Below are positions 1-60,284 of a stretch of DNA of 60,284 bases, one piece after another. Both the position numbers and the translations under genes were made by a program. The DNA lies in NCBI GenBank assembly GCA_021797825.1, contig JAJZZA010000001.1, positions 106,579 to 166,862 of the forward strand, in the 5' to 3' direction. The notes under the pieces are model-generated. The model was not told the origin of the DNA. It saw nothing but the letters and a program-made list of their open reading frames with translations, and made no database searches. Origin of the DNA: Bacillota bacterium (GTDB lineage Bacteria; Bacillota; Sulfobacillia; Sulfobacillales; Sulfobacillaceae). Position 1 is the first letter of the stretch; every line of letters starts with the position of its first letter.

Positions 1-232
1 CTGCTGGCTGGTATCGACATCATCGCCTCTGCTCTGGGCCATCGCATTATCTGAACCCGGTTACGACCAACCCCGCTTCATAACCCTCTCGGGTCCGAAC
101 GTTGTCTTGGGGTGAACCAGCGGAGCTTTCCGCATGGCTGCGTCTCGCAGCGGGATCCAGGTTCGTATCAGAAGCCCAACCAATTTTTGTGCGGCTAGAC
201 CGGCAGTCGGGGTCATAGAAAGGAAGGTATTG

Positions 233-1357
233 ATGGATCGGGAGGCGCAAGTTATCGGGTTCCGCAGGGATCTGCACCAAATTCCGGAACTGGGATTTCA
301 TGAGGAGAAGACGCAGGCCTATCTCATCGAAGCGTTGCAGAAAATGGGGTTATCCCCGCAGTCGATAGCGGGGACGGGGGTCATGGCCGATATCAAAGGC
401 TCTGCCTCCGGGAAAACGGTCGCGTTAAGAGCCGACATGGATGGACTGCCTCTCGACGAAGACACCGGGTTGCCATACTCCTCCCGCCATCCTGGCAGCA
501 TGCATGCGTGCGGACACGACGGCCATATGGCGATTGTGCTGGGGGTAGCCCAAGAACTTGCTCAGTCCCGGGAATTTGCGGGGACGGTGCGGGTGTTTTT
601 TCAGCCAGCCGAGGAGCGTCCGCCCGGTGGAGCTCCGACCATGATCGCTGAAGGGTGCCTAAATGGGGTGGACGAAGTGTTCGGGCTGCATCTGTGGTCA
701 TCTTTTCCGGTCGGCACCGCAGGTCTACGAGCGGGCGCGGTTATGGCCAACGCCGATCAGTTTCGCATTCGGGTGGTCGGGCGCGGTGGACATGGATCGG
801 AACCGGAAGCCACTCGGGATGCGGTGCTGATTGCCTCGCAAATCGTGGTGAACCTGCAAACCATCGTGTCCCGCCGCATCTCCGCGCTGGAACCCGTGGT
901 GGTCAGTTGCGGAACCATTCAGGCTGGGCACACTTTCAACATCATCGCGGAGCGCGCGGAAATAACCGGAACGGTGCGGACACTGGACCGCACCGTGCAG
1001 CAAACCGTGATTCAGGAAATCCGCCGTATCGCGCAGGGAACTGCGGGTCTCTACGGGGCCGCGGCCGAGCTGGAGTACGAATACGGATATCCGGTTGTGG
1101 TCAATCATCAGACCTCGGTGGATAAATGGGCGAAAAACCTGGACGGGCTGGTTGAGATGGTGCATCATCAACCGTCATTGGGCGGTGAGGACTTTGCTTA
1201 TTATCTGCAAAACAAACCGGGCGCCTTTTTGTTCTTGGGCGCCAAACCCGAAGGGGAAACCTTCCCGCATCACTCGCCCCATTTTCAGATTAACGAAAAG
1301 GCTTTGCCGATGGGGGTTGAGATTCTCCGCCGGGCGGCCATGGCCGTTCTGGGCTAA
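233..1357 (+). CDS. M20-family amidohydrolase (N-acyl amino acid / amide hydrolase type)
   Basis: A 374-residue cytoplasmic metallopeptidase-fold amidohydrolase of the M20D group (hippurate, N-acyl-amino-acid or IAA-amino-acid hydrolases), expected to release an amino acid from an N-acyl conjugate. Visible motifs in order: HACGHDGH (metal ligands, about residue 90), PAEE with the catalytic glutamate, HLW, GGHGSEP in the dimerisation domain, and GGEDFAYY plus HHSPHF near the C terminus. The reading frame is open about 33 codons further upstream, but ATG 233 is preceded by AGAAAGGAAGG at good spacing and starts exactly where the family starts. It stands alone; the next gene is 320 bp away. The acyl substrate cannot be read from sequence. 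Confidence 0.88.
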   Translation: MDREAQVIGFRRDLHQIPELGFHEEKTQAYLIEALQKMGLSPQSIAGTGVMADIKGSASGKTVALRADMDGLPLDEDTGLPYSSRHPGSMHACGHDGHMAIVLGVAQELAQSREFAGTVRVFFQPAEERPPGGAPTMIAEGCLNGVDEVFGLHLWSSFPVGTAGLRAGAVMANADQFRIRVVGRGGHGSEPEATRDAVLIASQIVVNLQTIVSRRISALEPVVVSCGTIQAGHTFNIIAERAEITGTVRTLDRTVQQTVIQEIRRIAQGTAGLYGAAAELEYEYGYPVVVNHQTSVDKWAKNLDGLVEMVHHQPSLGGEDFAYYLQNKPGAFLFLGAKPEGETFPHHSPHFQINEKALPMGVEILRRAAMAVLG

Positions 1358-1679
1358 CAGGGATGCGATGCCCCTCGCGCAACCGAGGAGATGCCTGGCA
1401 TGAGGGATGGGGGAAGCATGGTTCGGATTAGCCGCCAGGCGGGTGGGATCGCATTACCCCGTTTCCGGTGAACCAAGGCCTATGGGAAACATTGGCGGCG
1501 TCTTAAGGTACTGCAGGCGGATGAATGCCCGTCAGTTCCGCCAGAGGCCGTGGGGGCCGGTCGATGCGTACGAGCCGGCCATAACAGTCGCGCCCCCATT
1601 ACGGTTCGGCAATGGTTATCCGCGGGTTGCCTATGGTTTTGGCATGGTCGCATGCGTCAACGCAACGGAGGATGGGAGT
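1358..1679. other. Intergenic stretch, no supported gene
   Basis: About 320 bp between the M20 hydrolase and the alcohol dehydrogenase. An open frame joined to the downstream gene runs through it, but it has no ribosome-binding site and no recognisable protein similarity. I see no clear terminator, promoter or RNA gene. Confidence 0.5.
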
Positions 1680-2900
1680 ATGAGCAACAACCAGTTTCCA
1701 CCTGACGACGGAAGCCCGCTTTCCTCCTCAGGCCTGAAGGCCGGGGCTTCTCGCGGCCATTCGGTGATGGCCGGATGGGTACTCACCCGCCCCGGTCCCT
1801 TGGGATCCGCACAACTGGATTTCCAGTGGCACCGCGACCTCCCTGTGCCGATGCCGAATTCCAAGGAGGTGTTGTTGAAGGTCCGCACCTGCGGGGTTTG
1901 CCACACCGACCTACACACGTTGGAAGGCGATCTCCAAGCCCCTCCGGGGCCACTAATCCCTGGACATCAGGTGGTGGCCACCGTCGAATCCATTTCCGCA
2001 GACAACGCCTGGGTTCCCATTCCCCCAGGGTTGGAGGCAGGATGGGCCGAGCGCCTGATCGCCAATTCCGGCGGAGGAACCGCCAAAGGTCTCTGGCTGC
2101 GCCCTGGCAGGCGAGTGGGGGTGCCTTGGCTCTTCGGTACCTGCGGAACTTGCCAATACTGCCGTTCGGGGGATGAAAACCTTTGCGAACATCCACACTT
2201 TACCGGATTATCGCGAAACGGGGGATACGCTGAATACCTTGTTGCGCTGGCCCCATTTCTCGTGCCCATCCCGGAACGGTTCAACGACGACGAGGCCGCT
2301 CCCCTACTCTGCGCAGGCATTATCGGGTACCGCTCGCTACGATTGGCCGGGATCGGCCCGGGCGTCGCCGCCAACCTGGGCCTTTACGGTTTTGGCGCTT
2401 CGGCGCATCTCACCATGCAACTGGCTCTCGCCTGGGGTCACGCGGTGTATGTGTTTACCCGAAGCCAGGAACACCGGCGGTTGGCCCTGTTGCTTGGAGC
2501 CAGGTGGGCGGGGGCCCCGGAGGAGATGTCACCGGAGCTTTTGGACGCCGCCATCACCTTTGCGCCGGTGGGTGCAGTCATTCCGCTCGCCCTGCGCTCA
2601 CTGGCCAAGGGAGGCACGCTAGCAGTCAATGCGGTGCACCTCGACGGGGTGCCCGCTTTTGGCTACGACCTTTTGTACGGGGAACGCTCCATCCGGTCGG
2701 TGGCGAACGCCACCAGAAAGGATGCCTGGGAGTGGATGTATTGGGCAGACATCAGCGGGACCAAACCCATAGTGCAGCAATATGACGCCAAGAACCTCCC
2801 CATGGCGCTCACGCGCCTCAAACACGGTGACATCCGGGGGAGTGCCGTGGTGCGAATCGCTTCCTCATCCTCTGATCCTAGCCCCAAGGGCTTGCAGTAG
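1680..2900 (+). CDS. Zinc-dependent alcohol dehydrogenase (MDR superfamily)
   Basis: Medium-chain zinc alcohol dehydrogenase of about 406 residues, expected to interconvert an alcohol and an aldehyde with NAD(P). The catalytic-zinc motif CGVCHTDLH and a following GHQ lie in the first half. The structural-zinc lobe CGTCQYCRSGDENLC has all four cysteines. The Rossmann motif is GFGASAH, a variant of the usual GxGxxG. ATG 1680 is chosen because GGAGGATGGGAGT precedes it. This gives an N-terminal extension of roughly 30 residues rich in S, P and G before the family core, which would begin at ATG 1767 where no ribosome site is seen. Substrate unknown. Confidence 0.88.
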   Translation: MSNNQFPPDDGSPLSSSGLKAGASRGHSVMAGWVLTRPGPLGSAQLDFQWHRDLPVPMPNSKEVLLKVRTCGVCHTDLHTLEGDLQAPPGPLIPGHQVVATVESISADNAWVPIPPGLEAGWAERLIANSGGGTAKGLWLRPGRRVGVPWLFGTCGTCQYCRSGDENLCEHPHFTGLSRNGGYAEYLVALAPFLVPIPERFNDDEAAPLLCAGIIGYRSLRLAGIGPGVAANLGLYGFGASAHLTMQLALAWGHAVYVFTRSQEHRRLALLLGARWAGAPEEMSPELLDAAITFAPVGAVIPLALRSLAKGGTLAVNAVHLDGVPAFGYDLLYGERSIRSVANATRKDAWEWMYWADISGTKPIVQQYDAKNLPMALTRLKHGDIRGSAVVRIASSSSDPSPKGLQ

Positions 2901-3746
2901 CCGGTTTCGCCCTGGCCGAGACCATTCCTCGCCGGTCGGCCGTGACAAATCCTCTTGCCTCGGCAGGATTGGTTCCAAACCGGTCTTCAGTTTTTGCCAA
3001 GATAGGGCAAGAGGGAACCGGATTCACAAAACTTGACAGAATCGCACGCAACGCCATTGGCCGGGGTTCATCCGTCACGCGTCCTCCCCCTGGCCAGGCC
3101 TTCGTCTCTTTCGGACTGGATTTCCCCTGGGGGGATTGCGACGGGGAGGGCTGGGCCCGGGAGTCCCACCCGGTTTCGGCTGTCCCCTGGCGGGGACGCG
3201 CAAAACGGCCAGACCCGGCGGGGGTATCCGCCCGGCCTGCCCGAACGATCTGTCAGAGGCGCCCTGCGGGGTGTTTTCGGTGTCCCCGCTTCACCCGAGG
3301 TTTAGGCTGGCCAGCAGTGTCGTCGCCATTCTGACGCTTCCTCAGGTCCTGCCGTTTGCGATCCGCCCAACTGGTGAGAACCTCGTTGGGGATCGCGATG
3401 CGCTTGTCCGCGAGAAGCCCCACGGCGCTTTAGCTGCCCGCCCCCCGTGTTCCTTCTCCGGGTATGAGTTCGGGTTAACGGTTCAGTGCGCTCGGGATAT
3501 CGTTCCGCCACGTCCGGATCCGCTGCGCTGTTGCGGCGGCAATCCGCTCCCGGATTCCCGGAGACGGGCGGCCGATAAAATCGCGAGAAAGCGCGCTGGC
3601 CATCGTATCCTGTGGTAAAAACCGGGGATCGCGCTGCAGCGCAGCGGCCACCGTCCAGGCAGCGTGCGGCACCGGGTAGACGACTTCTTGGTTTCCGCGG
3701 TACCATGGCTCAAGCGCAACCAAAGGGGAACGGGGCGAGGACGGCT
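2901..3746. other. Long intergenic region, possible decayed gene on the minus strand
   Basis: About 850 bp without a convincing intact gene. On the minus strand at 3723-3475 an 82-codon frame beginning MVALEPWYRG has protein-like composition and could be the relic of a gene, but it has no partner motif I recognise and no good ribosome site. A TTGACA near 3032 lacks a matching -10. The rest is GC-rich and shows no feature I can name. Confidence 0.4.
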
Positions 3747-4913
3747 ATGATTGACCAAACGGTATCCGGGAAACAGATGCGGCTTCGCTGGTTAACCTGG
3801 GGGCATTTCCTGAATGATGGCATCGCCAACTATTTGCCCGGCATTTTACCTTTTTTGGTTGCTTCCCGCCATGTTCCGCTCGGGTTGGCCGGGGGATTTA
3901 TGTCCGCATTGCTGATCGGGCAAAGTCTGCAGCCGGTTACCGGATGGATTGCCGATCGCCTGGGGGGGCGGATCTTCATTTTGGGGGGCTTGGCGGTTAG
4001 CACGCTCAGCGCGGCCATGTTGGGCTGGGTGCATCCGGTCTGGCTGATGCTGGTGCTACTGGTAGTCACCGGACTGGGCAATACCGCCTTTCACCCGCAG
4101 GCGCTAACCACCGCTCGGCAGTTGGTGGGTTCGCGCCCAAGCCTGGATATGTCCATTTTTCTGGTTGGGGGAGAACTGGGACGCGGGTTGGGCCCTCTGG
4201 CGGCGGGTATTGTCGTAAGCCGGTTGGGACTGGGCTGGCTGTGGCTGCTGGGGCTGCCCTGGGCTTTGAGCGGAATCGGATTGTGGCGGGTGGTTCCTTC
4301 GCTTTCCGCGCGGACGCGCCGCGGAGAGCGTGTCCGCTGGCGACGGCACTTGCGACCCGCCGGCGCGTTGCTGGCATTTTCGGCCGTAAGGGCCGCTACA
4401 ATTTATGAAGTGGTGACCTTGGCCCCGATTCTTTGGCGAGAACACGGAGGCTCACTGGTGGGAGGGGCGACTCTGGTAACCGTATTGATTGGGGTGGGGA
4501 TCACGGGCAATCTGTTGGGAGGCATCGTGACCGACCGATTCGGACGCAAGGCGGTGTTGACGGTCAGCACCGTCATCGCCGCGTTGACGCTCGGCGTGTT
4601 TATGGTGGCGCAGGGCATCTGGTTGCTGCCGGTGCTGGCCATAATGGGTAGCGCTCTGTTTGGGGCGTCGGCGGCGACGATGATGATTGGGCAAGACATT
4701 TTCTCGGAAAATCCGGCCATGGGCTCGGGAGTGGCGTTGGGACTGGCCAACGGGTTGGGGGCGATTATGGTATTGCCGTTAACGTATCTCGCGGTGCGCT
4801 GGCAGGCTGACGGAGCCATTGGTATCCTGATCCTCTTGACGGCGGGAACTTTTCCCTTGATTTGGGCGCTGCCGCTATTGCCCGGGGCGCGAACGGTGCC
4901 TCGTGCGGGATAG
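3747..4913 (+). CDS. MFS transporter, fosmidomycin-resistance (Fsr)-like
   Basis: A 388-residue polytopic membrane protein with about 12 hydrophobic segments. The N-terminal WGHFLNDGIANYLPGILPFL and the later GNTAFHPQ are typical of the Fsr/NarK-like branch of the major facilitator superfamily, which exports small drugs or metabolites by proton antiport. ATG 3747 places the hydrophobic core where the family begins; the frame continues upstream without protein-like sequence. The upstream GGGGCGAGG is only a modest ribosome site. It lies just before argF on the same strand, but argF has its own promoter, so they are probably not one operon. The substrate is not predictable. Confidence 0.85.
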   Translation: MIDQTVSGKQMRLRWLTWGHFLNDGIANYLPGILPFLVASRHVPLGLAGGFMSALLIGQSLQPVTGWIADRLGGRIFILGGLAVSTLSAAMLGWVHPVWLMLVLLVVTGLGNTAFHPQALTTARQLVGSRPSLDMSIFLVGGELGRGLGPLAAGIVVSRLGLGWLWLLGLPWALSGIGLWRVVPSLSARTRRGERVRWRRHLRPAGALLAFSAVRAATIYEVVTLAPILWREHGGSLVGGATLVTVLIGVGITGNLLGGIVTDRFGRKAVLTVSTVIAALTLGVFMVAQGIWLLPVLAIMGSALFGASAATMMIGQDIFSENPAMGSGVALGLANGLGAIMVLPLTYLAVRWQADGAIGILILLTAGTFPLIWALPLLPGARTVPRAG

Positions 4914-4953
4914 GGCGCGGGACGACCCTCCGGCAATTCGGACGGAAAACGTA

Positions 4954-4982
4954 TTGCATAAATATCCGTTACGATGTATAGT
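4954..4982 (+). promoter_or_regulatory. argF promoter with overlapping ARG-box-like operator
   Basis: TTGCAT at 4954-4959 and TATAGT at 4977-4982 are separated by 17 bp, a good sigma-A promoter just upstream of argF. The sequence TGCATAAATATCCG at 4955-4968 resembles the ArgR/AhrC half-box consensus TGAATwwwwATTCA and covers the -35 element. That arrangement suggests arginine-dependent repression. The promoter is read directly from sequence; the operator assignment is inference. Confidence 0.6.
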
Positions 4983-5005
4983 GATGCAAACAGGAGGCGG
5001 TGCGT

Positions 5006-5965
5006 GTGGTGGAGCGGCTACAGGAGGCGTCTAGCCAGTTGAAGGGACGTTCGGTCATTTCCCTCATGGAGTGGACGCCGACGGAAATAAAAAAGATCTT
5101 GTCAACGGCGCAATGGATGAAGGCCAACCCTAAAGTTGCGGAGATGCGGTACGCCCTAGCAGGGAAAAGCGTCGCCATGATTTTTGAGTTGCCGTCGACT
5201 CGAACCCGCGTGTCGTTTCACGTCGGGATCGAGGGGTTGGGGGCTTCGGTTGTCCTCTTGAACTGGGAAGACAGTCAACTCGGCCGGGGCGAACCGATTT
5301 CGGACACAGCCCGGGTGCTGTCGCGGTACGTGGACGGAATCGTGGTGCGTGCCCGTCGCCATGACATGGTCCAAGATTTGAAAAAATGGGCCGATGTGCC
5401 GGTATTCAATGCCCTGACCGACCGTACGCATCCGTTTCAAGCCTTGGCCGATGCGCTGACATTGTGGGAACACGCGGGACATCTCGGCGGACTGAAGTTT
5501 TCGTATGTTGGCGATGGGAACAATATGGCCCACTCGTATATGGTGGTGGGGGCGAAATTGGGCATGCATGTGACGATCGGTACGCCCAAGCAGTTTGCGC
5601 CCGGACCCGAATTGGTGGCGTGGGCGCAGGCGGAGGCGGCCATGACCGGCGGCTCGGTGACCCTGGTGGAGGATCCCGAACAGGCGGTGTTTGGGGCGGA
5701 CGCGGTGGCGGCCGACGTGTTTGTGTCAATGGGGGACACCGTGGATGAAGACACCAAGAAAGCCATGATGGCTCCCTACCAGGTGAATGCCAAATTAATG
5801 AAATTGGCTAAGCCCGGGGCGGTGTTTATGCATTGTTTGCCCGCGCATCGCGGTGAAGAGGTGACGGCAGAGGTCCTGGAAGGTCCGCAATCGGTGGTGT
5901 TCGACCAGGCCGAAAACCGCCTCTATGTGCAAAAGAGCGCCCTCTATCATTGTCTTGCCGATTAG
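5006..5965 (+). CDS. argF: Ornithine carbamoyltransferase
   Basis: Catalyses carbamoyl phosphate plus ornithine to citrulline in arginine synthesis, as a cytoplasmic trimer. The carbamoyl-phosphate motif STRTRVSFHVG, the ornithine-loop SMGDTVDE and the C-terminal HCLPAHRGEEV are all present. The usual HPCQ motif reads HPFQ (HPFQALADALT), a change at a position that normally contacts substrate. The frame opens at GTG 5000, but AGGAGG at 4992-4997 is too close to it; GTG 5006 (spacing 8) is the better start and GTG 5009 is possible. A rho-independent terminator follows. It is the only arginine gene in the window, so it appears to be a single-gene unit. Confidence 0.92.
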   Translation: MVERLQEASSQLKGRSVISLMEWTPTEIKKILSTAQWMKANPKVAEMRYALAGKSVAMIFELPSTRTRVSFHVGIEGLGASVVLLNWEDSQLGRGEPISDTARVLSRYVDGIVVRARRHDMVQDLKKWADVPVFNALTDRTHPFQALADALTLWEHAGHLGGLKFSYVGDGNNMAHSYMVVGAKLGMHVTIGTPKQFAPGPELVAWAQAEAAMTGGSVTLVEDPEQAVFGADAVAADVFVSMGDTVDEDTKKAMMAPYQVNAKLMKLAKPGAVFMHCLPAHRGEEVTAEVLEGPQSVVFDQAENRLYVQKSALYHCLAD

Positions 5966-5983
5966 CCGTTTTCAATCTCGTTC

Positions 5984-6010
5984 AACCGCCTGTCCTCGGG
6001 CGGTTTTTTT
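5984..6010 (+). terminator. Rho-independent terminator after argF
   Basis: AACCGCC and GGCGGTT form a 7-bp stem with a short loop, followed immediately by a run of T residues, 18 bp after the argF stop. Confidence 0.9.
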
Positions 6011-6082
6011 GTTGGCGTCGTCGTGCATGTCTTTCAGCCAGGTGTTAGACTTGAGTGGAATACATAGAGGTGGGGAAAACGC

Positions 6083-6541
6083 ATGACCCAACTGTCATCG
6101 GTATATCGTAAGCTGGAAGAAGGAGCTAAACGGTTAACCCCGCAGCGTGAGCTCATTATCAAAATCTTTGCGAGCCACCCCGGCGAGCACCTGTCGGCCG
6201 AAGAGGTGCATCGTCTGGTCCGTGAAGAATTTAATGATGTCGGTCTGGCCACGGTCTATCGGACGTTGGAATTGCTCACGGGCCTAGACGTGTTGCAACG
6301 CATTCATTTTAACGATGGCCGTTCCCGGTATGAGTTCAATCAGGAAGAGGTTCACCGCCACCATCACCTGGTCTGCACCCGATGCGGCAAGGTGGAAGAG
6401 TTTTCCGAAGATCTCTTGGATGCGTTAGAAGACCGCGTCTTAAAAAAACGGGGGTTTCGCGTGGTGGACCACGAGTTGAAGTTTTTTGGGATTTGTCAGA
6501 TCTGTGCCCGCAAGCGTTGGCAAGAGGGGGAGATCAGGTGA
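6083..6541 (+). CDS. fur: Fur-family metal-responsive repressor
   Basis: A 152-residue winged-helix repressor of the Fur family. The DNA-binding part (LTPQRELIIKIF ... GLATVYRTLELL) is followed by the metal-sensing dimerisation domain with HRHHHLVCTRCGKVEEF and HELKFFGICQICARK. Two CxxC pairs suggest a structural zinc site. The exact metal (iron, zinc or peroxide sensing) cannot be decided here. ATG 6083 has AGAGGTGGGG upstream. Its stop codon overlaps the GTG start of the next gene (GTGA), so the two are translationally coupled. This ties the metal regulator to an ArsC/Spx-like redox protein. Confidence 0.88.
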   Translation: MTQLSSVYRKLEEGAKRLTPQRELIIKIFASHPGEHLSAEEVHRLVREEFNDVGLATVYRTLELLTGLDVLQRIHFNDGRSRYEFNQEEVHRHHHLVCTRCGKVEEFSEDLLDALEDRVLKKRGFRVVDHELKFFGICQICARKRWQEGEIR

Positions 6542-6888
6542 CGCAGTTTTTTGGTTACAAAGGCTGAACCACAGCCAAAAAAGCGCGAGCGTGGCTTGCT
6601 GAAAAAGAGTATCCGGTTGATGAGCGCGATTTGATCGGGCAGCCGCTTACCGAGGCGGAAATCGCGCAACTGGCGCGGGAAGCCGGGGGTGTGGCGTTGC
6701 TGTTGTCCCGCAAGAGTCCGAAGTACCGGGTCTATGCGAAAACTGCGGTTTCCGACACGGATTGGATTAAAGCCATGGCTCTTGAGCCGCGTCTCATACG
6801 CCGCCCGATTTGGCGCCTGGCAGAGGGGAGGTTGCTGATTGGGTTTGATGAGCCGGCTTGGTCGCAGGCGCTAGCCGAGGTTCGCTAA
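6538..6888 (+). CDS. ArsC/Spx-like thioredoxin-fold protein with in-frame TGA at the catalytic cysteine (candidate selenoprotein)
   Basis: Read from GTG 6538, which overlaps the fur stop by 4 nt, the frame encodes nine residues (VTQFFGYKG), a TGA at 6565-6567, then TTAKKARAWL and an uninterrupted frame to 6888. The total of 116 codons matches the usual ArsC/Spx length. In this family the tenth-or-so residue is the redox cysteine of a Y-x-x-x-x-C motif, and the TGA sits exactly there. The C-terminal part (LIRRPIW ... LLIGFDEP) is also typical of ArsC/Spx proteins. A weak hairpin (CAGCC at 6572-6576 with GGCTTG at 6593-6598) follows, possibly a bacterial SECIS. Alternatives are a TGC-to-TGA nonsense mutation (pseudogene) or a sequencing error. 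Its last 18 bp overlap the convergent beta-lactamase-like gene. Confidence 0.75.
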
Positions 6889-7713
6889 CGCGTCGGGGCA
6901 AAAATGGTCGAAGACAGCCCGGCTAATCTCCGGCAACAATTGCTGCGCCTCATTATCGACGTGAAACCGGGTGTCATGGCAAGACTCGCTCATGAGCGCC
7001 AGCACGTAGTCGCCCCACGGGGTACGAACGATGCCCGCGTCATTGCGCACTCCGCGCAGGGATCCGCTCTTCGAGCCGATGACAATCGGCGGGGGGATGT
7101 CGTCGTCCTCGCTCGCAATCAGGTCGTAAGGAAGGCGGCGCGCCAGCAGCTGCTGACACTGCTGGTGCATCAAGATGTCCCAGGCGAGCGACGATTCGGC
7201 GGGGGGCAGGACGGTGCCCAGGTAAAGGCCTTTCAGCAAGGTGGCCAGGTCTTTCGGCGTGCTGAGTCCAATCGGCCCCGGCAGCGAAAAATCGATGCGT
7301 TTTTTTAGGACGGTGTCGGTCATTCCCCAACGGATGCACGAGGTATTGACTTGGGATATTCCGACCAGCCGCAGGATGATGTTGGTGGCGATGTTGTCGC
7401 TGACAATAATCATGAGGGTCAAAATATCTTGCAGGGGAAGGGCAACATCCGGGGTCAAATGCTGCAGAATGCCCGATCCCGCGACCCGATCCGACGCGAG
7501 CAGGGGCACGTGAGCGGCCAGATCGAATCTCCCCAGCGCAACTTGCCGGAGGGCTTCCGCCAAGATGGGCAGTTTGATGGTGGATGCGGTTTCCATGGGA
7601 TGGTGCGGGCCGAACTGCACGATCTCGCCCGTGGCCAGATGCTCGGCATATACGGAGACCATGCCCGAGAATCGCTGTTGAACCCGGGCCATGCGTTGAT
7701 AGACATTGGTCAT
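6871..7713 (-). CDS. Class A beta-lactamase-like serine hydrolase, no signal peptide
   Basis: A 280-residue protein of the penicillin-binding/class A beta-lactamase fold. The three active-site motifs are present: STIK (Ser44/Lys47), SDN (residues 105-107) and KSG (215-217). The omega-loop ExxLN motif that carries the deacylating glutamate is not seen. There is no N-terminal signal peptide or lipobox, so it would remain in the cytoplasm unless the start is wrong. ATG 7713 overlaps the moeA stop in an ATGA junction, and GGAGCGG upstream can serve as ribosome site, so the two genes are coupled. An amidase or esterase role on an intracellular substrate is as likely as antibiotic resistance. Confidence 0.78.
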   Translation of the reverse strand: MTNVYQRMARVQQRFSGMVSVYAEHLATGEIVQFGPHHPMETASTIKLPILAEALRQVALGRFDLAAHVPLLASDRVAGSGILQHLTPDVALPLQDILTLMIIVSDNIATNIILRLVGISQVNTSCIRWGMTDTVLKKRIDFSLPGPIGLSTPKDLATLLKGLYLGTVLPPAESSLAWDILMHQQCQQLLARRLPYDLIASEDDDIPPPIVIGSKSGSLRGVRNDAGIVRTPWGDYVLALMSESCHDTRFHVDNEAQQLLPEISRAVFDHFCPDALANLG

Positions 7714-8960
7714 GTCATGGCCGCTCCTTCGGTTTGGGGGGGAGGGTCCCAAGTCAGCCGCTGGCGGCCCAGGCCTGGGATAATAAGGCCGGTGGCCTCG
7801 GTGCCGGCGGGCAACGGTCCGCTGCCATGGGGAACGCGGACCAGGCCGTCGGCCAGGGCGTAGGAGCGGATGGCGTCCGAAGCTTGCGAAAGCCGGGTAT
7901 CGAACACCAAGCCGGTGGGCGTGTTGAGAAATCGTGCCCGAATGAAACGGGTTCCGCGCGTAGGCTTGGGAAAATCGTGCAGCAGGCGCCCGGGGACTTC
8001 TTGAATATGCCATTGGGCATGATGGAGGTGGGCTAGCAATGGCGAGACCAACACGAACCAAGACGTCAGGGCAGCGCCCGGGTTGCCCGACAGCGCGACG
8101 ACCAACCGGTCGCGCAGGCGGGCGGCCGCGATCGCCTTGCCGGGGTGCATATCGAGGCGCCAGAAGAGGAGATCCGCGTCCCGCTTGAGGAAATCGATGA
8201 CAAAATCAAAATCGCCCACCGACACCCCGCCGGTGGTGATGACGAGGTCGAAGGCCGATAAGTCCCGGTCAAACGCGGATCGGATGGCATCCAGACGATC
8301 GCCGGCCGCGGCGGCCGTGGTGACCTCCGCATCCCAATGCGCCAGCAAAGACTGGAACAGGGCCTGGTTGGCATCGAAAATTTGGCCGGGCGCGAGTTGC
8401 TGCCCGGGTTGGCGCAATTCGTTGCCGGTGGTCAACAGGAATACCCGCGGACGCCGAAACACGGTGACGGCGGGAAGTCCGACGGCCGCCAATTGTCCGA
8501 TTTCAAACGACGAGAGACGTTGACCCGTGTACAGCAGGTCTTGACCCTGACGGAGATCGTTGCCGCGGCGCGAAATGTTCCTCCCGGCCGGGACGGTCTG
8601 GCTGATGTCGACGTGCTCGCCTTGCCGCAACACCGCCTCCTGTTCGATGACGGTATCGGCGCCCTGGGGAATGGGAGCTCCGGTGAAGATGCGCAGGGTT
8701 TCGCCCGGACCAAACCCCATCGGAGCCTCGCCGGCGGCAACGCTTCCGGCGATCGTGAGGCGCCCGGGCAAGTCGGCGGTGCGGGCGGCATAACCATCCA
8801 TCGCGGCCCGGTCAAAAGGCGGAACGTCCAGAGGACAGACCACGTCTTGGGCTAACGTGCGGCCGCGGGCCCATTTAAGGGCCACCGTCTCGGTGGCGGA
8901 CAACGGCGCGGCATGTCTCTGGAGCAAAAGCATGGCCTGTTCAATACTGGTATACGGCAC
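7710..8960 (-). CDS. moeA: Molybdopterin molybdenumtransferase MoeA
   Basis: A 416-residue MoeA, which inserts molybdate into adenylylated molybdopterin in molybdenum-cofactor synthesis. Recognisable are PPFDRAAMDGYA, IFTGAPIPQGADTVIEQE, the MoCF-binding core TTGGVSVGDFDF and LSGNPGAALTSW, and the C-terminal beta domain. The start is GTG 8960, with GGGAGG 5 nt upstream. It is transcribed from the promoter at 8994-9021 and followed by a beta-lactamase-like gene in overlap. mobA and mobB lie about 3 kb away, so the window holds a scattered molybdenum-cofactor set. Confidence 0.93.
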   Translation of the reverse strand: MPYTSIEQAMLLLQRHAAPLSATETVALKWARGRTLAQDVVCPLDVPPFDRAAMDGYAARTADLPGRLTIAGSVAAGEAPMGFGPGETLRIFTGAPIPQGADTVIEQEAVLRQGEHVDISQTVPAGRNISRRGNDLRQGQDLLYTGQRLSSFEIGQLAAVGLPAVTVFRRPRVFLLTTGNELRQPGQQLAPGQIFDANQALFQSLLAHWDAEVTTAAAAGDRLDAIRSAFDRDLSAFDLVITTGGVSVGDFDFVIDFLKRDADLLFWRLDMHPGKAIAAARLRDRLVVALSGNPGAALTSWFVLVSPLLAHLHHAQWHIQEVPGRLLHDFPKPTRGTRFIRARFLNTPTGLVFDTRLSQASDAIRSYALADGLVRVPHGSGPLPAGTEATGLIIPGLGRQRLTWDPPPQTEGAAMT

Positions 8961-8993
8961 GGCAACCTCCCTGGGGGAATATTCCCTGCATCA

Positions 8994-9021
8994 ATTATAG
9001 CGGCCGCCAGGGTTCCGGCAA
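8994..9021 (-). promoter_or_regulatory. Promoter for moeA
   Basis: On the minus strand TTGCCG (9021-9016) and a perfect TATAAT (8999-8994) are 16 bp apart, about 34 bp before the moeA start codon. Confidence 0.6.
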
Positions 9022-9271
9022 GCGGAAACTGACTGGTGCCGGCTGATCGGCTTGGCGAGGCGCAGACTGGCGACAGGCAAGAGGGGCATGGCTCCCGGTT
9101 CGCAGCCTTTTGGCGCAACGGGTGATTCACCAGGGTTCTCCGGTGTTCGCGCAGCAGCGGCGTTGGCCACCAAAATGTGATGGGCGTGAAGGCATTCCGT
9201 ACCCGCCTGGTGTAGGATAAATGGGTTGATGACAAGACGCGTGCTCCGCGCATGGGGGGGCGGGTGAATCG
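9022..9271. other. Intergenic region between moeA and the TauE exporter
   Basis: Divergent intergenic stretch. On the plus strand at about 9060-9180 a broken frame (GMAPGSQPFGATGDSPGF) resembles the low-complexity C-terminal tails of TnpB proteins, so this may be the end of a decayed insertion element. No intact gene and no clear plus-strand promoter are seen. Confidence 0.3.
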
Positions 9272-10036
9272 ATGGCGGTTTTCCTGGCAATTGGTGTCGT
9301 GTCGGGACTCTTTAACGGCATGTCCTCGGTGGGCGGAAGCCTCTTTGCTTCGTTTAGCTTAATCGCCGTTCCCCCCCTAGCCTTCGGGGAAACCCTCTCG
9401 ATGTTGGTTGTGGGCACCTATTCTGCGGCCGTTTCACTGGTGTCGGCGGCGACCGGATTTTTGGGATATTGGCGAAAACGCGGCGTAAAATGGGATCTGA
9501 TCCTGACCGTGGGGATGTCGGCGATGGTGGGAAGTGTCGCCGGCACGCGCGTGGCTTTTGTGCTGGGCAACCGTATTTTGATGCTCGTGTTGACCGGGGT
9601 TCTGGTCGTTTCCTGGTGGATCTTTTTGCACCCGGTGGAGTCGAACCGAAATCGGACCAAGCTAGCCGTTCCGGCTGCGCTGGGAATCGGACTCGGGGTG
9701 GGGATTTTGGGAGGGATGCTGGGCGTGGGGGCCGGGTTCCTGCTATTGCCGTTGTCGGTGGGTATTTTGGGCTTGCCCATCCGCGACGCCATTGTGAACA
9801 GTCTCGCCGGCGGATTTCTGATTTCGATCGCGACCCTTTTCACGCGCGTCCCGGCCCTGGCGATTGACTGGACCGATATGGCGGGTTTGCTGGTCGGAGC
9901 CATGATTGGAGCCCGGATTGGAGTGCGGCTTAACCAGTTGTCTTCCGAGCGACTGCTTAGCAGGGTGAGCGCGGTTCTCCTGTTGCTGATTACGGTGGAT
10001 ACCGGGTTTAAGACCGCGTTGCTCTGGGTCCGTTGA
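9272..10036 (+). CDS. TauE/SafE-family membrane exporter
   Basis: A 254-residue polytopic protein with about 8 hydrophobic helices and the duplicated glycine-rich pattern of the TauE/SafE (formerly DUF81) family, for example SSVGGSLFASF near the N terminus and GGMLGVGAGFLLLP in the second half. Members export sulfite, sulfoacetate or other organosulfur anions, or are of unknown substrate. ATG 9272 follows a G-rich stretch that can act as ribosome site. It is a single gene without an obvious operon partner. A sulfur-related role would suit a sulfur-oxidising acidophile, but that is inference. Confidence 0.82.
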   Translation: MAVFLAIGVVSGLFNGMSSVGGSLFASFSLIAVPPLAFGETLSMLVVGTYSAAVSLVSAATGFLGYWRKRGVKWDLILTVGMSAMVGSVAGTRVAFVLGNRILMLVLTGVLVVSWWIFLHPVESNRNRTKLAVPAALGIGLGVGILGGMLGVGAGFLLLPLSVGILGLPIRDAIVNSLAGGFLISIATLFTRVPALAIDWTDMAGLLVGAMIGARIGVRLNQLSSERLLSRVSAVLLLLITVDTGFKTALLWVR

Positions 10037-10630
10037 GGGGGCTGGCGTCGCAGACCCGCAGCGCTTCCCCTGCTCGGCGCGGGTAACGGTGTGGAAGGAA
10101 AAATCGGGAGGCCGCGGGCGTTTTGTCCACGATGTTGCGGAGCACGCCGAAAACGCGGCCCCGTGCCTTTTGCGGCCATGATTTGGTTCCTGCCCGGGTG
10201 GTTTGCGGGCAAATTGTTTGACAATATATGCCAGATTGACCGATAATTGAAGGGGCCTAAAGGATTTTGTTCGGCCGAGAGAATCATCCCGGCGGGAAGG
10301 GCGGATGAGTGCCAAGTGGGCACCCACAACCGCTGCGGACAGATGGGCGAATTTACCGCGGTCACGATCCCTTAAACCGGTCCCGAACTCTGAGCAGGCG
10401 CCGGTTCTGACATAATATTAATGGGAGCCTCCGGGCTTTGCGCGATTTGTATTTATCTCGTGCTTGCATCAAAATTGAATCGGGATGGAACTGCGTTGCA
10501 GCCGCCGGTCGGGCGAGAGATGGCCTGCGCAACGGGGCGGAGGGGCCGCATTTCGTGGCCATGGCTAACCGCACCGCGCGGGGGCAGACTAAGTCAGCAG
10601 GTTAATCGCAATAGGGGGGAGTGCCGACGG
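10037..10630. other. Long leader/intergenic region upstream of the diiron protein
   Basis: About 590 bp. It contains a good promoter (10218-10247), a small hairpin GTGCC-AAGTG-GGCAC at 10309-10323, and an AT-rich patch with TAATAT at 10413-10418. No convincing gene is seen on either strand, so either the diiron gene has a leader of nearly 400 nt or a small RNA is made from here. Confidence 0.4.
10218..10247 (+). promoter_or_regulatory. Consensus-like promoter
   Basis: TTGACA at 10218-10223 and GATAAT at 10242-10247 are separated by 18 bp. The nearest downstream gene on this strand begins at 10631, leaving an unusually long leader or an unannotated short transcript. Confidence 0.55.
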
Positions 10631-11410
10631 ATGATACGAGTACATCCGGATCTTGACGACAATGAGCTGCTGCGGCTCTTTGAACGAGGGATTGCGCGGC
10701 AATGGACGGACGAAGTGATTGACTGGAGTGATGCCGATGCGCTGCCGGGGACTGTGCGGGAGGCTTTAGGCGCGGTGATGACGCCAGTTTATCTGGGTGA
10801 ACAAACTGCCATGATTGGGGTCAGCACGGTGCTGCCGATGATGCTGCAGCGGGGGCAGCACGAGGCGGCGCTATATCTTAGCACCATGGGTCTCGACGAA
10901 GCGCGTCATTTTAAGAACTTGCACCGCCTCTATCACGTGCTGGCCGTGCAACCGGTTGCCGGTCGGCGGCTGCCGGAAATGTGGCGGTACCATGCCCGGT
11001 TGCTGCAAGGCCGTGACCCGGTGCATTGGGTTTGGGGCATATTAATCAGCGATTTGTTTGCCAAACAGTTTTACGGAGGGTTTTGGGAACGGTTCCCCGA
11101 TACCCTGGTGGGACGTCTGGCTCGACGCACGCTCCAGGACGAAGCCCGTCACCAGGCTTTTTCCGATCGGTACTTGACGACAATATTGCCTACCGTCGAC
11201 GCCGACGGCCGACAGCGGCTATTGGTCCTGCGCGACGACTTGTTTCGCGTCATGGAGGCGTTGGGAGAACGATTGCGAGGGCCGATGGAGACCTTGCAAT
11301 GGGCCCCGCAGGATTTTTTGCAAACATTGTGGGACGATACCGAAACCTGGGTGGCACGGTTAGGACTCACCCGTAAACAGAGCGAAAGCAGCGAAAGCGG
11401 GAACGGATAG
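10631..11410 (+). CDS. Ferritin-like / ribonucleotide-reductase-R2-like diiron protein
   Basis: A 259-residue, mostly helical protein. YLGEQTAMIG followed by DEARH, and later LQDEARHQAF, give the paired glutamate and ExxH pattern of diiron carboxylate proteins of the R2/ferritin-like superfamily. The second-half lone glutamate is not obvious (LISDLFAKQF has an Asp), so the metal site may be unusual. Function could be an oxidase or oxygenase; it is too short to be a standard NrdB with its radical tyrosine network. ATG 10631 has GGGGGAGTG upstream. The 3' end overlaps the convergent mobB by 51 bp. Confidence 0.72.
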   Translation: MIRVHPDLDDNELLRLFERGIARQWTDEVIDWSDADALPGTVREALGAVMTPVYLGEQTAMIGVSTVLPMMLQRGQHEAALYLSTMGLDEARHFKNLHRLYHVLAVQPVAGRRLPEMWRYHARLLQGRDPVHWVWGILISDLFAKQFYGGFWERFPDTLVGRLARRTLQDEARHQAFSDRYLTTILPTVDADGRQRLLVLRDDLFRVMEALGERLRGPMETLQWAPQDFLQTLWDDTETWVARLGLTRKQSESSESGNG

Positions 11411-11899
11411 ACGGTCGGCGCGCGACGCTATGTAATCGGCCAGACGTGATGCGCTGGTCGGCGTGAGCGGAATGGTTTCGCGATATGCCGCATCTTTTGG
11501 CACCCAGGCAGGAGGATGGGGCATAACCCACAAGCTTCCGACCAGCGAGGGGTCGTTGGCGCCGAGCAAAATTTTGGGCAGCGGGCCGGTTTTGTCGCCT
11601 TCGATGATGAGCCAGGCGTAATCCGCGAAGAGGGTGACCGCCGTCCGGTAGAGGATGGGGCGCTGGCGCACCGCGCGGATTACGGCACCATCCGGTCCGG
11701 CCAACAGACTTGCTTGACCGGTCCGCGCCGTGTCGGAGAGCGGACGTTCCGCAGGCAGCGCATGGTGTGTCCACTTGAGATAGGCGACGGGCCCGGGCAG
11801 AATTTGCACCAGGCGTTCGGCCAACAGGGTTTTGCCGCTCTCGGATGGCCCTGCCAGCTGAATCAGCCGAGGCGTGACGCCAGCCCCTAACGGTGCCAT
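11360..11899 (-). CDS. mobB: Molybdopterin-guanine dinucleotide biosynthesis adaptor MobB
   Basis: A 179-residue P-loop GTPase-like protein with the Walker A motif GPSESGKT near residue 20 and LIIEGDKTGPLPK further on, as in MobB. It assists MobA in attaching GMP to molybdopterin. ATG 11899 lies inside the end of mobA (13 bp overlap), so the pair is translationally coupled. The C-terminal coding end overlaps the convergent diiron gene. MobB is usually dispensable but often found next to mobA, as here. Confidence 0.8.
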   Translation of the reverse strand: MAPLGAGVTPRLIQLAGPSESGKTLLAERLVQILPGPVAYLKWTHHALPAERPLSDTARTGQASLLAGPDGAVIRAVRQRPILYRTAVTLFADYAWLIIEGDKTGPLPKILLGANDPSLVGSLWVMPHPPAWVPKDAAYRETIPLTPTSASRLADYIASRADRLSVPAFAAFALFTGES

Positions 11900-12468
11900 G
11901 TCAGCCAGTCCTGAGGGGTGTTGAGGTTCGTCAGCCACGACGCGTGGGGGACGGGCACCCAGACCACCCGATGGGATTCTAGGAACCCGAACAGCGAAGG
12001 CGGACGGTGGCGGCACAACACGGCGGCGGCGGCCGAAGCCAGACCCACAGACCAAAACCCAGCCAACGGCTGGCGTTGTTCGCCCGCCACGGGGAAGACC
12101 CCTGCCACGCCCAGCGATAAGTAGCGGCTTAACTGCGTGTACAGGCTGGGCGGGACCATTGGCAAATCGACCGCCAGAACGGCCAGAAAGGGCCCTCGGG
12201 AATGCCGCAGCCCAGACCAAATTCCCGCCAGCGGACCGCGGGCATCACAGGGATCGGGCAAATCGACCGGCTCGACGCGCGGCGCGCCATACGGCCGAGC
12301 CACAAAGACACGTCCGCAGACAGCTTGCGACAGGGTCTCGCGTGCATGGGACAGCAGTGTCGGGCCCGGGGTCCAAGGCAAGTCGGATTTGTTGCGGCCC
12401 ATGCGCCGGGAGCGTCCCCCGGCGAGGACCAACCCGTCCATGCGCAGGCGCGGTAACGTGGCAGTCAC
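11887..12468 (-). CDS. mobA: Molybdenum cofactor guanylyltransferase MobA
   Basis: A 193-residue nucleotidyltransferase that transfers GMP from GTP to Mo-molybdopterin. The signature LVLAGGRSRRMGRNKSDLPW is near the N terminus, followed by GPLAGIWSGL and the metal-binding LAVDLPMVPP. The usual family start would be the internal ATG (MDGLVLAGG), but that codon has no ribosome site. GTG 12468 follows AGGAGGG at 9 nt and adds nine residues, so it is preferred. Overlaps mobB. Together with moeA at 7.7-9.0 kb it indicates that a molybdo-enzyme of the MGD type is made by this organism. Confidence 0.88.
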   Translation of the reverse strand: MTATLPRLRMDGLVLAGGRSRRMGRNKSDLPWTPGPTLLSHARETLSQAVCGRVFVARPYGAPRVEPVDLPDPCDARGPLAGIWSGLRHSRGPFLAVLAVDLPMVPPSLYTQLSRYLSLGVAGVFPVAGEQRQPLAGFWSVGLASAAAAVLCRHRPPSLFGFLESHRVVWVPVPHASWLTNLNTPQDWLTWHR

Positions 12469-12596
12469 AGCGGAAGTCCCTCCTCTTGCCGTTTGGCGGC
12501 GGCAGTTTTGGCGTGGTTGCCGCCACCCCTGGCTTGCCAACAATCCGGTACAATGAGCATAACAATCCAGGCGGGTGCGGGAAAGGTGGACGACCA

Positions 12597-13304
12597 ATGG
12601 CGATTCAAGCAGTGGGGTTCGACTTGGATGGAACGCTGGTGCGGCTTGATGGCGAATTTCTGTTCGCCTATATGGAATTGGTCAATAGCACGGTCGGAAT
12701 GGATTTCGGCCATCCTCGCCTGTCGGACGCGTTGTTGGCGAGTACGGCGGTGATGTGCGCCAGCGATGGGTCCAACGGCCGGTTGGCGGACGTGTTTTTT
12801 GGAGATTTCTGCCAACGCGCGGCCGTCGAGCGAAGCGTTGCCGAACAACGGTTTGCGCGGTTTTACGCGAGCGAGTTTCCTCAGTTGGGCCGCTTTGCCC
12901 AGCCGGTGCCGGGTATTCACGGACTCTTGGCCACGGTTCGCGGTCACGGTTTAAAAATCGCCCTGCTGACCAATCCGGTGTTTCCCGCCGAGGCGGTGCG
13001 TGAACGGTTGCGCTGGGCGGGACTCGAAGACGTGCCGTTTGACTGGCAGGCTTCGCTGGAGACCGCGGCCTGCGCTAAACCGCAGCCGGGTTTTTATCTG
13101 GATGCGGCGCGGGCCTTGGGGATTCCCCCCGACCAATGGCTGATGGTGGGAAACGACCTGAACGATGATATCCATCCCGCCTTGCGTGCCGGTATGCACA
13201 CCTATTGGGTTTGTGAAAGCCAGGCCGGATACGCCCAAAGACCGGCAGGAAGCGGAGCCGGTTCGCTGCATCGGGTGCTGACTTACCTCCGTACTCTGAC
13301 GTAA
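12597..13304 (+). CDS. HAD-family hydrolase (phosphatase-like)
   Basis: A 235-residue haloacid-dehalogenase superfamily protein with all four motifs: FDLDGTLV near residue 8 (nucleophile and acid Asp), LLTNP (motif II), a lysine in CAKPQPGFYLDA (motif III), and GNDLNDDIHPA (motif IV). It is expected to hydrolyse a small phosphorylated metabolite. ATG 12597 has GAAAGGTGG upstream. It is divergent from mobA with about 130 bp between, including a TACAAT at 12549-12554. Substrate unknown. Confidence 0.85.
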   Translation: MAIQAVGFDLDGTLVRLDGEFLFAYMELVNSTVGMDFGHPRLSDALLASTAVMCASDGSNGRLADVFFGDFCQRAAVERSVAEQRFARFYASEFPQLGRFAQPVPGIHGLLATVRGHGLKIALLTNPVFPAEAVRERLRWAGLEDVPFDWQASLETAACAKPQPGFYLDAARALGIPPDQWLMVGNDLNDDIHPALRAGMHTYWVCESQAGYAQRPAGSGAGSLHRVLTYLRTLT

Positions 13305-14346
13305 AGACGGACGCGGGCCTTCCCATCGCCTTCAGGGGATGGGAATCCTGTCCCTGTGCGATAGGCAACCTAGCAGGCGCAGCGCTTGACCCGGTGCGGG
13401 GCCCAACCCTGGCCAGGATACTGCGTCGAGCGGGCTGCCCATGGACCAAGACCGCTCTGCCGTCGTGCTGCCGCAGACCGACCGATGCCCCAACGGGCCA
13501 GTGCCGGCCACGATCGCGGGCAATGGCACCGGCGGCGAATTGTGGCGGTGATCACCACGCCCCCATCCCCCCAAGCGGCGGAAATGGTCACGCCGCGGTG
13601 GACCGGGGCCAAATTCAGCAAACGCTGCGCAGGGCGGGGTATCCGCTCCGAGTCGCGTCGGCACCTCATTGTCACCGCGATGATCCGGCAAAAGACGGCC
13701 CGGTGCACCAAAAGACATCTCGGCGGGATCGCCGTCTGGTCGGGTCCGGGGGAATACGGCCGGGCCAAGGAGTTCTTTGTCTAGCCGAGTCAACAGACTG
13801 GCTGTGCTTCACGGGCAGCGAGCGGGGAACCTCCCGCCCGTGTCCGGCATGCGGCCCTCATTCGGCAACCGCGGTGGGGACGATGCGGTGCGCCGATTTT
13901 GGGGGATATCGCGCTCTCGTGGGTTCGGTCAATATGCCTCTCAGCGCCTTGGGGCAGCGGTCGCGTTCCTCGGGCTTCGCTCGCCCACCGGTCTGCGATC
14001 TGGTCAGAGAACCCCCTGGGCGACGGCGGCCCCTGGCGGTCCGACCGTGCGACGTCGGCGATGCCCACACGACCCCGGGAAGTCCTCGGCGGAAACCGCG
14101 GGCTCGGGGCCGCCAACGGTGGGGCTGCCTCGGAGGCACGCGCCGAACCCCTCAGTCTGCCGGGCTTGGCGAGAGAACGGGTCAGGCGGGCGCCGTTCGT
14201 CAGGAGCCCATTCCCTGCCAGCAAAAGGGAACTCACGACGAAATTGGGTCGAGTGGCCCCAGCCGCGGGGGACCGATAGGCCGGTTCTGCAATCGGGCAC
14301 GGACGTTATTCTGACGGTATACCGAGGGAGGAGAGGCGGCGACGCG
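13305..14346. other. Non-coding region holding decayed insertion-element sequence
   Basis: About 1 kb with no intact gene. Several overlapping frames run on both strands because the region is very GC-rich, but none has a start with a ribosome site. The recognisable content is a TnpB-like zinc ribbon at 13832-13936 and an element-end-like segment near 14070, listed separately. Confidence 0.6.
13832..14085 (+). pseudogene. Decayed TnpB (IS200/IS605 OrfB) C-terminal remnant
   Basis: Codons 13832-13936 read as SRPCPACG, then MRCADFGGYRA, then GSVNM. This matches the C-terminal zinc ribbon of TnpB RNA-guided nucleases, except that the fourth cysteine is replaced (ADFG instead of ADCG). The frame before it is broken. 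Downstream, CGACCCCGGGAAGTCC at 14070-14085 is nearly identical to a segment at 24495-24510 beyond another TnpB-like remnant, suggesting a shared element end. It cannot make a functional nuclease. Confidence 0.55.
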
Positions 14347-15195
14347 ATGGGCCGGTTTCGCGCGGTGAGCGTGCGGCAGCGGACATTGACGGGGGAGGGA
14401 CGTCGGGTCTTTTTGCAGACGGTAGAACCATCACGGCCGTGGGCGAGCCTGCTTTTTCTGCACGCCGCCCTGCTTCACTCCGCATATTATTTGCCGTTTG
14501 CCCAGACCCTGGCTAGTTGCGGCATCCGGGTGTGGTTGCCGGATTTGGCCGGTCACGGGCGCGCCCCCGGTGGGCGTGGGCAGACGGGGACCTGGCAAGG
14601 CCATTTGCAGGATGCCAGCATGGTATGGCGCCGCTTGGAAATGCAGCGTCGTGCGGGCTTGCTGGCTGTAGGAGGAGAAGGCTATGGGGCGCTGCTGGCG
14701 TATCGGGCGGCCCACGAAGATCGGCTCGACGCGGATGCCTTGGTGATGTTGGCGCCGAGCGTGAGTTTAACCCACAAGATGCCGAATTGGGCGGAAAAAC
14801 TGGTCGACGTGATGGGCCTGCGTTGGCCGGCGCTGGTGTTGCCGTCCAAGCCGCCGGTTAAGTGGTTGACGAAAGATGGCGGGTTGCAGACCCGCATTTT
14901 GCATGACCCGCTTTGCCCACGGCGGGTTCCGCTGAGTTTGTTGCACGCCGTGTTGGAGGCGGAGCGCAATCTGCCAGCGCCCCGGCCGGACTTGCCCATG
15001 CTGTCTTTGTTAAGCGCTGGCGATGCCCTGGCCGATTCGCGGGCGGCGGAGAGGCTCTTAGGGCATGGACCGATGTCCTCAGTGGACTGGGTGCCCCATC
15101 CCGGCCATAGCCTGGCGACGGAACGGCCGGATCTGGTTCGCGCCCTGATTCCGGAGTGGCTTAAACGCCAGACGGCGTGTCGTCATGGCGCGTAG
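14347..15195 (+). CDS. Alpha/beta-hydrolase-fold protein lacking the nucleophile serine
   Basis: A 282-residue protein similar to monoacylglycerol-lipase-like (Hydrolase_4) alpha/beta hydrolases: LLFLHAALLHSAYY with the oxyanion-side loop, LPDLAGHGRAPGG, and later an acid-region Asp (LLSAGDALADS) and the histidine loop PHPGHSLATE. The nucleophile elbow, normally GxSxG, reads GEGYG (codons 14674-14688), with Gly112 where Ser should be. It may be a pseudoenzyme or use another mechanism. ATG 14347 follows GGGAGGAGAGG. The 3' end overlaps the convergent DMT transporter by 35 bp. Confidence 0.78.
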   Translation: MGRFRAVSVRQRTLTGEGRRVFLQTVEPSRPWASLLFLHAALLHSAYYLPFAQTLASCGIRVWLPDLAGHGRAPGGRGQTGTWQGHLQDASMVWRRLEMQRRAGLLAVGGEGYGALLAYRAAHEDRLDADALVMLAPSVSLTHKMPNWAEKLVDVMGLRWPALVLPSKPPVKWLTKDGGLQTRILHDPLCPRRVPLSLLHAVLEAERNLPAPRPDLPMLSLLSAGDALADSRAAERLLGHGPMSSVDWVPHPGHSLATERPDLVRALIPEWLKRQTACRHGA

Positions 15196-16084
15196 TGCCG
15201 GAGGCCGGGTCGGGACGGACGATGACTACCCCGAGGCCGGCGGTAATGGCGGCGACACCACACAGCGTGGCCAGGGGAGGAGTCTGCCGGAGAATGAGCC
15301 AGGCCAAGATGGTGGCTCCTGCAATTTCCCCCAGCAGGGCCAGCGAGACGGTTGCGGCGGGGGTGTAGCGGAGCATCCAGTTAAAGAGGGTGTGTCCCCC
15401 TAATGTCGGAATGACCGCCATCAGGACATAGAGGACAAATACGTGAACCGTCAAAGGTCCCAATGAACCCGTCAGCAGACCCTGCCCCGAACCCAAAATG
15501 ATGGCGCTGGTGAAATAGACCAGCGTCGAATAGGTGGTGGTCGACACGTGCCGTCGCAAGGACTGCCCGGTCAGCAGATACCCGGCGGCAAAAGCCGCGC
15601 CGGCAACCGCCAGCACCATTCCCCCCAATTCTTGGGGATGGATTCCTTGGGCCGCGATCATCACAAATAGACCCGCGAGCGCCAAGAATCCCCCCCATCG
15701 GAGTGATCGCGACAGTCTCCTGTGTTCGACCCAGCGATGATACATCGCCACCATAATCGGGTGGGTCGAGACCAATGCCGTGGAGACGGCGACGGGGATA
15801 AGGGACAACGACCAGATCCAGGTGAAAAAATGCAACGCCAGCAGCACTCCCGAGAAAAACAATCCCCAGCCGTCGCCCACTTGCAGTTCCGTCCAGCCTC
15901 GCCGGGCCACAAACCAGGGAACGGTGATGATCACCGTCAGCGCCAGCCGCCAGAACGCCACCGCGGCCGGGGGCGCCGGCGTCAATTTGATCAGGATGGC
16001 GGCACTGGAAACCGATAACACTCCGATCAGCAACGCTCCTTGCAGGGCCCAGGGCGCCGGGGTCGACGAGCGGCAGGTCGTCAT
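15161..16084 (-). CDS. DMT-superfamily (EamA) transporter
   Basis: A 307-residue membrane protein with about ten hydrophobic helices in two EamA repeats; the first starts GALLIGVLSVSSAAILIKL and the second includes GYLLTGQSLRR and LLGEIAGATILAWLIL. Members move amino acids, sugars or other metabolites, direction and substrate unknown. ATG 16084 overlaps the stop of the SirB1-like gene in an ATGA junction, so the two are co-translated. Confidence 0.83.
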   Translation of the reverse strand: MTTCRSSTPAPWALQGALLIGVLSVSSAAILIKLTPAPPAAVAFWRLALTVIITVPWFVARRGWTELQVGDGWGLFFSGVLLALHFFTWIWSLSLIPVAVSTALVSTHPIMVAMYHRWVEHRRLSRSLRWGGFLALAGLFVMIAAQGIHPQELGGMVLAVAGAAFAAGYLLTGQSLRRHVSTTTYSTLVYFTSAIILGSGQGLLTGSLGPLTVHVFVLYVLMAVIPTLGGHTLFNWMLRYTPAATVSLALLGEIAGATILAWLILRQTPPLATLCGVAAITAGLGVVIVRPDPASGTTRHDDTPSGV

Positions 16085-16935
16085 ACCTTGGCGTACGAGT
16101 GGGTCAGCATGTCCCGGAACGTGGTCAGCGAATCCGCCCGATCGGGATCTTGGCTGGCATATATTTGGATGAGGTTCGTGAGGATGCGGACGAGCATGAA
16201 CCGGGTTGGGGTTGGGCTCAAGTAGGCGGGGTGGAATCCAAACCCGTTATTCATCAAAAACTGCACGCATTCGCCACGGTTTAAGATACGGCCTTTTTGA
16301 AAAGGGTCGATGAATAAACTGTCGTTATATTGGAGCAGAAAATGGCCCGGCATGCCAATTCCCACCGCGGGAATGCGCAAGCGGAGCACGATCAGCAAGT
16401 AAATCGCCGATAGACTGATGGGGATCCCTAAGCGTCGATCAAGCACTTGGTTGATATAGCTGTTGTCGGGGTCATAGTATTGATCCTGGTTTCCGGTAAA
16501 GCCGAGCTCGTTGAAAAAATAGTCGTTAAGCGCCTCGATCAGTTCCCGTCCTTTGCTGAGGCCATCCCGTTCCATGCGATTTTTAAACTCGGCCGCCATG
16601 TTGTCCAGCATCTCGCGATAATGGGCGCGGTTGATGGTGGGATACCCCGATTCGGCGATCAGGAAAAGACCCTCTTCAAGGTCGAGCCACGCCGACGGCA
16701 TCGCGGCAAAATTTTCGAACCGGGAACCTAGCTCATCCAGGCGCAATTGCTCCAAAATGCTGTAAACTCGGGTGCGAACATGCGGATCGAGCGCATCACG
16801 GGCCTCCTCAAGGTAAGGGTGGGCCTGTTGGCGTGCATCGATCAAGGTCTTGCGAGCAATCTGCGCCGTTTTGATATCATCGTCCCCGAGCAGATGAATC
16901 AAGGCTTTTATCTCGCCCTCCGAAAGCGTCTTCAT
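16081..16935 (-). CDS. SirB1-family protein (transglutaminase-like, TPR-type)
   Basis: A 284-residue soluble protein. The central stretch YINQVLDRRLGIPISLSAIYLLI and then VGIGMPGHFLLQY are the signature of the SirB1/YchA family, a transglutaminase-like fold often without the catalytic cysteine. The N terminus is helical and HEAT/TPR-like. Function is not established. ATG 16935 is chosen for the upstream AAAGGAG; the frame is open 34 codons further up without support. The gene overlaps the DMT transporter by 4 nt. Confidence 0.8.
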   Translation of the reverse strand: MKTLSEGEIKALIHLLGDDDIKTAQIARKTLIDARQQAHPYLEEARDALDPHVRTRVYSILEQLRLDELGSRFENFAAMPSAWLDLEEGLFLIAESGYPTINRAHYREMLDNMAAEFKNRMERDGLSKGRELIEALNDYFFNELGFTGNQDQYYDPDNSYINQVLDRRLGIPISLSAIYLLIVLRLRIPAVGIGMPGHFLLQYNDSLFIDPFQKGRILNRGECVQFLMNNGFGFHPAYLSPTPTRFMLVRILTNLIQIYASQDPDRADSLTTFRDMLTHSYAKV

Positions 16936-17298
16936 GGCCGGCCGCTCCTTTCCTTGAGTGGTTCCTCTTACGGCTCGGACAGTGGCTCCACCACCATTGT
17001 ATGGAACCACCGTGGGAGTGTGCCGAAGAACTGTCACCGGTATCCGTGGACCCCTCCCTCGTCCATGACGGCAGGGATCCCAAGCATGCGTTCCGGGTAT
17101 CCGGTTTCGTCGAAGGGCCTGACGGGTTCCGGGTCCTTCAGCTATGGTCTTGCCGCCGGGTCACGTTGCGAAGAGCGCGGAGGCGGCGGATGCGATGCCT
17201 TAATGCCATGATACCAGCAAACTCGCCCATCGGCGAGCGTCTTCGGGGTCCATCGCACCCCCCATGACAATTCGCCCTCCACCTCCGATTTTCCTGCA
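16936..17298. other. Intergenic region, no supported gene
   Basis: About 360 bp between two minus-strand genes. A TACAAT on the minus strand at 17001-16996 could be the -10 of the SirB1-like gene, but no good -35 is found. The CGAAGGGCCTGACGGG patch is only GC-rich sequence. No RNA gene is recognised. Confidence 0.4.
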
Positions 17299-17712
17299 CT
17301 AAAATCCCCAAATTCCGGTAGTGATTGCGCGACCAATCATCAGGAATGAGGCGAAGTTCAAGGATGCCAACACCCACGCCTCATTGAACCGCCGGTAGTC
17401 TTGGGTAATGGTCGCGCGAACGGGGTGACCCGGACGCATGGCACGCTGAATCAGGACGATGAGCAAGAGCACGCCCCCATAAATGAAATGCAAACGGTCT
17501 TTGGGAGTCACATGTTCTATGACTAACATTATGCCCAACGCCGCCTGCAACAGCACTCCCGCCTGAAACACATTTTGAATTTTCCAATACCCTGGCGTAA
17601 CGTCATGCTCCGGGAGTTTGCGGCGCTGGTAGGCGTTCCAAGTCAGCCAAAGGCTTAATACGGCCAATGCGAAGGCCAGGCCCAAATGCGTGTCGATTAG
17701 GATAGGGATCAT
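17299..17712 (-). CDS. Small four-helix integral membrane protein, function unknown
   Basis: A 137-residue protein with four hydrophobic segments (about residues 6-24, 48-65, 76-89 and 114-130) and few charged residues inside them. I do not recognise a named family, although it is reminiscent of small quinone- or haem-associated membrane proteins such as DUF420. Several histidines lie near helix ends (DTHLG, IEHVT, HFIYG), which could bind metal or haem, but that is speculation. ATG 17712 is preceded by GAGGAGGAAG at good spacing, a strong ribosome site. Confidence 0.65.
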   Translation of the reverse strand: MIPILIDTHLGLAFALAVLSLWLTWNAYQRRKLPEHDVTPGYWKIQNVFQAGVLLQAALGIMLVIEHVTPKDRLHFIYGGVLLLIVLIQRAMRPGHPVRATITQDYRRFNEAWVLASLNFASFLMIGRAITTGIWGF

Positions 17713-17994
17713 CCATTGCTTCCTCCTCGTATCCCTTGGGGGCCCAAAGGGTGGTAGTCCCATGGTAATACAACCCGGGTCGGGGAGAAACGGATTAGTG
17801 CGCCGGGTGGGCGCCAAGGATTCGCCGGTCCGAGAGGCATGACGGGAGATGACAACGCATAAACCGCATGCTGACCAGGTTGGCTTCGGTTCACCGCTGC
17901 GGGCGCCGGCCGACACGACGGCCAGCGCTCCTGCGGTCACGACGGACCACGGACAACCCCCGGAGAGAATCGACATTTTGACAGATTGGCGGCA

Positions 17995-18609
17995 ATGGTG
18001 TTGAATGAAGCAATCTATTCTCTACAGGCGGGACATGACATGCGTGAACAGGTCGAACGGTTATTAGTGCAAATTGCCCGAGTGGCGGTGCAAGTCCCCT
18101 CGATCCAGGTGGTCGTGGGGTATATGCTGTCCAACCTCGATCGCGTGCGGTTTGTGCATCAGTTGCAAGGTGACGCGCCTTTGGCGATGGCTATTTCCGC
18201 CCACCGGCGGATCGAGTTGCCGCTGGCGCCTTGGCAAGGATTCATCCGCGGAGTTCCGTTGCCCGACCCGCTGATGTGGATCCAAGCGGCGGCCAGTCTT
18301 CAGACCGAGCCGATCACCGTGCGTTTGTCCAGCGATGAACCCGGACTGTTGCAGCTTTTGGGCCCGCTGGTGGCTCCGGAACAGGAGCGCGCGTCGCGGG
18401 CGGGATGGGAAACCCGGATGGAGAGTGTCCGCCATGAACTGGACCGGGCGCTCGATTTGTACAATGAAGTGCGTCATCTGATGGAAGTGGACCATGACCG
18501 GATTGCGGAGCTCGAGAAGTTTTTGGGAATCGCCGAAAAGGAAATGCAAGGCATGGGCCGGGAACTGAAAATGCTGCGCTCGCGCCTTGAGGAATCGACG
18601 GAAAAGTAG
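17995..18609 (+). CDS. Hypothetical protein with C-terminal coiled coil
   Basis: About 204 residues. The N-terminal two thirds is an alpha/beta-looking region with no motif I recognise; from about residue 140 to the end the sequence is strongly helical and charged (DLYNEVRHLMEVDHDRIAEL), a likely coiled coil. The start is uncertain. ATG 17995 and TTG 17986 lack ribosome sites, and a possible promoter (TTGACA at 17978-17983, TTGAAT at 18001-18006) overlaps them, which would favour ATG 18040. The gene stands before a Nudix hydrolase on the same strand, 133 bp apart. Confidence 0.6.
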   Translation: MVLNEAIYSLQAGHDMREQVERLLVQIARVAVQVPSIQVVVGYMLSNLDRVRFVHQLQGDAPLAMAISAHRRIELPLAPWQGFIRGVPLPDPLMWIQAAASLQTEPITVRLSSDEPGLLQLLGPLVAPEQERASRAGWETRMESVRHELDRALDLYNEVRHLMEVDHDRIAELEKFLGIAEKEMQGMGRELKMLRSRLEESTEK

Positions 18610-18742
18610 GAGCCGGGGTGACGGGTGGATTGATGCGCGGCCCCTCGGCATTGCCGTTTCTTGAAGACCGCCGGTCTTTTCAAAGGCCAGGGCGGTTGGT
18701 TATGCTAGGGGGAAAGACGCCAAGAGTGCGAGGTGACGCGAG

Positions 18743-19318
18743 GTGGCCGAACCCGGACAGCATTGTGAGGATGACGCGGTCAACCGGTTTGTGCAGTGGC
18801 GCCACGCCCTGCCTAACCACTGGAAATATTGTCCGTTGTGCGGCGCTGCGCTGAGTGATCGTCAGTGGGACGGCAAAATCCGGCGATATTGTACGCAATG
18901 CGGGTTCGTCTACTGGGACCGCCCCATGCCCGCGACGGCGGCGATTATTTATGACCGGGCCAGTGACCGGGTGGTGGTGGTGACCCGACGCTATCCACCG
19001 GCCGTGGGCGGGCACACTTTTCCGGGAGGCGGGATTGAGGCGGGAGAAGGGGTGACGGAAGCCCTCCTGCGCGAAGTGCGCGAAGAAACCGGGTTGACGG
19101 TGGTGGTGGACGCTCAACTGGGGACCTGGTCGACGCCCAGCAAGGAGACCATTATTACATTTTTTTTGGCCCACCCCGAAGGAGGTCAATTGCTGGCCGG
19201 GAGCGACGCCCTGGATGCCAAGTGGTTCCCGGTGCAAGCGGTTCCCGAATTGGTCTTCAGTTTGCATCAGGCGGCGTTTGACTTGTTTTCGGCTCAGCAT
19301 CGCTTAGGAACCCTTTAG
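18743..19318 (+). CDS. Nudix hydrolase with N-terminal zinc ribbon
   Basis: A 191-residue Nudix protein. A zinc ribbon (CPLCG ... CTQCGFVYWDRP) at residues 30-56 precedes the Nudix fold; the Nudix box is complete (GGGIEAGEGVTEALLREV, then REETGL). The zinc-ribbon arrangement resembles NudC-type and related Nudix enzymes that cleave NADH, nucleoside diphosphate derivatives or capped RNA; substrate is not determined. The start is GTG 18743 with GCGAGG just upstream. The 3' end overlaps an opposite-strand small gene by about 60 bp. Confidence 0.85.
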   Translation: MAEPGQHCEDDAVNRFVQWRHALPNHWKYCPLCGAALSDRQWDGKIRRYCTQCGFVYWDRPMPATAAIIYDRASDRVVVVTRRYPPAVGGHTFPGGGIEAGEGVTEALLREVREETGLTVVVDAQLGTWSTPSKETIITFFLAHPEGGQLLAGSDALDAKWFPVQAVPELVFSLHQAAFDLFSAQHRLGTL

Positions 19319-19556
19319 CGAAGGGAGTTTTCGCCAACCCGTCCGCTGTCCGCGATCGGGCCGCCGGGTCCGGGGCGGGGATTTGCCAGGCAATCGCGTC
19401 CAAGACGTAGCGAAGATGTGACAGAATGTGAAAGATTTCGTCCGTTTGCCGGCGCTGCCGGTTTTCGCGAGAGATGTCGAGCAGGTCCGCGATAGCGACT
19501 TCCAGCAGTACGGTGATGTGCCATGGGTCTTGGCCCAAGGAGCGGGAGTCTTCCAT
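19257..19556 (-). CDS. Small helical protein, function unknown
   Basis: A 99-residue acidic protein (WHITVLLEVAIADLLDI, then DEIFHILSHLRYVLDAI) predicted to be mostly helical. I do not recognise it. ATG 19556 is preceded by GAGAGGAG at good spacing, which together with the amino-acid composition argues that it is real. Its last third overlaps the end of the Nudix gene on the opposite strand. Confidence 0.5.
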   Translation of the reverse strand: MEDSRSLGQDPWHITVLLEVAIADLLDISRENRQRRQTDEIFHILSHLRYVLDAIAWQIPAPDPAARSRTADGLAKTPFAKGFLSDAEPKTSQTPPDAN

Positions 19557-19632
19557 TTCACATACTCCTCTCGTGACGTGATGCCATATATCAGCTTATG
19601 AGCGCCAAAAAAATTTGGAACCGGATCGCGAA

Positions 19633-19659
19633 GCGCCGGAACCTGGGGAGTTCCGGCGC
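19633..19659 (-). terminator. Strong hairpin after the YtxG-like gene, probable terminator
   Basis: GCGCCGGAAC and GTTCCGGCGC form a perfect 10-bp stem with a 7-nt loop, 21 bp downstream of the YtxG-like stop. On the minus strand a run of T residues follows only after about 18 nt, so it is an imperfect intrinsic terminator or an mRNA-stabilising hairpin. Confidence 0.5.
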
Positions 19660-19680
19660 GGGTTATGGCCCATCAGGCGG

Positions 19681-20103
19681 CTATCGCGGGGGCGTTGGTT
19701 TGGCAGGCGGGCGGCTTATTCCCGCCCGTTTGCGGTGCCGCAAGTAAAGCGCCCAGCCCATAGCGATGCCGCTCATCCACCAGGGGCGCGGTTTGACCAA
19801 CCCGGCCAATCCGCTACGTCCGCTGCCCGCCCAGGAGGAGAGGTGAACCGCGGCTTTGCCAACCCTCCGGGCCGAGGTGCTGACATCCTGAACCGTCCGC
19901 TGGACGCGGCGCGAGGTCTCCCGCACCTGACGCATGAGCGACGCAATCTCCGCCTGGAGATCGGAAACTTGTTGCAAAACCGACCGCTCAAGTCCTGTTA
20001 AGCGCTGCACCAGCCGTAGTAGCAAAGCCACCGCCACCAATGTCGTGAACGTCATGATGATGAGGCACACGGCAATGACTGTCAGCGCAACATTTGGACT
20101 CAT
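19681..20103 (-). CDS. DUF948/YtxG-like membrane-anchored protein
   Basis: A 140-residue protein with an N-terminal transmembrane helix (residues 5-30), then a long heptad-rich region (LQQVSDLQAEIASLMRQVRE) and a basic, proline-rich tail. This layout is that of DUF948 proteins such as B. subtilis YtxG, linked to general stress. ATG 20103 overlaps the stop of the YtxH-like gene (ATGA), and the ytxH-ytxG-like pairing supports both calls. Molecular function is unknown. Confidence 0.7.
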   Translation of the reverse strand: MSPNVALTVIAVCLIIMTFTTLVAVALLLRLVQRLTGLERSVLQQVSDLQAEIASLMRQVRETSRRVQRTVQDVSTSARRVGKAAVHLSSWAGSGRSGLAGLVKPRPWWMSGIAMGWALYLRHRKRAGISRPPAKPTPPR

Positions 20104-20387
20104 GCACCTTGGCCCTCGTCCTCACCCTCACCCTCACCCTTGCCCTGTTCCGTTTCGACAGGGATTTCGGTGACGCTTCGCCGCCATAGGTCTTGGCCTT
20201 TTTGGACTAGCTGGCTTCGCACGTCGCGCACGCCGCCGGCAAATTGGTCAATGGTCCCCTGTGTCCGTTTTTTTATAGATTCCCGTGTTTCCGCCCCTTT
20301 GGAGGGAGCCAAAAGAATGCCGGCTACAAAACCCACTGCGGCTCCAACCAACAGGCCGCTCAGTCGATCCCATGTCTTGTCGTTCAT
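20100..20387 (-). CDS. YtxH-like general stress protein
   Basis: A 95-residue protein. The first 30 residues, LLVGAAVGFVAGILLAPSKG, form a glycine/alanine-rich transmembrane hairpin followed by the conserved LAPSKGAETRE, as in YtxH-family proteins. The tail is amphipathic and ends in an unusual run of alternating G and E residues. The gene begins a two-gene unit with the YtxG-like gene. Family members respond to general stress; biochemical role unknown. Confidence 0.8.
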   Translation of the reverse strand: MNDKTWDRLSGLLVGAAVGFVAGILLAPSKGAETRESIKKRTQGTIDQFAGGVRDVRSQLVQKGQDLWRRSVTEIPVETEQGKGEGEGEDEGQGA

Positions 20388-20555
20388 CCGGAATCCTCCT
20401 CATTGAGTGATTCGCGTGGATGCCGTCCCCACTCGGAAAGCCCCGTCCACTCGTGGGATCTATTGTGGCACATTTCAATAGGTGGGAAAAGGGGCGGTTG
20501 ACGGCGCTGGCCCACGTGGATTGGACAGGAAGAATAGAGTGGGCTGCGCCTCCTG

Positions 20556-20564
20556 TGGTATACT
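20556..20564 (+). promoter_or_regulatory. Extended -10 promoter for the glycosyltransferase gene
   Basis: TGGTATACT (TGn plus TATACT) lies about 80 bp before the glycosyltransferase start. The -35 position is weak, as expected for an extended -10 promoter. Confidence 0.5.
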
Positions 20565-20642
20565 AACGTGGTCCTGGCGGATCAGCGACCGGATTGGAAA
20601 GAATGGGGAAATCGATGTGAGTGGGCATGGTGGCTTGAATTC

Positions 20643-21773
20643 ATGAGGATTGCTGTGGTGACCGAGACGTGGCGACCATCTACCGATGGCGTCGTGACAC
20701 GGATTACGGCCACCGTTCGCGAATTGCGCCGCATGGGCCATGAATTGCTGATTGTGGCCCCGCGCGGAGGCGAACCGGTCTTTGAGGGAATTCCTGTCCG
20801 CACCGTGCCCAACCTGAGAATCTGGTTTGTTTATGGGGGCAAACCGTGGGGATTGCCCATGCCGCGCGTAGCCCGGTATTTTAAGGAATTTCGACCGGAC
20901 GTGGTGCACGTGGTCAACCCATTCGTGTTGGGCGTGGCGGGCGTGATATCGGCGGTGCGTCAGCGCATCCCGTTAATCGCCTCCTATCACACCAACATAG
21001 CGGCCTACGCGTCGTTTTACCATTTGGGATTTGCGAAGCCGGCGATCTGGTGGATTTTACGATCCCTGCACAACCGGGCGGCGATCAATTTGGCGACTTC
21101 GGCGGCGATCCGGCAGGAGTTGATGAGTCATGGCATCCGCAATGTCCGGGTCTGGCGCCGCGGGGTGGATTTGCAGCAATTTAATCCGGTTCATCGCACC
21201 CAAGCCATGCGGGAACGCATGACCGACGGTCATCCGGATCGGGAAATTGCGGTCTACGTCGGACGCATTGCGCTCGAGAAGGGATTACACCGGTTGCGCG
21301 GCATGTTCGCGGACAATCCCCACCTGCATCTGGCACTAGTCGGAGACGGGCCGGCTAGAGAGGAACTGGAAGCCTATTTTGCCGGAACCCCGACGACTTT
21401 TCTTGGCACGTTGCATGGCCGGGATTTGGCTGCCGCTTACGCCTCGGGCGACGTGTTTGTGTTTCCGTCTACCACGGAAACCTTAGGTCTGGTGATTCTT
21501 GAAGCCATGGCCTCCGGTATGCCGGTGGTGGCGGCGGGCACCGCACCCACGCACGAACTGATTGACGGGAGCGGTGCGGGTGCGTTGTTTGCGGCCGAGC
21601 ATCCGGAACAGATCGGGCCTTTGGTGCGACAATTGCTTGACACCATGAACGGATCGGGCTTGGTCAGTCAAAGGGCCCGACGGGAGGCAGAAAAATGGGG
21701 CTGGAGGATTCCAACCGAGGAACTGGAGGTCTTGTACCAAGAAGTCCGGCAGGAGTATCAGGCGCGGTCATGA
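20643..21773 (+). CDS. GT4-family glycosyltransferase (mannosyl/sulfoquinovosyl type)
   Basis: A 376-residue GT-B enzyme. RIAVVTETWRPSTDGVVTRI at the N terminus and the acceptor-side SYHTN match the MgtA/SqdX-like branch of GT4; the donor-binding C-terminal part carries GRIALEKGLHRL and the EX7E motif in ETLGLVILEAMASGMPVVA. It probably adds a sugar to a diacylglycerol or polyprenyl lipid. ATG 20643 gives the canonical N terminus although no strong ribosome site precedes it. Its stop overlaps the GtrA start (ATGA), so the two act together, suggesting lipid or cell-surface glycosylation. Confidence 0.87.
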   Translation: MRIAVVTETWRPSTDGVVTRITATVRELRRMGHELLIVAPRGGEPVFEGIPVRTVPNLRIWFVYGGKPWGLPMPRVARYFKEFRPDVVHVVNPFVLGVAGVISAVRQRIPLIASYHTNIAAYASFYHLGFAKPAIWWILRSLHNRAAINLATSAAIRQELMSHGIRNVRVWRRGVDLQQFNPVHRTQAMRERMTDGHPDREIAVYVGRIALEKGLHRLRGMFADNPHLHLALVGDGPAREELEAYFAGTPTTFLGTLHGRDLAAAYASGDVFVFPSTTETLGLVILEAMASGMPVVAAGTAPTHELIDGSGAGALFAAEHPEQIGPLVRQLLDTMNGSGLVSQRARREAEKWGWRIPTEELEVLYQEVRQEYQARS

Positions 21774-22195
21774 GGCGTCTGTGGCAACTGATGCAGTTTG
21801 TCTCGGTGGGTTTCGGCAACGCGATAATAGATTTAGGGGTATTTAACGGCCTCTATTTATTTGCCCCGACCCGAAATGTTCGCCAGTTGCTGGTGTACAA
21901 TACCATGGCGGTCATGGCGGCCATCTTCAACAGCTATATTTGGAACAGCCGCTGGACTTTTCGCCGGGAACGGCAGACGCGAGGACCGCGCGCCACTCGG
22001 CAGCGCGCTTTGTTCGTGGTGCAATCGGTCATCAACATCGGGGTCAATGATGTCATCCTCGGGTTCATCGCACCCTGGATGGCCACGGCACATGCTTTCC
22101 CGCACTTTGTGGCCAATAACCTGGCCAAACTGATTGCCATGTTCCTCGCCTCGCTAACGAGCTTCCTGATGATGAAACTGTTTGTGTTTGTATAG
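21770..22195 (+). CDS. GtrA-family membrane protein
   Basis: A 141-residue protein with four hydrophobic helices and the GtrA signature: FVSVGFGNAIIDLGVF at the start and NSYIWNSRWTF in the middle. GtrA proteins are proposed to flip undecaprenyl-phosphate-linked sugars. Translation is coupled to the upstream glycosyltransferase by a 4-nt overlap, and AGGAG lies 19-15 nt before the ATG. The pair likely modifies envelope polysaccharide or lipid. Confidence 0.85.
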   Translation: MRRLWQLMQFVSVGFGNAIIDLGVFNGLYLFAPTRNVRQLLVYNTMAVMAAIFNSYIWNSRWTFRRERQTRGPRATRQRALFVVQSVINIGVNDVILGFIAPWMATAHAFPHFVANNLAKLIAMFLASLTSFLMMKLFVFV

Positions 22196-22307
22196 CTCCC
22201 GCCGAAAAAGCGACGTCTAACTGTCCTAATAGCAGGAATTGTCTTCCGATTTGGCGAATTCCCCGACGACGGAGTGTACTCCGACTTGGATTGTGGAGGT
22301 GGCGTCA

Positions 22308-22631
22308 ATGCGATTCCGGTCCTTTGGGGAGTTTTGGCTTTATTACTTGGAGCAGCATCGCCATCCCGGCACGCGTCTTGCGCATTTCTTTGGGACGGCC
22401 GGCGGGTTGATGGTCGCGGTGGTAGCCCTTTTGACCTGGCATCCGTTGTTTGTGGTGATTGGCCTGGTTATTCCCTATTCGGCGTCGTGGTTCGGACATT
22501 TCCGGGTTGAACACAACCGCCCCGCAACCTTTTCCCATCCCATATGGTCGGTGCGTGCCGATTTGGACCTGTGTCGACTGATGCTAACCCGGGGACTTTC
22601 CGCGGAACTGCGCAAGCTGAAAAGCTCCTGA
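22308..22631 (+). CDS. DUF962 / Mpo1-like membrane protein
   Basis: A 107-residue membrane protein. SFGEFWLYYLEQHRHPGTRL, then HFFGTAGG and later FRVEHNRPATFSHPIWS, are diagnostic of the DUF962/Mpo1-like family, whose yeast member is an Fe(II)-dependent dioxygenase acting on 2-hydroxy fatty acids. The conserved histidines (HRH, HFF, HFRVEHNRP) are all present. ATG 22308 has GGAGGT eight nt upstream. Role in bacteria is unproven. Confidence 0.82.
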   Translation: MRFRSFGEFWLYYLEQHRHPGTRLAHFFGTAGGLMVAVVALLTWHPLFVVIGLVIPYSASWFGHFRVEHNRPATFSHPIWSVRADLDLCRLMLTRGLSAELRKLKSS

Positions 22632-22697
22632 GCCGTAAAACCTCCCGACATAGTCTGTTTCCTCCGGCGATATGCTGTAGCAAGGAGGAGGGGGAGC

Positions 22698-23207
22698 ATG
22701 AGAGCTTGGCTGCGTCGTGTCGGGTGGCTTCCGGTGCTGGTGGTGGGAAGTGGCATCTTGTCCGGCTGTGCAAGCAATCCGGATGCTATCGGAAACATGC
22801 CGGGCCCTGTTCAACAGGTGGTCAATACCGCGACCCTGTCGGGCGATAGCATCGGCCAGGCCATGCTCATTGTGACCGGCAACCAATCCTACTTAGGCAC
22901 CGGCAACATTCCCGGAACCTACTCGTATGGACCGGCCGACGATGCCAGCAATAATGCGTTCTATGTCAATTTCAACGTCCCCACCAACCTTTCCGGAATC
23001 CGCCAGGCCCTCGGCTATACGCCGCGCATGCTGCCTTCCGTCGCCTACCCTACGACGGTCTACATTCATGTGCAACCACTGCCCAACGAGTCTTTTGACC
23101 GGCTTTACTACGATCCCAGCACCCGGCTGGCGACCTTTTCATTTAAGTTGAATGCCAACGGCAGCATTATGGATGAATCCTGGAACGCGGTGCTGGTTAA
23201 CAGTTGA
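22698..23207 (+). CDS. Hypothetical lipoprotein
   Basis: A 169-residue exported protein. A basic N terminus and hydrophobic stretch end in the lipobox LSGC (Cys24), so it should be lipid-anchored outside the membrane. The mature part is rich in N, S, T and Y and has no motif I recognise. ATG 22698 has AAGGAGGAGGGGG upstream. It is the last intact gene before a 1.4 kb region of mobile-element remains. Confidence 0.75.
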   Translation: MRAWLRRVGWLPVLVVGSGILSGCASNPDAIGNMPGPVQQVVNTATLSGDSIGQAMLIVTGNQSYLGTGNIPGTYSYGPADDASNNAFYVNFNVPTNLSGIRQALGYTPRMLPSVAYPTTVYIHVQPLPNESFDRLYYDPSTRLATFSFKLNANGSIMDESWNAVLVNS

Positions 23208-23705
23208 GACAAACTACCGGCCGGACGGTTGTGCCCGGCAGGATATGGCCAGGGGGGTGCCGGCTGGTCTCGGGCAGCCGGCAGGGTACCGGCGGGGGCG
23301 CGCCAAGCCGGTGCCATGACAGGAACGGGAAGTTCCGCCGCCTTTTTGCATCCATCCGTGCATTTCCAACCGGGTCCAAACCCATCCGGCCTCGACCAGA
23401 CTCTTGGCGTTGAACCGCCCCGCCTTCAATGGCGGAATTTCTGGGAACCACCGTGGCGGTGGCACGGGTGGTGAGGCCCGGGGAGTTGTCCTCCGGATAC
23501 GCTGCCGCTTACCTCGCCAGACATAGGCGGGGTTCAACCCAACTGCGCCTGAACGTTTCCTTCAGGGAACGGGACGGCGATAGGTGATTCGTTGGGGAGC
23601 CAACAATTCCCCGGAGCGAATCCCCCAGGCATCCCGGTGGTGAGGATCTTCACCGCGTCAGCCCCATCCCGCTGGCGGACACGGGCGCGACGTGTGCGCT
23701 TCCAT
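23208..23705. other. Non-coding region upstream of the omegaRNA-like segment
   Basis: About 500 bp with no intact gene. In an intact IS605-type element this is where the tnpB gene would lie relative to the downstream structured segment, but I see only broken frames without zinc-ribbon or RuvC motifs. The region has several short inverted repeats and is GC-rich. Confidence 0.45.
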
Positions 23706-23871
23706 GATCGAAAAGGCACCGTTTACGGCAGACCCCTGAATTCATTCATGGGGTCAGTGGTGCCTTCCTCTTGCGCGCTCGACCGTTCGTCCCCGGAAGG
23801 GGATGCGCGAAAGAGGAAAACGTGTTCCTGGAGTGGATGCCCCTAGCTTTAGCTATGGGGAGGATGTCCAC
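23706..23871 (+). ncRNA. omegaRNA-like structured segment / IS200-IS605 right end, copy 1
   Basis: The segment folds into four stems: AGGCACC (23714-23720) with GGTGCCT (23759-23765); inside it GACCCC (23731-23736) with GGGGTC (23750-23755); CCTCTT (23767-23772) with AAGAGG (23811-23816); and a final GTGGA-CCCC/GGGG-TCCAC stem at 23833-23871 with loop TAGCTTTAGCTA. The last hairpin and its GGATGTCCAC end are typical of the right end of IS605-family elements, where the TnpB guide RNA (omegaRNA) terminates and the next ~16-20 nt act as guide. Near-identical copies occur at 59.8-60.0 kb. No intact tnpB is adjacent. Assignment as omegaRNA is inference from architecture. Confidence 0.6.
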
Positions 23872-24545
23872 TTTGACGAAGGCCATAGCGTGCGAGGTTG
23901 TGCGCCAAATGGGTTGCAAGCGCCCAAATTCCAACCCCCCGACAGCTTGGTTGGTCCGCGGGGTCGCCGGCGCCGTTTGGTGTGGGGGGCCCCCCGGAAA
24001 AGAGCGTGATTCCGTTGGCGGGCAACCCGCGATGCTTTGGTTGGTGTGCAAGGCCTGGCGCGTCACCCGTTCGACCTTTGGGCGGGGGCAGACGCTTGAC
24101 ATCCGTCCCTATGTTATCCACCATATCCCATATGGCACCAGCGACGCCACCGGATGCAGTCCCAAGGCGCAATTGCCGGCCGGGTATCGACCACTGCGCG
24201 AGCCGGGCCAGGCTTGGGCGGATTGCGGGCGCAAAGTCCCCTGCCGCTTCCGGTGCGGATGGTGCCGGTTTCGCATGTCACCTCCGACATGACCGGAAGT
24301 TAACGTGGCGATCAACGGACGGACTGTGGGCGGGACCAGTTTGACCGCGAGTGCTGGGGGTTCGGCAAGGAGTTCCTCACCCGTTCCCGCATAACAGCGG
24401 GAACGGCCCGGTGATTGGCTCGGGGAGCGCCCTCCCGTGGACCAGGTGCTCGGCGAGTGCGACCGGCCAACGGCCGTACGCCGCGATGACGCGACGACCC
24501 CCGGAAGTCCCTGCGGGGGATGAACTAGGAAGGTGGCGGCAAGTG
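23872..24545. other. Non-coding region with further element remains
   Basis: Follows copy 1 of the omegaRNA-like segment. The first ~20 nt (from TTTGACGAAGG) are the position a guide would occupy. The rest holds a TnpB zinc-ribbon remnant and two hairpins, listed separately; no intact gene. Confidence 0.5.
24195..24510 (+). pseudogene. Decayed TnpB C-terminal remnant with element-end hairpin
   Basis: One frame reads ADCGRKVP, then RCGWCRFRMS, a stop, and then NVAINGR, matching the TnpB zinc ribbon and the conserved residues after it except for a stop and frame damage. Downstream, CCGTTCCCGC (24381-24390) and GCGGGAACGG (24397-24406) form a perfect 10-bp hairpin, and CGACCCCCGGAAGTCC at 24495-24510 matches the remnant at 14070-14085. 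It is a separate element from the omegaRNA-like copy upstream, because the order is reversed relative to a normal tnpB-omegaRNA unit. Confidence 0.5.
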
Positions 24546-24561
24546 TGATCAGAAATGATCA
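24546..24561. promoter_or_regulatory. Possible operator: double TGATCA palindrome
   Basis: Two TGATCA palindromes separated by GAAA make a 16-bp inverted repeat about 40 bp before the PLP enzyme start. It may bind a dimeric regulator; no promoter elements are clear around it. Confidence 0.3.
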
Positions 24562-24601
24562 TGCCCGGATAGGTCCATCAGCACGGGAAAGGACGGAGGG
24601 C

Positions 24602-25777
24602 ATGGACCGTGACCCGGTGATGCGGGGGTTTGCGACGCGTGCGGTGCATGACGGACAGGCGCCGGACCCGGCGACAGGAGCAACGGTTCCGCCTGTCTAC
24701 TTAACCAGCACTTATACTCAGAGTGGCCTCGGAAGCCATCACGGATACGAATATGGCCGTGGGGACAATCCCACCCGCGAGGCACTGGAAACGGTCTTGG
24801 CGTCGTTAGAGCATGGCCGGTTCGCCTTTGTTTTCGCGTCCGGCATGGCCGCCGCCGACGCGGTGCTGCGCTTGCTGGAGCCGGGCCAGGGGATTGTGGC
24901 CGGTGAGGATCTCTACGGGGGAGTGTACCGGCTGTTTGAACGGGTCTACCGGTCGCACCGAATGGACACGCGGTATGTGGACCTCACGGCCTCGGATCCG
25001 CTGCAAAGCGCGATCGGACCGCGCAGCCGGTTGCTGTGGCTGGAAACCCCAACCAATCCCTTGCTGCAAGTGGCCGACATTGCCGAATTGACTGCGGTGG
25101 CACACCGACATGGGCTAAGGGTGGCGGTGGACAATACCTTTGCCTCGCCGTATTTGCAAAATCCCCTCGATTTGGGAGCCGACCTGGTGGTGCACTCCAT
25201 GACCAAGTACCTGGGCGGGCACTCTGACGTCCTCGGCGGCGCGGTGATTACCCGCGACCCGGCCTTGGCCGAACAGCTTAGATTTGTGCAAAATGCGATG
25301 GGGGCCATCCTCGGCCCCTTTGACGCCTGGCTCATCCATCGCGGGATCAAGACGTTGGCGATCCGAATGGAACGGCATTGCGCCAACGCGCGGGGCGTGG
25401 CGCAACACCTGGCCCGCCATCGGGGAATCGAGCGCGTTTACTATCCCGGGTTTCTGGAAGGGCGGGCGCGGGCCATCGTGACACGGCAGATGCGGGACGA
25501 TGGGGGAATGGTCAGTTTTTCCCTGGCGACGGACGGCAGAGAGAGCGACCGCGAGGCAGCGGCGCGGGTACTCGCCCGCTTTCGGGTCTTTTCTTTGGCG
25601 GAGAGTCTGGGCGGTGTGGAATCGTTGGTTGGGCACCCGGCCACCATGACCCACGCGTCGATGCCTGCCGAAGACCGGATGCGACGCGGCATAACGGATC
25701 GGTTGATTCGGCTATCGGTGGGGATCGAGGACCTTCCCGACTTGTTGGAAGATCTTGATCACGCCCTGGCTTTGTGA
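24602..25777 (+). CDS. Cys/Met-metabolism PLP enzyme (cystathionine gamma-synthase / lyase type)
   Basis: A 391-residue PLP enzyme of the cystathionine gamma-synthase family, acting in transsulfuration or direct sulfhydrylation. Signatures: YEYGRGDNPTREALE, FASGMAAADAVL, LWLETPTNPLLQVADI, and the PLP-lysine loop VHSMTKYLGGHSDVLGG. The C-terminal SLGGVESLVGHPATMTHASM is typical. Sequence alone does not separate gamma-synthase from gamma-lyase or beta-lyase activity. ATG 24602 has GGACGGAGG upstream. The homoserine O-acyltransferase at 46.8 kb would supply its substrate if it is a gamma-synthase. It is followed 1 bp later by the J-domain gene. Confidence 0.88.
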   Translation: MDRDPVMRGFATRAVHDGQAPDPATGATVPPVYLTSTYTQSGLGSHHGYEYGRGDNPTREALETVLASLEHGRFAFVFASGMAAADAVLRLLEPGQGIVAGEDLYGGVYRLFERVYRSHRMDTRYVDLTASDPLQSAIGPRSRLLWLETPTNPLLQVADIAELTAVAHRHGLRVAVDNTFASPYLQNPLDLGADLVVHSMTKYLGGHSDVLGGAVITRDPALAEQLRFVQNAMGAILGPFDAWLIHRGIKTLAIRMERHCANARGVAQHLARHRGIERVYYPGFLEGRARAIVTRQMRDDGGMVSFSLATDGRESDREAAARVLARFRVFSLAESLGGVESLVGHPATMTHASMPAEDRMRRGITDRLIRLSVGIEDLPDLLEDLDHALAL

Positions 25778-25778
25778 C

Positions 25779-26153
25779 ATGAGCGATCCGTGGCAGACTT
25801 TGGGCATTGTCCCGGGCGCTTCGCCGGAAGCCATCCGCGCCGCTTATCTGCGCCTGGTGCGGATTCATCATCCCGATCGGTATCGAAATGATCCGGTTCG
25901 GTACCGTCAGGAAGAAGATCGCATGAAAGAAATCAATGCCGCCTACCGCCAACTTGTCGCGGGAGGGCCCGTTGCGCCGCCTCGGCGTCCGGCTCCGGGA
26001 CCGCGCCCGCGCCCGGTTGACCTGCGCAATTTAAAGTGCGGACCGCACCGGCGATGGGCGGTGGGCTATTGCACGGCTTGCGCGGCGCCGCTTTGTTCGC
26101 GTTGTGATCCCGCTCTCAGCGGATGGTGCGACCGACATCGCGGAGGCGGGTAG
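25779..26153 (+). CDS. J-domain protein with cysteine/histidine-rich C terminus
   Basis: A 124-residue protein. Residues 3-60 form a DnaJ J domain with the HPD motif at 31-33, which stimulates Hsp70 ATPase. After a proline/arginine linker, the C terminus has CGPHRRWAVGYC, then CAAPLCSRC and CDRH, spacing that suggests a B-box-like zinc site. Not a full DnaJ; probably a specialised co-chaperone. ATG 25779 lies 1 nt after the upstream stop, so it is likely co-transcribed with the PLP enzyme. Confidence 0.78.
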   Translation: MSDPWQTLGIVPGASPEAIRAAYLRLVRIHHPDRYRNDPVRYRQEEDRMKEINAAYRQLVAGGPVAPPRRPAPGPRPRPVDLRNLKCGPHRRWAVGYCTACAAPLCSRCDPALSGWCDRHRGGG

Positions 26154-26493
26154 CATCCTGGGCTGTGGCAGGGGTGGGCCAATCGATGCCCGCCGCCGCA
26201 GTGGTGCGGCACAAAGGCGCTCGCTGCCGGTATCGGCCGAGGCCGTGGGAAGGGTGTGTTCTGCCCCAGGGGATCCGTGCGCGTGGCGCCGGCATGAGTT
26301 TTCCGGGCGAGCCGGCGGAATGCGATGGGTGGGGGGGACGGATGGGGGGTTGGCGGCCCCGGATTTAGCACCCGGCCTTGAGCGGTGACCTCACAGCATG
26401 CCGACGGTCATGGCAAAGAGCGGCGCTAGGCCGGTCGATGGTTGGCGGCGACCAGGGCTAAAGGTGTGGCGGCACGAGAGAGGGGCGGGAGGC
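26154..26493. other. Intergenic region, no supported gene
   Basis: About 340 GC-rich bp between the J-domain gene and the exonuclease. Open frames exist on both strands but none has a ribosome site or recognisable motif. No terminator is clear. Confidence 0.4.
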
Positions 26494-27270
26494 ATGTGGC
26501 TGGTATTTGATATCGAGACGGTTCCCGACGCGGCGGCCGGTCGCCGTTGGCTGGGTTTGGGCGCGGAGACGGCCGACCACGATGTGCGGCTGGCGATGAT
26601 GGAGGCGCGGCGCGCACAAACGGGGGCCGCGGCGTTTTTAAAACCAGCCTTTCACCAGATTGTGGCCATTGCCGGCGCGTTGATCGACGAGCAGGGGTCG
26701 CTCCGCCGGCTGCGTGCTTTAGGTGAACCGTCAGCCAACGAACCATATTTGGTGGCGGAATTTTTTCGGATTGTGCAGGAAAGCCGGCCGCGGCTGGTCG
26801 GATGGAACTCGTCCGGGTTCGACCTGCCGGCTTTGGTCTATCGGGCGGTCCGGCACAACGTGGTAACGCCGGCCTTTTACCGGGCGGGCGAGCCATACCA
26901 TAGCTACCGCAAACGGTACGACGAGGAACTGCACATCGATTTGATGGATCTGCTGAGCGGGTATGGCGCCTCGGCTAAGCTGTCCCTGCATGAAATGGCC
27001 TCTGTATTGGGGGTGCCAGGCAAAATGGACGTGTCCGGGGAGGACGTGCTGACACTCTATGTGGAAGGCGCCATCGATCGCATACGGGAGTACTGCATGC
27101 GTGATGTGATGACCACAACCGTAATTTTCGGTCAATTTGCGCACCACCGCGGGTGGCTGGCGGACGATGCCTGGACGACCTTTCAGGCCAGTATTCAGCA
27201 GTTTTTGACTGAGCACGCCGACTCGCATTGGACGGAGTACGCCCGTCAATGGCAGAGCTGGGCGGACTGA
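26494..27270 (+). CDS. PolB-like 3'-5' exonuclease (DEDD ribonuclease-H fold)
   Basis: A 258-residue protein resembling the predicted 3'-5' exonucleases related to DNA polymerase B (PF10108-type). FDIETVPD at residue 5 supplies the first two acidic ligands, VGWNSSGFDLPAL the ExoII region, and YCMRDVMTT the ExoIII region. It should trim DNA 3' ends. ATG 26494 follows GGGCGGGAGG. It lies directly before the RecQ helicase on the same strand, so the two probably act together in recombination or repair. Confidence 0.78.
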   Translation: MWLVFDIETVPDAAAGRRWLGLGAETADHDVRLAMMEARRAQTGAAAFLKPAFHQIVAIAGALIDEQGSLRRLRALGEPSANEPYLVAEFFRIVQESRPRLVGWNSSGFDLPALVYRAVRHNVVTPAFYRAGEPYHSYRKRYDEELHIDLMDLLSGYGASAKLSLHEMASVLGVPGKMDVSGEDVLTLYVEGAIDRIREYCMRDVMTTTVIFGQFAHHRGWLADDAWTTFQASIQQFLTEHADSHWTEYARQWQSWAD

Positions 27271-27315
27271 CGCACAGTCAACATCTAGCGGATGCGACGG
27301 GAGTGGCGGGAATCG

Positions 27316-29457
27316 ATGGGGGACGGGCCGGCACCAAATGACACCAGGGATGTGACACTGACGCCGGATCAAAACCGGAAAATCGATGACTTGCGTCTCG
27401 CGGTATTCGGCTTGTCGGAGTTTCGGCCCCACCAACGCGAAATCATCGCGCGGGCCGTGGCGGGACAGCCGCAACTGGCGGTGCTGGCCACGGGCGCTGG
27501 AAAATCCTTGTGCTATCAGTTGCCCGCGCTCATTCTACCCCGTCCGGTGCTGGTTGTCTCGCCATTGCTGGCATTGATGAAAGATCAGCTGGACCGGCTT
27601 GCGCGGCTGGGCATCGCCGCCGAGTCGCTTCACCATGCGCAGACGGCGTCCGCTCAGCAGCAGATTCTCCGGCGATGGGCGAAGGGCCAGCTGCGCTTAT
27701 TGTATGCCGCTCCGGAACGGTTGGCGCGTTCCGGTTTTGTCAGAGTGATGGCGGACGCGCCCCCGGGCTTGCTGGTGGTCGATGAAGCACACTGTATTTC
27801 CGAATGGGGTTATGATTTTCGCCCGGATTACCGGCGCCTGCGACTGTTTCGGGAGGTTGTCGGCCTGCCCCCGGTGCTCGCCCTGACCGCTACCGCCACG
27901 CCTCGGGTGCGGGCCGATATTTTGCACCAGCTGGGGATGACGGAGGATTCATGCCGCGTGACCGAAGGACCTGTCGACCGACCGAATATTCATCTGGCGG
28001 TGGAGGAATTTCGTTCGGAGACGGTTCGCACGGCAGCCGTGGCGACGGCCATCGCCAACACTGCCGGAGCTGTCATCATTTATGTCGACAGCCGGCAACG
28101 GGCCGCAGCCTGGGCCGAGACCCTCGCCAAACGGTTGGGAGAACCGGTTGCCAAATATCATGCCGGGCTGACCCCGCCGGAACGGACACGAATCCAAGAG
28201 GATTTCCTGTCCGGGCGATTGCGGGTGGTGGCGGCCACCACCGCGTTCGGCATGGGAATTGACCGGCCGGACATCGAACTGATTGTGCACGTCGGGGTAC
28301 CCGAGTCGATCGACACCTATTATCAGGAAATCGGCCGGGCGGGCCGGGACGGCCGCGCGGCGTCGGCCCGGATGTGCATCTTGCCGGACGATGTTCGGCG
28401 CCGCACGGGTTTTCTGCGGCGGGAGCGTCCCGACGCCCGCATCGTAAGCGGACTGTTGGACCGTGTCGTGGCCACCGGGGGAGCGGCACCGGTGGCCGCC
28501 CCGGCGGGCAGGGAGAGTCTGCTGGCCGCAGCGGGGGCGATATTAGAGGACATGGCGGTCGTTGAGTCGGTCACCCGAACGCGGGAGGGAACCGTTCTCC
28601 GCCTGGGCGCTCCAATTGAGCCGTGGACCCGTGCGGCGGTGCTTGACCGACTCTCCCGCCAGCATGGCGAGCGGCATACCCGTTGGACCGCGATGCGCCG
28701 ATATCTGGGGGCGCGATCCTGCCGCCGCCAAATCTTGGTGGCCTATTACGGCCAAACCTCGTCCGCAGAGGTGGGGGGAACCGACGCGTGTTGCGACAAC
28801 TGTCGGCGAGGGGACTACACCCGGGACTCGGCGGCGCAAGCGGGGGACGGCGGGAGGGACCTTGGCTCCCGCCTGCGGCAGTGGCGCACGGACACGGCCC
28901 GGGCAGCGGGAATCCCGGCGTATTGCGTGCTGAAGGATCGGGAATTAGACGATATTGTGCATAAGCGCCCCGTGACCCTGACTGAATTGCGTCAGTGCCG
29001 GGGGGTGGGTCCCGTCAAATTAGCCCGCTATGGGGAAGAACTGTGTGCCCTGGTGCGAGATGGCGATGGCCCCGGCACACCCGGCGCGCCGCCTCCCTTA
29101 ACCGGTTCGAGCCGGGATCAAGCCTGGCGGCTGTTCGCCGAAGGAGTGCCGTTTGACCAGGTGGCGGTCCGCCTAGGGCAAAGCCCCGGCACGGTTCGGC
29201 GCCATTTGGCACAATGGATTCAGGCGGCCCCGGATGCCAGCTGGCGGTGGTATCTGGGCCGATGGGTTACCCGCGAGGATCTGCAGGAAATCACCGACGC
29301 GCTAAAAGACCACGCCGGCCGATTGCGCCCGGCCTACGCTCAACTGCAGGGACGGTTCAGCTTTGCCATCTTGGACGTGGTGCGGGCCGCCCTTAGCCGC
29401 CTGGACCCGGTCAGGGAGCCCGACCCACCCGGGCGGCCAGCCAAACCCCGACACTAA
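27316..29457 (+). CDS. recQ: RecQ-family ATP-dependent DNA helicase
   Basis: A 713-residue SF2 helicase: Walker A ATGAGKSLCYQ, DEAHCISEWGYDFRPDY, LTATATPRV, GMGIDRPD and the motif VI-type GRAGRDGR. The RQC region carries the zinc-binding cysteines (CRRQILVAYY, then CCDNC), an HRDC-like helical segment follows, and the C terminus has the HTH_40-like LAQWIQ region. It unwinds DNA with 3'-5' polarity in recombination and repair. The frame opens at ATG 27292, but GGGAGTGGCGGG suits ATG 27316 better. The last 47 bp overlap the convergent ytpB-like gene. Confidence 0.92.
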   Translation: MGDGPAPNDTRDVTLTPDQNRKIDDLRLAVFGLSEFRPHQREIIARAVAGQPQLAVLATGAGKSLCYQLPALILPRPVLVVSPLLALMKDQLDRLARLGIAAESLHHAQTASAQQQILRRWAKGQLRLLYAAPERLARSGFVRVMADAPPGLLVVDEAHCISEWGYDFRPDYRRLRLFREVVGLPPVLALTATATPRVRADILHQLGMTEDSCRVTEGPVDRPNIHLAVEEFRSETVRTAAVATAIANTAGAVIIYVDSRQRAAAWAETLAKRLGEPVAKYHAGLTPPERTRIQEDFLSGRLRVVAATTAFGMGIDRPDIELIVHVGVPESIDTYYQEIGRAGRDGRAASARMCILPDDVRRRTGFLRRERPDARIVSGLLDRVVATGGAAPVAAPAGRESLLAAAGAILEDMAVVESVTRTREGTVLRLGAPIEPWTRAAVLDRLSRQHGERHTRWTAMRRYLGARSCRRQILVAYYGQTSSAEVGGTDACCDNCRRGDYTRDSAAQAGDGGRDLGSRLRQWRTDTARAAGIPAYCVLKDRELDDIVHKRPVTLTELRQCRGVGPVKLARYGEELCALVRDGDGPGTPGAPPPLTGSSRDQAWRLFAEGVPFDQVAVRLGQSPGTVRRHLAQWIQAAPDASWRWYLGRWVTREDLQEITDALKDHAGRLRPAYAQLQGRFSFAILDVVRAALSRLDPVREPDPPGRPAKPRH

Positions 29458-30424
29458 TCGGACCCCCGGCTGTCAACAGTGAGCAGGCTGGGCGGGTCAG
29501 GCTGTTTCGCACTTTGCGGTCCGACAGATAAAAGCCCAAGAGTCCCCGGGCGACGTAGCGATGAAACGCCGCGTCTTCGTCGTCGCCGATAAGGGACAGG
29601 GTGGTTTGATAGATGTTCCGGATGGATTGCGCGGCTTCGTCCAAATTCGGGTAATAGGAGACGAAATTGAGGTCGCCGTGGGCCAGGTCCTCCGCCTGGT
29701 CGATAAAGTAGTCCAACAGGATGTGGAGCGATCCCATCCACGGAAAGTAGATGGCATGCAGACGACGGATCCGCGCGGGGTCGGCAATGGGTTCCAGCGC
29801 GGCCTGCATCAAGGAAAAGATGGGGAGGGTGGATCCGGTTGCGGCGGCAAATTCCCACCAGTTGAGGCCGGTTTCCGGACCGCCTGCGCCTGCATACCAG
29901 GCTTGCAGTCCTGAAACCCGTTCGGATACCGGACCATGTTTGAGGACCTGCAAATCGATGTAAAGTTGAGCCAGGTGGCGGACCTGAGCCGCCACCCGCG
30001 AATAGCCCGGAAATGCCGGCAAGAGCTGTTGGCAAGCCGTGACCAGGTCCGCCAGATACCCGCCGTCCTGCGTGTAGGGATGACGTTGATAGTAGTCTTT
30101 TAGTGCGGCCCGAGGCGTGACCGCATCCAGCAGCGATTGATGGAGCAGGCGAAAATCCGCTCGGTCCAGGCTCGGACCCCGGTCGGTGACCGTGTCCAGG
30201 TAATCGCAAAGGGTTTGGTAGGGCACCAAGAACCGCATCAGATAACCCAGAGGATCGCGGGAGGGAGCGGCGAACACGCCGCCTCCTTCGCAATGGAATT
30301 GCTTGGACGTCAAGGACGAAAGGGCCTGCTCGCGCAACACCGGGTCTGGAATGGCTTGCGCCTTCTGCCGCCAGCCCGCCAGTTGCAATGCGACCGACGG
30401 CCGTACAGAACGGAAGTATTCCAC
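29411..30424 (-). CDS. YtpB-like tetraprenyl-beta-curcumene synthase (DUF2600)
   Basis: A 337-residue class IB-type terpene synthase. DYLDTVTDRG and, later, ILLDYFIDQAED are the two aspartate-rich motifs of the YtpB/DUF2600 family, which cyclises C35 heptaprenyl diphosphate to tetraprenyl-beta-curcumene, precursor of sesquarterpenes. The first codon in frame is GTG 30424, which has no close ribosome site; AAGGAGG lies about 45 nt upstream in an open frame, so the true N terminus may be 10-15 residues longer. It follows the tricorn gene by 85 bp on the same strand. Confidence 0.82.
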   Translation of the reverse strand: MEYFRSVRPSVALQLAGWRQKAQAIPDPVLREQALSSLTSKQFHCEGGGVFAAPSRDPLGYLMRFLVPYQTLCDYLDTVTDRGPSLDRADFRLLHQSLLDAVTPRAALKDYYQRHPYTQDGGYLADLVTACQQLLPAFPGYSRVAAQVRHLAQLYIDLQVLKHGPVSERVSGLQAWYAGAGGPETGLNWWEFAAATGSTLPIFSLMQAALEPIADPARIRRLHAIYFPWMGSLHILLDYFIDQAEDLAHGDLNFVSYYPNLDEAAQSIRNIYQTTLSLIGDDEDAAFHRYVARGLLGFYLSDRKVRNSLTRPACSLLTAGGPISVGVWLAARVGRAP

Positions 30425-30508
30425 CGCCCATTGCCAACTGCGGAGCGATTCGGATGCCGTGGCCCTCGCCTCCTTCCGTAAATGCTGGCTACGCCGAACG
30501 GGGATCGG

Positions 30509-33500
30509 CTAGCCCATCCGCTCGGGAAGTCGCGGTATAGCGCGGCTGGGGCGTGAATCAAAATCCGGCAGGCGCGGGGGCGACGACTCCAAAGCCGCCA
30601 GGATGATGCGGATCGTCTCGTGCAACTGGCGATCGAAGCCTCGGGCATAGTCCTCCGGAGAGTTTTCGACCTCGATGTCGGGGTCGGTACCGTAATTCTC
30701 CACGCCCCATCCGGTGTCCTTGAACCAAAAGGAAAATTCTGGCTGCGTCGTGATGCTGCCATCGACCAATGCATGCCGCACCGAAATGCCGATCACCCCG
30801 CCCCAGGTGCGGGTTCCCACCAGCGGGCCGACCGCCATGAGCTTAAACGCGTGACTGAAGATATCGCCGTCGGACCCGGCTTGTTCGTTGGTCAACGCCA
30901 CAATCGGACCGATGACGCTGTCTCCCGGGTAGGGAGCGGGTTGACCGTGGCGGGGCAAGTCATAGCCAATCCGGCGCCGCATCAGCTTATCCAAGATAAG
31001 TTGGGAGACATGGCCGCCGCCGTTAAACCGCACGTCGACAATCAAGGCTTCTTTTTGAAATTCAGACAGATAGCCGCGGTAAAACTCGGCAAATCCCCGC
31101 GGACCCATGTCGGGGATGTGCACATAGCCGACCCGGCCATCGCTGGCCTGGGTCACCTGACGACGGTTTTGGTTGACCCACTCGCGATAGCGGGCGGCGG
31201 TTTCCTGTTCTAATGGACGGATTACGGCAGTTCGCCGGGAACCCGACGCCTGGCGAAAGGTCAGGCGCACATCCCGTTTGGCCTTGCCGATGAGCCAAGC
31301 CGACGGCGGCAGGTCGGGCCCCAACCGCTGGCCGTCGACGGCGGTGATGATGTCGCCGGGTGACAGATTGACTCCGGGAGCCAAGAGCGGCGAATGCTCC
31401 CCGGGATTCCAGCTGTCCCCAGCCACCAGGTGGCGCACGCGGTAGCCTGCCTCCGCCTGATCCCAGGTCAAATCGGCTCCCAGCAAGCCCATGCGGTTCT
31501 CCGGCTCCTTGCGGTAATCCCCGCCCATTTCGTAGGCGTGGGAGGTGCCGAGTTCCCCCTGCAATTCCCACATGAAATCCGAGAACTCGCTGCGTGTGCC
31601 GACACGCGGAAGGATGGTCAGGTAGCGCTCGAGGGTGGCGTTCCAGTCCAGACCCGACATGTCGGCCGTCCAAAAGTTGTCGCGCATCAGCCGCCAAGCC
31701 TCGCGGGTCATCTGCGCCCATTCCAGTGGCGGGTTGACCGCGACCACCAATCGGTCCAAATCAACCAGCCCGCTTTGTCGACCCGGTTGTTCGGCTTTTT
31801 CCTCTATTTTTTCGCCGGCCTTGACGACCCGCAGACGGTTGCCAATGCGGATCGCCAGCCATTTCCGGTCGTGCGACAGGGCGAAGCTGGTTACGTGCGT
31901 ATGGAGCGCCTCGACCTTTTGATCCTTGAAATCAAACATACTCAGCGTGGCTTTGGCGGAGGGGGCCTTCGGGTAAAACGACGTGGACAGACCGCCTTCC
32001 GGCGGGACGGTGGTCCAGTACACCTTGCCATATCCTGCCGCCAGCTGGCGATAACGGCCTTCCGCAACCGGGAATGCCAGGACACGTCCGGCAATATCCT
32101 CTAAGTCAATCTCCACGTCCGGAATTTCCGGCTTGTCCGGATTGAGTTCGGGGGCCTTGGTGTCCGGCTGCGGCATGAATGGCGATGGCGTCTCCCGGGA
32201 CAGCACGATGACATGCGGCTTTTCCCCGGATAGGAAGCCCAAGTCAAATTTTAGACTGTCGTACACCGGATCGAAAGTGCGATAGGAGAGAAAATACAGG
32301 TATTGGCCTGACGGATCAAAGACCGGATCACTGTCGATGCTGACCGGGTCGGTTGCGGGTTGGCTGCTGGCAGTCGGCAAATGGTACAGGTTGATGGTGC
32401 TGGTGCTTTCGGTCAGGTGAAAGCCATAGGCAATCCAGCGGCTGTCGGGAGACCAGTCGAGGCCGCGAATGGGTCCAGCGGCGGACCGGTCGATAACTCG
32501 TCCGCTGAGCGTGGTGAGATCGAGCAGCCAGAGTTCGAAGCGGTGGTTGCCCAACGCCGCGAACTGCCCATCAGGCGAAATCTTCAGATCCAGCACGCGC
32601 CCGACGTCCGCCGCCATCGTGGCGGGCGGATTCTCGCGGCGTCGCAATTCAACCCGTTCTTCGCCGCTCTCGTCGGAGACGGTCACGATACCGGTCCCGT
32701 CGGGCAGCCATTGACTCATCCGGTAACGGACCCCGTCCGCGACACCGATCGGCTCGACCGGCCCCTCCCAATTTCCCAGCAGATAGGGTTTGCCGCGCGT
32801 GGTGACGGCGAGCCGGCTACCGTCCGGGGATGGCGCGTACTCGGTCATAAAACGGCCTGGCGCCACGTACTTCTTCTCGCGCTGGGTGCGTTGACTGAAA
32901 TAGTCGACGGCGATGCGGCCCCCGGTCTCCGTCGCCGGATCGAAGAGATAGAGGTCTCCGGCCGCGTGGTATACCACGCGCTGACCGTCGGTGCAGGCGT
33001 TGCGGGCGTAAAATGGATGGTGGTCCGTGTGCCGGCGGATGTCCTTGCCGGCAGGCGTGATGGAATACAGGTTGCCGACGCCTTCGTGGTCCGAGAGAAA
33101 GAAAATGCGCTCACCAATCCACATCGGGCTGGCGATATTTCCATCGTCGCGGGCATAGCGGTGGAAGCGCCCCGTTCCCGGGTCGATCCAGAGCACGCCG
33201 CGGGTTCCGCCCCGATATCTTTTCCAGCGGGCGGGGTCGGCCGTGTTGCGGCCCACCACCACCCCTTGCCGGGGCCCGAAGGCGATGGCCAGGGACGGGC
33301 CGTAGGGGAGAAGCTCGGGCTCCCCCCCGGTCGGCGAAATCGCATGCAAGGCGAACCATTTGGGGAAGGGCTGCCCATGATTGGTGGCAAAGACAATCCG
33401 GCCCGCGGGGTCCCAGCCGGCGATTTGGGTGGTGGCCCCAAGATAGGTTAAACGGCGTACTTCACCTCCCGCGGCCGCCATCACGTAGACTTCGCTGTCG

Positions 33501-33718
33501 CCTTCCTCCCGCCCGATGAAGGCGATCGAGCGTCCGTCCGGCGAGAGCCAGGGCCGAGTGGCCGATCCCCAACCGGCGGTGAGGCGCCGCGCGGTGCCGC
33601 CGTGCCGCGACACGGTCCACAAATCATCTTCGGATACAAAAACCACGGTGTCGCCGGCGATAGTGGGATACCGGTAGTAGCCTGGCAAGCCAGTGAGCGG
33701 TGAATGGGTGGGATTCAT
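30509..33718 (-). CDS. Tricorn-type protease (S41 family)
   Basis: A 1069-residue protein with the tricorn layout: N-terminal beta-propeller segments (PTIAGDTVVFVSEDDLWTV and many similar WSPDSRWIAY repeats), a second propeller, a PDZ domain (DIITAVDGQRL), and the C-terminal S41 peptidase core with FNGGGHVSQLIL and NEQAGSDGDIFSH, which carries the catalytic serine. Tricorn forms large assemblies that cut proteasome- or protease-derived peptides to short fragments. No signal peptide, so cytoplasmic. ATG 33718 has GCAAGGAGAT upstream and a promoter lies at 33783-33812. Confidence 0.92.
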   Translation of the reverse strand: MNPTHSPLTGLPGYYRYPTIAGDTVVFVSEDDLWTVSRHGGTARRLTAGWGSATRPWLSPDGRSIAFIGREEGDSEVYVMAAAGGEVRRLTYLGATTQIAGWDPAGRIVFATNHGQPFPKWFALHAISPTGGEPELLPYGPSLAIAFGPRQGVVVGRNTADPARWKRYRGGTRGVLWIDPGTGRFHRYARDDGNIASPMWIGERIFFLSDHEGVGNLYSITPAGKDIRRHTDHHPFYARNACTDGQRVVYHAAGDLYLFDPATETGGRIAVDYFSQRTQREKKYVAPGRFMTEYAPSPDGSRLAVTTRGKPYLLGNWEGPVEPIGVADGVRYRMSQWLPDGTGIVTVSDESGEERVELRRRENPPATMAADVGRVLDLKISPDGQFAALGNHRFELWLLDLTTLSGRVIDRSAAGPIRGLDWSPDSRWIAYGFHLTESTSTINLYHLPTASSQPATDPVSIDSDPVFDPSGQYLYFLSYRTFDPVYDSLKFDLGFLSGEKPHVIVLSRETPSPFMPQPDTKAPELNPDKPEIPDVEIDLEDIAGRVLAFPVAEGRYRQLAAGYGKVYWTTVPPEGGLSTSFYPKAPSAKATLSMFDFKDQKVEALHTHVTSFALSHDRKWLAIRIGNRLRVVKAGEKIEEKAEQPGRQSGLVDLDRLVVAVNPPLEWAQMTREAWRLMRDNFWTADMSGLDWNATLERYLTILPRVGTRSEFSDFMWELQGELGTSHAYEMGGDYRKEPENRMGLLGADLTWDQAEAGYRVRHLVAGDSWNPGEHSPLLAPGVNLSPGDIITAVDGQRLGPDLPPSAWLIGKAKRDVRLTFRQASGSRRTAVIRPLEQETAARYREWVNQNRRQVTQASDGRVGYVHIPDMGPRGFAEFYRGYLSEFQKEALIVDVRFNGGGHVSQLILDKLMRRRIGYDLPRHGQPAPYPGDSVIGPIVALTNEQAGSDGDIFSHAFKLMAVGPLVGTRTWGGVIGISVRHALVDGSITTQPEFSFWFKDTGWGVENYGTDPDIEVENSPEDYARGFDRQLHETIRIILAALESSPPRLPDFDSRPSRAIPRLPERMG

Positions 33719-33782
33719 GCGTATCTCCTTGCGTATTCGAATGTGACGGAGGGCTGCGAGAACCGTCCGCGGTCAGGACTCT

Positions 33783-33812
33783 AGTATAGAGGAAGCGTAG
33801 GGCTGCTGGCAA
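33783..33812 (-). promoter_or_regulatory. Promoter for the tricorn protease gene
   Basis: On the minus strand TTGCCA (33812-33807) and TATACT (33788-33783) are 18 bp apart, about 65 bp before the start codon. Confidence 0.6.
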
Positions 33813-33843
33813 TTTCGGCCTGCCGGGGAAGGGCTCGGGACTG

Positions 33844-33852
33844 TGCTATAAT
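33844..33852 (+). promoter_or_regulatory. Extended -10 promoter for the hem genes
   Basis: TGCTATAAT (TGn plus perfect TATAAT) lies 26 bp before the hemE start; the -35 region is weak. It is divergent from the tricorn promoter. Confidence 0.6.
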
Positions 33853-33877
33853 CATGCCGTTGCAAGGGGGACGGACC

Positions 33878-34924
33878 ATGGCGGAGAGTCGGTTTATCCG
33901 CGCATGCCAGGGACAGCCGGTGGATGCGGTGCCGGTTTGGTTTATGCGCCAAGCCGGACGTTACCAGGCGTCGTACCGGGAGTTGCGCCGGAGGTACAGC
34001 CTGTTGCAAATTGCCGTGGACCCCAAATTGTGCGCGGAGGTCACGTGTCGGCCGGTGGAAGACCTCGGGGTTGACGCGGCCATCTTGTTTTCGGATATTA
34101 TGGTGCCTTTGGCGCCGATGGGGATTTCGTTCGAAATTCGGGAAAACGTGGGGCCAATTGTAGAGCGACCGATTCGCAGCCGTGAGGCGGTCGAGGGCTT
34201 GCGGACGGTAGACCCCGACACCTCGCTGGACTTCGCGCTGGAAGCCATCACGCGGTGCGTGGACCGGCTCGGGTCGACGCCCTTGATCGGGTTTGCGGGG
34301 GGCCCCTTTACGCTCGCCAGTTATTGTGTTGAAGGCGGCCCTTCCCGCCAGTATTTGGCGAGCAAGCGGTTGATGTGGACCGAGCCGGACGTCTTTGGCC
34401 TCTTGATGGAGCGGCTGGCGGATACCGTGGCCCGCTATTTGACCGCGCAAATTCGGGCCGGCGCGGCGGCCGTGCAAGTGTTTGACAGTTGGATTGGCGC
34501 GTTGTCCGAAGCGGATTACCGGACTTCGGTGCTTCCCCAGGTGCGGCGGATTTTCGATGCCGTACGGCCCTGGGGGGTTCCCATGATTTACTTCGGGGTC
34601 AACACGGAGCATTTGCTGGCGGCCATGGCGGAGACGGGGGCGACGGTTATCGGTATCGACTGGCGGATTCCTCCGCGGGAGGCAAGGGCGCGGTTGGGGG
34701 TCTCGCTGGCGCTGCAGGGGAATTTGGATCCGGCGGCGATTCTCGCCGGGTGGAATCCGACTAAGCGCCTGGCCCGTGAAATTTTGGCCGGGATGGCCGA
34801 CCAGCCGGGGTTTGTGTTCAATTTGGGGCATGGCGTCTTGAAAGAGAGCGACCCCGCCATCTTGCGCCGGTTGGTGGAATTTGTCCATGCCTACCCAGGG
34901 GAGGCGGACGGTGACGATGCCTAA
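33878..34924 (+). CDS. hemE: Uroporphyrinogen decarboxylase
   Basis: A 348-residue HemE that converts uroporphyrinogen III to coproporphyrinogen III. PVWFMRQAGRYQASYRELR near the N terminus is the substrate-binding signature (with Arg and Asp contacts), followed by FSDIMVPLAPMG, GFAGGPFTLASY and the C-terminal FNLGHGVLKE. ATG 33878 follows AAGGGGGACGG. First gene of a three-gene unit with hemH and hemY; the hemH start lies inside its end. Confidence 0.95.
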   Translation: MAESRFIRACQGQPVDAVPVWFMRQAGRYQASYRELRRRYSLLQIAVDPKLCAEVTCRPVEDLGVDAAILFSDIMVPLAPMGISFEIRENVGPIVERPIRSREAVEGLRTVDPDTSLDFALEAITRCVDRLGSTPLIGFAGGPFTLASYCVEGGPSRQYLASKRLMWTEPDVFGLLMERLADTVARYLTAQIRAGAAAVQVFDSWIGALSEADYRTSVLPQVRRIFDAVRPWGVPMIYFGVNTEHLLAAMAETGATVIGIDWRIPPREARARLGVSLALQGNLDPAAILAGWNPTKRLAREILAGMADQPGFVFNLGHGVLKESDPAILRRLVEFVHAYPGEADGDDA

Positions 34925-35858
34925 TCCGCTGGGGGTCTTGTTAATGGCCTACGGAACGCCCAAGAGTCCGGAGCGGCAAGACGTGGCCGCCTACTATACG
35001 CATATCCGCCACGGCCGCGCGCCCAGCCCCGAGCAGCTTGACGATCTGGTCGGCCGCTACCGGGCCATCGGCGGTTCGCCGCTTTTTGCCATCACTGCGG
35101 GTCAACGCGACGGGTTGCAAGCCCTATTGGACGACCGTCATGGCGCTGGCAGCCTGCGGGTTTATCTGGGCCTTAAGCACGCCCCGCCGTTTATCGCCGA
35201 TGCGATGGCTGCCATGGCCGCGGATGGTGTACGGGAGGCGGTGGCTTTGGTGTTGGCTCCTCATTATTCTTCGATGAGCGTGGGCGTCTATCTGGCCGAA
35301 GCCCACGCTGCGGCTCTTTTGCAGCGTCCCCCGTTAACGCTTTACCCCGTACGCCAGTGGCATCTGCACCCGGGTTTGACCGCGCTCTGGGCCGACCGCA
35401 TCACGGCAGCCCGGGCTCGCTTTACCCCGCTGGAGCGCGAGTCGCTGGTGGTGATCTTTTCGGCGCACAGCCTTCCGGAGCGTCTTCGCGCGACGGCCGA
35501 TCCCTATCCGGCGCAAGTGCCTGCCACCGGGCATGCGGTCGCCCGACTCCTGGGGTTGTCGCGCTATACGTTTTGCTGGCAGAGCGCGGGCCGGACCAGT
35601 GAGCCTTGGATGGGACCGGATATTCTGGAGAAACTGTCGCGGTTGCGAGCCGCTGGAAATTTGGCCGCGCTGGTTTGTCCGACCGGGTTTGTGGCGGATC
35701 ATCTGGAAGTGCTCTACGATCTCGACGTTGCGGCCAAAAATCACGCGAGCCGCATCGGCCTGCATTTCGAGCGGACGGCGCAGTTAAATACCGATCCCCG
35801 TTTTCTGGCAGTGCTGGCGGACGTGGTGGCCGACGCCCTGGCCGGCAAAGCGTCGTGA
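34911..35858 (+). CDS. hemH: Ferrochelatase (coproporphyrin type)
   Basis: A 315-residue ferrochelatase that inserts Fe(II) into the porphyrin. LLMAYGTPKSPE, LGLKHAPPFI, VFSAHSLPE-like IFSAHSLPER (catalytic His), and the C-terminal CPTGFVADHLEVLYD are present. In the Gram-positive coproporphyrin-dependent pathway this enzyme (CpfC) acts on coproporphyrin III, and the gene order hemE-hemH-hemY fits that pathway. GTG 34911, six nt after GGGGAGG, is preferred over ATG 34917. Overlaps hemE by 14 bp and hemY by 4 bp. Confidence 0.92.
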   Translation: MTMPNPLGVLLMAYGTPKSPERQDVAAYYTHIRHGRAPSPEQLDDLVGRYRAIGGSPLFAITAGQRDGLQALLDDRHGAGSLRVYLGLKHAPPFIADAMAAMAADGVREAVALVLAPHYSSMSVGVYLAEAHAAALLQRPPLTLYPVRQWHLHPGLTALWADRITAARARFTPLERESLVVIFSAHSLPERLRATADPYPAQVPATGHAVARLLGLSRYTFCWQSAGRTSEPWMGPDILEKLSRLRAAGNLAALVCPTGFVADHLEVLYDLDVAAKNHASRIGLHFERTAQLNTDPRFLAVLADVVADALAGKAS

Positions 35859-37273
35859 AGCGCGGGCAGATTGCCGTCATCGGCGGCGGCATCACGGGAC
35901 TTTCGGCGGCGCACGGGTTGTTGCCCTGGGCCCGCGAGCAGCAGGTGGCGGTGACGCTGTTCGAGTCGCAATCGCGTTTGGGCGGCGTAATCCAGACGGT
36001 CGAGCTGGCGGGGGTGCCGATCGAAGCGGGTCCCGACTCGCTGTTGACGCGCAAGCCCGATGCCTTAAACCTCATCCGTTCGCTCGGGCTCGGGGACCAG
36101 TTGCTTGGCCTTAACCCGGGGGCTCATGGCGCATACATTTTTCACCGGAATCGCCTGCATCCGATTCCGGCGGGATTGGTAGCCGGGGTTCCGGCGGAGA
36201 TGGACGGCCTCTGGCGAACCGGCTTGTTGAGTTGGTTCGCCAAGGCCAGGGCGCTGGGCGATCTCTTCTTGCCCGCCGCCCAACCCGAGGATGACATGGC
36301 CTTGGGCCGTCTGCTGCGCTATCGCTTCGGCAACCAGGTGGTGGACCGGATTGCCACCCCGATTTTGTCGGGGATATACGCCGGGGACATCGATGCGTTG
36401 AGTCTTCAGGCCACGGCGCCGCAGGTGGCGGCTTGGGCCCGGCAGAATAAGAGTCTCATGCGCGCGGCGCGGGAGGCCGCCCGCGGCAGGCAGCCGGCGC
36501 GCCCCCCGGCGCCCTCTCTCTTTATGACGGTACGCTCCGGCTTGGGGAGGGTGGTCGAATCCCTGGCGGATTCGTTGTCACCGGTCGCGGTGCGGCTTAA
36601 CACCCCCATTCGCCGGGTGGAACCGATGCGCTCCGGAGGTTTTCGGCTGCAAACGGCAGCAGGGGATCGCGAGCGGTTTGATGCCGTCATCCTGTCCACC
36701 CCGGCCTGGGCGGCGGCACCCCTGCTGGACTTTTCCGTTGAGGTGCAAAATCGGCTGATGGCGGTTCCCTATACCGATTTAGCCCTGGTGCTGGCCGTTT
36801 ATCGCCCCCAAGACATATCGCTTCCGCTGGACAAGACCGGTTTTTTGGTTCCGCCCGGCGAGGGGGTCGCGATGACGGCCGCCACCTGGGTGCGGAGCAA
36901 GTGGGATTACCCGACAGCGGTGCCATGGGTTCCCATCCGGACCTTCTACGGGCGGGCATCCGCGCCCGTCAACCTGAATTTGTCGGATGCGGACATGCTG
37001 CAGAGCTTTCAGCAGGATTTGGCGCGCGTCATGGGCGTGCGCCGCGACCCCGTCGAAGCGCGGGTGATCCGGATTCCGGCCGGCATGCCCCAGTATCTGG
37101 TTGGACACATCGCCCGCATCCAGGAACTCCGGGAGCGCCTAAAATCCTGGCCCGGACTCTATCTGGCGGGGGCAGCCTACGAAGGGGTGGGAATTCCGGA
37201 TTGTGTGCGCCAAGGCCAGAGCGCGGCTAAGGCATTGATGGCGGATTGGACAAGACCCGGGGTGCCAGGGTAA
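35855..37273 (+). CDS. hemY: Coproporphyrinogen/protoporphyrinogen oxidase (FAD-dependent)
   Basis: A 472-residue FAD flavoprotein. The dinucleotide-binding VIGGGITGLSAAH and the ESQSRLGGVIQT at the N terminus, GPDSLLTRKP, and the C-terminal LYLAGAAYEGVGIPDCVRQG are typical of HemY/CgoX, which oxidises coproporphyrinogen III in Gram-positive bacteria. GTG 35855 overlaps the hemH stop (GTGA). No hemQ follows in the window, although the final step would need it. Confidence 0.92.
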   Translation: MKRGQIAVIGGGITGLSAAHGLLPWAREQQVAVTLFESQSRLGGVIQTVELAGVPIEAGPDSLLTRKPDALNLIRSLGLGDQLLGLNPGAHGAYIFHRNRLHPIPAGLVAGVPAEMDGLWRTGLLSWFAKARALGDLFLPAAQPEDDMALGRLLRYRFGNQVVDRIATPILSGIYAGDIDALSLQATAPQVAAWARQNKSLMRAAREAARGRQPARPPAPSLFMTVRSGLGRVVESLADSLSPVAVRLNTPIRRVEPMRSGGFRLQTAAGDRERFDAVILSTPAWAAAPLLDFSVEVQNRLMAVPYTDLALVLAVYRPQDISLPLDKTGFLVPPGEGVAMTAATWVRSKWDYPTAVPWVPIRTFYGRASAPVNLNLSDADMLQSFQQDLARVMGVRRDPVEARVIRIPAGMPQYLVGHIARIQELRERLKSWPGLYLAGAAYEGVGIPDCVRQGQSAAKALMADWTRPGVPG

Positions 37274-37560
37274 CGCGGGGCCAGATCACGGTGCCGAACG
37301 GCGTTCGCCCAAGTGCCATCGGGTGCGAGCCAGAGGCCGATTCCCCTCTGAAATCGCGCCGCTCGGGGGCCAGAAGCCCTTACCTGCCATGTTGGGGAAT
37401 AGTCCTGGGTGTTGCGCCATGGCACCCGGGTTGGGCCGGGGATTCAGCCGGCTGGTCCCGGCCAGGACATTTTGTCACCCCCTTCAGCCGGACCACCCTT
37501 TACTTGCGAAGACGTTTTTTCTTGCCAGCGCCAGTTCCGGCTGACTCATCTCCCAAGCCG
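37274..37560. other. Intergenic region between convergent hemY and padR
   Basis: About 290 bp without a convincing gene. Frames here are short and lack ribosome sites; I see no strong intrinsic terminator, though one would be expected. Confidence 0.4.
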
Positions 37561-37971
37561 TCATGTCGGGTTTTGCACGAGTTGTTGCACGTATGTCTCC
37601 AAAAAGGCTTTTGCCTCCAGCACGCTGGTGAGCAGCTTGCCGACATCGGACGGATCGGACCAATCGATGGTTGAGGCAAGACTCATGTTCCGAAAAAACA
37701 CGGTCTTGAGAAACTCGGGAACCCGCGACACTCCTGCGCGCGCCAGTTCCCGTTTGCCTGTGTCCGTCAGTGTGTAGACTTTTTTCTTGCCTTCCACCCG
37801 ATATGCGATGACCCGTTCGTCGTCCAACTGTTTTAGGTGGGGATAGATGTTGCCGGGCGAGGCGAGTACGCCGTTGGCTCGGCAATACTTAATGAATCCG
37901 TAGCCGGTGATTTCCTGGTTCTGCAGCAAGTAATTGAGGATCATCATCCTGATAAAGGGCTGTCGCGGCAT
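37561..37971 (-). CDS. PadR-family transcriptional regulator
   Basis: A 136-residue winged-helix regulator. MPRQPFIRMMILNYLLQNQE and ITGYGFIKYC are the PadR N-terminal helices, followed by GNIYPHLKQLDDERVI and YRVEGKKKVYTLTDTG, the wing. The C-terminal helix is for dimerisation. ATG 37971 has GAGGGAGGGGG upstream. It is divergent from the MMPL-type exporter, and an inverted repeat at 38108-38130 lies between them, so it probably represses that exporter and responds to a ligand of it. Confidence 0.87.
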   Translation of the reverse strand: MPRQPFIRMMILNYLLQNQEITGYGFIKYCRANGVLASPGNIYPHLKQLDDERVIAYRVEGKKKVYTLTDTGKRELARAGVSRVPEFLKTVFFRNMSLASTIDWSDPSDVGKLLTSVLEAKAFLETYVQQLVQNPT

Positions 37972-38069
37972 AATCCCCCTCCCTCCCTGCCGAGCAATGT
38001 GTCGTCTGTCCGAGATCTTGTTCGACATTAAGCGTAAATGACCAGTGGACAGGATTCAAGCAAGCCTGG

Positions 38070-38098
38070 TTGACAACCCCTGTCCCAATATGTATCTT
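38070..38098 (+). promoter_or_regulatory. Promoter for the MMPL exporter
   Basis: TTGACA at 38070-38075 and TATCTT at 38093-38098 are 17 bp apart, 80 bp before the exporter start. Confidence 0.5.
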
Positions 38099-38107
38099 TC
38101 ACGATAT

Positions 38108-38130
38108 ATCCTATCAGATATTAATAGGAT
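38108..38130. promoter_or_regulatory. Probable PadR operator
   Basis: ATCCTAT and ATAGGAT form a perfect 7-bp inverted repeat with a 9-nt AT-rich spacer, just downstream of the exporter promoter and between the divergent regulator and exporter genes, the position expected for autoregulation and exporter repression. Confidence 0.5.
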
Positions 38131-38177
38131 TGGCAACGCGTCAGTTGCATGATTAACAGGCAAAGGGGCCGGGCATC

Positions 38178-41177
38178 ATGTTTGAAACATACGCCAAGTG
38201 GATTTCACGGTTGAAGTGGCCGATTATTGTGCTGTGGTTTGTTTGCGCGGTGGGATCGACGCTGTTGTTGCCCAATCTGGGTACGGTGGTTGCGCACACC
38301 AGTCCCAACTATCTTCCCACCCAATCCGCCGTTGTAGAGGGCCAAAACCTCTTGAGCCGGGTAAATCCGCAGCAGTACGCGAAGAGCACCGGCGCGATTG
38401 TGATGGAGAACCCGAAGGGACTTTCGGCGCAAGATCGGACATATGTTCAAAGCCGGCTCGCGGACATTGCGGCGCATCGCTCGACCTACGGCGTGCAGTA
38501 TCTTCATGACCTGTACAACACCAATCACAACCTGTCATCGACCTTCGTCAACCCAACCCACACCACCGAAATCGCTTCGGTGGGTTTTCCGCATAGTGAA
38601 ATGAGTTCCGCGACCCGGGTCGCGATTGTCCATCTGCAAGCGGCCTTTAACCGTCCTCCCGCGGGCCTGCAGGTCACCCTGACCGGGCAAGCGCCGATTC
38701 AGCAAGACAATATGCGGATTTCCCAGGCGGGCGTCAAAAAGACCGCCGTGGTGGCCATTAGCCTGGTCTTGGTGATTTTGGTGATCGTGTTTCGATCCCT
38801 GGTCACGCCGTTTATGACCCTGTCGTCGATTCTTCTCTCCTATCTCATCACGTCCGGCGTGGTGGCGTTTTTTGCCGAACGCGGCCTGGCGGTGTCAAGT
38901 TTCACGCAGATGTTTCTCATTGCCATCCTGTTTGGGGCGGGGACGGACTATTCCATAATTATGATCAGCCGATTTCGGGAGGAAATGTTCAACAGCTCAG
39001 GCACCGTTGAGCGCGCTTTGGCCGCGGCGCTCAGAGCGGTGAGCAAGACCGTTCTGTTTAGCGGATTGACCGTTCTGATATCGTTTGCGGCTTTGGGACT
39101 CGCGAAGTTCGGCCTCTACCGCAGCGCGGTCGGCGTCTCCTTGGGGATTGCCATCGTGCTTCTCAGCAGTCTGATATTTTTGCCCGCCTTGATGAGCATC
39201 TTGGGCCCGTGGACGTTCTGGCCGCGCCGTTTCGCTGCGTCGGGAGGTCATCGACCCTCGCGGTTTTGGACAGCGACCAGCCGGATGGCGGTTCGCCGGC
39301 CCTGGCTGACCTGGTTGGTTTTGCTGGGGCTGTCGGTCCCGGTGGGCATGCTGTTTAGCAGTCAACGGTCGTTCAATCCGCTCGATGACATCCCGTTCGC
39401 ACCCTCGGCAGCCGGTTACCGGGTGGCGGCCCAAGCGTTTGGACCGGGCAGCGTATTGCCCAGTCAAATAGTTTTGAAAACCCCAGAAAACCTCAGAACC
39501 CCGCAAGGGTTAGCCACGATTGAAAACATGTCGAAGACCATGGCTGCGATGGCGGTGGTCAAACAGGTGAAAAGCGCGGCCAGACCTAGCGGAGTTCGGC
39601 TCGCCGCATTCGATCTCAGCAACCAAAACCAAAAAGCGGCGGCAGGGTTGCAGCAGGTCCAGAACGGTTTGACCCAGCTAAATGCCCAACTCGCCGCGAA
39701 AGGGCAAGCGGGCGCCGCGGCCAATCAATCGTTAGCGCAGGCTTTGGGGCAAGTGACTGCGGGTCTGAACCAACTCGAGCGGGCGCTGAGCGGCATGTCA
39801 GGGGGCATCGCCGGGCTCAAAACAGGAATCGGCCAACTGGGAAACGGGATCGGCCAGGCGGCTGTGGCGACCGGCCAGGTTTCGACCGGCGTTGGCGCGT
39901 CCGATAATTCAACGAGCCAACTTGCCCGCGCGGCGGATAATTTGGCGAACGCGCTGGCCGGATGGGCGAAGACGCACCCGGATACGCAAGCAACTCCCGC
40001 CTGGTCAACCATCGAGGGTCTCGGCCAATCGATGCAATCCGGGCTTCAGCAGTCGTCCCTGGCCACGGAACAACTCTCCCGCGGTCTGGCAACGATTGGG
40101 CCCAGCCTGTCCCGATTGCAACAAAGCTCCGCAAGCCTCACCACCGGCGTGTCCCAGGTGTTAGGCCAGACGAACCAGTTGGCCATGGCCGCCCAGTCCC
40201 TGGCCAGTGCCAGCCAGAAAGTGACTGCCCAGGTTTTGTCATCGATTCCCGGCCAAACCGCGACATCATCGCGATTGATCCAGACCCTAAACCCATTGGC
40301 TGCGGGTCTTAATCAGGAGATGGCGTATTTGTCGGCATCGGCGGTCGCCAACCAGAGCGGCGATCCGGGTTTCTACGTGCCGCAGAACGCGCTGGCTAAT
40401 CCGAACGTCCAGCGAGCCATAAAGAGCTATATTTCTCCCAACGGCCATGTGGCCACATTTGATATTGTCTTGAGGATCAATCCCTACTCGGTAACGGCCT
40501 TAGACCAGGTTAGCCACATCACCACCGCGGCCCAAGTTGCGCTGGCGACTAGTCCGATTCATACCGGAACGGTCTACGCGACGGGCACCACACCGACCCA
40601 ATCGGCGCTCAACCGCCTTTCGACGCAGGATTTTAACCGCACCGTGATGATTGTGTTGTTGGCCATTTTTGTATTGCTGGTGCTGCTGCTGCGATCGATC
40701 ATCACCCCGGCCTACCTGATTGTGTCGTTGGCGGGCACCTATTTTGTCACCGCAGGCGTCATCCAGGTCATTGCGCGGCATGTTCTGAACAAACCCGGGA
40801 TGAGTTGGACCGTGCCGTTTTTCATGTTTCTCTTGCTGGTTGCGCTGGGGGTCGATTACAGCATCTTCCTGATGGCGCGATTTGAAGAGGAACTGGGCCG
40901 CGGCGCGCCTCCGGGGACGGCCATTCAAACCGCCATGGCTAGCATGGGGAGCGTCATCTTCTCCGCGGCCCTGATCATGGCCGTCACCTTCGGCTCGATG
41001 CTGGCCACAGGGGTCTCCTCCTTAATGGAACTGGCCCTTGCGGTTATGATTGGCCTCCTGCTCTACGTCACCTTGTTCTTGGGGTTTTTCGTCCCGGCCG
41101 CCGTCTCGATATTTGGCCGGGGGCACTTCTGGCCGTTTTCCGAAGGACCCGTCCACAAGGCGGACAGCGCGCGGTGA
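38178..41177 (+). CDS. MMPL-family (RND superfamily) transporter
   Basis: A 999-residue membrane protein with the two-fold MMPL layout: helix 1, a large outer loop, a bundle of helices (KKTAVVAISLVLVILVIVF, then LFGAGTDYSIIMISRFREE), and a repeat in the second half (LLVALGVDYSIFLMARFEEE). The second extracellular loop (residues about 450-750) is long and rich in alternating Q, N, S, A and L (LQQVQNGLTQLNAQL), a likely helical hairpin. Members export lipids, drugs or siderophore-like molecules by proton motive force. Regulated by the divergent PadR gene. Confidence 0.9.
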   Translation: MFETYAKWISRLKWPIIVLWFVCAVGSTLLLPNLGTVVAHTSPNYLPTQSAVVEGQNLLSRVNPQQYAKSTGAIVMENPKGLSAQDRTYVQSRLADIAAHRSTYGVQYLHDLYNTNHNLSSTFVNPTHTTEIASVGFPHSEMSSATRVAIVHLQAAFNRPPAGLQVTLTGQAPIQQDNMRISQAGVKKTAVVAISLVLVILVIVFRSLVTPFMTLSSILLSYLITSGVVAFFAERGLAVSSFTQMFLIAILFGAGTDYSIIMISRFREEMFNSSGTVERALAAALRAVSKTVLFSGLTVLISFAALGLAKFGLYRSAVGVSLGIAIVLLSSLIFLPALMSILGPWTFWPRRFAASGGHRPSRFWTATSRMAVRRPWLTWLVLLGLSVPVGMLFSSQRSFNPLDDIPFAPSAAGYRVAAQAFGPGSVLPSQIVLKTPENLRTPQGLATIENMSKTMAAMAVVKQVKSAARPSGVRLAAFDLSNQNQKAAAGLQQVQNGLTQLNAQLAAKGQAGAAANQSLAQALGQVTAGLNQLERALSGMSGGIAGLKTGIGQLGNGIGQAAVATGQVSTGVGASDNSTSQLARAADNLANALAGWAKTHPDTQATPAWSTIEGLGQSMQSGLQQSSLATEQLSRGLATIGPSLSRLQQSSASLTTGVSQVLGQTNQLAMAAQSLASASQKVTAQVLSSIPGQTATSSRLIQTLNPLAAGLNQEMAYLSASAVANQSGDPGFYVPQNALANPNVQRAIKSYISPNGHVATFDIVLRINPYSVTALDQVSHITTAAQVALATSPIHTGTVYATGTTPTQSALNRLSTQDFNRTVMIVLLAIFVLLVLLLRSIITPAYLIVSLAGTYFVTAGVIQVIARHVLNKPGMSWTVPFFMFLLLVALGVDYSIFLMARFEEELGRGAPPGTAIQTAMASMGSVIFSAALIMAVTFGSMLATGVSSLMELALAVMIGLLLYVTLFLGFFVPAAVSIFGRGHFWPFSEGPVHKADSAR

Positions 41178-41277
41178 CCTTAGGGTGTTTCGGGGTGGCG
41201 TCTTCGACGGCAAGCGCCGGTTGGGCTTTGCGCAACCCGGGCGCCAGCCTGGCGACGGCGCTGGCCTGAAACGCCTT

Positions 41278-41481
41278 CGGTGCTTGGCTGGCCGGGTCGT
41301 CAACGTTTCACGGCGCACCGGCCAGACGGTCAGCCCGTGGAGTGAGGAGACGGAGCCGGGGTGTCATCTGCCGGAAGTCCCGAGCGGCGTCGAAGAGCGG
41401 AGTCAAAACGAGCCAGAACGCCGGATAGTTCCCGGGTTTCAGCCGGCCCGCACCTCCAATGGAAGAGGCGTACGAGCCTGA
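41278..41481 (+). pseudogene. Possible decayed TnpB tail
   Basis: A broken frame reading RCLAGRVVNVSRRTG, then EETEPGCHLPEVPSGVEERS, resembles the end of the zinc ribbon and the low-complexity C-terminal tail of TnpB proteins. There is no start, no nuclease domain and no omegaRNA-like hairpin nearby, so it is a relic at most. Confidence 0.4.
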
Positions 41482-41520
41482 CCGGAGAAAATATCGGCGA
41501 AATGGTCGGCAACGGGGACA

Positions 41521-41609
41521 GGGCTTGGCCTCTGGCCAAGCCCTCCGGCGGGCGGGCCGTTAACGGCCCCGGGATTTTATCAACGCCCAAGCGGGGCGTT
41601 TGGTCTTTT
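41521..41609. terminator. Three consecutive hairpins between convergent genes (bidirectional terminator)
   Basis: GGGCTTGGCC/GGCCAAGCCC (41521-41543) is a perfect 10-bp stem; GGGCCGTTAACGGCCC (41554-41569) is a 16-bp perfect palindrome; AACGCCC/GGGCGTT (41582-41600) is a 7-bp stem followed by TGGTCTTTT. The last is a plausible intrinsic terminator for the plus strand. The cluster separates the MMPL gene from the convergent peptidase gene. Confidence 0.6.
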
Positions 41610-41642
41610 AAACGTGCGGTTAAGCATGGGCGCCGCGTTTCG

Positions 41643-42605
41643 TCAGGCTAAGGGCCGACTTGGCTCGGACCCTGCCAGGCTTACCGCCCGCCGAGCCGCG
41701 ATGGCAAAGGCTCGCGCGGCCAGCGCTCCGACTCGTGCGGCTGACGCTTGCACGCTTCCCACCGACGTCGCAAAGATGGTGTCGCCATCCCACGGGGTGT
41801 GCGCGGGGTCGATGGCACGGGCCAAGCCGTCGTGCGCCATGCGGCAGATCCGCGCCAACTCGGCTTTGCTCAGCCGCGCATCGGTGATGACGGCCCCAAT
41901 GGTGGTGGCTCCTCCGGGGAATAAAGGGGTCGGTGCCGCGCTCCACAGCGCGGTGGTGTCGACGGGAGTTCCGTCGGGTAGCCTGGGACCAGCCACAATC
42001 GTTCCCGTTTCGCTCACAATGCTGCCGACGGCGTTGACCACGACCACCGCGCTGACGTGCAGTCCATCGGGGGTCCGCAGGGTGACAGCCCCTTGGCCGC
42101 CTTTCATGGCGTAATCTTTGCCCAGCGATTTGCCTACGGTCGCCCCGGTTCCGGCGCCGTACGAACCTTCCGGCAGGTGCTGATACATTTCCTCGGCCGC
42201 TTTCAAGGCGGCGCGGCCATCGTTCGGGGTTGGGGGCACGGCTTGACCAAAGTCCAGGTCGAAAATGGCGGCCGCCACCACAATCGGGATGCGGATATTG
42301 CCGACCGCCAGCCCGCGATTTTGCTGCCAGAGGGCGAGTGCCACACCATCCGCGGCTTGCAATCCGAGCGCGCTTCCTCCGCATAGCACGATGGCGTCCG
42401 GACCCGCCACCACATTTTTCGGATCGAGCAGCGGAGTCTCCCGGGTGGCGGGCGCTCCTCCGCCAATGTCGACGCCTCCTACTGCCCCCTCGGGCAGCAA
42501 AATGACCGTCACTCCGGTTCCCAGTTCGCGGTGGGTGACAGTGCCGATGCCGACCCCGGGGATGGCGACCATCCCGGGCATTTCGTCATATCCGGTCGCA
42601 GGCAT
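41643..42605 (-). CDS. P1/S58-family peptidase (DmpA-type aminopeptidase)
   Basis: A 320-residue self-processing N-terminal-nucleophile peptidase of the DmpA/P1 family. VGIGTVTHRELGTGVTVIL at the start, GAGTGATVGK, and ATTIGAVITDARLSKAEL before the processed subunit boundary match the family; cleavage before the catalytic residue would create alpha and beta chains. It releases N-terminal amino acids or amides. ATG 42605 follows GAAAGAAGGTG. It is 3 bp after the M20 gene on the same strand, so both belong to one unit, probably peptide salvage. Confidence 0.82.
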   Translation of the reverse strand: MPATGYDEMPGMVAIPGVGIGTVTHRELGTGVTVILLPEGAVGGVDIGGGAPATRETPLLDPKNVVAGPDAIVLCGGSALGLQAADGVALALWQQNRGLAVGNIRIPIVVAAAIFDLDFGQAVPPTPNDGRAALKAAEEMYQHLPEGSYGAGTGATVGKSLGKDYAMKGGQGAVTLRTPDGLHVSAVVVVNAVGSIVSETGTIVAGPRLPDGTPVDTTALWSAAPTPLFPGGATTIGAVITDARLSKAELARICRMAHDGLARAIDPAHTPWDGDTIFATSVGSVQASAARVGALAARAFAIAARRAVSLAGSEPSRPLA

Positions 42606-42608
42606 GGT

Positions 42609-43901
42609 TTACACCTTCTTTCCCGCGGACAGAAAGCCATAGGCCGAACGCGCGTAGATGGCACTCATCTCGACCAGTTGCCGAAGACTGACCCATTCGT
42701 CCACCTGATGCGGAATGAAACGGTTTCCGGCCCCAGTGGTGACGACGGGGATGCCTTGCGCCCACAGCCAGGTTCCGTCCGTTGCCCCGGGTACACCCGC
42801 GTAGACAACCGGTCGACCGGTAGAGCGTTTAATTGCGTCTGCCACGCATTGCACTAACGGATGGCTGATTGGCGTATTGGTTACCGGACGGTCATCGACT
42901 AGCACCAGCTTCGCCGCATAAAGGCCGGCCTCCACGGATTCTTCGAGATAATTGCGCAGGTGCCGGATCTGGCCGGTTGTCAGGTCCGCATTCGCTTGGC
43001 CGATGACGGCGTCGAGGCGGGTTTGCAGACGACGCACGAGGTCCGGGTGAGACTGTCCCGGCACGGTGCGGATGTCCAAACTCACGCTGGCGCTGCCCGG
43101 AATGACATTAAATCCGGATGGGCCTTGGATGGGCGATGTGATTTGGGTTGGCGTGATGCTGGGCCATCCCAGGTATCGGTCAAACCCGACAGCCTGCTGT
43201 TCCGCCCGCTCCTCCTCTTGCATGGTGAGCAAAAAGCGTGCCATTGGCGTCAGGGGATTGTTTCCCGTCAGGGGCATCGCACCGTGTGCCATCTTGCCAT
43301 AGAATTCCACTCGGACGCGCAGAGCGCCTTTATGGCTGATGCAGACTTGCGCGTCTTCGGGTTCGCAACAGATTGCCCCGTCTACATCGGACGCCCCCCC
43401 CGCGGCGATGAAGTGCCGGATGCCGGTCATCATATCTTCTTCGTCGATGGCCACCAAGAACCGGATGGTCCCCGGAAAATTCCCCCGGGTGGCGGCGACC
43501 ACGGCGCGAACGCCCAGATAGGCAGCAACCAAATTGCCTTTCGTGTCGGCCGTGCCCCGGCCGTAGAGCCGGTCGCCCTCCTGCGTGAGTTGAAACGCCG
43601 GCCGCGTCCAAGCGGACAAATCGCCGGCTGTGACGGTGTCTGCATGCGCTTCCAACAGCAGCGTTGGTCCCGGCTTTGACCCCCTGAAATTTACCACCAG
43701 ATTGGGCCGCCCCGGGGCGACTTCGGTCAGCACGGGCGAAAAACCGTCGGCGACGCACCACTCGGACACTTCCGCGACGACGGCGGACTCGGTGAACCCA
43801 TCTTCCACCACGCTTTGCCGCGAAACCAGGCGGGCTAGCTTCTGCCGGATTTCGTGCGAATCGATCCGCTCTTCGAAGCGGAGGTCGGAACCGGGAGTCA
43901 A
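42609..43901 (-). CDS. M20-family deacetylase/peptidase (ArgE/DapE type)
   Basis: A 430-residue metallopeptidase-like enzyme: LLLEAHADTVTAGD and YGRGTADTKGNLVA (metal-ligand regions), AIDEED with the catalytic glutamate, ICCEPED, KMAHGAMP in the dimerisation domain, and GATDGTWLW near the C terminus. It would deacylate an amino acid or cleave a small peptide; substrate unclear. The frame is open from 43940. TTG 43901 has AGGAGG seven nt upstream and is preferred over ATG 43919. First gene of a two-gene unit with the S58 peptidase. Confidence 0.83.
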   Translation of the reverse strand: MTPGSDLRFEERIDSHEIRQKLARLVSRQSVVEDGFTESAVVAEVSEWCVADGFSPVLTEVAPGRPNLVVNFRGSKPGPTLLLEAHADTVTAGDLSAWTRPAFQLTQEGDRLYGRGTADTKGNLVAAYLGVRAVVAATRGNFPGTIRFLVAIDEEDMMTGIRHFIAAGGASDVDGAICCEPEDAQVCISHKGALRVRVEFYGKMAHGAMPLTGNNPLTPMARFLLTMQEEERAEQQAVGFDRYLGWPSITPTQITSPIQGPSGFNVIPGSASVSLDIRTVPGQSHPDLVRRLQTRLDAVIGQANADLTTGQIRHLRNYLEESVEAGLYAAKLVLVDDRPVTNTPISHPLVQCVADAIKRSTGRPVVYAGVPGATDGTWLWAQGIPVVTTGAGNRFIPHQVDEWVSLRQLVEMSAIYARSAYGFLSAGKKV

Positions 43902-44511
43902 CTCATCCCCTCCTCGCATGGATGACACAATGACCAACACCTCAAGAGGTTCTGGAGCAACCGGCCGCCAGTCCCACCCTGCCGGAACCCCTGTTCACCG
44001 GCTAGGTTCGGAGTGATTCCTCATCATCATCTCCCGGTGGGTTTCGCGGCAAACCGCCCTGTAATCATCAAGCCACAGGCGGGGCGGGGCGGCAAGGGCA
44101 TTGTGTCCCATCCGGCTCCCGGCAGCAAGATTTTCGTTGGTGGGCACGGATCGCTGTGGCCTCGCGGCAACCGTCAAGTCGGCCCGCATTGAGTGCGGAT
44201 CTCTGCGATCGGGTTATCCGTGCCGTCAGAGCCGCCTCCACGGTGCGGTGAACGGTGTGCGCGGCAGCCAATCCCAACGGTTTCTCGCTCCGCTAGGGCC
44301 GGTTGCCGGGAGTCCGTCGAAGGCAGTCAGGTTAACGGCTTCGGCCGGTTCACGCCGAAGCGGTCGGCCACCCGCGGCTTGCGGTCCAATCGCCCGGGGT
44401 TCCCATTCACAATATCTTCGTGAAATTTGTAGAGTATAATATGAGGCGTGTCTCCCGGCCTCTGCCATCGCATGGGCCGTCGTTGACGAGTTGACCAAGG
44501 AGGCTTTGTCA
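43902..44511. other. Non-coding region, possible element remains
   Basis: About 600 bp. The segment 44300-44420 includes a tail-like broken frame (AVRLTASAGSRRSGRPP) of the kind found at the ends of TnpB proteins. An AT-rich patch near 44410-44450 precedes the nucleotidyltransferase gene and may hold its promoter. No intact gene. Confidence 0.35.
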
Positions 44512-44799
44512 GTGATTCCGTTAGAACTTGAACCGTACCGGGACGCCATCTTATCTTTGGCAGCCCAGCATGGAGCCGAACGCATCCGTCTCTTCGGCTC
44601 TATGGCGCGTGGCGAAGCGCGGCCCGATAGCGACGTCGATTTTCTGGTCATCATGAAACCGGATCGGACCATGCTGGACCGGTTGGCGTTGCAACGGGAT
44701 CTTGAACAGTTGCTGCACCGTCGGGTGGACGTCGTATCGGAACGCGGGTTGTCGCCCGTCATGCACGATACGGTACTGTCGGAAGCGGTGCCCCTATGA
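44512..44799 (+). CDS. MNT-type nucleotidyltransferase, antitoxin-like, without a HEPN partner
   Basis: A 95-residue minimal nucleotidyltransferase: LFGSMARGEARPDSDVDFLV carries the GSxxRG motif and the DxD pair of the Pol-beta superfamily. Such proteins are usually the MntA antitoxin that AMPylates a HEPN toxin (HepT), encoded immediately adjacent. Here the ATG overlapping its stop (44796) leads to a 30-codon frame that does not look like HEPN, so the partner is lost or was never present. GTG 44512 is chosen because AAGGAGG lies eight nt upstream; an upstream TTG at 44491 is the alternative. Confidence 0.75.
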   Translation: MIPLELEPYRDAILSLAAQHGAERIRLFGSMARGEARPDSDVDFLVIMKPDRTMLDRLALQRDLEQLLHRRVDVVSERGLSPVMHDTVLSEAVPL

Positions 44800-45007
44800 A
44801 CCGGGGATGGCATGGCCATTGCCCCACGCCGTATCCGGGAAGCGGCTGGTTGTTCCGAGACGTGTGCCGCCACGCGAGTGGCGGATGAGCAACGTTCGCT
44901 CCTGGCGGACAGGTCCTTTTTTGCCGGAACCCAGGCCCAGTGAGGCGGGAGCTGCAGGCCTTTGCACGGGGGGGTTGATCTCTTCGCAGCTTTAGAGGGG
45001 GATAGCA

Positions 45008-45964
45008 ATGCGTCAATTGGAAACCGTCACTGTGGCAGTGGTGCAGGCCGCCTCGGTGATGATGGATTTGGCGGCGAGTGTGGACAAGGCTCGCCACCTC
45101 ATCACCGAGGCCCACCAGCAGGGGGCGAATCTTATCGTGTTTCCGGAGGCGTTTCTCTCGGGATATCCCCGCGGCTTAGGCTTTACCACTGTGGTGGGGA
45201 GCCGCGGGCTGGATGGGCGACGGGATTGGGGACGCTACTGGCGAAGCGCGGTCAGCCTGTCGGACCCGGCGCTCGCGCGGCTGGCGGATACCATCGCGCA
45301 AACCGGATGCTACGTCGCGATGGGTGTTATCGAACGGGCGGACCACGGCGGGGACGGCACGTTGTACGGGACCACGTTATATTTCGGCCCGGACGGGACT
45401 CTTTTGGGAAAGCACCGCAAACTGAAGCCCACCGCCGCCGAGCGCTTGATTTGGGGGGAGGGGGACGGAAGCACGCTCACGGTGGTCGACACCCCTTACG
45501 GGCGGTTAGGCGGGCTGATTTGCTGGGAAAACTACATGCCGCTGGCCCGGATGGCGATCTACGCCAAAGGGGTCACCCTGTATGTGGCGCCTACCGCCGA
45601 TGCCCGCGATACCTGGCAAGCGACTCTTCAGCATGTCGCTTGCGAAGGACGCTGCTTTGTGTTGGCGTGCAACCAGTTTGTCACCAAGGACATGTACCCG
45701 CGGGATTTGGCCTGTTATCCCGATTTAGAGGACCTGCCCGACGAGATGTGTCGGGGAGGCAGTGCCATCGTGAATCCGCTGGGCCAGTATCTGGCGGGAC
45801 CGTTGTATCATACGGAAGGAATTCTTTATGCGCAACTCGACCTCAGAGAGATCGAAGAAGCGCGTTTTGACTTTGACGTAACGGGGCACTATGCCCGCCC
45901 GGATGTATTTAGCCTGGCCGTCAACGAAGCCCCGCAGGAATCGGTCCGGGCCTGGCGCGGGTAA
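45008..45964 (+). CDS. Nitrilase
   Basis: A 318-residue carbon-nitrogen hydrolase with the Glu-Lys-Cys catalytic triad in typical positions: VFPEAFLSGYPRG (Glu), KHRKLKPTAAERL (Lys), and LICWENYMPLAR (Cys). The GYPRG and CWENYMPL forms are those of true nitrilases rather than amidases, so it should convert a nitrile to a carboxylic acid and ammonia. ATG 45008 follows GAGGGGGATAG. It stands alone. Confidence 0.9.
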   Translation: MRQLETVTVAVVQAASVMMDLAASVDKARHLITEAHQQGANLIVFPEAFLSGYPRGLGFTTVVGSRGLDGRRDWGRYWRSAVSLSDPALARLADTIAQTGCYVAMGVIERADHGGDGTLYGTTLYFGPDGTLLGKHRKLKPTAAERLIWGEGDGSTLTVVDTPYGRLGGLICWENYMPLARMAIYAKGVTLYVAPTADARDTWQATLQHVACEGRCFVLACNQFVTKDMYPRDLACYPDLEDLPDEMCRGGSAIVNPLGQYLAGPLYHTEGILYAQLDLREIEEARFDFDVTGHYARPDVFSLAVNEAPQESVRAWRG

Positions 45965-46786
45965 GACCAGCCCCACAACGCCTCCTGCCTAACGATGGGT
46001 GCACCTCACTTTTGTGAGGGAAGGTTTGGTACTGGTGCAAAGATATTATCGGATATGCCAACACTTTTTAGTATTTTCTGGAACTCTATTGGACCCGTCT
46101 CGGGGGGCCTTTGAGATCGTGGTCGACTTCGGTGCGGGGATGCCCTATCACCCAAACGGGCGTAACCGGGCGTAAAACGATATGCTCGCCGACCGGATCG
46201 GCCGGCTCATGGTGACCTACCAGGACCGTCTCGTGCGCTTGGGGGCCGCGGGAGACCTCTTGGGGTATTCCGCGCCGATCCCGTATCCGCGTGTCACCAG
46301 GGAGGCCCTGTGGAAAAAATCGACCTCGGCCGCCTGTCTGCGAAGCGGGCCAGCGGGGAAATTGAGGTCCCAGCTGGCCCAGATGGGTTTGGCCCATCCC
46401 TCCGACGCCCTGTCGTTTGCGCTTTTTGGCGAATCCTGTCTGGATCTCTCCCGGCACCAAAGCTTGGTGGTCTGCTCGTGACGGCGTTGCCGCAAGCGGA
46501 ATTGTTTGCTCTCTTGGTGGCGGGCGCAGGGTGGACCATTTCGAGGTGATGCTGCGGAGGCGCAAATTGCCCCATCCTGCCTAGATGCTTGATTTGAGCG
46601 CCGGTTACGTGCCTGCGGACTCTTGTGGCCGGTCCTTCTGCCAAGGCGCCACGCTGGCAGTCGGATGCTGGCAGATCTCGAGCGACATCGTGGTGCCCGC
46701 AATTTGGGTTCATGGTCTGCTCACGATTCGTGGTATAACGGGGGGGAGACGTATCGCCTGTTTTTCATGTCAAGGAGGCTGTCCGA
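45965..46786. other. Long intergenic region, no supported gene
   Basis: About 820 bp. A perfect hairpin CCTCAC-TTTT-GTGAGG at 46004-46019 follows the nitrilase gene but lacks a T run. From 46030 to 46085 the sequence is AT-rich. The rest is GC-rich with broken frames on both strands, and I cannot name any of them. Confidence 0.45.
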
Positions 46787-47704
46787 TTGCCCATTAAAAT
46801 CCCGGATCATCTGCCCGCCAAAGAGATATTGGCGCGAGAAAACATCTTTGTGATGGGGGAAGACCGAGCTTTTCACCAGGACATCCGTCCGCTGAAAATC
46901 GTCATACTGAATCTTATGCCCCTTAAAGAAACCACTGAGACGCAACTTCTGCGCTTGCTGGGAAATTCTCCCTTGCAAGTCGATGTGTGTCTCTTGCGCG
47001 TGACCACCCACGAATCCAAACACACCTCGCAAGAACATCTCAACGCCTTTTATCACACATTTGAGGACATTCAGGAACAATACTTTGATGGCATGATCGT
47101 GACCGGAGCGCCGATTGAACACCTGGAATTCGAGGATGTCAACTATTGGCGGGAATTTCAGAACATCATGGATTGGAAACTTGGCCATGTCACCTCCACC
47201 CTGCACATTTGCTGGGGGGCTCAGGCCGCCCTGTACCATCATTTTGGGATTCCAAAATATCCGCTTGCCGAAAAAATGTTCGGTGTTTTCCCGCACCATA
47301 CGCTGCTGCGCCCGAATCTTGTGCGCGGATTCGACGAGGAGTTTTATGTGCCGCACTCGCGTTACACCGAGATAAGGCGTGCCGACGTTCTTCGCACGAG
47401 GGAGCTGGAGCTCATTTCCGAATCGGAGGAGGCCGGAGTTTATCTCGTGGCGACACGCGACGGCCGCCAAATATTCGCGACGGGCCACTCCGAGTATGAC
47501 CGTTTAACGCTCAAACGGGAATATGAACGGGACCGTGAGCGGGGACTGGAGATTGCCATTCCCAAGAACTACTTTATCCAAAACGACCCGACCGATCGCC
47601 CGATCCACAATTGGCGGGCGCACGCCAATTTGCTGTTTACCAATTGGCTCAACTACTATGTGTATCAAGAAACGCCGTACGACCTTGAAAGCGGGCTGCG
47701 TTAG
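46787..47704 (+). CDS. metA: Homoserine O-acyltransferase, probably O-acetyltransferase
   Basis: A 305-residue MetA-type acyltransferase in methionine synthesis. The catalytic Cys142 is in [10 protein letters not shown] and the His-Glu pair in GHSEYD. Residue 111 ([13 protein letters not shown]) is Glu, which in this family marks acetyl-CoA use, whereas succinyl-CoA enzymes have Gly there; so O-acetylhomoserine is the likely product. The start is TTG 46787, supported by AAGGAGG eight nt upstream. Its product could feed the PLP enzyme at 24.6 kb. Confidence 0.92.
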
Positions 47705-48224
47705 CCGAGTTGGAAGAAGAAAGCGGCGGGAGAACGCCGTGGGGAACTGCGATGGGGGTGGGTGGGGACGCCCCGGGTTTTTGACCCCTCAGCGGGAGAG
47801 ATGGATGCGGGTCTGCGGCCGCTTGGGGTTCAGACGAGCCAGGGCGACGGCACGGCGCGAAACGGGACTGGGGCACGGGCAAGGGGATATAAGCCTCTCG
47901 CCGGCGCGAAGCGCGGGCCGCAGCAGGTGCCGGGTGCGCTATGAGTTGTCTCGTGTTCACCGCAGCGCTGTCGTTTGGTTCCGGCAATGGGACTGTACCG
48001 ACTGGGGTGGGATTGGCATAGCGCCGCCAAGGTGGCGGAGACAGCTCGGCGAGCGTGCTGCGGCAGCAGGACGCACTGTGTTATACTACCGAGCGGAATC
48101 CACCTCGTCCAGGGGACCGGATGCCCTGGCCATGGTCTCTGGCACGCATCGGCGAGGGGCGCCGGTTGCGACCAGTGCGCAACCAAGGGTCCCTGGGGAT
48201 GGATCGAAAGTGAGGATTTGTCCG
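47705..48224. other. Intergenic region upstream of the dehydrogenase
   Basis: About 520 bp without a supported gene. It includes an extended -10 promoter at 48079-48087. The intervening GC-rich sequence has several short inverted repeats (for example GCCGCC/GGCGGC near 48030) but I cannot assign a riboswitch or RNA gene. Confidence 0.4.
48079..48087 (+). promoter_or_regulatory. Extended -10 promoter for the isocitrate-dehydrogenase-like gene
   Basis: TGTTATACT (TGn plus TATACT), about 140 bp before the start codon; no good -35 is seen. Confidence 0.45.
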
Positions 48225-49295
48225 ATGGACATTGTCGTGATGGACGGAGATCAGACCGGAACCGAGCTGTTGGAAGAGGCCCTCCGGGTTGTGTCTCCAG
48301 AGGTTTTGGGACTGCCGCTAAACATTATCCGTTTCGACCTCAGTTTGGAGAATCGACGCCGCACGAGCAACGGAGTGGTGCATGAAGCCGCCCGCGCCAT
48401 GAAGCAATACCGCTATGGACTCAAAGCCGCCACCATTACCCCGGAAGCGCGAGATGATGTGGGAAGTCCTAATGCAATCCTGCGCAAGGAGATCGAAGGC
48501 ACCGTGATTGTGCGCACGGGTCGGCGGCTGCCCGGAATTGCACCGCCGGTGGGGGTCTATTTGCCAATTTCCGTTGTGCGCATGGCGGTCGGCGACGCGT
48601 ACGGCGCGCAGGAATGGCGAACCAGCGAGGACGGAGACGAGATTGCCTACCGCACCGAGCGGATATCGCGCAAGATCTGTAACGAGGTGGCAGAGTACGC
48701 GTTTATGCATGCCCGCCGTCTTCACGCCACAGTTTTCGGCGGCCCTAAGTTTACCGTCAGCCCCGTTTACGAAGGAATGTTCAAAGAAGAATTGGACGCC
48801 GCCGCCCGCAGGCATCCGGAGGTGAGCTACGATCCTCAACTCATTGATGCCACCTATGCTTTGCTGCTGGTTAAGGCGGGTGAAGCCCTGGTGATTCCGG
48901 CGCTCAACCGCGACGGTGATTGTTTGTCGGATTTGGTTCTGCAAATGTTCGGATCCATTGCCGGCGCCGAATCGACGCTGTTGTCGCTGGACGAGAACTG
49001 GCAGCCGCAAGTGATTATGGCTGAAGCTCCCCATGGTACGGCACCGAGCCTCTTCGGCAAGAACATTGCCAACCCCATGGCCATGATCCTAGCCGGGGCG
49101 TCGCTATTGGCGTATAACCCGGATGCTCGCAGCCAAGACGCTTCCCGGGCGATTTACGAAGCCACCCTGGAGACCGTAGCCAGTGGCGTCAAGACCCCAG
49201 ATTTGGGAGGCAGCACCAGCACGACCGAGTTTGCCGACGCGGTCATTCAACGGATCAAGACGAAGCTCGATGTCTGGAACACCTTGGGACATTAA
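48225..49295 (+). CDS. Isocitrate dehydrogenase-like protein (type II, divergent)
   Basis: A 356-residue member of the isocitrate/isopropylmalate dehydrogenase family. FDLSLENRRRTSNGVV, KAATITPEARDD, SPNAILRKEIEGTVI and EAPHGTAPSLFGKNIANP align with the dimeric, eukaryote-like NADP-isocitrate dehydrogenases, although it is shorter than typical (about 400). The substrate-binding and metal-binding acidic residues are retained (LNRDGDCLSDLVL). It should oxidise isocitrate or a related hydroxyacid. ATG 48225 has GAGGA eight nt upstream; a GTG at 48210 is possible. Confidence 0.8.
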   Translation: MDIVVMDGDQTGTELLEEALRVVSPEVLGLPLNIIRFDLSLENRRRTSNGVVHEAARAMKQYRYGLKAATITPEARDDVGSPNAILRKEIEGTVIVRTGRRLPGIAPPVGVYLPISVVRMAVGDAYGAQEWRTSEDGDEIAYRTERISRKICNEVAEYAFMHARRLHATVFGGPKFTVSPVYEGMFKEELDAAARRHPEVSYDPQLIDATYALLLVKAGEALVIPALNRDGDCLSDLVLQMFGSIAGAESTLLSLDENWQPQVIMAEAPHGTAPSLFGKNIANPMAMILAGASLLAYNPDARSQDASRAIYEATLETVASGVKTPDLGGSTSTTEFADAVIQRIKTKLDVWNTLGH

Positions 49296-49730
49296 GCGTC
49301 ACCAGCGTCATCGTTGGCAAGCCGTTTGGTGAGCCGCCGGGATGTGGAAGTGGTCGTACGGCCGGCGGCAGGGGATCGTAATCGATGCCGGGGAGATTGT
49401 CTCCACGGCATCGATTAACCAACTCTCTGGACACCCCGGGGTTTGCCTGACGCCGCGCACGTGCGGTTTCATCGGTCCCGCATGCCGTGTTCGTTCGGAT
49501 GACGCTTTCGCCTAGAACCCACCAAGTGGTCTCGGGGCCACAATGAGGAGGATGTGAACAAGGAGGCCAGGCGCTGGCGACCGGTTGAACCATGCCAGCC
49601 GGGAACTGTGACGGGCATGCGGGGCGACGCCCAACTCGAAAGCGCCACTAATTCCCAGACCGCCGCCCCGAATAGTGCAAATATTTGAGATATACTAAGG
49701 GAAATTGGACGGGACGAATGGAGCGTTAAT
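49296..49730. other. Intergenic region, no supported gene
   Basis: About 435 bp. A TATACT at 49691-49696 in an AT-rich patch probably belongs to the promoter of the next gene. A partial inverted repeat (GGGGAGATTGTCTCCACGG near 49390) is present. Nothing else is recognised. Confidence 0.4.
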
Positions 49731-50813
49731 GTGAGCCGGTATCGGTGGCGCCCCCGTTGGGGATTTTTTACCCTTGTAATCGGCTTTGGAGCATTGTTGG
49801 TCTGGCATCCGTGGGGTCAGCCGAGTTCGCAGCCGGTGGCCCGTAAGACGCCGCGCTCGGCACCGCGTCCGAAGTATGCGCTACTGCGGGGATCCGCCGT
49901 GCCGTTTACGGGGGCCATCTATATCGCGGACGAACAAGGCAACCGCATTTTAAAGGTCAATGCCAAGAAACAGGTGCTTTGGGTTGCCCACGTGCCCAGT
50001 CCCGACGACGTCAATCCGATGCCGAACGGTGGGCCCATCATTGTTAATTCCGATGCCAGCCAACAAGTCTATGCGGTGTCGCCCACCACGGGCAAGATCC
50101 TGTGGCACTATGGCCACCCTGGGCAACCCGGGGCGGGACCCGGCTATCTGTACATCCCGGAAGATTCCTATGGTATGCCGGGAAACCGGGTGACGATTAC
50201 CGACCCGGGGAACGAGCGGGCTATTATCGTCAATATGAAAACGGATCAGATCGAGTGGCAGTACGGCCATTCCGGCGTTGAGAGTTTGGCTCCGGGTTAC
50301 CTGTATTGGACCAACAACGCGGTGCCGCTTGCAAATGGCACCATGTTGATCACGGACGGCGCGCCGGCCGGATCGCCCCAGCGCGTGTTGGACATCAATT
50401 CGAGCGGAGCCATTGTCTGGAGCATCACCCTCCCGTCGGCGATCCACTATCCGTCGGACGCGATGCCGGTTGGTCCCGGGCTTTATGCGCTGGCCGATTA
50501 CCACACCCCGGCCGGCCTATATGTGGTCAATCAAAAAGGGCAGATCGTTTGGTCCTACCGGGTGACATCGGGTCCTGGCGAATTGCGGCATGCCTCGTCC
50601 ATTAACCGGTTGCCTAACGGTAATTTTTTGGTTTCCGATGACCATAACGATCGCGTGGTGGTTATCGATCCGGTGACGCACAAAATTGTATGGCAGTATG
50701 GAACCACCGGCGTTCCGGGTGTTGGACCAGACCATTTGATGGGCAACACCGATGCCAAGGCAGTTGGGGAACCGCTGCCGCCCTTCGTTCCTTGGGAAGG
50801 CTATCCCAATTAG
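49731..50813 (+). CDS. Membrane-anchored beta-propeller (PQQ/NHL-like) protein
   Basis: A 360-residue protein. Residues 11-27 form a signal anchor (FFTLVIGFGALLVWHPW), so the rest is outside. The body has repeats ending in an aromatic-containing strand: VLWVAHV, ILWHYGHPGQPG, IEWQYGHSGVES, IVWSITL, IVWSYRV, IVWQYGTTGVPG, about seven blades of a propeller. This resembles arylsulfotransferase-like and PQQ-repeat proteins; no catalytic residues can be confirmed. The start is GTG 49731 with TGGAGCG upstream. Confidence 0.75.
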   Translation: MSRYRWRPRWGFFTLVIGFGALLVWHPWGQPSSQPVARKTPRSAPRPKYALLRGSAVPFTGAIYIADEQGNRILKVNAKKQVLWVAHVPSPDDVNPMPNGGPIIVNSDASQQVYAVSPTTGKILWHYGHPGQPGAGPGYLYIPEDSYGMPGNRVTITDPGNERAIIVNMKTDQIEWQYGHSGVESLAPGYLYWTNNAVPLANGTMLITDGAPAGSPQRVLDINSSGAIVWSITLPSAIHYPSDAMPVGPGLYALADYHTPAGLYVVNQKGQIVWSYRVTSGPGELRHASSINRLPNGNFLVSDDHNDRVVVIDPVTHKIVWQYGTTGVPGVGPDHLMGNTDAKAVGEPLPPFVPWEGYPN

Positions 50814-52077
50814 GGGAAGAGGTATACGCAACGAAAGGATCCTTGGGCGTTTTTCGAGGTGCGCCGATGGCTGGCCAGGGGGTCAGGATTTCCAGCCATA
50901 AAGGTGCTTCGGCGCGTCGCCAGGGATTGAGCGGCAGCCTTCCGCCAGCTGGCGACAAGTCCATACGGTTGTGCACGTTCCCCAATCGGCTGGGAGACGG
51001 ATAAATGTCCGCGGATAGACCGTCAAGGCGATTAATGGCCTCGCCGATTTCATGATGGGTCTGCGTGTTGCCTCCCGAACGACGCACGGTCTTCCCCGGA
51101 CTCTCGCAGGAAGGGAGGTGAAAACGGGCCTGCCGGCTCTGCGCATGCGGGCATCGTCTGGGCTGTGATAGTACGGGCACGCTGGTTGGCCATCTCACCA
51201 AACGAACCAAAACCGCCATGACTTTTTTGTTCCTTTGCCCAGAGCGTCAGGTCGTTGAGGCGCGCTCCCGAGCCTATGCGTCGCATCGGGAATCGGCGCC
51301 ACGCCAGCATGGCGCGTCCCACCCGCCGTGAGCGGACGGTGTGACCACACCGCCACCCTGACTTTAACACCGACAGTCCTAGGAACCCTATTCCCCGATG
51401 GCGTTTCGCTCATAGGCCCGATGAGCAGGATCGGGAACAAATCGGCATCTGCCAGGACGTTGTTTGCCATCCAAGACCACCATGCTTGCATGGGCCTGGG
51501 TCTGCCCAATGACCCGTGTACGAACTCGGGAGGTCAGTTTTCGACTCTCCTCTCGCTTCGTTGTGTGACTCGCTTGGCATGCTTGTGGTATCGACCCCCA
51601 CATCCACCCGTTGCCGCCCAGGCCCGTTTTCCCTTGGCGGGGATGGTCAGCATGTATTCGGGTAGGGCATTTGATCCGATGGCCCCCGCTATTTGCGTCA
51701 GGATTATCCTGAGGAACGTGGCGACTAGGCCTACGGTTAACCCCCCGCTCCACGGCCAGACGCGCCTCGTCATCCGTCATGAACGGTGGTCGGCGGGAAA
51801 CATGCTGCGAAGGACTCGGCCTGATGGCTTCGGATCCCGCTTCGGGGTCCGAAACCACTGGTCATCACCTGCCACCGTCATCAGCCGCATGGTGCCACGG
51901 AATATGGACCGTGGGGCGGGATGACGTCAGGGGAAGCGAGTTCTGGATGGCCATCTCAATCAGCGGCGAAGGGCGCATGAAAGCGAGGAGCTTGGCATAC
52001 CTTTTCTGGAGCCACCGCAGAAATTTTCCGGGGAGGAATCGGGGTGGATTGGAAAGTTTTCCTATCGACGTTTGGCA
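50814..52077. other. Long non-coding region at the edge of the accessory island
   Basis: About 1.26 kb with no intact gene. On the minus strand several broken frames (for example around 51534-51773 and 50883-51146) may be remains of a transposase, since they join across stops and frame shifts, but I could not match them to a named family. The left boundary of the serine-recombinase island, including any attachment site, would lie here or just inside the recombinase end. Confidence 0.45.
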
Positions 52078-53703
52078 TCATATTCTTCGCAGAACTTGGG
52101 GATAAGACGCTGTTTCCGAAGACACGAAATTACCAGGGGGTTGCAGAACGGCAGCGGGGACGCGCAAATGGATTTGCACCAGTCTGTCGGGGGTAACCGT
52201 AATTCCCCCGGCCCCCACCAATACTTCCAGAATCCGCCGCCGGTTCGAATCCGACAGATCCCCCTCCTGAAAGACCTGGCGCAAATAATGCCGGATTTCA
52301 TCGGGGTTGGCCGCTAAAAACGGCTGGGCCTTGACGAGACCGTCGCGTTCTTGCGACAAGGCCGTCACTTGGCGTTCGGCCTCTTCCCGTTTGGCGTGAA
52401 TATGTTCGACTTTCTTGGTGACTAATTCCGGCTTAAACACGCCTTGCAGCAGGACGGTCATCAGGCGATCTTCATCGAGGTCGCATTGGTCGATGGTATG
52501 GCGCGCGGTGTCGAGGCGTTTATCGATGGCGGCGAGATATTGGTTGGCAGTTTCGAGAGACAGGAGTTTGGTCACCATCGCGGGATCGGTGGCCACTTCG
52601 GTCATGGCCGCCCAGACCGCGTCCTGTAAATCGCGGGACCGGATAAACGGAAACGCGCAGGCGGTATCATGGCGTTTGCGAGCCTCGTTATAACGACTCC
52701 CGCAGGTGAAGTGGACATAGCGGCGATTGGGACCGGTGTACCGGACGACAAGCGCGGCGTCGCACAGCGAACAGCGCAGAAAGCCGCTGAGCCAGGTGTG
52801 GGGATTTTGAGGTCCGGCCGGGGGCGCCGTGCGGTTTTGATCCAATTGAGTCTGGGCTTGTTCCCAAATAGCGCGCGGCACGAGAGGCTCGTGGGCCGAT
52901 GGGGATACGATCCATTCGGCTTGGGGCCGCGGAGTCATATTTTTGTGCAGGGGCTGTTGGGTCTTGGAATAGACAAAGTCCCCGGTATAGACGGGGTTGC
53001 GCAGGATTTGCCGTAATCCCGTCGGATTCCAGCCGTTATGCGTCCGGGTCGGAGACGGGACGCCTTGAGTATTGAGCCATCGCGTGACCCCTCTGAGACC
53101 GCGGCCCTCTTCCACCGACGCGCGCAGGAACTTTTCAAACATTAGAGGGATCAGCGCGGCGGCGCTGATATCGTTCCACCACAGGGTCGCATCGGGAATG
53201 TAGTGACCGTCCTCGCCGACAATATATCCGAAAGGACATTTGCCGCCGGTGTATCGTCCGTGCTGAGCGCGGGTTTTCTTGCCCAGCATGGCGTTTTGGA
53301 GAATATTGGCCCGAACAAACTTGCCGATAGCCCCCAAAATCGTCAGCATGAGTTCACCGGCGGGATCGCTGGCGTCGACCGATTCCGTGACGGATTTGAG
53401 GATGATGCCGCGACGATGGAGTTCCTGGACGAGGTATAAGAGATCCAGCGGATCGCGGCTAAACCGGTCCACGCGAAAGATTAGGACGACATCGAACGCG
53501 TTCAGCTTGGCATCGGCCACCAAGGCCTGCAGTCCTTCGCGATCGGTGTTGGATCCGGTGCGTCCGCCGTCTTCGTAGACGTGCGCCACGGAAAGATTAT
53601 TCTGATCGCAATAATGCCGCATAATGTCTTCTTGAAAGGCCAGCGAATAACCTTCCCGGACTTGCATTTGACTTGAGACCCGCTTATATAACGCGGCGCG
53701 CAT
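52078..53703 (-). CDS. Large serine recombinase (integrase)
   Basis: A 541-residue site-specific recombinase. The N-terminal resolvase domain has the catalytic serine in LYKRVSSQMQ (Ser10) and FRVDRFSRDPLDLL. The Recombinase domain follows (GGKCPFGYIV, then LRQILRNPVYTGDF), then a zinc-ribbon (FLRCSLCDAALV, then FTCGSRY with later Cys) and a coiled-coil C-terminal part. It would integrate or excise a mobile element between short att sites. ATG 53703 has GAAGGA about nine nt upstream; GTG 53721 is an alternative. Encoded last of three minus-strand genes with a small protein and a zinc-finger protein upstream. Confidence 0.92.
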   Translation of the reverse strand: MRAALYKRVSSQMQVREGYSLAFQEDIMRHYCDQNNLSVAHVYEDGGRTGSNTDREGLQALVADAKLNAFDVVLIFRVDRFSRDPLDLLYLVQELHRRGIILKSVTESVDASDPAGELMLTILGAIGKFVRANILQNAMLGKKTRAQHGRYTGGKCPFGYIVGEDGHYIPDATLWWNDISAAALIPLMFEKFLRASVEEGRGLRGVTRWLNTQGVPSPTRTHNGWNPTGLRQILRNPVYTGDFVYSKTQQPLHKNMTPRPQAEWIVSPSAHEPLVPRAIWEQAQTQLDQNRTAPPAGPQNPHTWLSGFLRCSLCDAALVVRYTGPNRRYVHFTCGSRYNEARKRHDTACAFPFIRSRDLQDAVWAAMTEVATDPAMVTKLLSLETANQYLAAIDKRLDTARHTIDQCDLDEDRLMTVLLQGVFKPELVTKKVEHIHAKREEAERQVTALSQERDGLVKAQPFLAANPDEIRHYLRQVFQEGDLSDSNRRRILEVLVGAGGITVTPDRLVQIHLRVPAAVLQPPGNFVSSETASYPQVLRRI

Positions 53704-53736
53704 AGTGACCGTCCTTCGCACATTGGATAGGGTGTC

Positions 53737-53922
53737 TTATTCGCGGCGAAGAGGGGAAATGCCTGCTTTGCGGGTGAAGGATTGATGCAATATTTCGTGC
53801 AGAATCTCAACGCAATCGTCGATGGCCTGGATATTATCACCAGGCAGCACTTCCACGCGCACCGGGGGGGTTGAGGGGCGGCGGCGCGGGGACCGCGATG
53901 GGAGTTCTGGCATCTTTGCCAC
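53737..53922 (-). CDS. Small protein upstream of the recombinase, function unknown
   Basis: A 61-residue protein starting at GTG 53922, with AAGGAGGG at a spacing of 6. The N terminus is basic and proline-rich; the C-terminal half (IQAIDDCVEILHEILHQSF) is an amphipathic helix. It is 33 bp before the recombinase start and on the same strand. Small helical proteins beside large serine recombinases can act as directionality factors, but there is no sequence evidence beyond position. Confidence 0.55.
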   Translation of the reverse strand: MAKMPELPSRSPRRRPSTPPVRVEVLPGDNIQAIDDCVEILHEILHQSFTRKAGISPLRRE

Positions 53923-54124
53923 AGGAAGCCCTCCTTGTTGGTCTAGCGTATGGCGCGTGCAAGGCGAAAATGACAAAATCGCCGGTGCCGGAAGGGGCCG
54001 GACGGGAAACGAGGATCGAAGCCACAGGGGCGACATTGGGTCGGGCCTTCGGCAAAGCCGGAGGCCGGTAGGGCTGATCGCGAGTGGAATGGGAGATCGG
54101 GGAGCGGGGTTAGTGAGTCGGCAG

Positions 54125-54439
54125 TTAAATCGAAGGCGTCGGCTCTCGGTCGCCGCCGCAGTGGCCGCAGGCGCGGAGCACATCGGCGCAGGCGTCGCAT
54201 AATGTGGGGATGTGTGTATTGTGGTGCATTCGGGGTTGCTCGCACTGCTGGCAGGTATACGCCGTGAATGCTTGGCCGGCCAGCCCGGCATCCAGGTAAT
54301 AGCAGGCCCGGCACTGGCGCGCACGAAGCCGTTGCGCTTGCTGATAATCGCTTTCGTAGTTGGCCACCCGCCGGCGGAACTCGCGCACGCGATAAGCGCG
54401 CGAGGCGGTGGCCTGGGATTGCTGGTCGGGAGTCCACAT
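54125..54439 (-). CDS. Cysteine-rich zinc-finger protein
   Basis: A 104-residue protein with four CxxC pairs (CRAC, CQQC, CDAC, CGHC) over its last 60 residues, so probably two zinc sites. The first 40 residues are helical and charged. ATG 54439 is preferred to ATG 54448 because AAAAGG then lies about nine nt upstream. It is in the same orientation as the small protein and the recombinase. Such proteins are common in phages and plasmids; function unknown. Confidence 0.65.
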   Translation of the reverse strand: MWTPDQQSQATASRAYRVREFRRRVANYESDYQQAQRLRARQCRACYYLDAGLAGQAFTAYTCQQCEQPRMHHNTHIPTLCDACADVLRACGHCGGDREPTPSI

Positions 54440-54473
54440 GGGAATCATCCTTTTCTGGCTTTGGAGTTAACGT

Positions 54474-54505
54474 GATCGAAAAGGCACCGTTTACGACAAA
54501 CCCCC
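54474..54505 (+). repeat. Truncated 5' part of the omegaRNA-like repeat
   Basis: The first 22 bases are identical to 23706-23727 (ending GGCACCGTTTACG), then the sequence diverges after CCCCC. Only the 5' segment is present; the later stems and the right end are missing. Confidence 0.6.
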
Positions 54506-54585
54506 GGCTCTGTTCCCATTCTGGGAGCACATGGCCTTCGAAAGGGGGGGGGGATTTGCGACCGATGCCTCGGATTTTGGGGGGG

Positions 54586-54906
54586 TTAAGCCCCGGGGAT
54601 AAGCAGTTTGGCCAGAAGGCCCAGCGCCATGACGGCGATTAGTCCAATAGACCACGACCAGCGGCGTTCCATTCCTTCGAAGCGGCGATTCATTCCCTCG
54701 AAACGGTGTTCCGTTCCCTCAAAGCGGCGTTCTATTCCATCAAAGCGGCTGTCGACAGATTGCTTAAACTGTTTCAGGTCTTGCCGCACATCGGCGATTT
54801 GCGCCTTGAGATCGTCAAGCCGCTGTAAAATCAGCCAACTGACACTGACCTTATCATCAGGCCCGCTAAGGCCTTCGGGCTGTTTGAGATCGCCAGCCAT
54901 CGCCAT
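54586..54906 (-). CDS. Coiled-coil protein with C-terminal transmembrane helix
   Basis: A 106-residue protein. Residues about 30-85 form a coiled coil built partly from four 7-residue repeats of the type RFEGMER; residues 87-103 (WSIGLIAVMALGLLAKLL) form one transmembrane helix. The layout resembles phage XhlA-like and DUF-type membrane-tethered coiled coils. ATG 54906 has AAGGAAGGAG upstream, and an extended -10 promoter lies at 54929-54937. Function unknown. Confidence 0.65.
   Translation of the reverse strand: MAMAGDLKQPEGLSGPDDKVSVSWLILQRLDDLKAQIADVRQDLKQFKQSVDSRFDGIERRFEGTEHRFEGMNRRFEGMERRWSWSIGLIAVMALGLLAKLLIPGA
54661..54744. repeat. Four 21-bp tandem repeats coding for a heptad
   Basis: Four imperfect 21-bp units lie in the coiled-coil gene, each coding for one RFEG-type heptad. 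The repeat number could vary between strains by slippage. Confidence 0.75.
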
Positions 54907-54928
54907 CGCCGCTCCTTCCTTTCGTTTA

Positions 54929-54937
54929 AGTATATCA
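54929..54937 (-). promoter_or_regulatory. Extended -10 promoter for the coiled-coil gene
   Basis: On the minus strand TGATATACT (TGn plus TATACT) lies about 25 bp before the start of the coiled-coil gene. Confidence 0.45.
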
Positions 54938-54969
54938 CGCATATCACCCAAGACGCCCGACTGCCGGGC

Positions 54970-55006
54970 GGGGCGCAAGGAACAAGCGCAAGCGGCCTTG
55001 CGCCCC
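54970..55006. other. 11-bp perfect hairpin
   Basis: GGGGCGCAAGG (54970-54980) and CCTTGCGCCCC (54996-55006) form a stem with a 15-nt loop in a 450-bp gap that otherwise holds no supported gene. It has no T run on either side. Confidence 0.5.
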
Positions 55007-55356
55007 AAGAGGCGGGTCGGGCACACCGCCCCCAGGGAGATGCGGGCGATTGCGCGCCGTTGCCGGCGCCGATCATCATATGGCACCGGGCGCAAAAGAT
55101 AACCGGAGAGCCGTTTGGCTCTCCGGGGAATCCGAACCCTCAGCCGATTCCGTGGCACGGCCACAATCCGTTCCGTGCGTTCCGCTAACAAATAGAGTAC
55201 ACCCAACAATGCGGCAAAGTCAATCGACGCCGAACTGCCGCGCGACACCGCCCTCCCGATCGAGGGCGCACGAGGACCATTGCTCCTCATCCTTTTGATC
55301 AGCGAACGATTTTGGCCGTGAAACCATCGTGGCACATGAAGGCTTCTTGGGTCGTT

Positions 55357-55599
55357 TCATCTCGCCAGGCCCTGGGTCTCGATGTGAACAAGCGCCCACA
55401 CGATAAAAAACACGAGAACCCAAATCCCGTCACCCCAGAGCAAGATGTCCGCCCAAGACAACACCGGTGGGGCTTCGGATGTTTCTGCGTCGAACCATTG
55501 CAGGTGCCAAAACGGCAACCACAAGGGGAGCAGGAGTCCGGCGGTTAAGACACGAAATAGAATGGCGAACCCGACAAGAAGGGTGTGACGAGTGTGCAT
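55357..55599 (-). CDS. Small membrane protein, tentative
   Basis: An 80-residue frame (LLVGFAILFRVLTAGLLLP, then ILLWGDGIWVLVFFIVWALV) with two or three transmembrane helices. ATG 55599 has no clear ribosome site and overlaps the start of the M50-like gene on the other strand. The same frame continues upstream for another 250 codons as the antisense of that gene; I take only this hydrophobic end as possibly real. Confidence 0.35.
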   Translation of the reverse strand: MHTRHTLLVGFAILFRVLTAGLLLPLWLPFWHLQWFDAETSEAPPVLSWADILLWGDGIWVLVFFIVWALVHIETQGLAR

Positions 55600-56154
55600 G
55601 CGCCGTGGATCCCATTGATCGGACGCGTTGTTTTGCTGATGGCGCTGTTGTTTTTGTGTCTCCTGATACATGAAGGGGGGCACGTGATCATGCGTCGCGT
55701 TCTGCGCTATTCCATCAAGTCCTGCCGCATCAATGGTCCACCGTGGGTCTGGCACAACGAGCGCATCTATATCGGATGGGGATGTCGTATGAGCCTTGTC
55801 ACCGGGGACGTTGTTCGCAATCGTCGGCACCAGTTGATAATTGCTATGGCCGGTAGTGGACTGCTGGTCCTCTTGGCAAGTATTACGGCAATTATTCGCA
55901 TGATCCGACCCATTCCTCTGATTTTTTGGGCCTTGCCCGCAATGGCAGGTATATTCGATCAGATCCCCATTTTCCCTCAGAGCGACGGGCGAAACGCGTG
56001 GCGAATGATAACATTTGGTTGGGCGCGTTGGTCCCGCGTTGTGGTGTTTTTGTCCTGGGTGATTCTGTCGAGTGCCATTTTTGTGGGACTCTTGGACCTT
56101 GTGCTGTTTTGGACGTTGAAACCGGTAATAGCGTTCAATGCTTCGGCTAGCTAG
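55585..56154 (+). CDS. M50-like membrane metalloprotease
   Basis: A 189-residue polytopic protein with the zinc motif HEGGH (residues 29-33) inside the first transmembrane helix, an HExxH in the setting LLIHEGGHVIMRR typical of site-2-protease (M50) enzymes. A second conserved-like motif is FPQSDGRNAW in a later helix, where M50 enzymes have the third ligand Asp. It is a small, PDZ-less form. The start is GTG 55585 with AGAAGG upstream. A second HELGH protein lies at 57.4 kb. Substrate unknown; the neighbours are membrane proteins. Confidence 0.6.
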   Translation: MTSVHAPWIPLIGRVVLLMALLFLCLLIHEGGHVIMRRVLRYSIKSCRINGPPWVWHNERIYIGWGCRMSLVTGDVVRNRRHQLIIAMAGSGLLVLLASITAIIRMIRPIPLIFWALPAMAGIFDQIPIFPQSDGRNAWRMITFGWARWSRVVVFLSWVILSSAIFVGLLDLVLFWTLKPVIAFNASAS

Positions 56155-56686
56155 TAAGACGCCGGCCAAGACGACAATCCACTGGGCAAACAATAGGATC
56201 CACACGAAAAAGGTCAGACGGGCAAGGGCTGAAATCTGAGGAGTTGGCAAACTCACTACAACCCCGATGATACCGAGCAACGTAGTGATCAAGACGCTCT
56301 GCGAAGAAGCAAACCACATCGTATCTACCATTAATGGGGTTTGGATCTCTTGGCCTTGGTGCGTCATCAAATACGGCGCGGTGGCAATCCCGCCGTCCGT
56401 TCGCGCTCTTCGAGCCCCGAAGGGGGATCGGGTTGGGGAGGGACCGCGCCTGCCTCCTTTCCGGGACGAGCGGCTTGGGTTAGGCGATACCCGTCGGAAA
56501 TCCGGTGCAGACTAATGCGCCCGTTAAGCATGCCGGATCGGAATCATCAAAATGGCGCCGTTTACGGCAGGCCCCTTGTTCCGTTTGCCCTACAATACGG
56601 GGCGAACTTTCGCAAAACGGGACGGCTCTCCTTGGAAAGGGGAGATGGGACGGAATGGGTGAGGATTAGCTATGAAGCGGAGTCTG
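56155..56686. other. Gap between M50-like gene and a membrane protein
   Basis: About 530 bp. The minus strand of 56370-56080 has a frame with two hydrophobic helices (LARLTFFVWILLFAQWIVVL) that may be a small membrane protein, but it lacks a ribosome site. A truncated copy of the omegaRNA-like 5' segment is at 56541-56577. Nothing else is recognised. Confidence 0.4.
56541..56577 (+). repeat. Second truncated 5' part of the omegaRNA-like repeat
   Basis: AATCATCAAAATGGCGCC followed by GTTTACGGCAGGCCCCTTG matches the first stem strand of the omegaRNA-like segments with a few changes. The rest of the element is absent. Confidence 0.5.
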
Positions 56687-57310
56687 CTAAAACCGCCACC
56701 GATAGACACTCAGCAGAGCCGCAACCATGATGGCGGCATAGCTGGCCGAATAGCGAAGGAGACGGTCCGGCGCAGGTGTCGCGACCAGCGGACGATGATA
56801 GAGTCCGTGAGCGATAGCGAGTCCGGCGAGGAGAAGGATTAACAGGGGCCAATTAGCGTGGGCCAAGGTGGCGATGCCGGCCGGGGCGGCGGCCAGTGGG
56901 AGCAGATACGCCAGAAAGCGTTGCGTGACCGGGGAGATGCGCCAGGAAGGGGACACCATGTCGGGCGAGACACATTCGAGCAGGACGATGGCGAAAAGAG
57001 AAAACAGCCAGGCCAGACCCGCCGTGGTTGTCCCGTGTGACCAAGAGAGAGCGCTGGCCGTGTGAAATAGCAGCAGACTGTTTGCCTGACTCAAAACGAT
57101 GCTGGCCACAAGCGACAGCAAGGCCGGGGCGATCCAGGTGTGTCCGCGGCGCAATCCCAATTGCCGATCGCGCAAGTAATAGACCAGGGTAGCGCCGGGT
57201 ACAAAATACATCACCGTAAGCAACGGGATAGGCGAATGAGCGGCGATCGTGAACATTGCGCCCAGCAGCCCCCCCAACACAAACCAGAACGTTTTGGACA
57301 AGCGTATCAC
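56687..57310 (-). CDS. Polytopic membrane protein, function unknown
   Basis: A 207-residue protein with about six hydrophobic helices (FWFVLGGLLGAMFTIA, ALLSLVASIVLSQANSLLLF, and others). No family is recognised. The start is GTG 57310, where GAAAGGA is very close; TTG 57301 is possible. It is divergent from the HELGH protease, which suggests a functional pair such as a protease and its membrane substrate, but that is inference. Confidence 0.6.
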   Translation of the reverse strand: MIRLSKTFWFVLGGLLGAMFTIAAHSPIPLLTVMYFVPGATLVYYLRDRQLGLRRGHTWIAPALLSLVASIVLSQANSLLLFHTASALSWSHGTTTAGLAWLFSLFAIVLLECVSPDMVSPSWRISPVTQRFLAYLLPLAAAPAGIATLAHANWPLLILLLAGLAIAHGLYHRPLVATPAPDRLLRYSASYAAIMVAALLSVYRWRF

Positions 57311-57432
57311 AATCCTTTCGGAAGGGCTGGCTCACGACCCGGCCGCGCTACGGTATTGTGCAGGAGTCCGGCGAGTGATATTGAAGCCATAAACAGACGG
57401 TGGGCATCCGGAAATCAGAGCCGCAGGTGCCA

Positions 57433-58161
57433 ATGCAGCACAGTGCTCACGGCGAGAATGATGAGACCGATACGCAGGCCGGCCCAAAGAGAGTACCCGA
57501 GGGGAGGGACATTGCCATCGAACGGGTCTTGGCTGCCATCGGGTTGGGAGTGACTGTGTTGGGGATAAATAGCCTGATTCACGAATTGGGCCACGCCCTG
57601 GCCGTTCGGTGGTACGGGGGCAGAGTCCGGTTCCTTATCATTGGAAGCCGCTTGCGCTGGCGGCGATTGCCGTGGATATGGTGGATGGTTCCGTGGGACG
57701 GTCGTATCCGGCACGGTGGTGTTGCATTCGAACGCCGATGGTGTGTCGACTGGGCTGGTCCCGCGGCTAACGGGTTGTTGGGGGTCGTGATGCTCCCGGC
57801 CGTCCATTGGCATCCGATAGGCGGGGGAGCCGCTGTGTTGCTGAGTTGGATAAGCGGCATCAGCAATCTCGTGTGGTACCGCCGCTCCGACGGGTGGGGG
57901 TGCTGGGTCCATCGGCACCGCAATATCTTTCCCGACATCTATCGCCATCCATGTGCTCCATCCCAAATACCAGAGCCATGGCCATCGCCGAGTGAGCGTG
58001 TTAAGCGATGGATGTCGGGGATTGTAATAGGGGGGCTCGTCATCGTATACTCCTCGCGTCTCACAATTGATGATTTAGGGAGCCGACTTGAAGACTGGGA
58101 ATTGAGATCTCCACGTCCCCATAGCGCGTCATCGAGCAGGAAACTATCGTTCAGTCCTTGA
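57433..58161 (+). CDS. M50-family membrane metalloprotease (site-2-protease-like)
   Basis: A 242-residue protein with the M50 zinc motif HELGH (residues 50-54) in SLIHELGHALAVRW, AGPAANGLLGVVM in the next helix, and SNLVWYRRSDGW carrying a probable third-ligand Asp. Charged N and C termini flank three or four helices. M50 proteases cut transmembrane substrates, often anti-sigma factors. The frame is open upstream to GTG 57400, but ATG 57433 has GCAGGTG in front. It is divergent from a six-helix membrane protein and 1.3 kb from a second M50-like gene. Confidence 0.65.
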   Translation: MQHSAHGENDETDTQAGPKRVPEGRDIAIERVLAAIGLGVTVLGINSLIHELGHALAVRWYGGRVRFLIIGSRLRWRRLPWIWWMVPWDGRIRHGGVAFERRWCVDWAGPAANGLLGVVMLPAVHWHPIGGGAAVLLSWISGISNLVWYRRSDGWGCWVHRHRNIFPDIYRHPCAPSQIPEPWPSPSERVKRWMSGIVIGGLVIVYSSRLTIDDLGSRLEDWELRSPRPHSASSSRKLSFSP

Positions 58162-58435
58162 AGGACTTCCGGATGCATTGGTGAGGAAAACCATCACAAC
58201 TTAGCCGCGAGAAGTATAACATCTTTGCGTCAATATTCCGGCTATTTAAATCGCCAATTGGCAGTTAGTTATTTGCGGAACCTACGCATGCGATGTTATC
58301 CTTGGTTGTGGGGACACCCGATTTCGACAAGAGCCATCCTTACAACCTGACCGATACGGGAGATTGTATTTCTCTTATTCGGTCGTAGAACGGCCCGGCA
58401 TGACGAAACTCAGCCCCCAAAAGGAGTGTGGTGGA
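58162..58435. other. AT-richer intergenic region before the amidase gene
   Basis: About 270 bp with clearly lower GC than the genes to the left. It holds short inverted repeats (CCAATTGG near 58256; a TGGTGAGGAAAACCATCA palindrome near 58180) and probably the promoter of the amidase gene. It marks the start of a low-GC segment. Confidence 0.4.
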
Positions 58436-59089
58436 ATGTTGAAGTTGAAGAAGAGTGTGGTGGCAAGTGGATTCTCACTTGCTTTAATAGCGACAACTTT
58501 GACTTCTACGGCTTGTTTTGCGAGTTATAATCGGAGTGCCGCAGTACAGTACGCGAACCAACACGCCTTATCTCCTAATACTCCGTGGTACCCCGTCTTT
58601 GGTGAGGACTGCACGAACTTTGTGTCGCAGGCTGTCTACAATGGAGGATTTCCTATGGTGTATGGAACATCTCCATCATGGTGGGAACATTCCTCCTATA
58701 ACACTCACACGGGAATCTGGAGTTATTCGTGGAGTCACGGATGGGCTGTTGCTGGTGACTATAGGCAATTTCTTATTAATTATTATCCTGGAGGGTATGA
58801 TCAAGGCGCAGTGAGTCCTGGAGCAGCACAATGGGCCACAACTCCCCCTTCGTACATGAACTTCCAGCCAGGAGATGTGACGTTCTACAACTGGGTTCCT
58901 TCAAAAGGTTTGGGCTATACTCATGCTGCCATCTCAGTAGGATGGGCGTATGACCCCTGGTACGGGTGGGCTGATACGGTGGATGAGCACACAAATAACC
59001 GGAAGCAAGTGTTGTGGTCACTGGCGGATTATAGCAACTATGATGCGACTCAGCTAGTGGATGTTATGCACATCAGCTCTAGCAATTAG
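58436..59089 (+). CDS. Secreted amidase-domain protein
   Basis: A 217-residue exported protein. Residues 1-29 are a signal peptide (KKSVVASGFSLALIATTLTS) with likely cleavage after CFA. The mature part starts YNRSAAVQYANQHALS, then GEDCTNFVSQAVYNGG with Cys59, and later YTHAAISVGW (His), matching the putative amidase domain (Amidase_6) of Firmicute cell-wall-acting proteins, with a Cys-His catalytic pair. GC is much lower than in flanking genes, suggesting recent transfer. ATG 58436 follows AAAAGGAG. Confidence 0.78.
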   Translation: MLKLKKSVVASGFSLALIATTLTSTACFASYNRSAAVQYANQHALSPNTPWYPVFGEDCTNFVSQAVYNGGFPMVYGTSPSWWEHSSYNTHTGIWSYSWSHGWAVAGDYRQFLINYYPGGYDQGAVSPGAAQWATTPPSYMNFQPGDVTFYNWVPSKGLGYTHAAISVGWAYDPWYGWADTVDEHTNNRKQVLWSLADYSNYDATQLVDVMHISSSN

Positions 59090-59110
59090 TTGGTAAAGGG
59101 AGGATAAGCC

Positions 59111-59719
59111 GTGAACAGATATCTCGCCACCTTCCTTCCCGTCCTCGGAGGCGCCTTGGGAGGTATTATTGTCGTGGGAGCCACGCTTCTCTTTACCACT
59201 GGGGCTAAACAATCCTACAGTCCTTCACCGGCAACAGTTGCACGTGTCAAGCAAGTCGTAGCTACCTACGAGAGATTCATTGCTCAGGCCAACGTACCGC
59301 CTGCTTCATATAGTCTAGCGGGAGAGGTTGTACCAAAAACTATAGCTCAAAATCTGGAACAACAACAAGTGGCAACCGCGGAACAATTGGTAAGTGCTAA
59401 ATCCGGGTTTTTAGCAGTGGTGGTTCAACAAGTACAAGGAGGGCAAGCATATCTTAGCAACAGCGTGCCTGGAGTTCGGATTGTATCATCGTCAGTACGC
59501 AATTTTCAGTTCAATAACGTGTCCATTACTTCTTCAGGTACAGCTTTGGTGCAATGCACTTTTGAGCGTCAAACTCATATGCTGCGTCTTGTAAAGGGAC
59601 ACTGGCAGCCGATCGTCCCACCGTGGTCCAAGGAATCCGATTCCCTCGACTTGGAACGCGTATCCCCAGGGGTATGGAAAATTACGGGCGTAAGCGCCAC
59701 GGTTACTAACAACGGGTAA
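59111..59719 (+). CDS. Membrane-anchored exported protein, function unknown
   Basis: A 202-residue protein with an N-terminal hydrophobic anchor (residues 9-30) and an outer domain rich in S, V and Q that has no motif I recognise. The start is GTG 59111 with GGAGGA upstream; it lies 21 bp after the amidase gene on the same strand and shares its low GC, so the two probably form one transferred unit. It could be an accessory or immunity-like partner of the amidase, but that is only context. Confidence 0.6.
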   Translation: MNRYLATFLPVLGGALGGIIVVGATLLFTTGAKQSYSPSPATVARVKQVVATYERFIAQANVPPASYSLAGEVVPKTIAQNLEQQQVATAEQLVSAKSGFLAVVVQQVQGGQAYLSNSVPGVRIVSSSVRNFQFNNVSITSSGTALVQCTFERQTHMLRLVKGHWQPIVPPWSKESDSLDLERVSPGVWKITGVSATVTNNG

Positions 59720-59787
59720 CTTGCCACTATCGTCAGTGCGAAGTGTCTTGGTTGGGCATTAGAGCGCGTTTGGCAGCTAACCGGTTT

Positions 59788-59935
59788 GATCATCGAAGTG
59801 GCACCGTTTACGAGAGACCCCTTGCTTTAGCTATGGGGTCAGTGGTGCTTTCCTCTTGCGCGCTCGATGCGCGAAAGAGGAAAACGTGTTCCTGGAGTGG
59901 ATGCCCCTAGCTTTAGCTATGGGGAGGATGTCCAC
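59788..59935 (+). ncRNA. omegaRNA-like structured segment, copy 2
   Basis: Nearly the same architecture as 23706-23871: the GGCACC/GGTGC outer stem, an inner GACCCC/GGGGTC hairpin, the CCTCTT...AAGAGG hairpin (with a shorter loop) and the terminal GTGGA-CCCC/GGGG-TCCAC right-end hairpin. Immediately after its end a second partial copy begins. Conservation of stems with different loops suggests selection on structure. No tnpB gene is adjacent. Confidence 0.6.
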
Positions 59936-60036
59936 GGGGTCAGTGGTGCCTTCCTCTTGCGCGCTCGATGCGCGGAAGAGGAAAACGTGTTCCTGGAGTG
60001 GATGCCCCTAGCTTTAGCTATGGGGAGGATGTCCAC
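59835..60036 (+). repeat. Tandem duplication, two 101-bp units
   Basis: Units 59835-59935 and 59936-60036 are 101 bp each and differ at two positions (GCTTTCC/GCCTTCC and CGAAAG/CGGAAG). Each unit ends exactly at the right-end motif. Confidence 0.85.
59936..60036 (+). ncRNA. omegaRNA-like structured segment, copy 3 (partial)
   Basis: Starts at GGGGTCAGTGG, lacking the 5' outer stem strand, and continues to the same right-end hairpin and GATGTCCAC. It is a tandem duplicate of 59835-59935 with two substitutions. Its downstream "guide" position is the start of the broken transposase. Confidence 0.55.
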
Positions 60037-60039
60037 TAT

Positions 60040-60284
60040 CCGGTCCGGGCGCTTTGGAACTCCGTGCTGGCCGGCATCGTCTTTCAACATGCCAGCAAGT
60101 CTCCGGCGCGAACTGGGGCGCAATGCGCAACTGCGGGCGCTGTGCGGGTTTCGGGGGGCCACGCCGCCGCGGGCCGCGACCTCCCCCCGCTTTCTCCAAC
60201 AGGTGCTGCGGGAGGAGTCGGCCATCACCGCCCTGTTCGACCAGCTGGTGGAATCCCTGCGCGCGATCCTCCCCGCGTTCGGGG
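60040..60284 (+). pseudogene. DDE-type transposase fragment, frameshifted, runs off the window
   Basis: The first frame reads YPVRALWNSVLAGIVFQH, then a frame shift near 60090, then SLRRELGRNAQLRALCGF and later FLQQVLREESAITALFDQL. This is the N-terminal part of an IS4/IS5-like transposase. The omegaRNA-like right end lies directly before it, in what would be its coding region, so an IS605-type element apparently inserted into it. The remainder lies beyond the window. Confidence 0.55.

Follow-up and report, generated by a model that had tools for sequence, protein, structure and literature searches.

A gene-less element at 23.7 kb

The window, the whole 60,284-nucleotide stretch of Bacillota DNA analysed here, carries on its plus strand a 163-nt gene-less element of the IS200/IS605 type (a palindrome-associated transposable element, PATE) at positions 23709-23871. 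We placed its limits by the empty sites of sister copies described below: it begins with the C that follows the target and ends with GTCCAC. The host target, or left cleavage site (C_L), is TGAT at 23705-23708 (plus strand), outside the element; this assignment rests on covariation between the flank and the left guide (G_L), and on the sister empty sites, which keep C(G/A)AT. A covariance model of the element family, built from 18 copies, matched 23707-23871 with 135 bits (E 6e-36), a score to be read with the window copy's own contribution to the model in mind.

The RNA fold of 23700-23875 reached -77.1 kcal/mol, compared with a shuffle mean of -58.4 (z -4.15), and only one of 200 shuffles was as stable. 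An earlier, sequence-only reading of this DNA had described four nested stems. The stems are real, but they are arranged as three adjacent modules, P1, P2, and P3, all on the plus strand. P1, the left end (23715-23764), is built of an outer stem, GGCACC (23715-23720)/GGTGCC (23759-23764), enclosing the guide and an inner CCCC..T..GGGG hairpin, and is supported by compensatory changes and by the same fold in the left ends of autonomous Y1 elements. Inside it, the left guide CAGA (23729-23732) pairs with TGAT by the IS608 rule (PMC5934647) and is followed by the IPL hairpin CCCC-TGAA-TTCA-TTCA-T(bulge)-GGGG (23733-23753), which is likewise supported by the fold, by compensatory change, and by autonomous left ends. 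P2 (23765-23818) follows as another left-end hairpin, TTCCTCTTGCGCGC...GCGCGAAAGAGGAA, which in the window copy contains an additional inner hairpin; P2 is predicted in most full copies and has a counterpart in autonomous left ends. The P2 loop reads TCRAT in many copies (e.g., W2 and L072), remaining constant while the stem diverges, and GTGA in others. Known TnpA binding does not account for this conserved loop. We also inspected by eye a pairing of the loop's TCGAT with the left junction ATCGA and discarded it, as covariation was absent.

The P3 module reads GTGGATG-CCCCTAGCTTTAGCTATGGGG-AGGATGTCCAC. Its right guide region, GTGGATG, lies at 23833-23839, and the pairing of GTGGA with TCCAC is near-invariant in the 18 aligned copies. 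The IPR hairpin CCCC-TAGC-TTTA-GCTA-T(bulge)-GGGG follows at 23840-23860 and is the same hairpin that is found at the right ends of tnpB elements. The right cleavage-site region (C_R), TCCAC at 23867-23871, is the element's end, as given by the conserved 3' limit and the empty sites. The CCCC..GGGG 3' hairpin noted in the sequence-only reading was confirmed as CCCC-TAGCTTTAGCTA-T-GGGG followed by AGGATGTCCAC (23840-23871). Imperfect subterminal hairpins with a bulged T are found at both ends of the element.

Copies in the genome and in its relatives

The near-identical repeats that had been reported at 59.8-60.0 kb are indeed present. A second full copy, 142 nt long, lies at 59794-59935 (plus strand; 136 bits with the covariance model) behind the host target TCAT (59790-59793, plus strand), and its left guide is GAGA, a covarying pair. 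The distal part of this copy (GGGGTCAG...GTCCAC) is duplicated in tandem at 59936-60036 (plus strand), a 101-nt partial repeat (98% identical) that adds a second right end, so that the copy's first right end is followed by the 3' arm of P1 from the element itself. Left-end fragments lie on the plus strand at 54477-54520 (after TGAT, with guide CAAA) and at 56548-56580 (after TCAT, with guide CAGG, which is off-code). Searching the own genome for all copies recovered one further full copy, on contig C71 (15345-15539), and several left-end fragments. A strict genome-wide pattern scan returned only seven stretches, every one a known family member.

Sequence searching detected the element in 18 of 61 relatives, and the covariance model matched in 35 of the 61, part of these matches being weak or limited to the right-end hairpin. 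Of the 34 genomes belonging to the same family, about 20, Sulfobacillus included (a Sulfobacillus benefaciens record is among the hosts), gave full-length matches (above about 36 bits); no genome outside that family did. The copies have sharp common limits, unrelated flanks, and no coding capacity. In the alignment of 18 copies, 93.8% of the stem cells are paired and 12 pairs have changed on both sides; stem covariation was 0.347, compared with 0.119 in shuffled and 0.03-0.12 in slid controls. At three loci (L097, L102, and L106) the element is reduced to 59 nt, keeping both termini but a single hairpin, probably through deletion between its two similar hairpins.

Target and guide change together

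The left guide of IS608, AAAG, lies just 5' of the left hairpin and recognises the left target TTAC: guide base 1 pairs with target base 2 and guide base 2 with target base 1, and C is preferred as the first base after the target (PMC5934647). The target/guide pairs of the element covary by this rule: TGAT/CAGA, CGAT/CGGA, TCAT/GAGA, and TTAT/AAAA. The autonomous elements of these bacteria, with TTAC/AAAG, follow the same rule. Both C_L/G_L pairs were obeyed in 45 of 70 non-redundant copies, compared with 23.5 expected when guides were permuted (p about 1e-5, uncorrected for kinship), and the target/guide switches fall in different genomes. Among the 33 copies with a flank other than TG.., 14 obey the code, where a fixed CAGA would give 0. 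The left code is broken in many old copies, as decay or misplaced limits would produce. At the right end, GTGGA:TCCAC pairs in almost all copies; this pairing is longer than that of IS608 and departs from its rule at position 4. A single gene-less family has switched its guide tetranucleotide and its insertion site together in at least four ways (TGAT, CGAT, TCAT, and TTAT), providing a natural experiment in target choice that agrees with the prediction from engineered IS608.

Empty sites and young copies

Two pairs of empty and occupied sites show how sister copies inserted. In the first, ..CCAAT is followed directly by TTCTGC in the empty locus of G014, whereas in G005 the element stands between ..CCGAT and TCCTGC, the common pattern being ..CC(G/A)AT followed by T(C/T)CTGCTTCG. 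In the second, the L251 copy in G030 splits a tnpB gene, lying between CGAT and TGCATGAACGCG; the site is uninterrupted in three related loci, where intact tnpB homologues read ..CGAT directly followed by TGCATGAACGCG (..CGAT, then TGCA..). Both insertions are 3' of a C(G/A)AT tetranucleotide, with no bases duplicated or lost. G030 also harbors four identical copies and several near-identical ones, with different flanks and each after CGAT. A search for an empty site of the window copy itself found none. This copy is presumably still mobile.

A left end fused to a right end

In relatives, the left ends of autonomous Y1 elements consist of the target TTAC followed by CAAA..GCGCC-GT-AAAG-CCCC..T..GGGG-ATATCA-GGCGC and a hairpin. 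They have the order of P1 and P2: about 12 unpaired nt, an outer stem, the guide, a bulged-T hairpin, a short linker, and then a second hairpin, the last also being present in IS608 (PMC5934647). Since these left ends fold like P1 and P2 of the element, a left-end DNA structure explains both modules. In line with the sequence-only reading, the 3' end is a right end of the IS200/IS605 type: positions 106-138 of the covariance model match about 100-140 nt downstream of TnpB zinc fingers in several relatives. The same model positions match at the ends of three contigs of the own genome, which carry a recurring IS605 right end, GAAT-CCCCCGGATTTATCCGTGGGG-AGAATGTCAA. On these contigs (C41, C56, and C107 of G000) the right ends are identical and the flanks differ, pointing to a multi-copy IS605 that breaks the assembly and is a candidate source of the machinery. 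Y1 genes are found in the own genome and in 23 of 35 genomes. Among the Y1 and tnpB loci searched, none was an autonomous element sharing both ends of the family (xxAT as target and GTCCAC as 3' limit).

In the resident tnpB elements, the stretch from tnpB to the right end holds a well-conserved omegaRNA scaffold. A scaffold profile, run against 96 orphan loci and the window, gave no match inside any element; its only matches were at L251 (beside the real tnpB split by the element), at L078, and in a remnant downstream of the window element (24374-24498, E 8e-10). With the scaffold missing, the element is a left end plus a right end only. That no tnpB is adjacent, as the sequence-only reading had it, is correct insofar as no intact tnpB adjoins; 0.5 kb downstream, however, lie the degenerate tail of a tnpB and the remains of an omegaRNA scaffold. 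This stretch (24276-24596) represents the degraded 3' part of another tnpB element, with a GGATAGGTCCATCAGCACGG end like the resident tnpBs, and is the region's true omegaRNA remnant. A tnpB origin for 23880-24270 was considered and rejected, as only the last 25 or so codons are recognisable, weakly (E 0.04), at 24276-24346. At L078 (G018, contig C55, 2179-2558), a family left end is followed by an omegaRNA scaffold (2424-2501) and then by a right end whose last bases are GTCAAG, with no recognisable tnpB between them; this locus may be a genuine orphan omegaRNA or what a deletion left behind.

We are highly confident that the window element is a non-autonomous IS200/IS605 element, a MITE of the PATE type in which a complete left end is fused to a right end. 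This rests on what the copies demonstrate (a family with defined ends, clean insertion at empty sites, recent copies, target/guide covariation, and a fold common to autonomous left ends), on the compensated stems, and on the presence of Y1 genes. The element is probably moved in trans by a TnpA encoded elsewhere, presumably one of the resident enzymes. In the mechanism that we propose, the Y1 (HUH) transposase TnpA, supplied by an IS605 element at another genomic site, would bind both hairpins as single-stranded DNA while CAGA, the left guide, base-pairs with TGAT in the flank; TnpA would then cut 3' of TGAT and after TCCAC, sealing the donor, and the excised circle would enter single-stranded DNA 3' of a further TGAT. 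The multiple copies, the target/guide covariation, and the empty sites bear out one half of the original proposal, a minimal non-autonomous mobile element. Its suggestion of mobilisation by TnpB fails, as TnpB is not a transposase and the anatomy of the ends is that of a Y1 TnpA substrate.

Alternative readings

The other half of that proposal was a free-standing omegaRNA that would serve, in trans, a TnpB from another locus, with the 16-20 nt or so after 23871 as its guide. TnpB genes are plentiful, the structure covaries, and the 3' hairpin is homologous to the right ends of tnpB elements, which is where the omegaRNA ends. We nevertheless regard this reading as very unlikely: the resident scaffold profile finds nothing inside the elements, P1 and P2 are already explained as left-end DNA structures, and the mobilising enzyme would be TnpA. 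In addition, a tnpB with the right end GTGGAWG-CCCC..GGGG-AGGAYGTCCAC was absent from the 35 genomes searched, which yielded only tnpBs ending in GTCAAC, and the tnpBs of the own genome mostly end differently from the element. The 20 nt or so after 23871 are simply host flank. A right-end hairpin alone is no evidence of a guide RNA, since fused IS605 ends resemble an orphan omegaRNA by eye. Just as improbable is a dual role, in which the element exploits TnpA to move and a resident TnpB to be retained, and is transcribed into a compact trans guide RNA of a new type; such a transcript would comprise the left end, P2, and the right end, with the host flank as its guide and the P2 loop as a putative binding site.

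An IscB omegaRNA (HEARO, RF02033) or another named RNA family is the least credible reading. Relatives commonly have IscB genes and HEARO RNAs, the two together being abundant in G002, G007, G012, and G014, but in these genomes the HEARO RNAs sit upstream of IscB and are absent from the elements, and no Rfam family reaches its gathering score. On the searches for RRXRR and with Rfam, a HEARO/IscB origin was rejected. The best sub-threshold match, to HgcC (E 0.18), was set aside and probably reflects the shared right-end hairpin. The own genome has IscB fragments only, one of them beside a left-end fragment on contig C65. A host regulatory RNA or terminator-like sequence unrelated to transposition, which the strong, stable structure in an intergenic gap might suggest, is hardly more plausible: the copies have sharp limits, unrelated flanks, and a target-site code, some are recent and near-identical, and one is inserted in a tnpB gene. 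For the family as a whole, the empty sites refute it; a domesticated role of one copy is possible.

Relation to known systems

Gene-less IS200/IS605 elements are known as PATEs, for example in Halanaerobium hydrogeniformans (PMC7290912). Like the window family, the Halanaerobium PATE is short and gene-less, has left- and right-end palindromes, and is believed to depend for its movement on a TnpA acting in trans (PMC7290912). It is, however, a single copy of about 271 nt that retains 58 nt of tnpB and a 160-nt right end (PMC7290912), whereas the window family lacks both tnpB and the omegaRNA scaffold, is multi-copy, and spans many genera and several target sites. With IS608 and ISDra2, which carry tnpA and tnpB, the element shares subterminal hairpins, pairing between guide tetranucleotide and left target, insertion 3' of the target, and C as its first base; unlike them, it is gene-less, uses TGAT, CGAT, TCAT, or TTAT rather than TTAC, and pairs GTGGA:TCCAC at the right rather than GAAT/TCAA. 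The resident IS605 elements of Sulfobacillus relatives (L181 and L184-L187) have the same left-end fold, second hairpin, and CCCC..CTTTAG..T..GGGG motif, but carry tnpA, insert after TTAC, and have the guide AAAG. In outline, the element also resembles the REP sequences moved by TnpA-REP, which are gene-less and palindromic and have a Y1 partner; these differ in usually being single hairpins with a tetranucleotide (PMC8266576). Elsewhere in the window, a separate set of four repeats with 21-nt spacing (54660-54749) lies within a minus-strand open reading frame (54586-55335).
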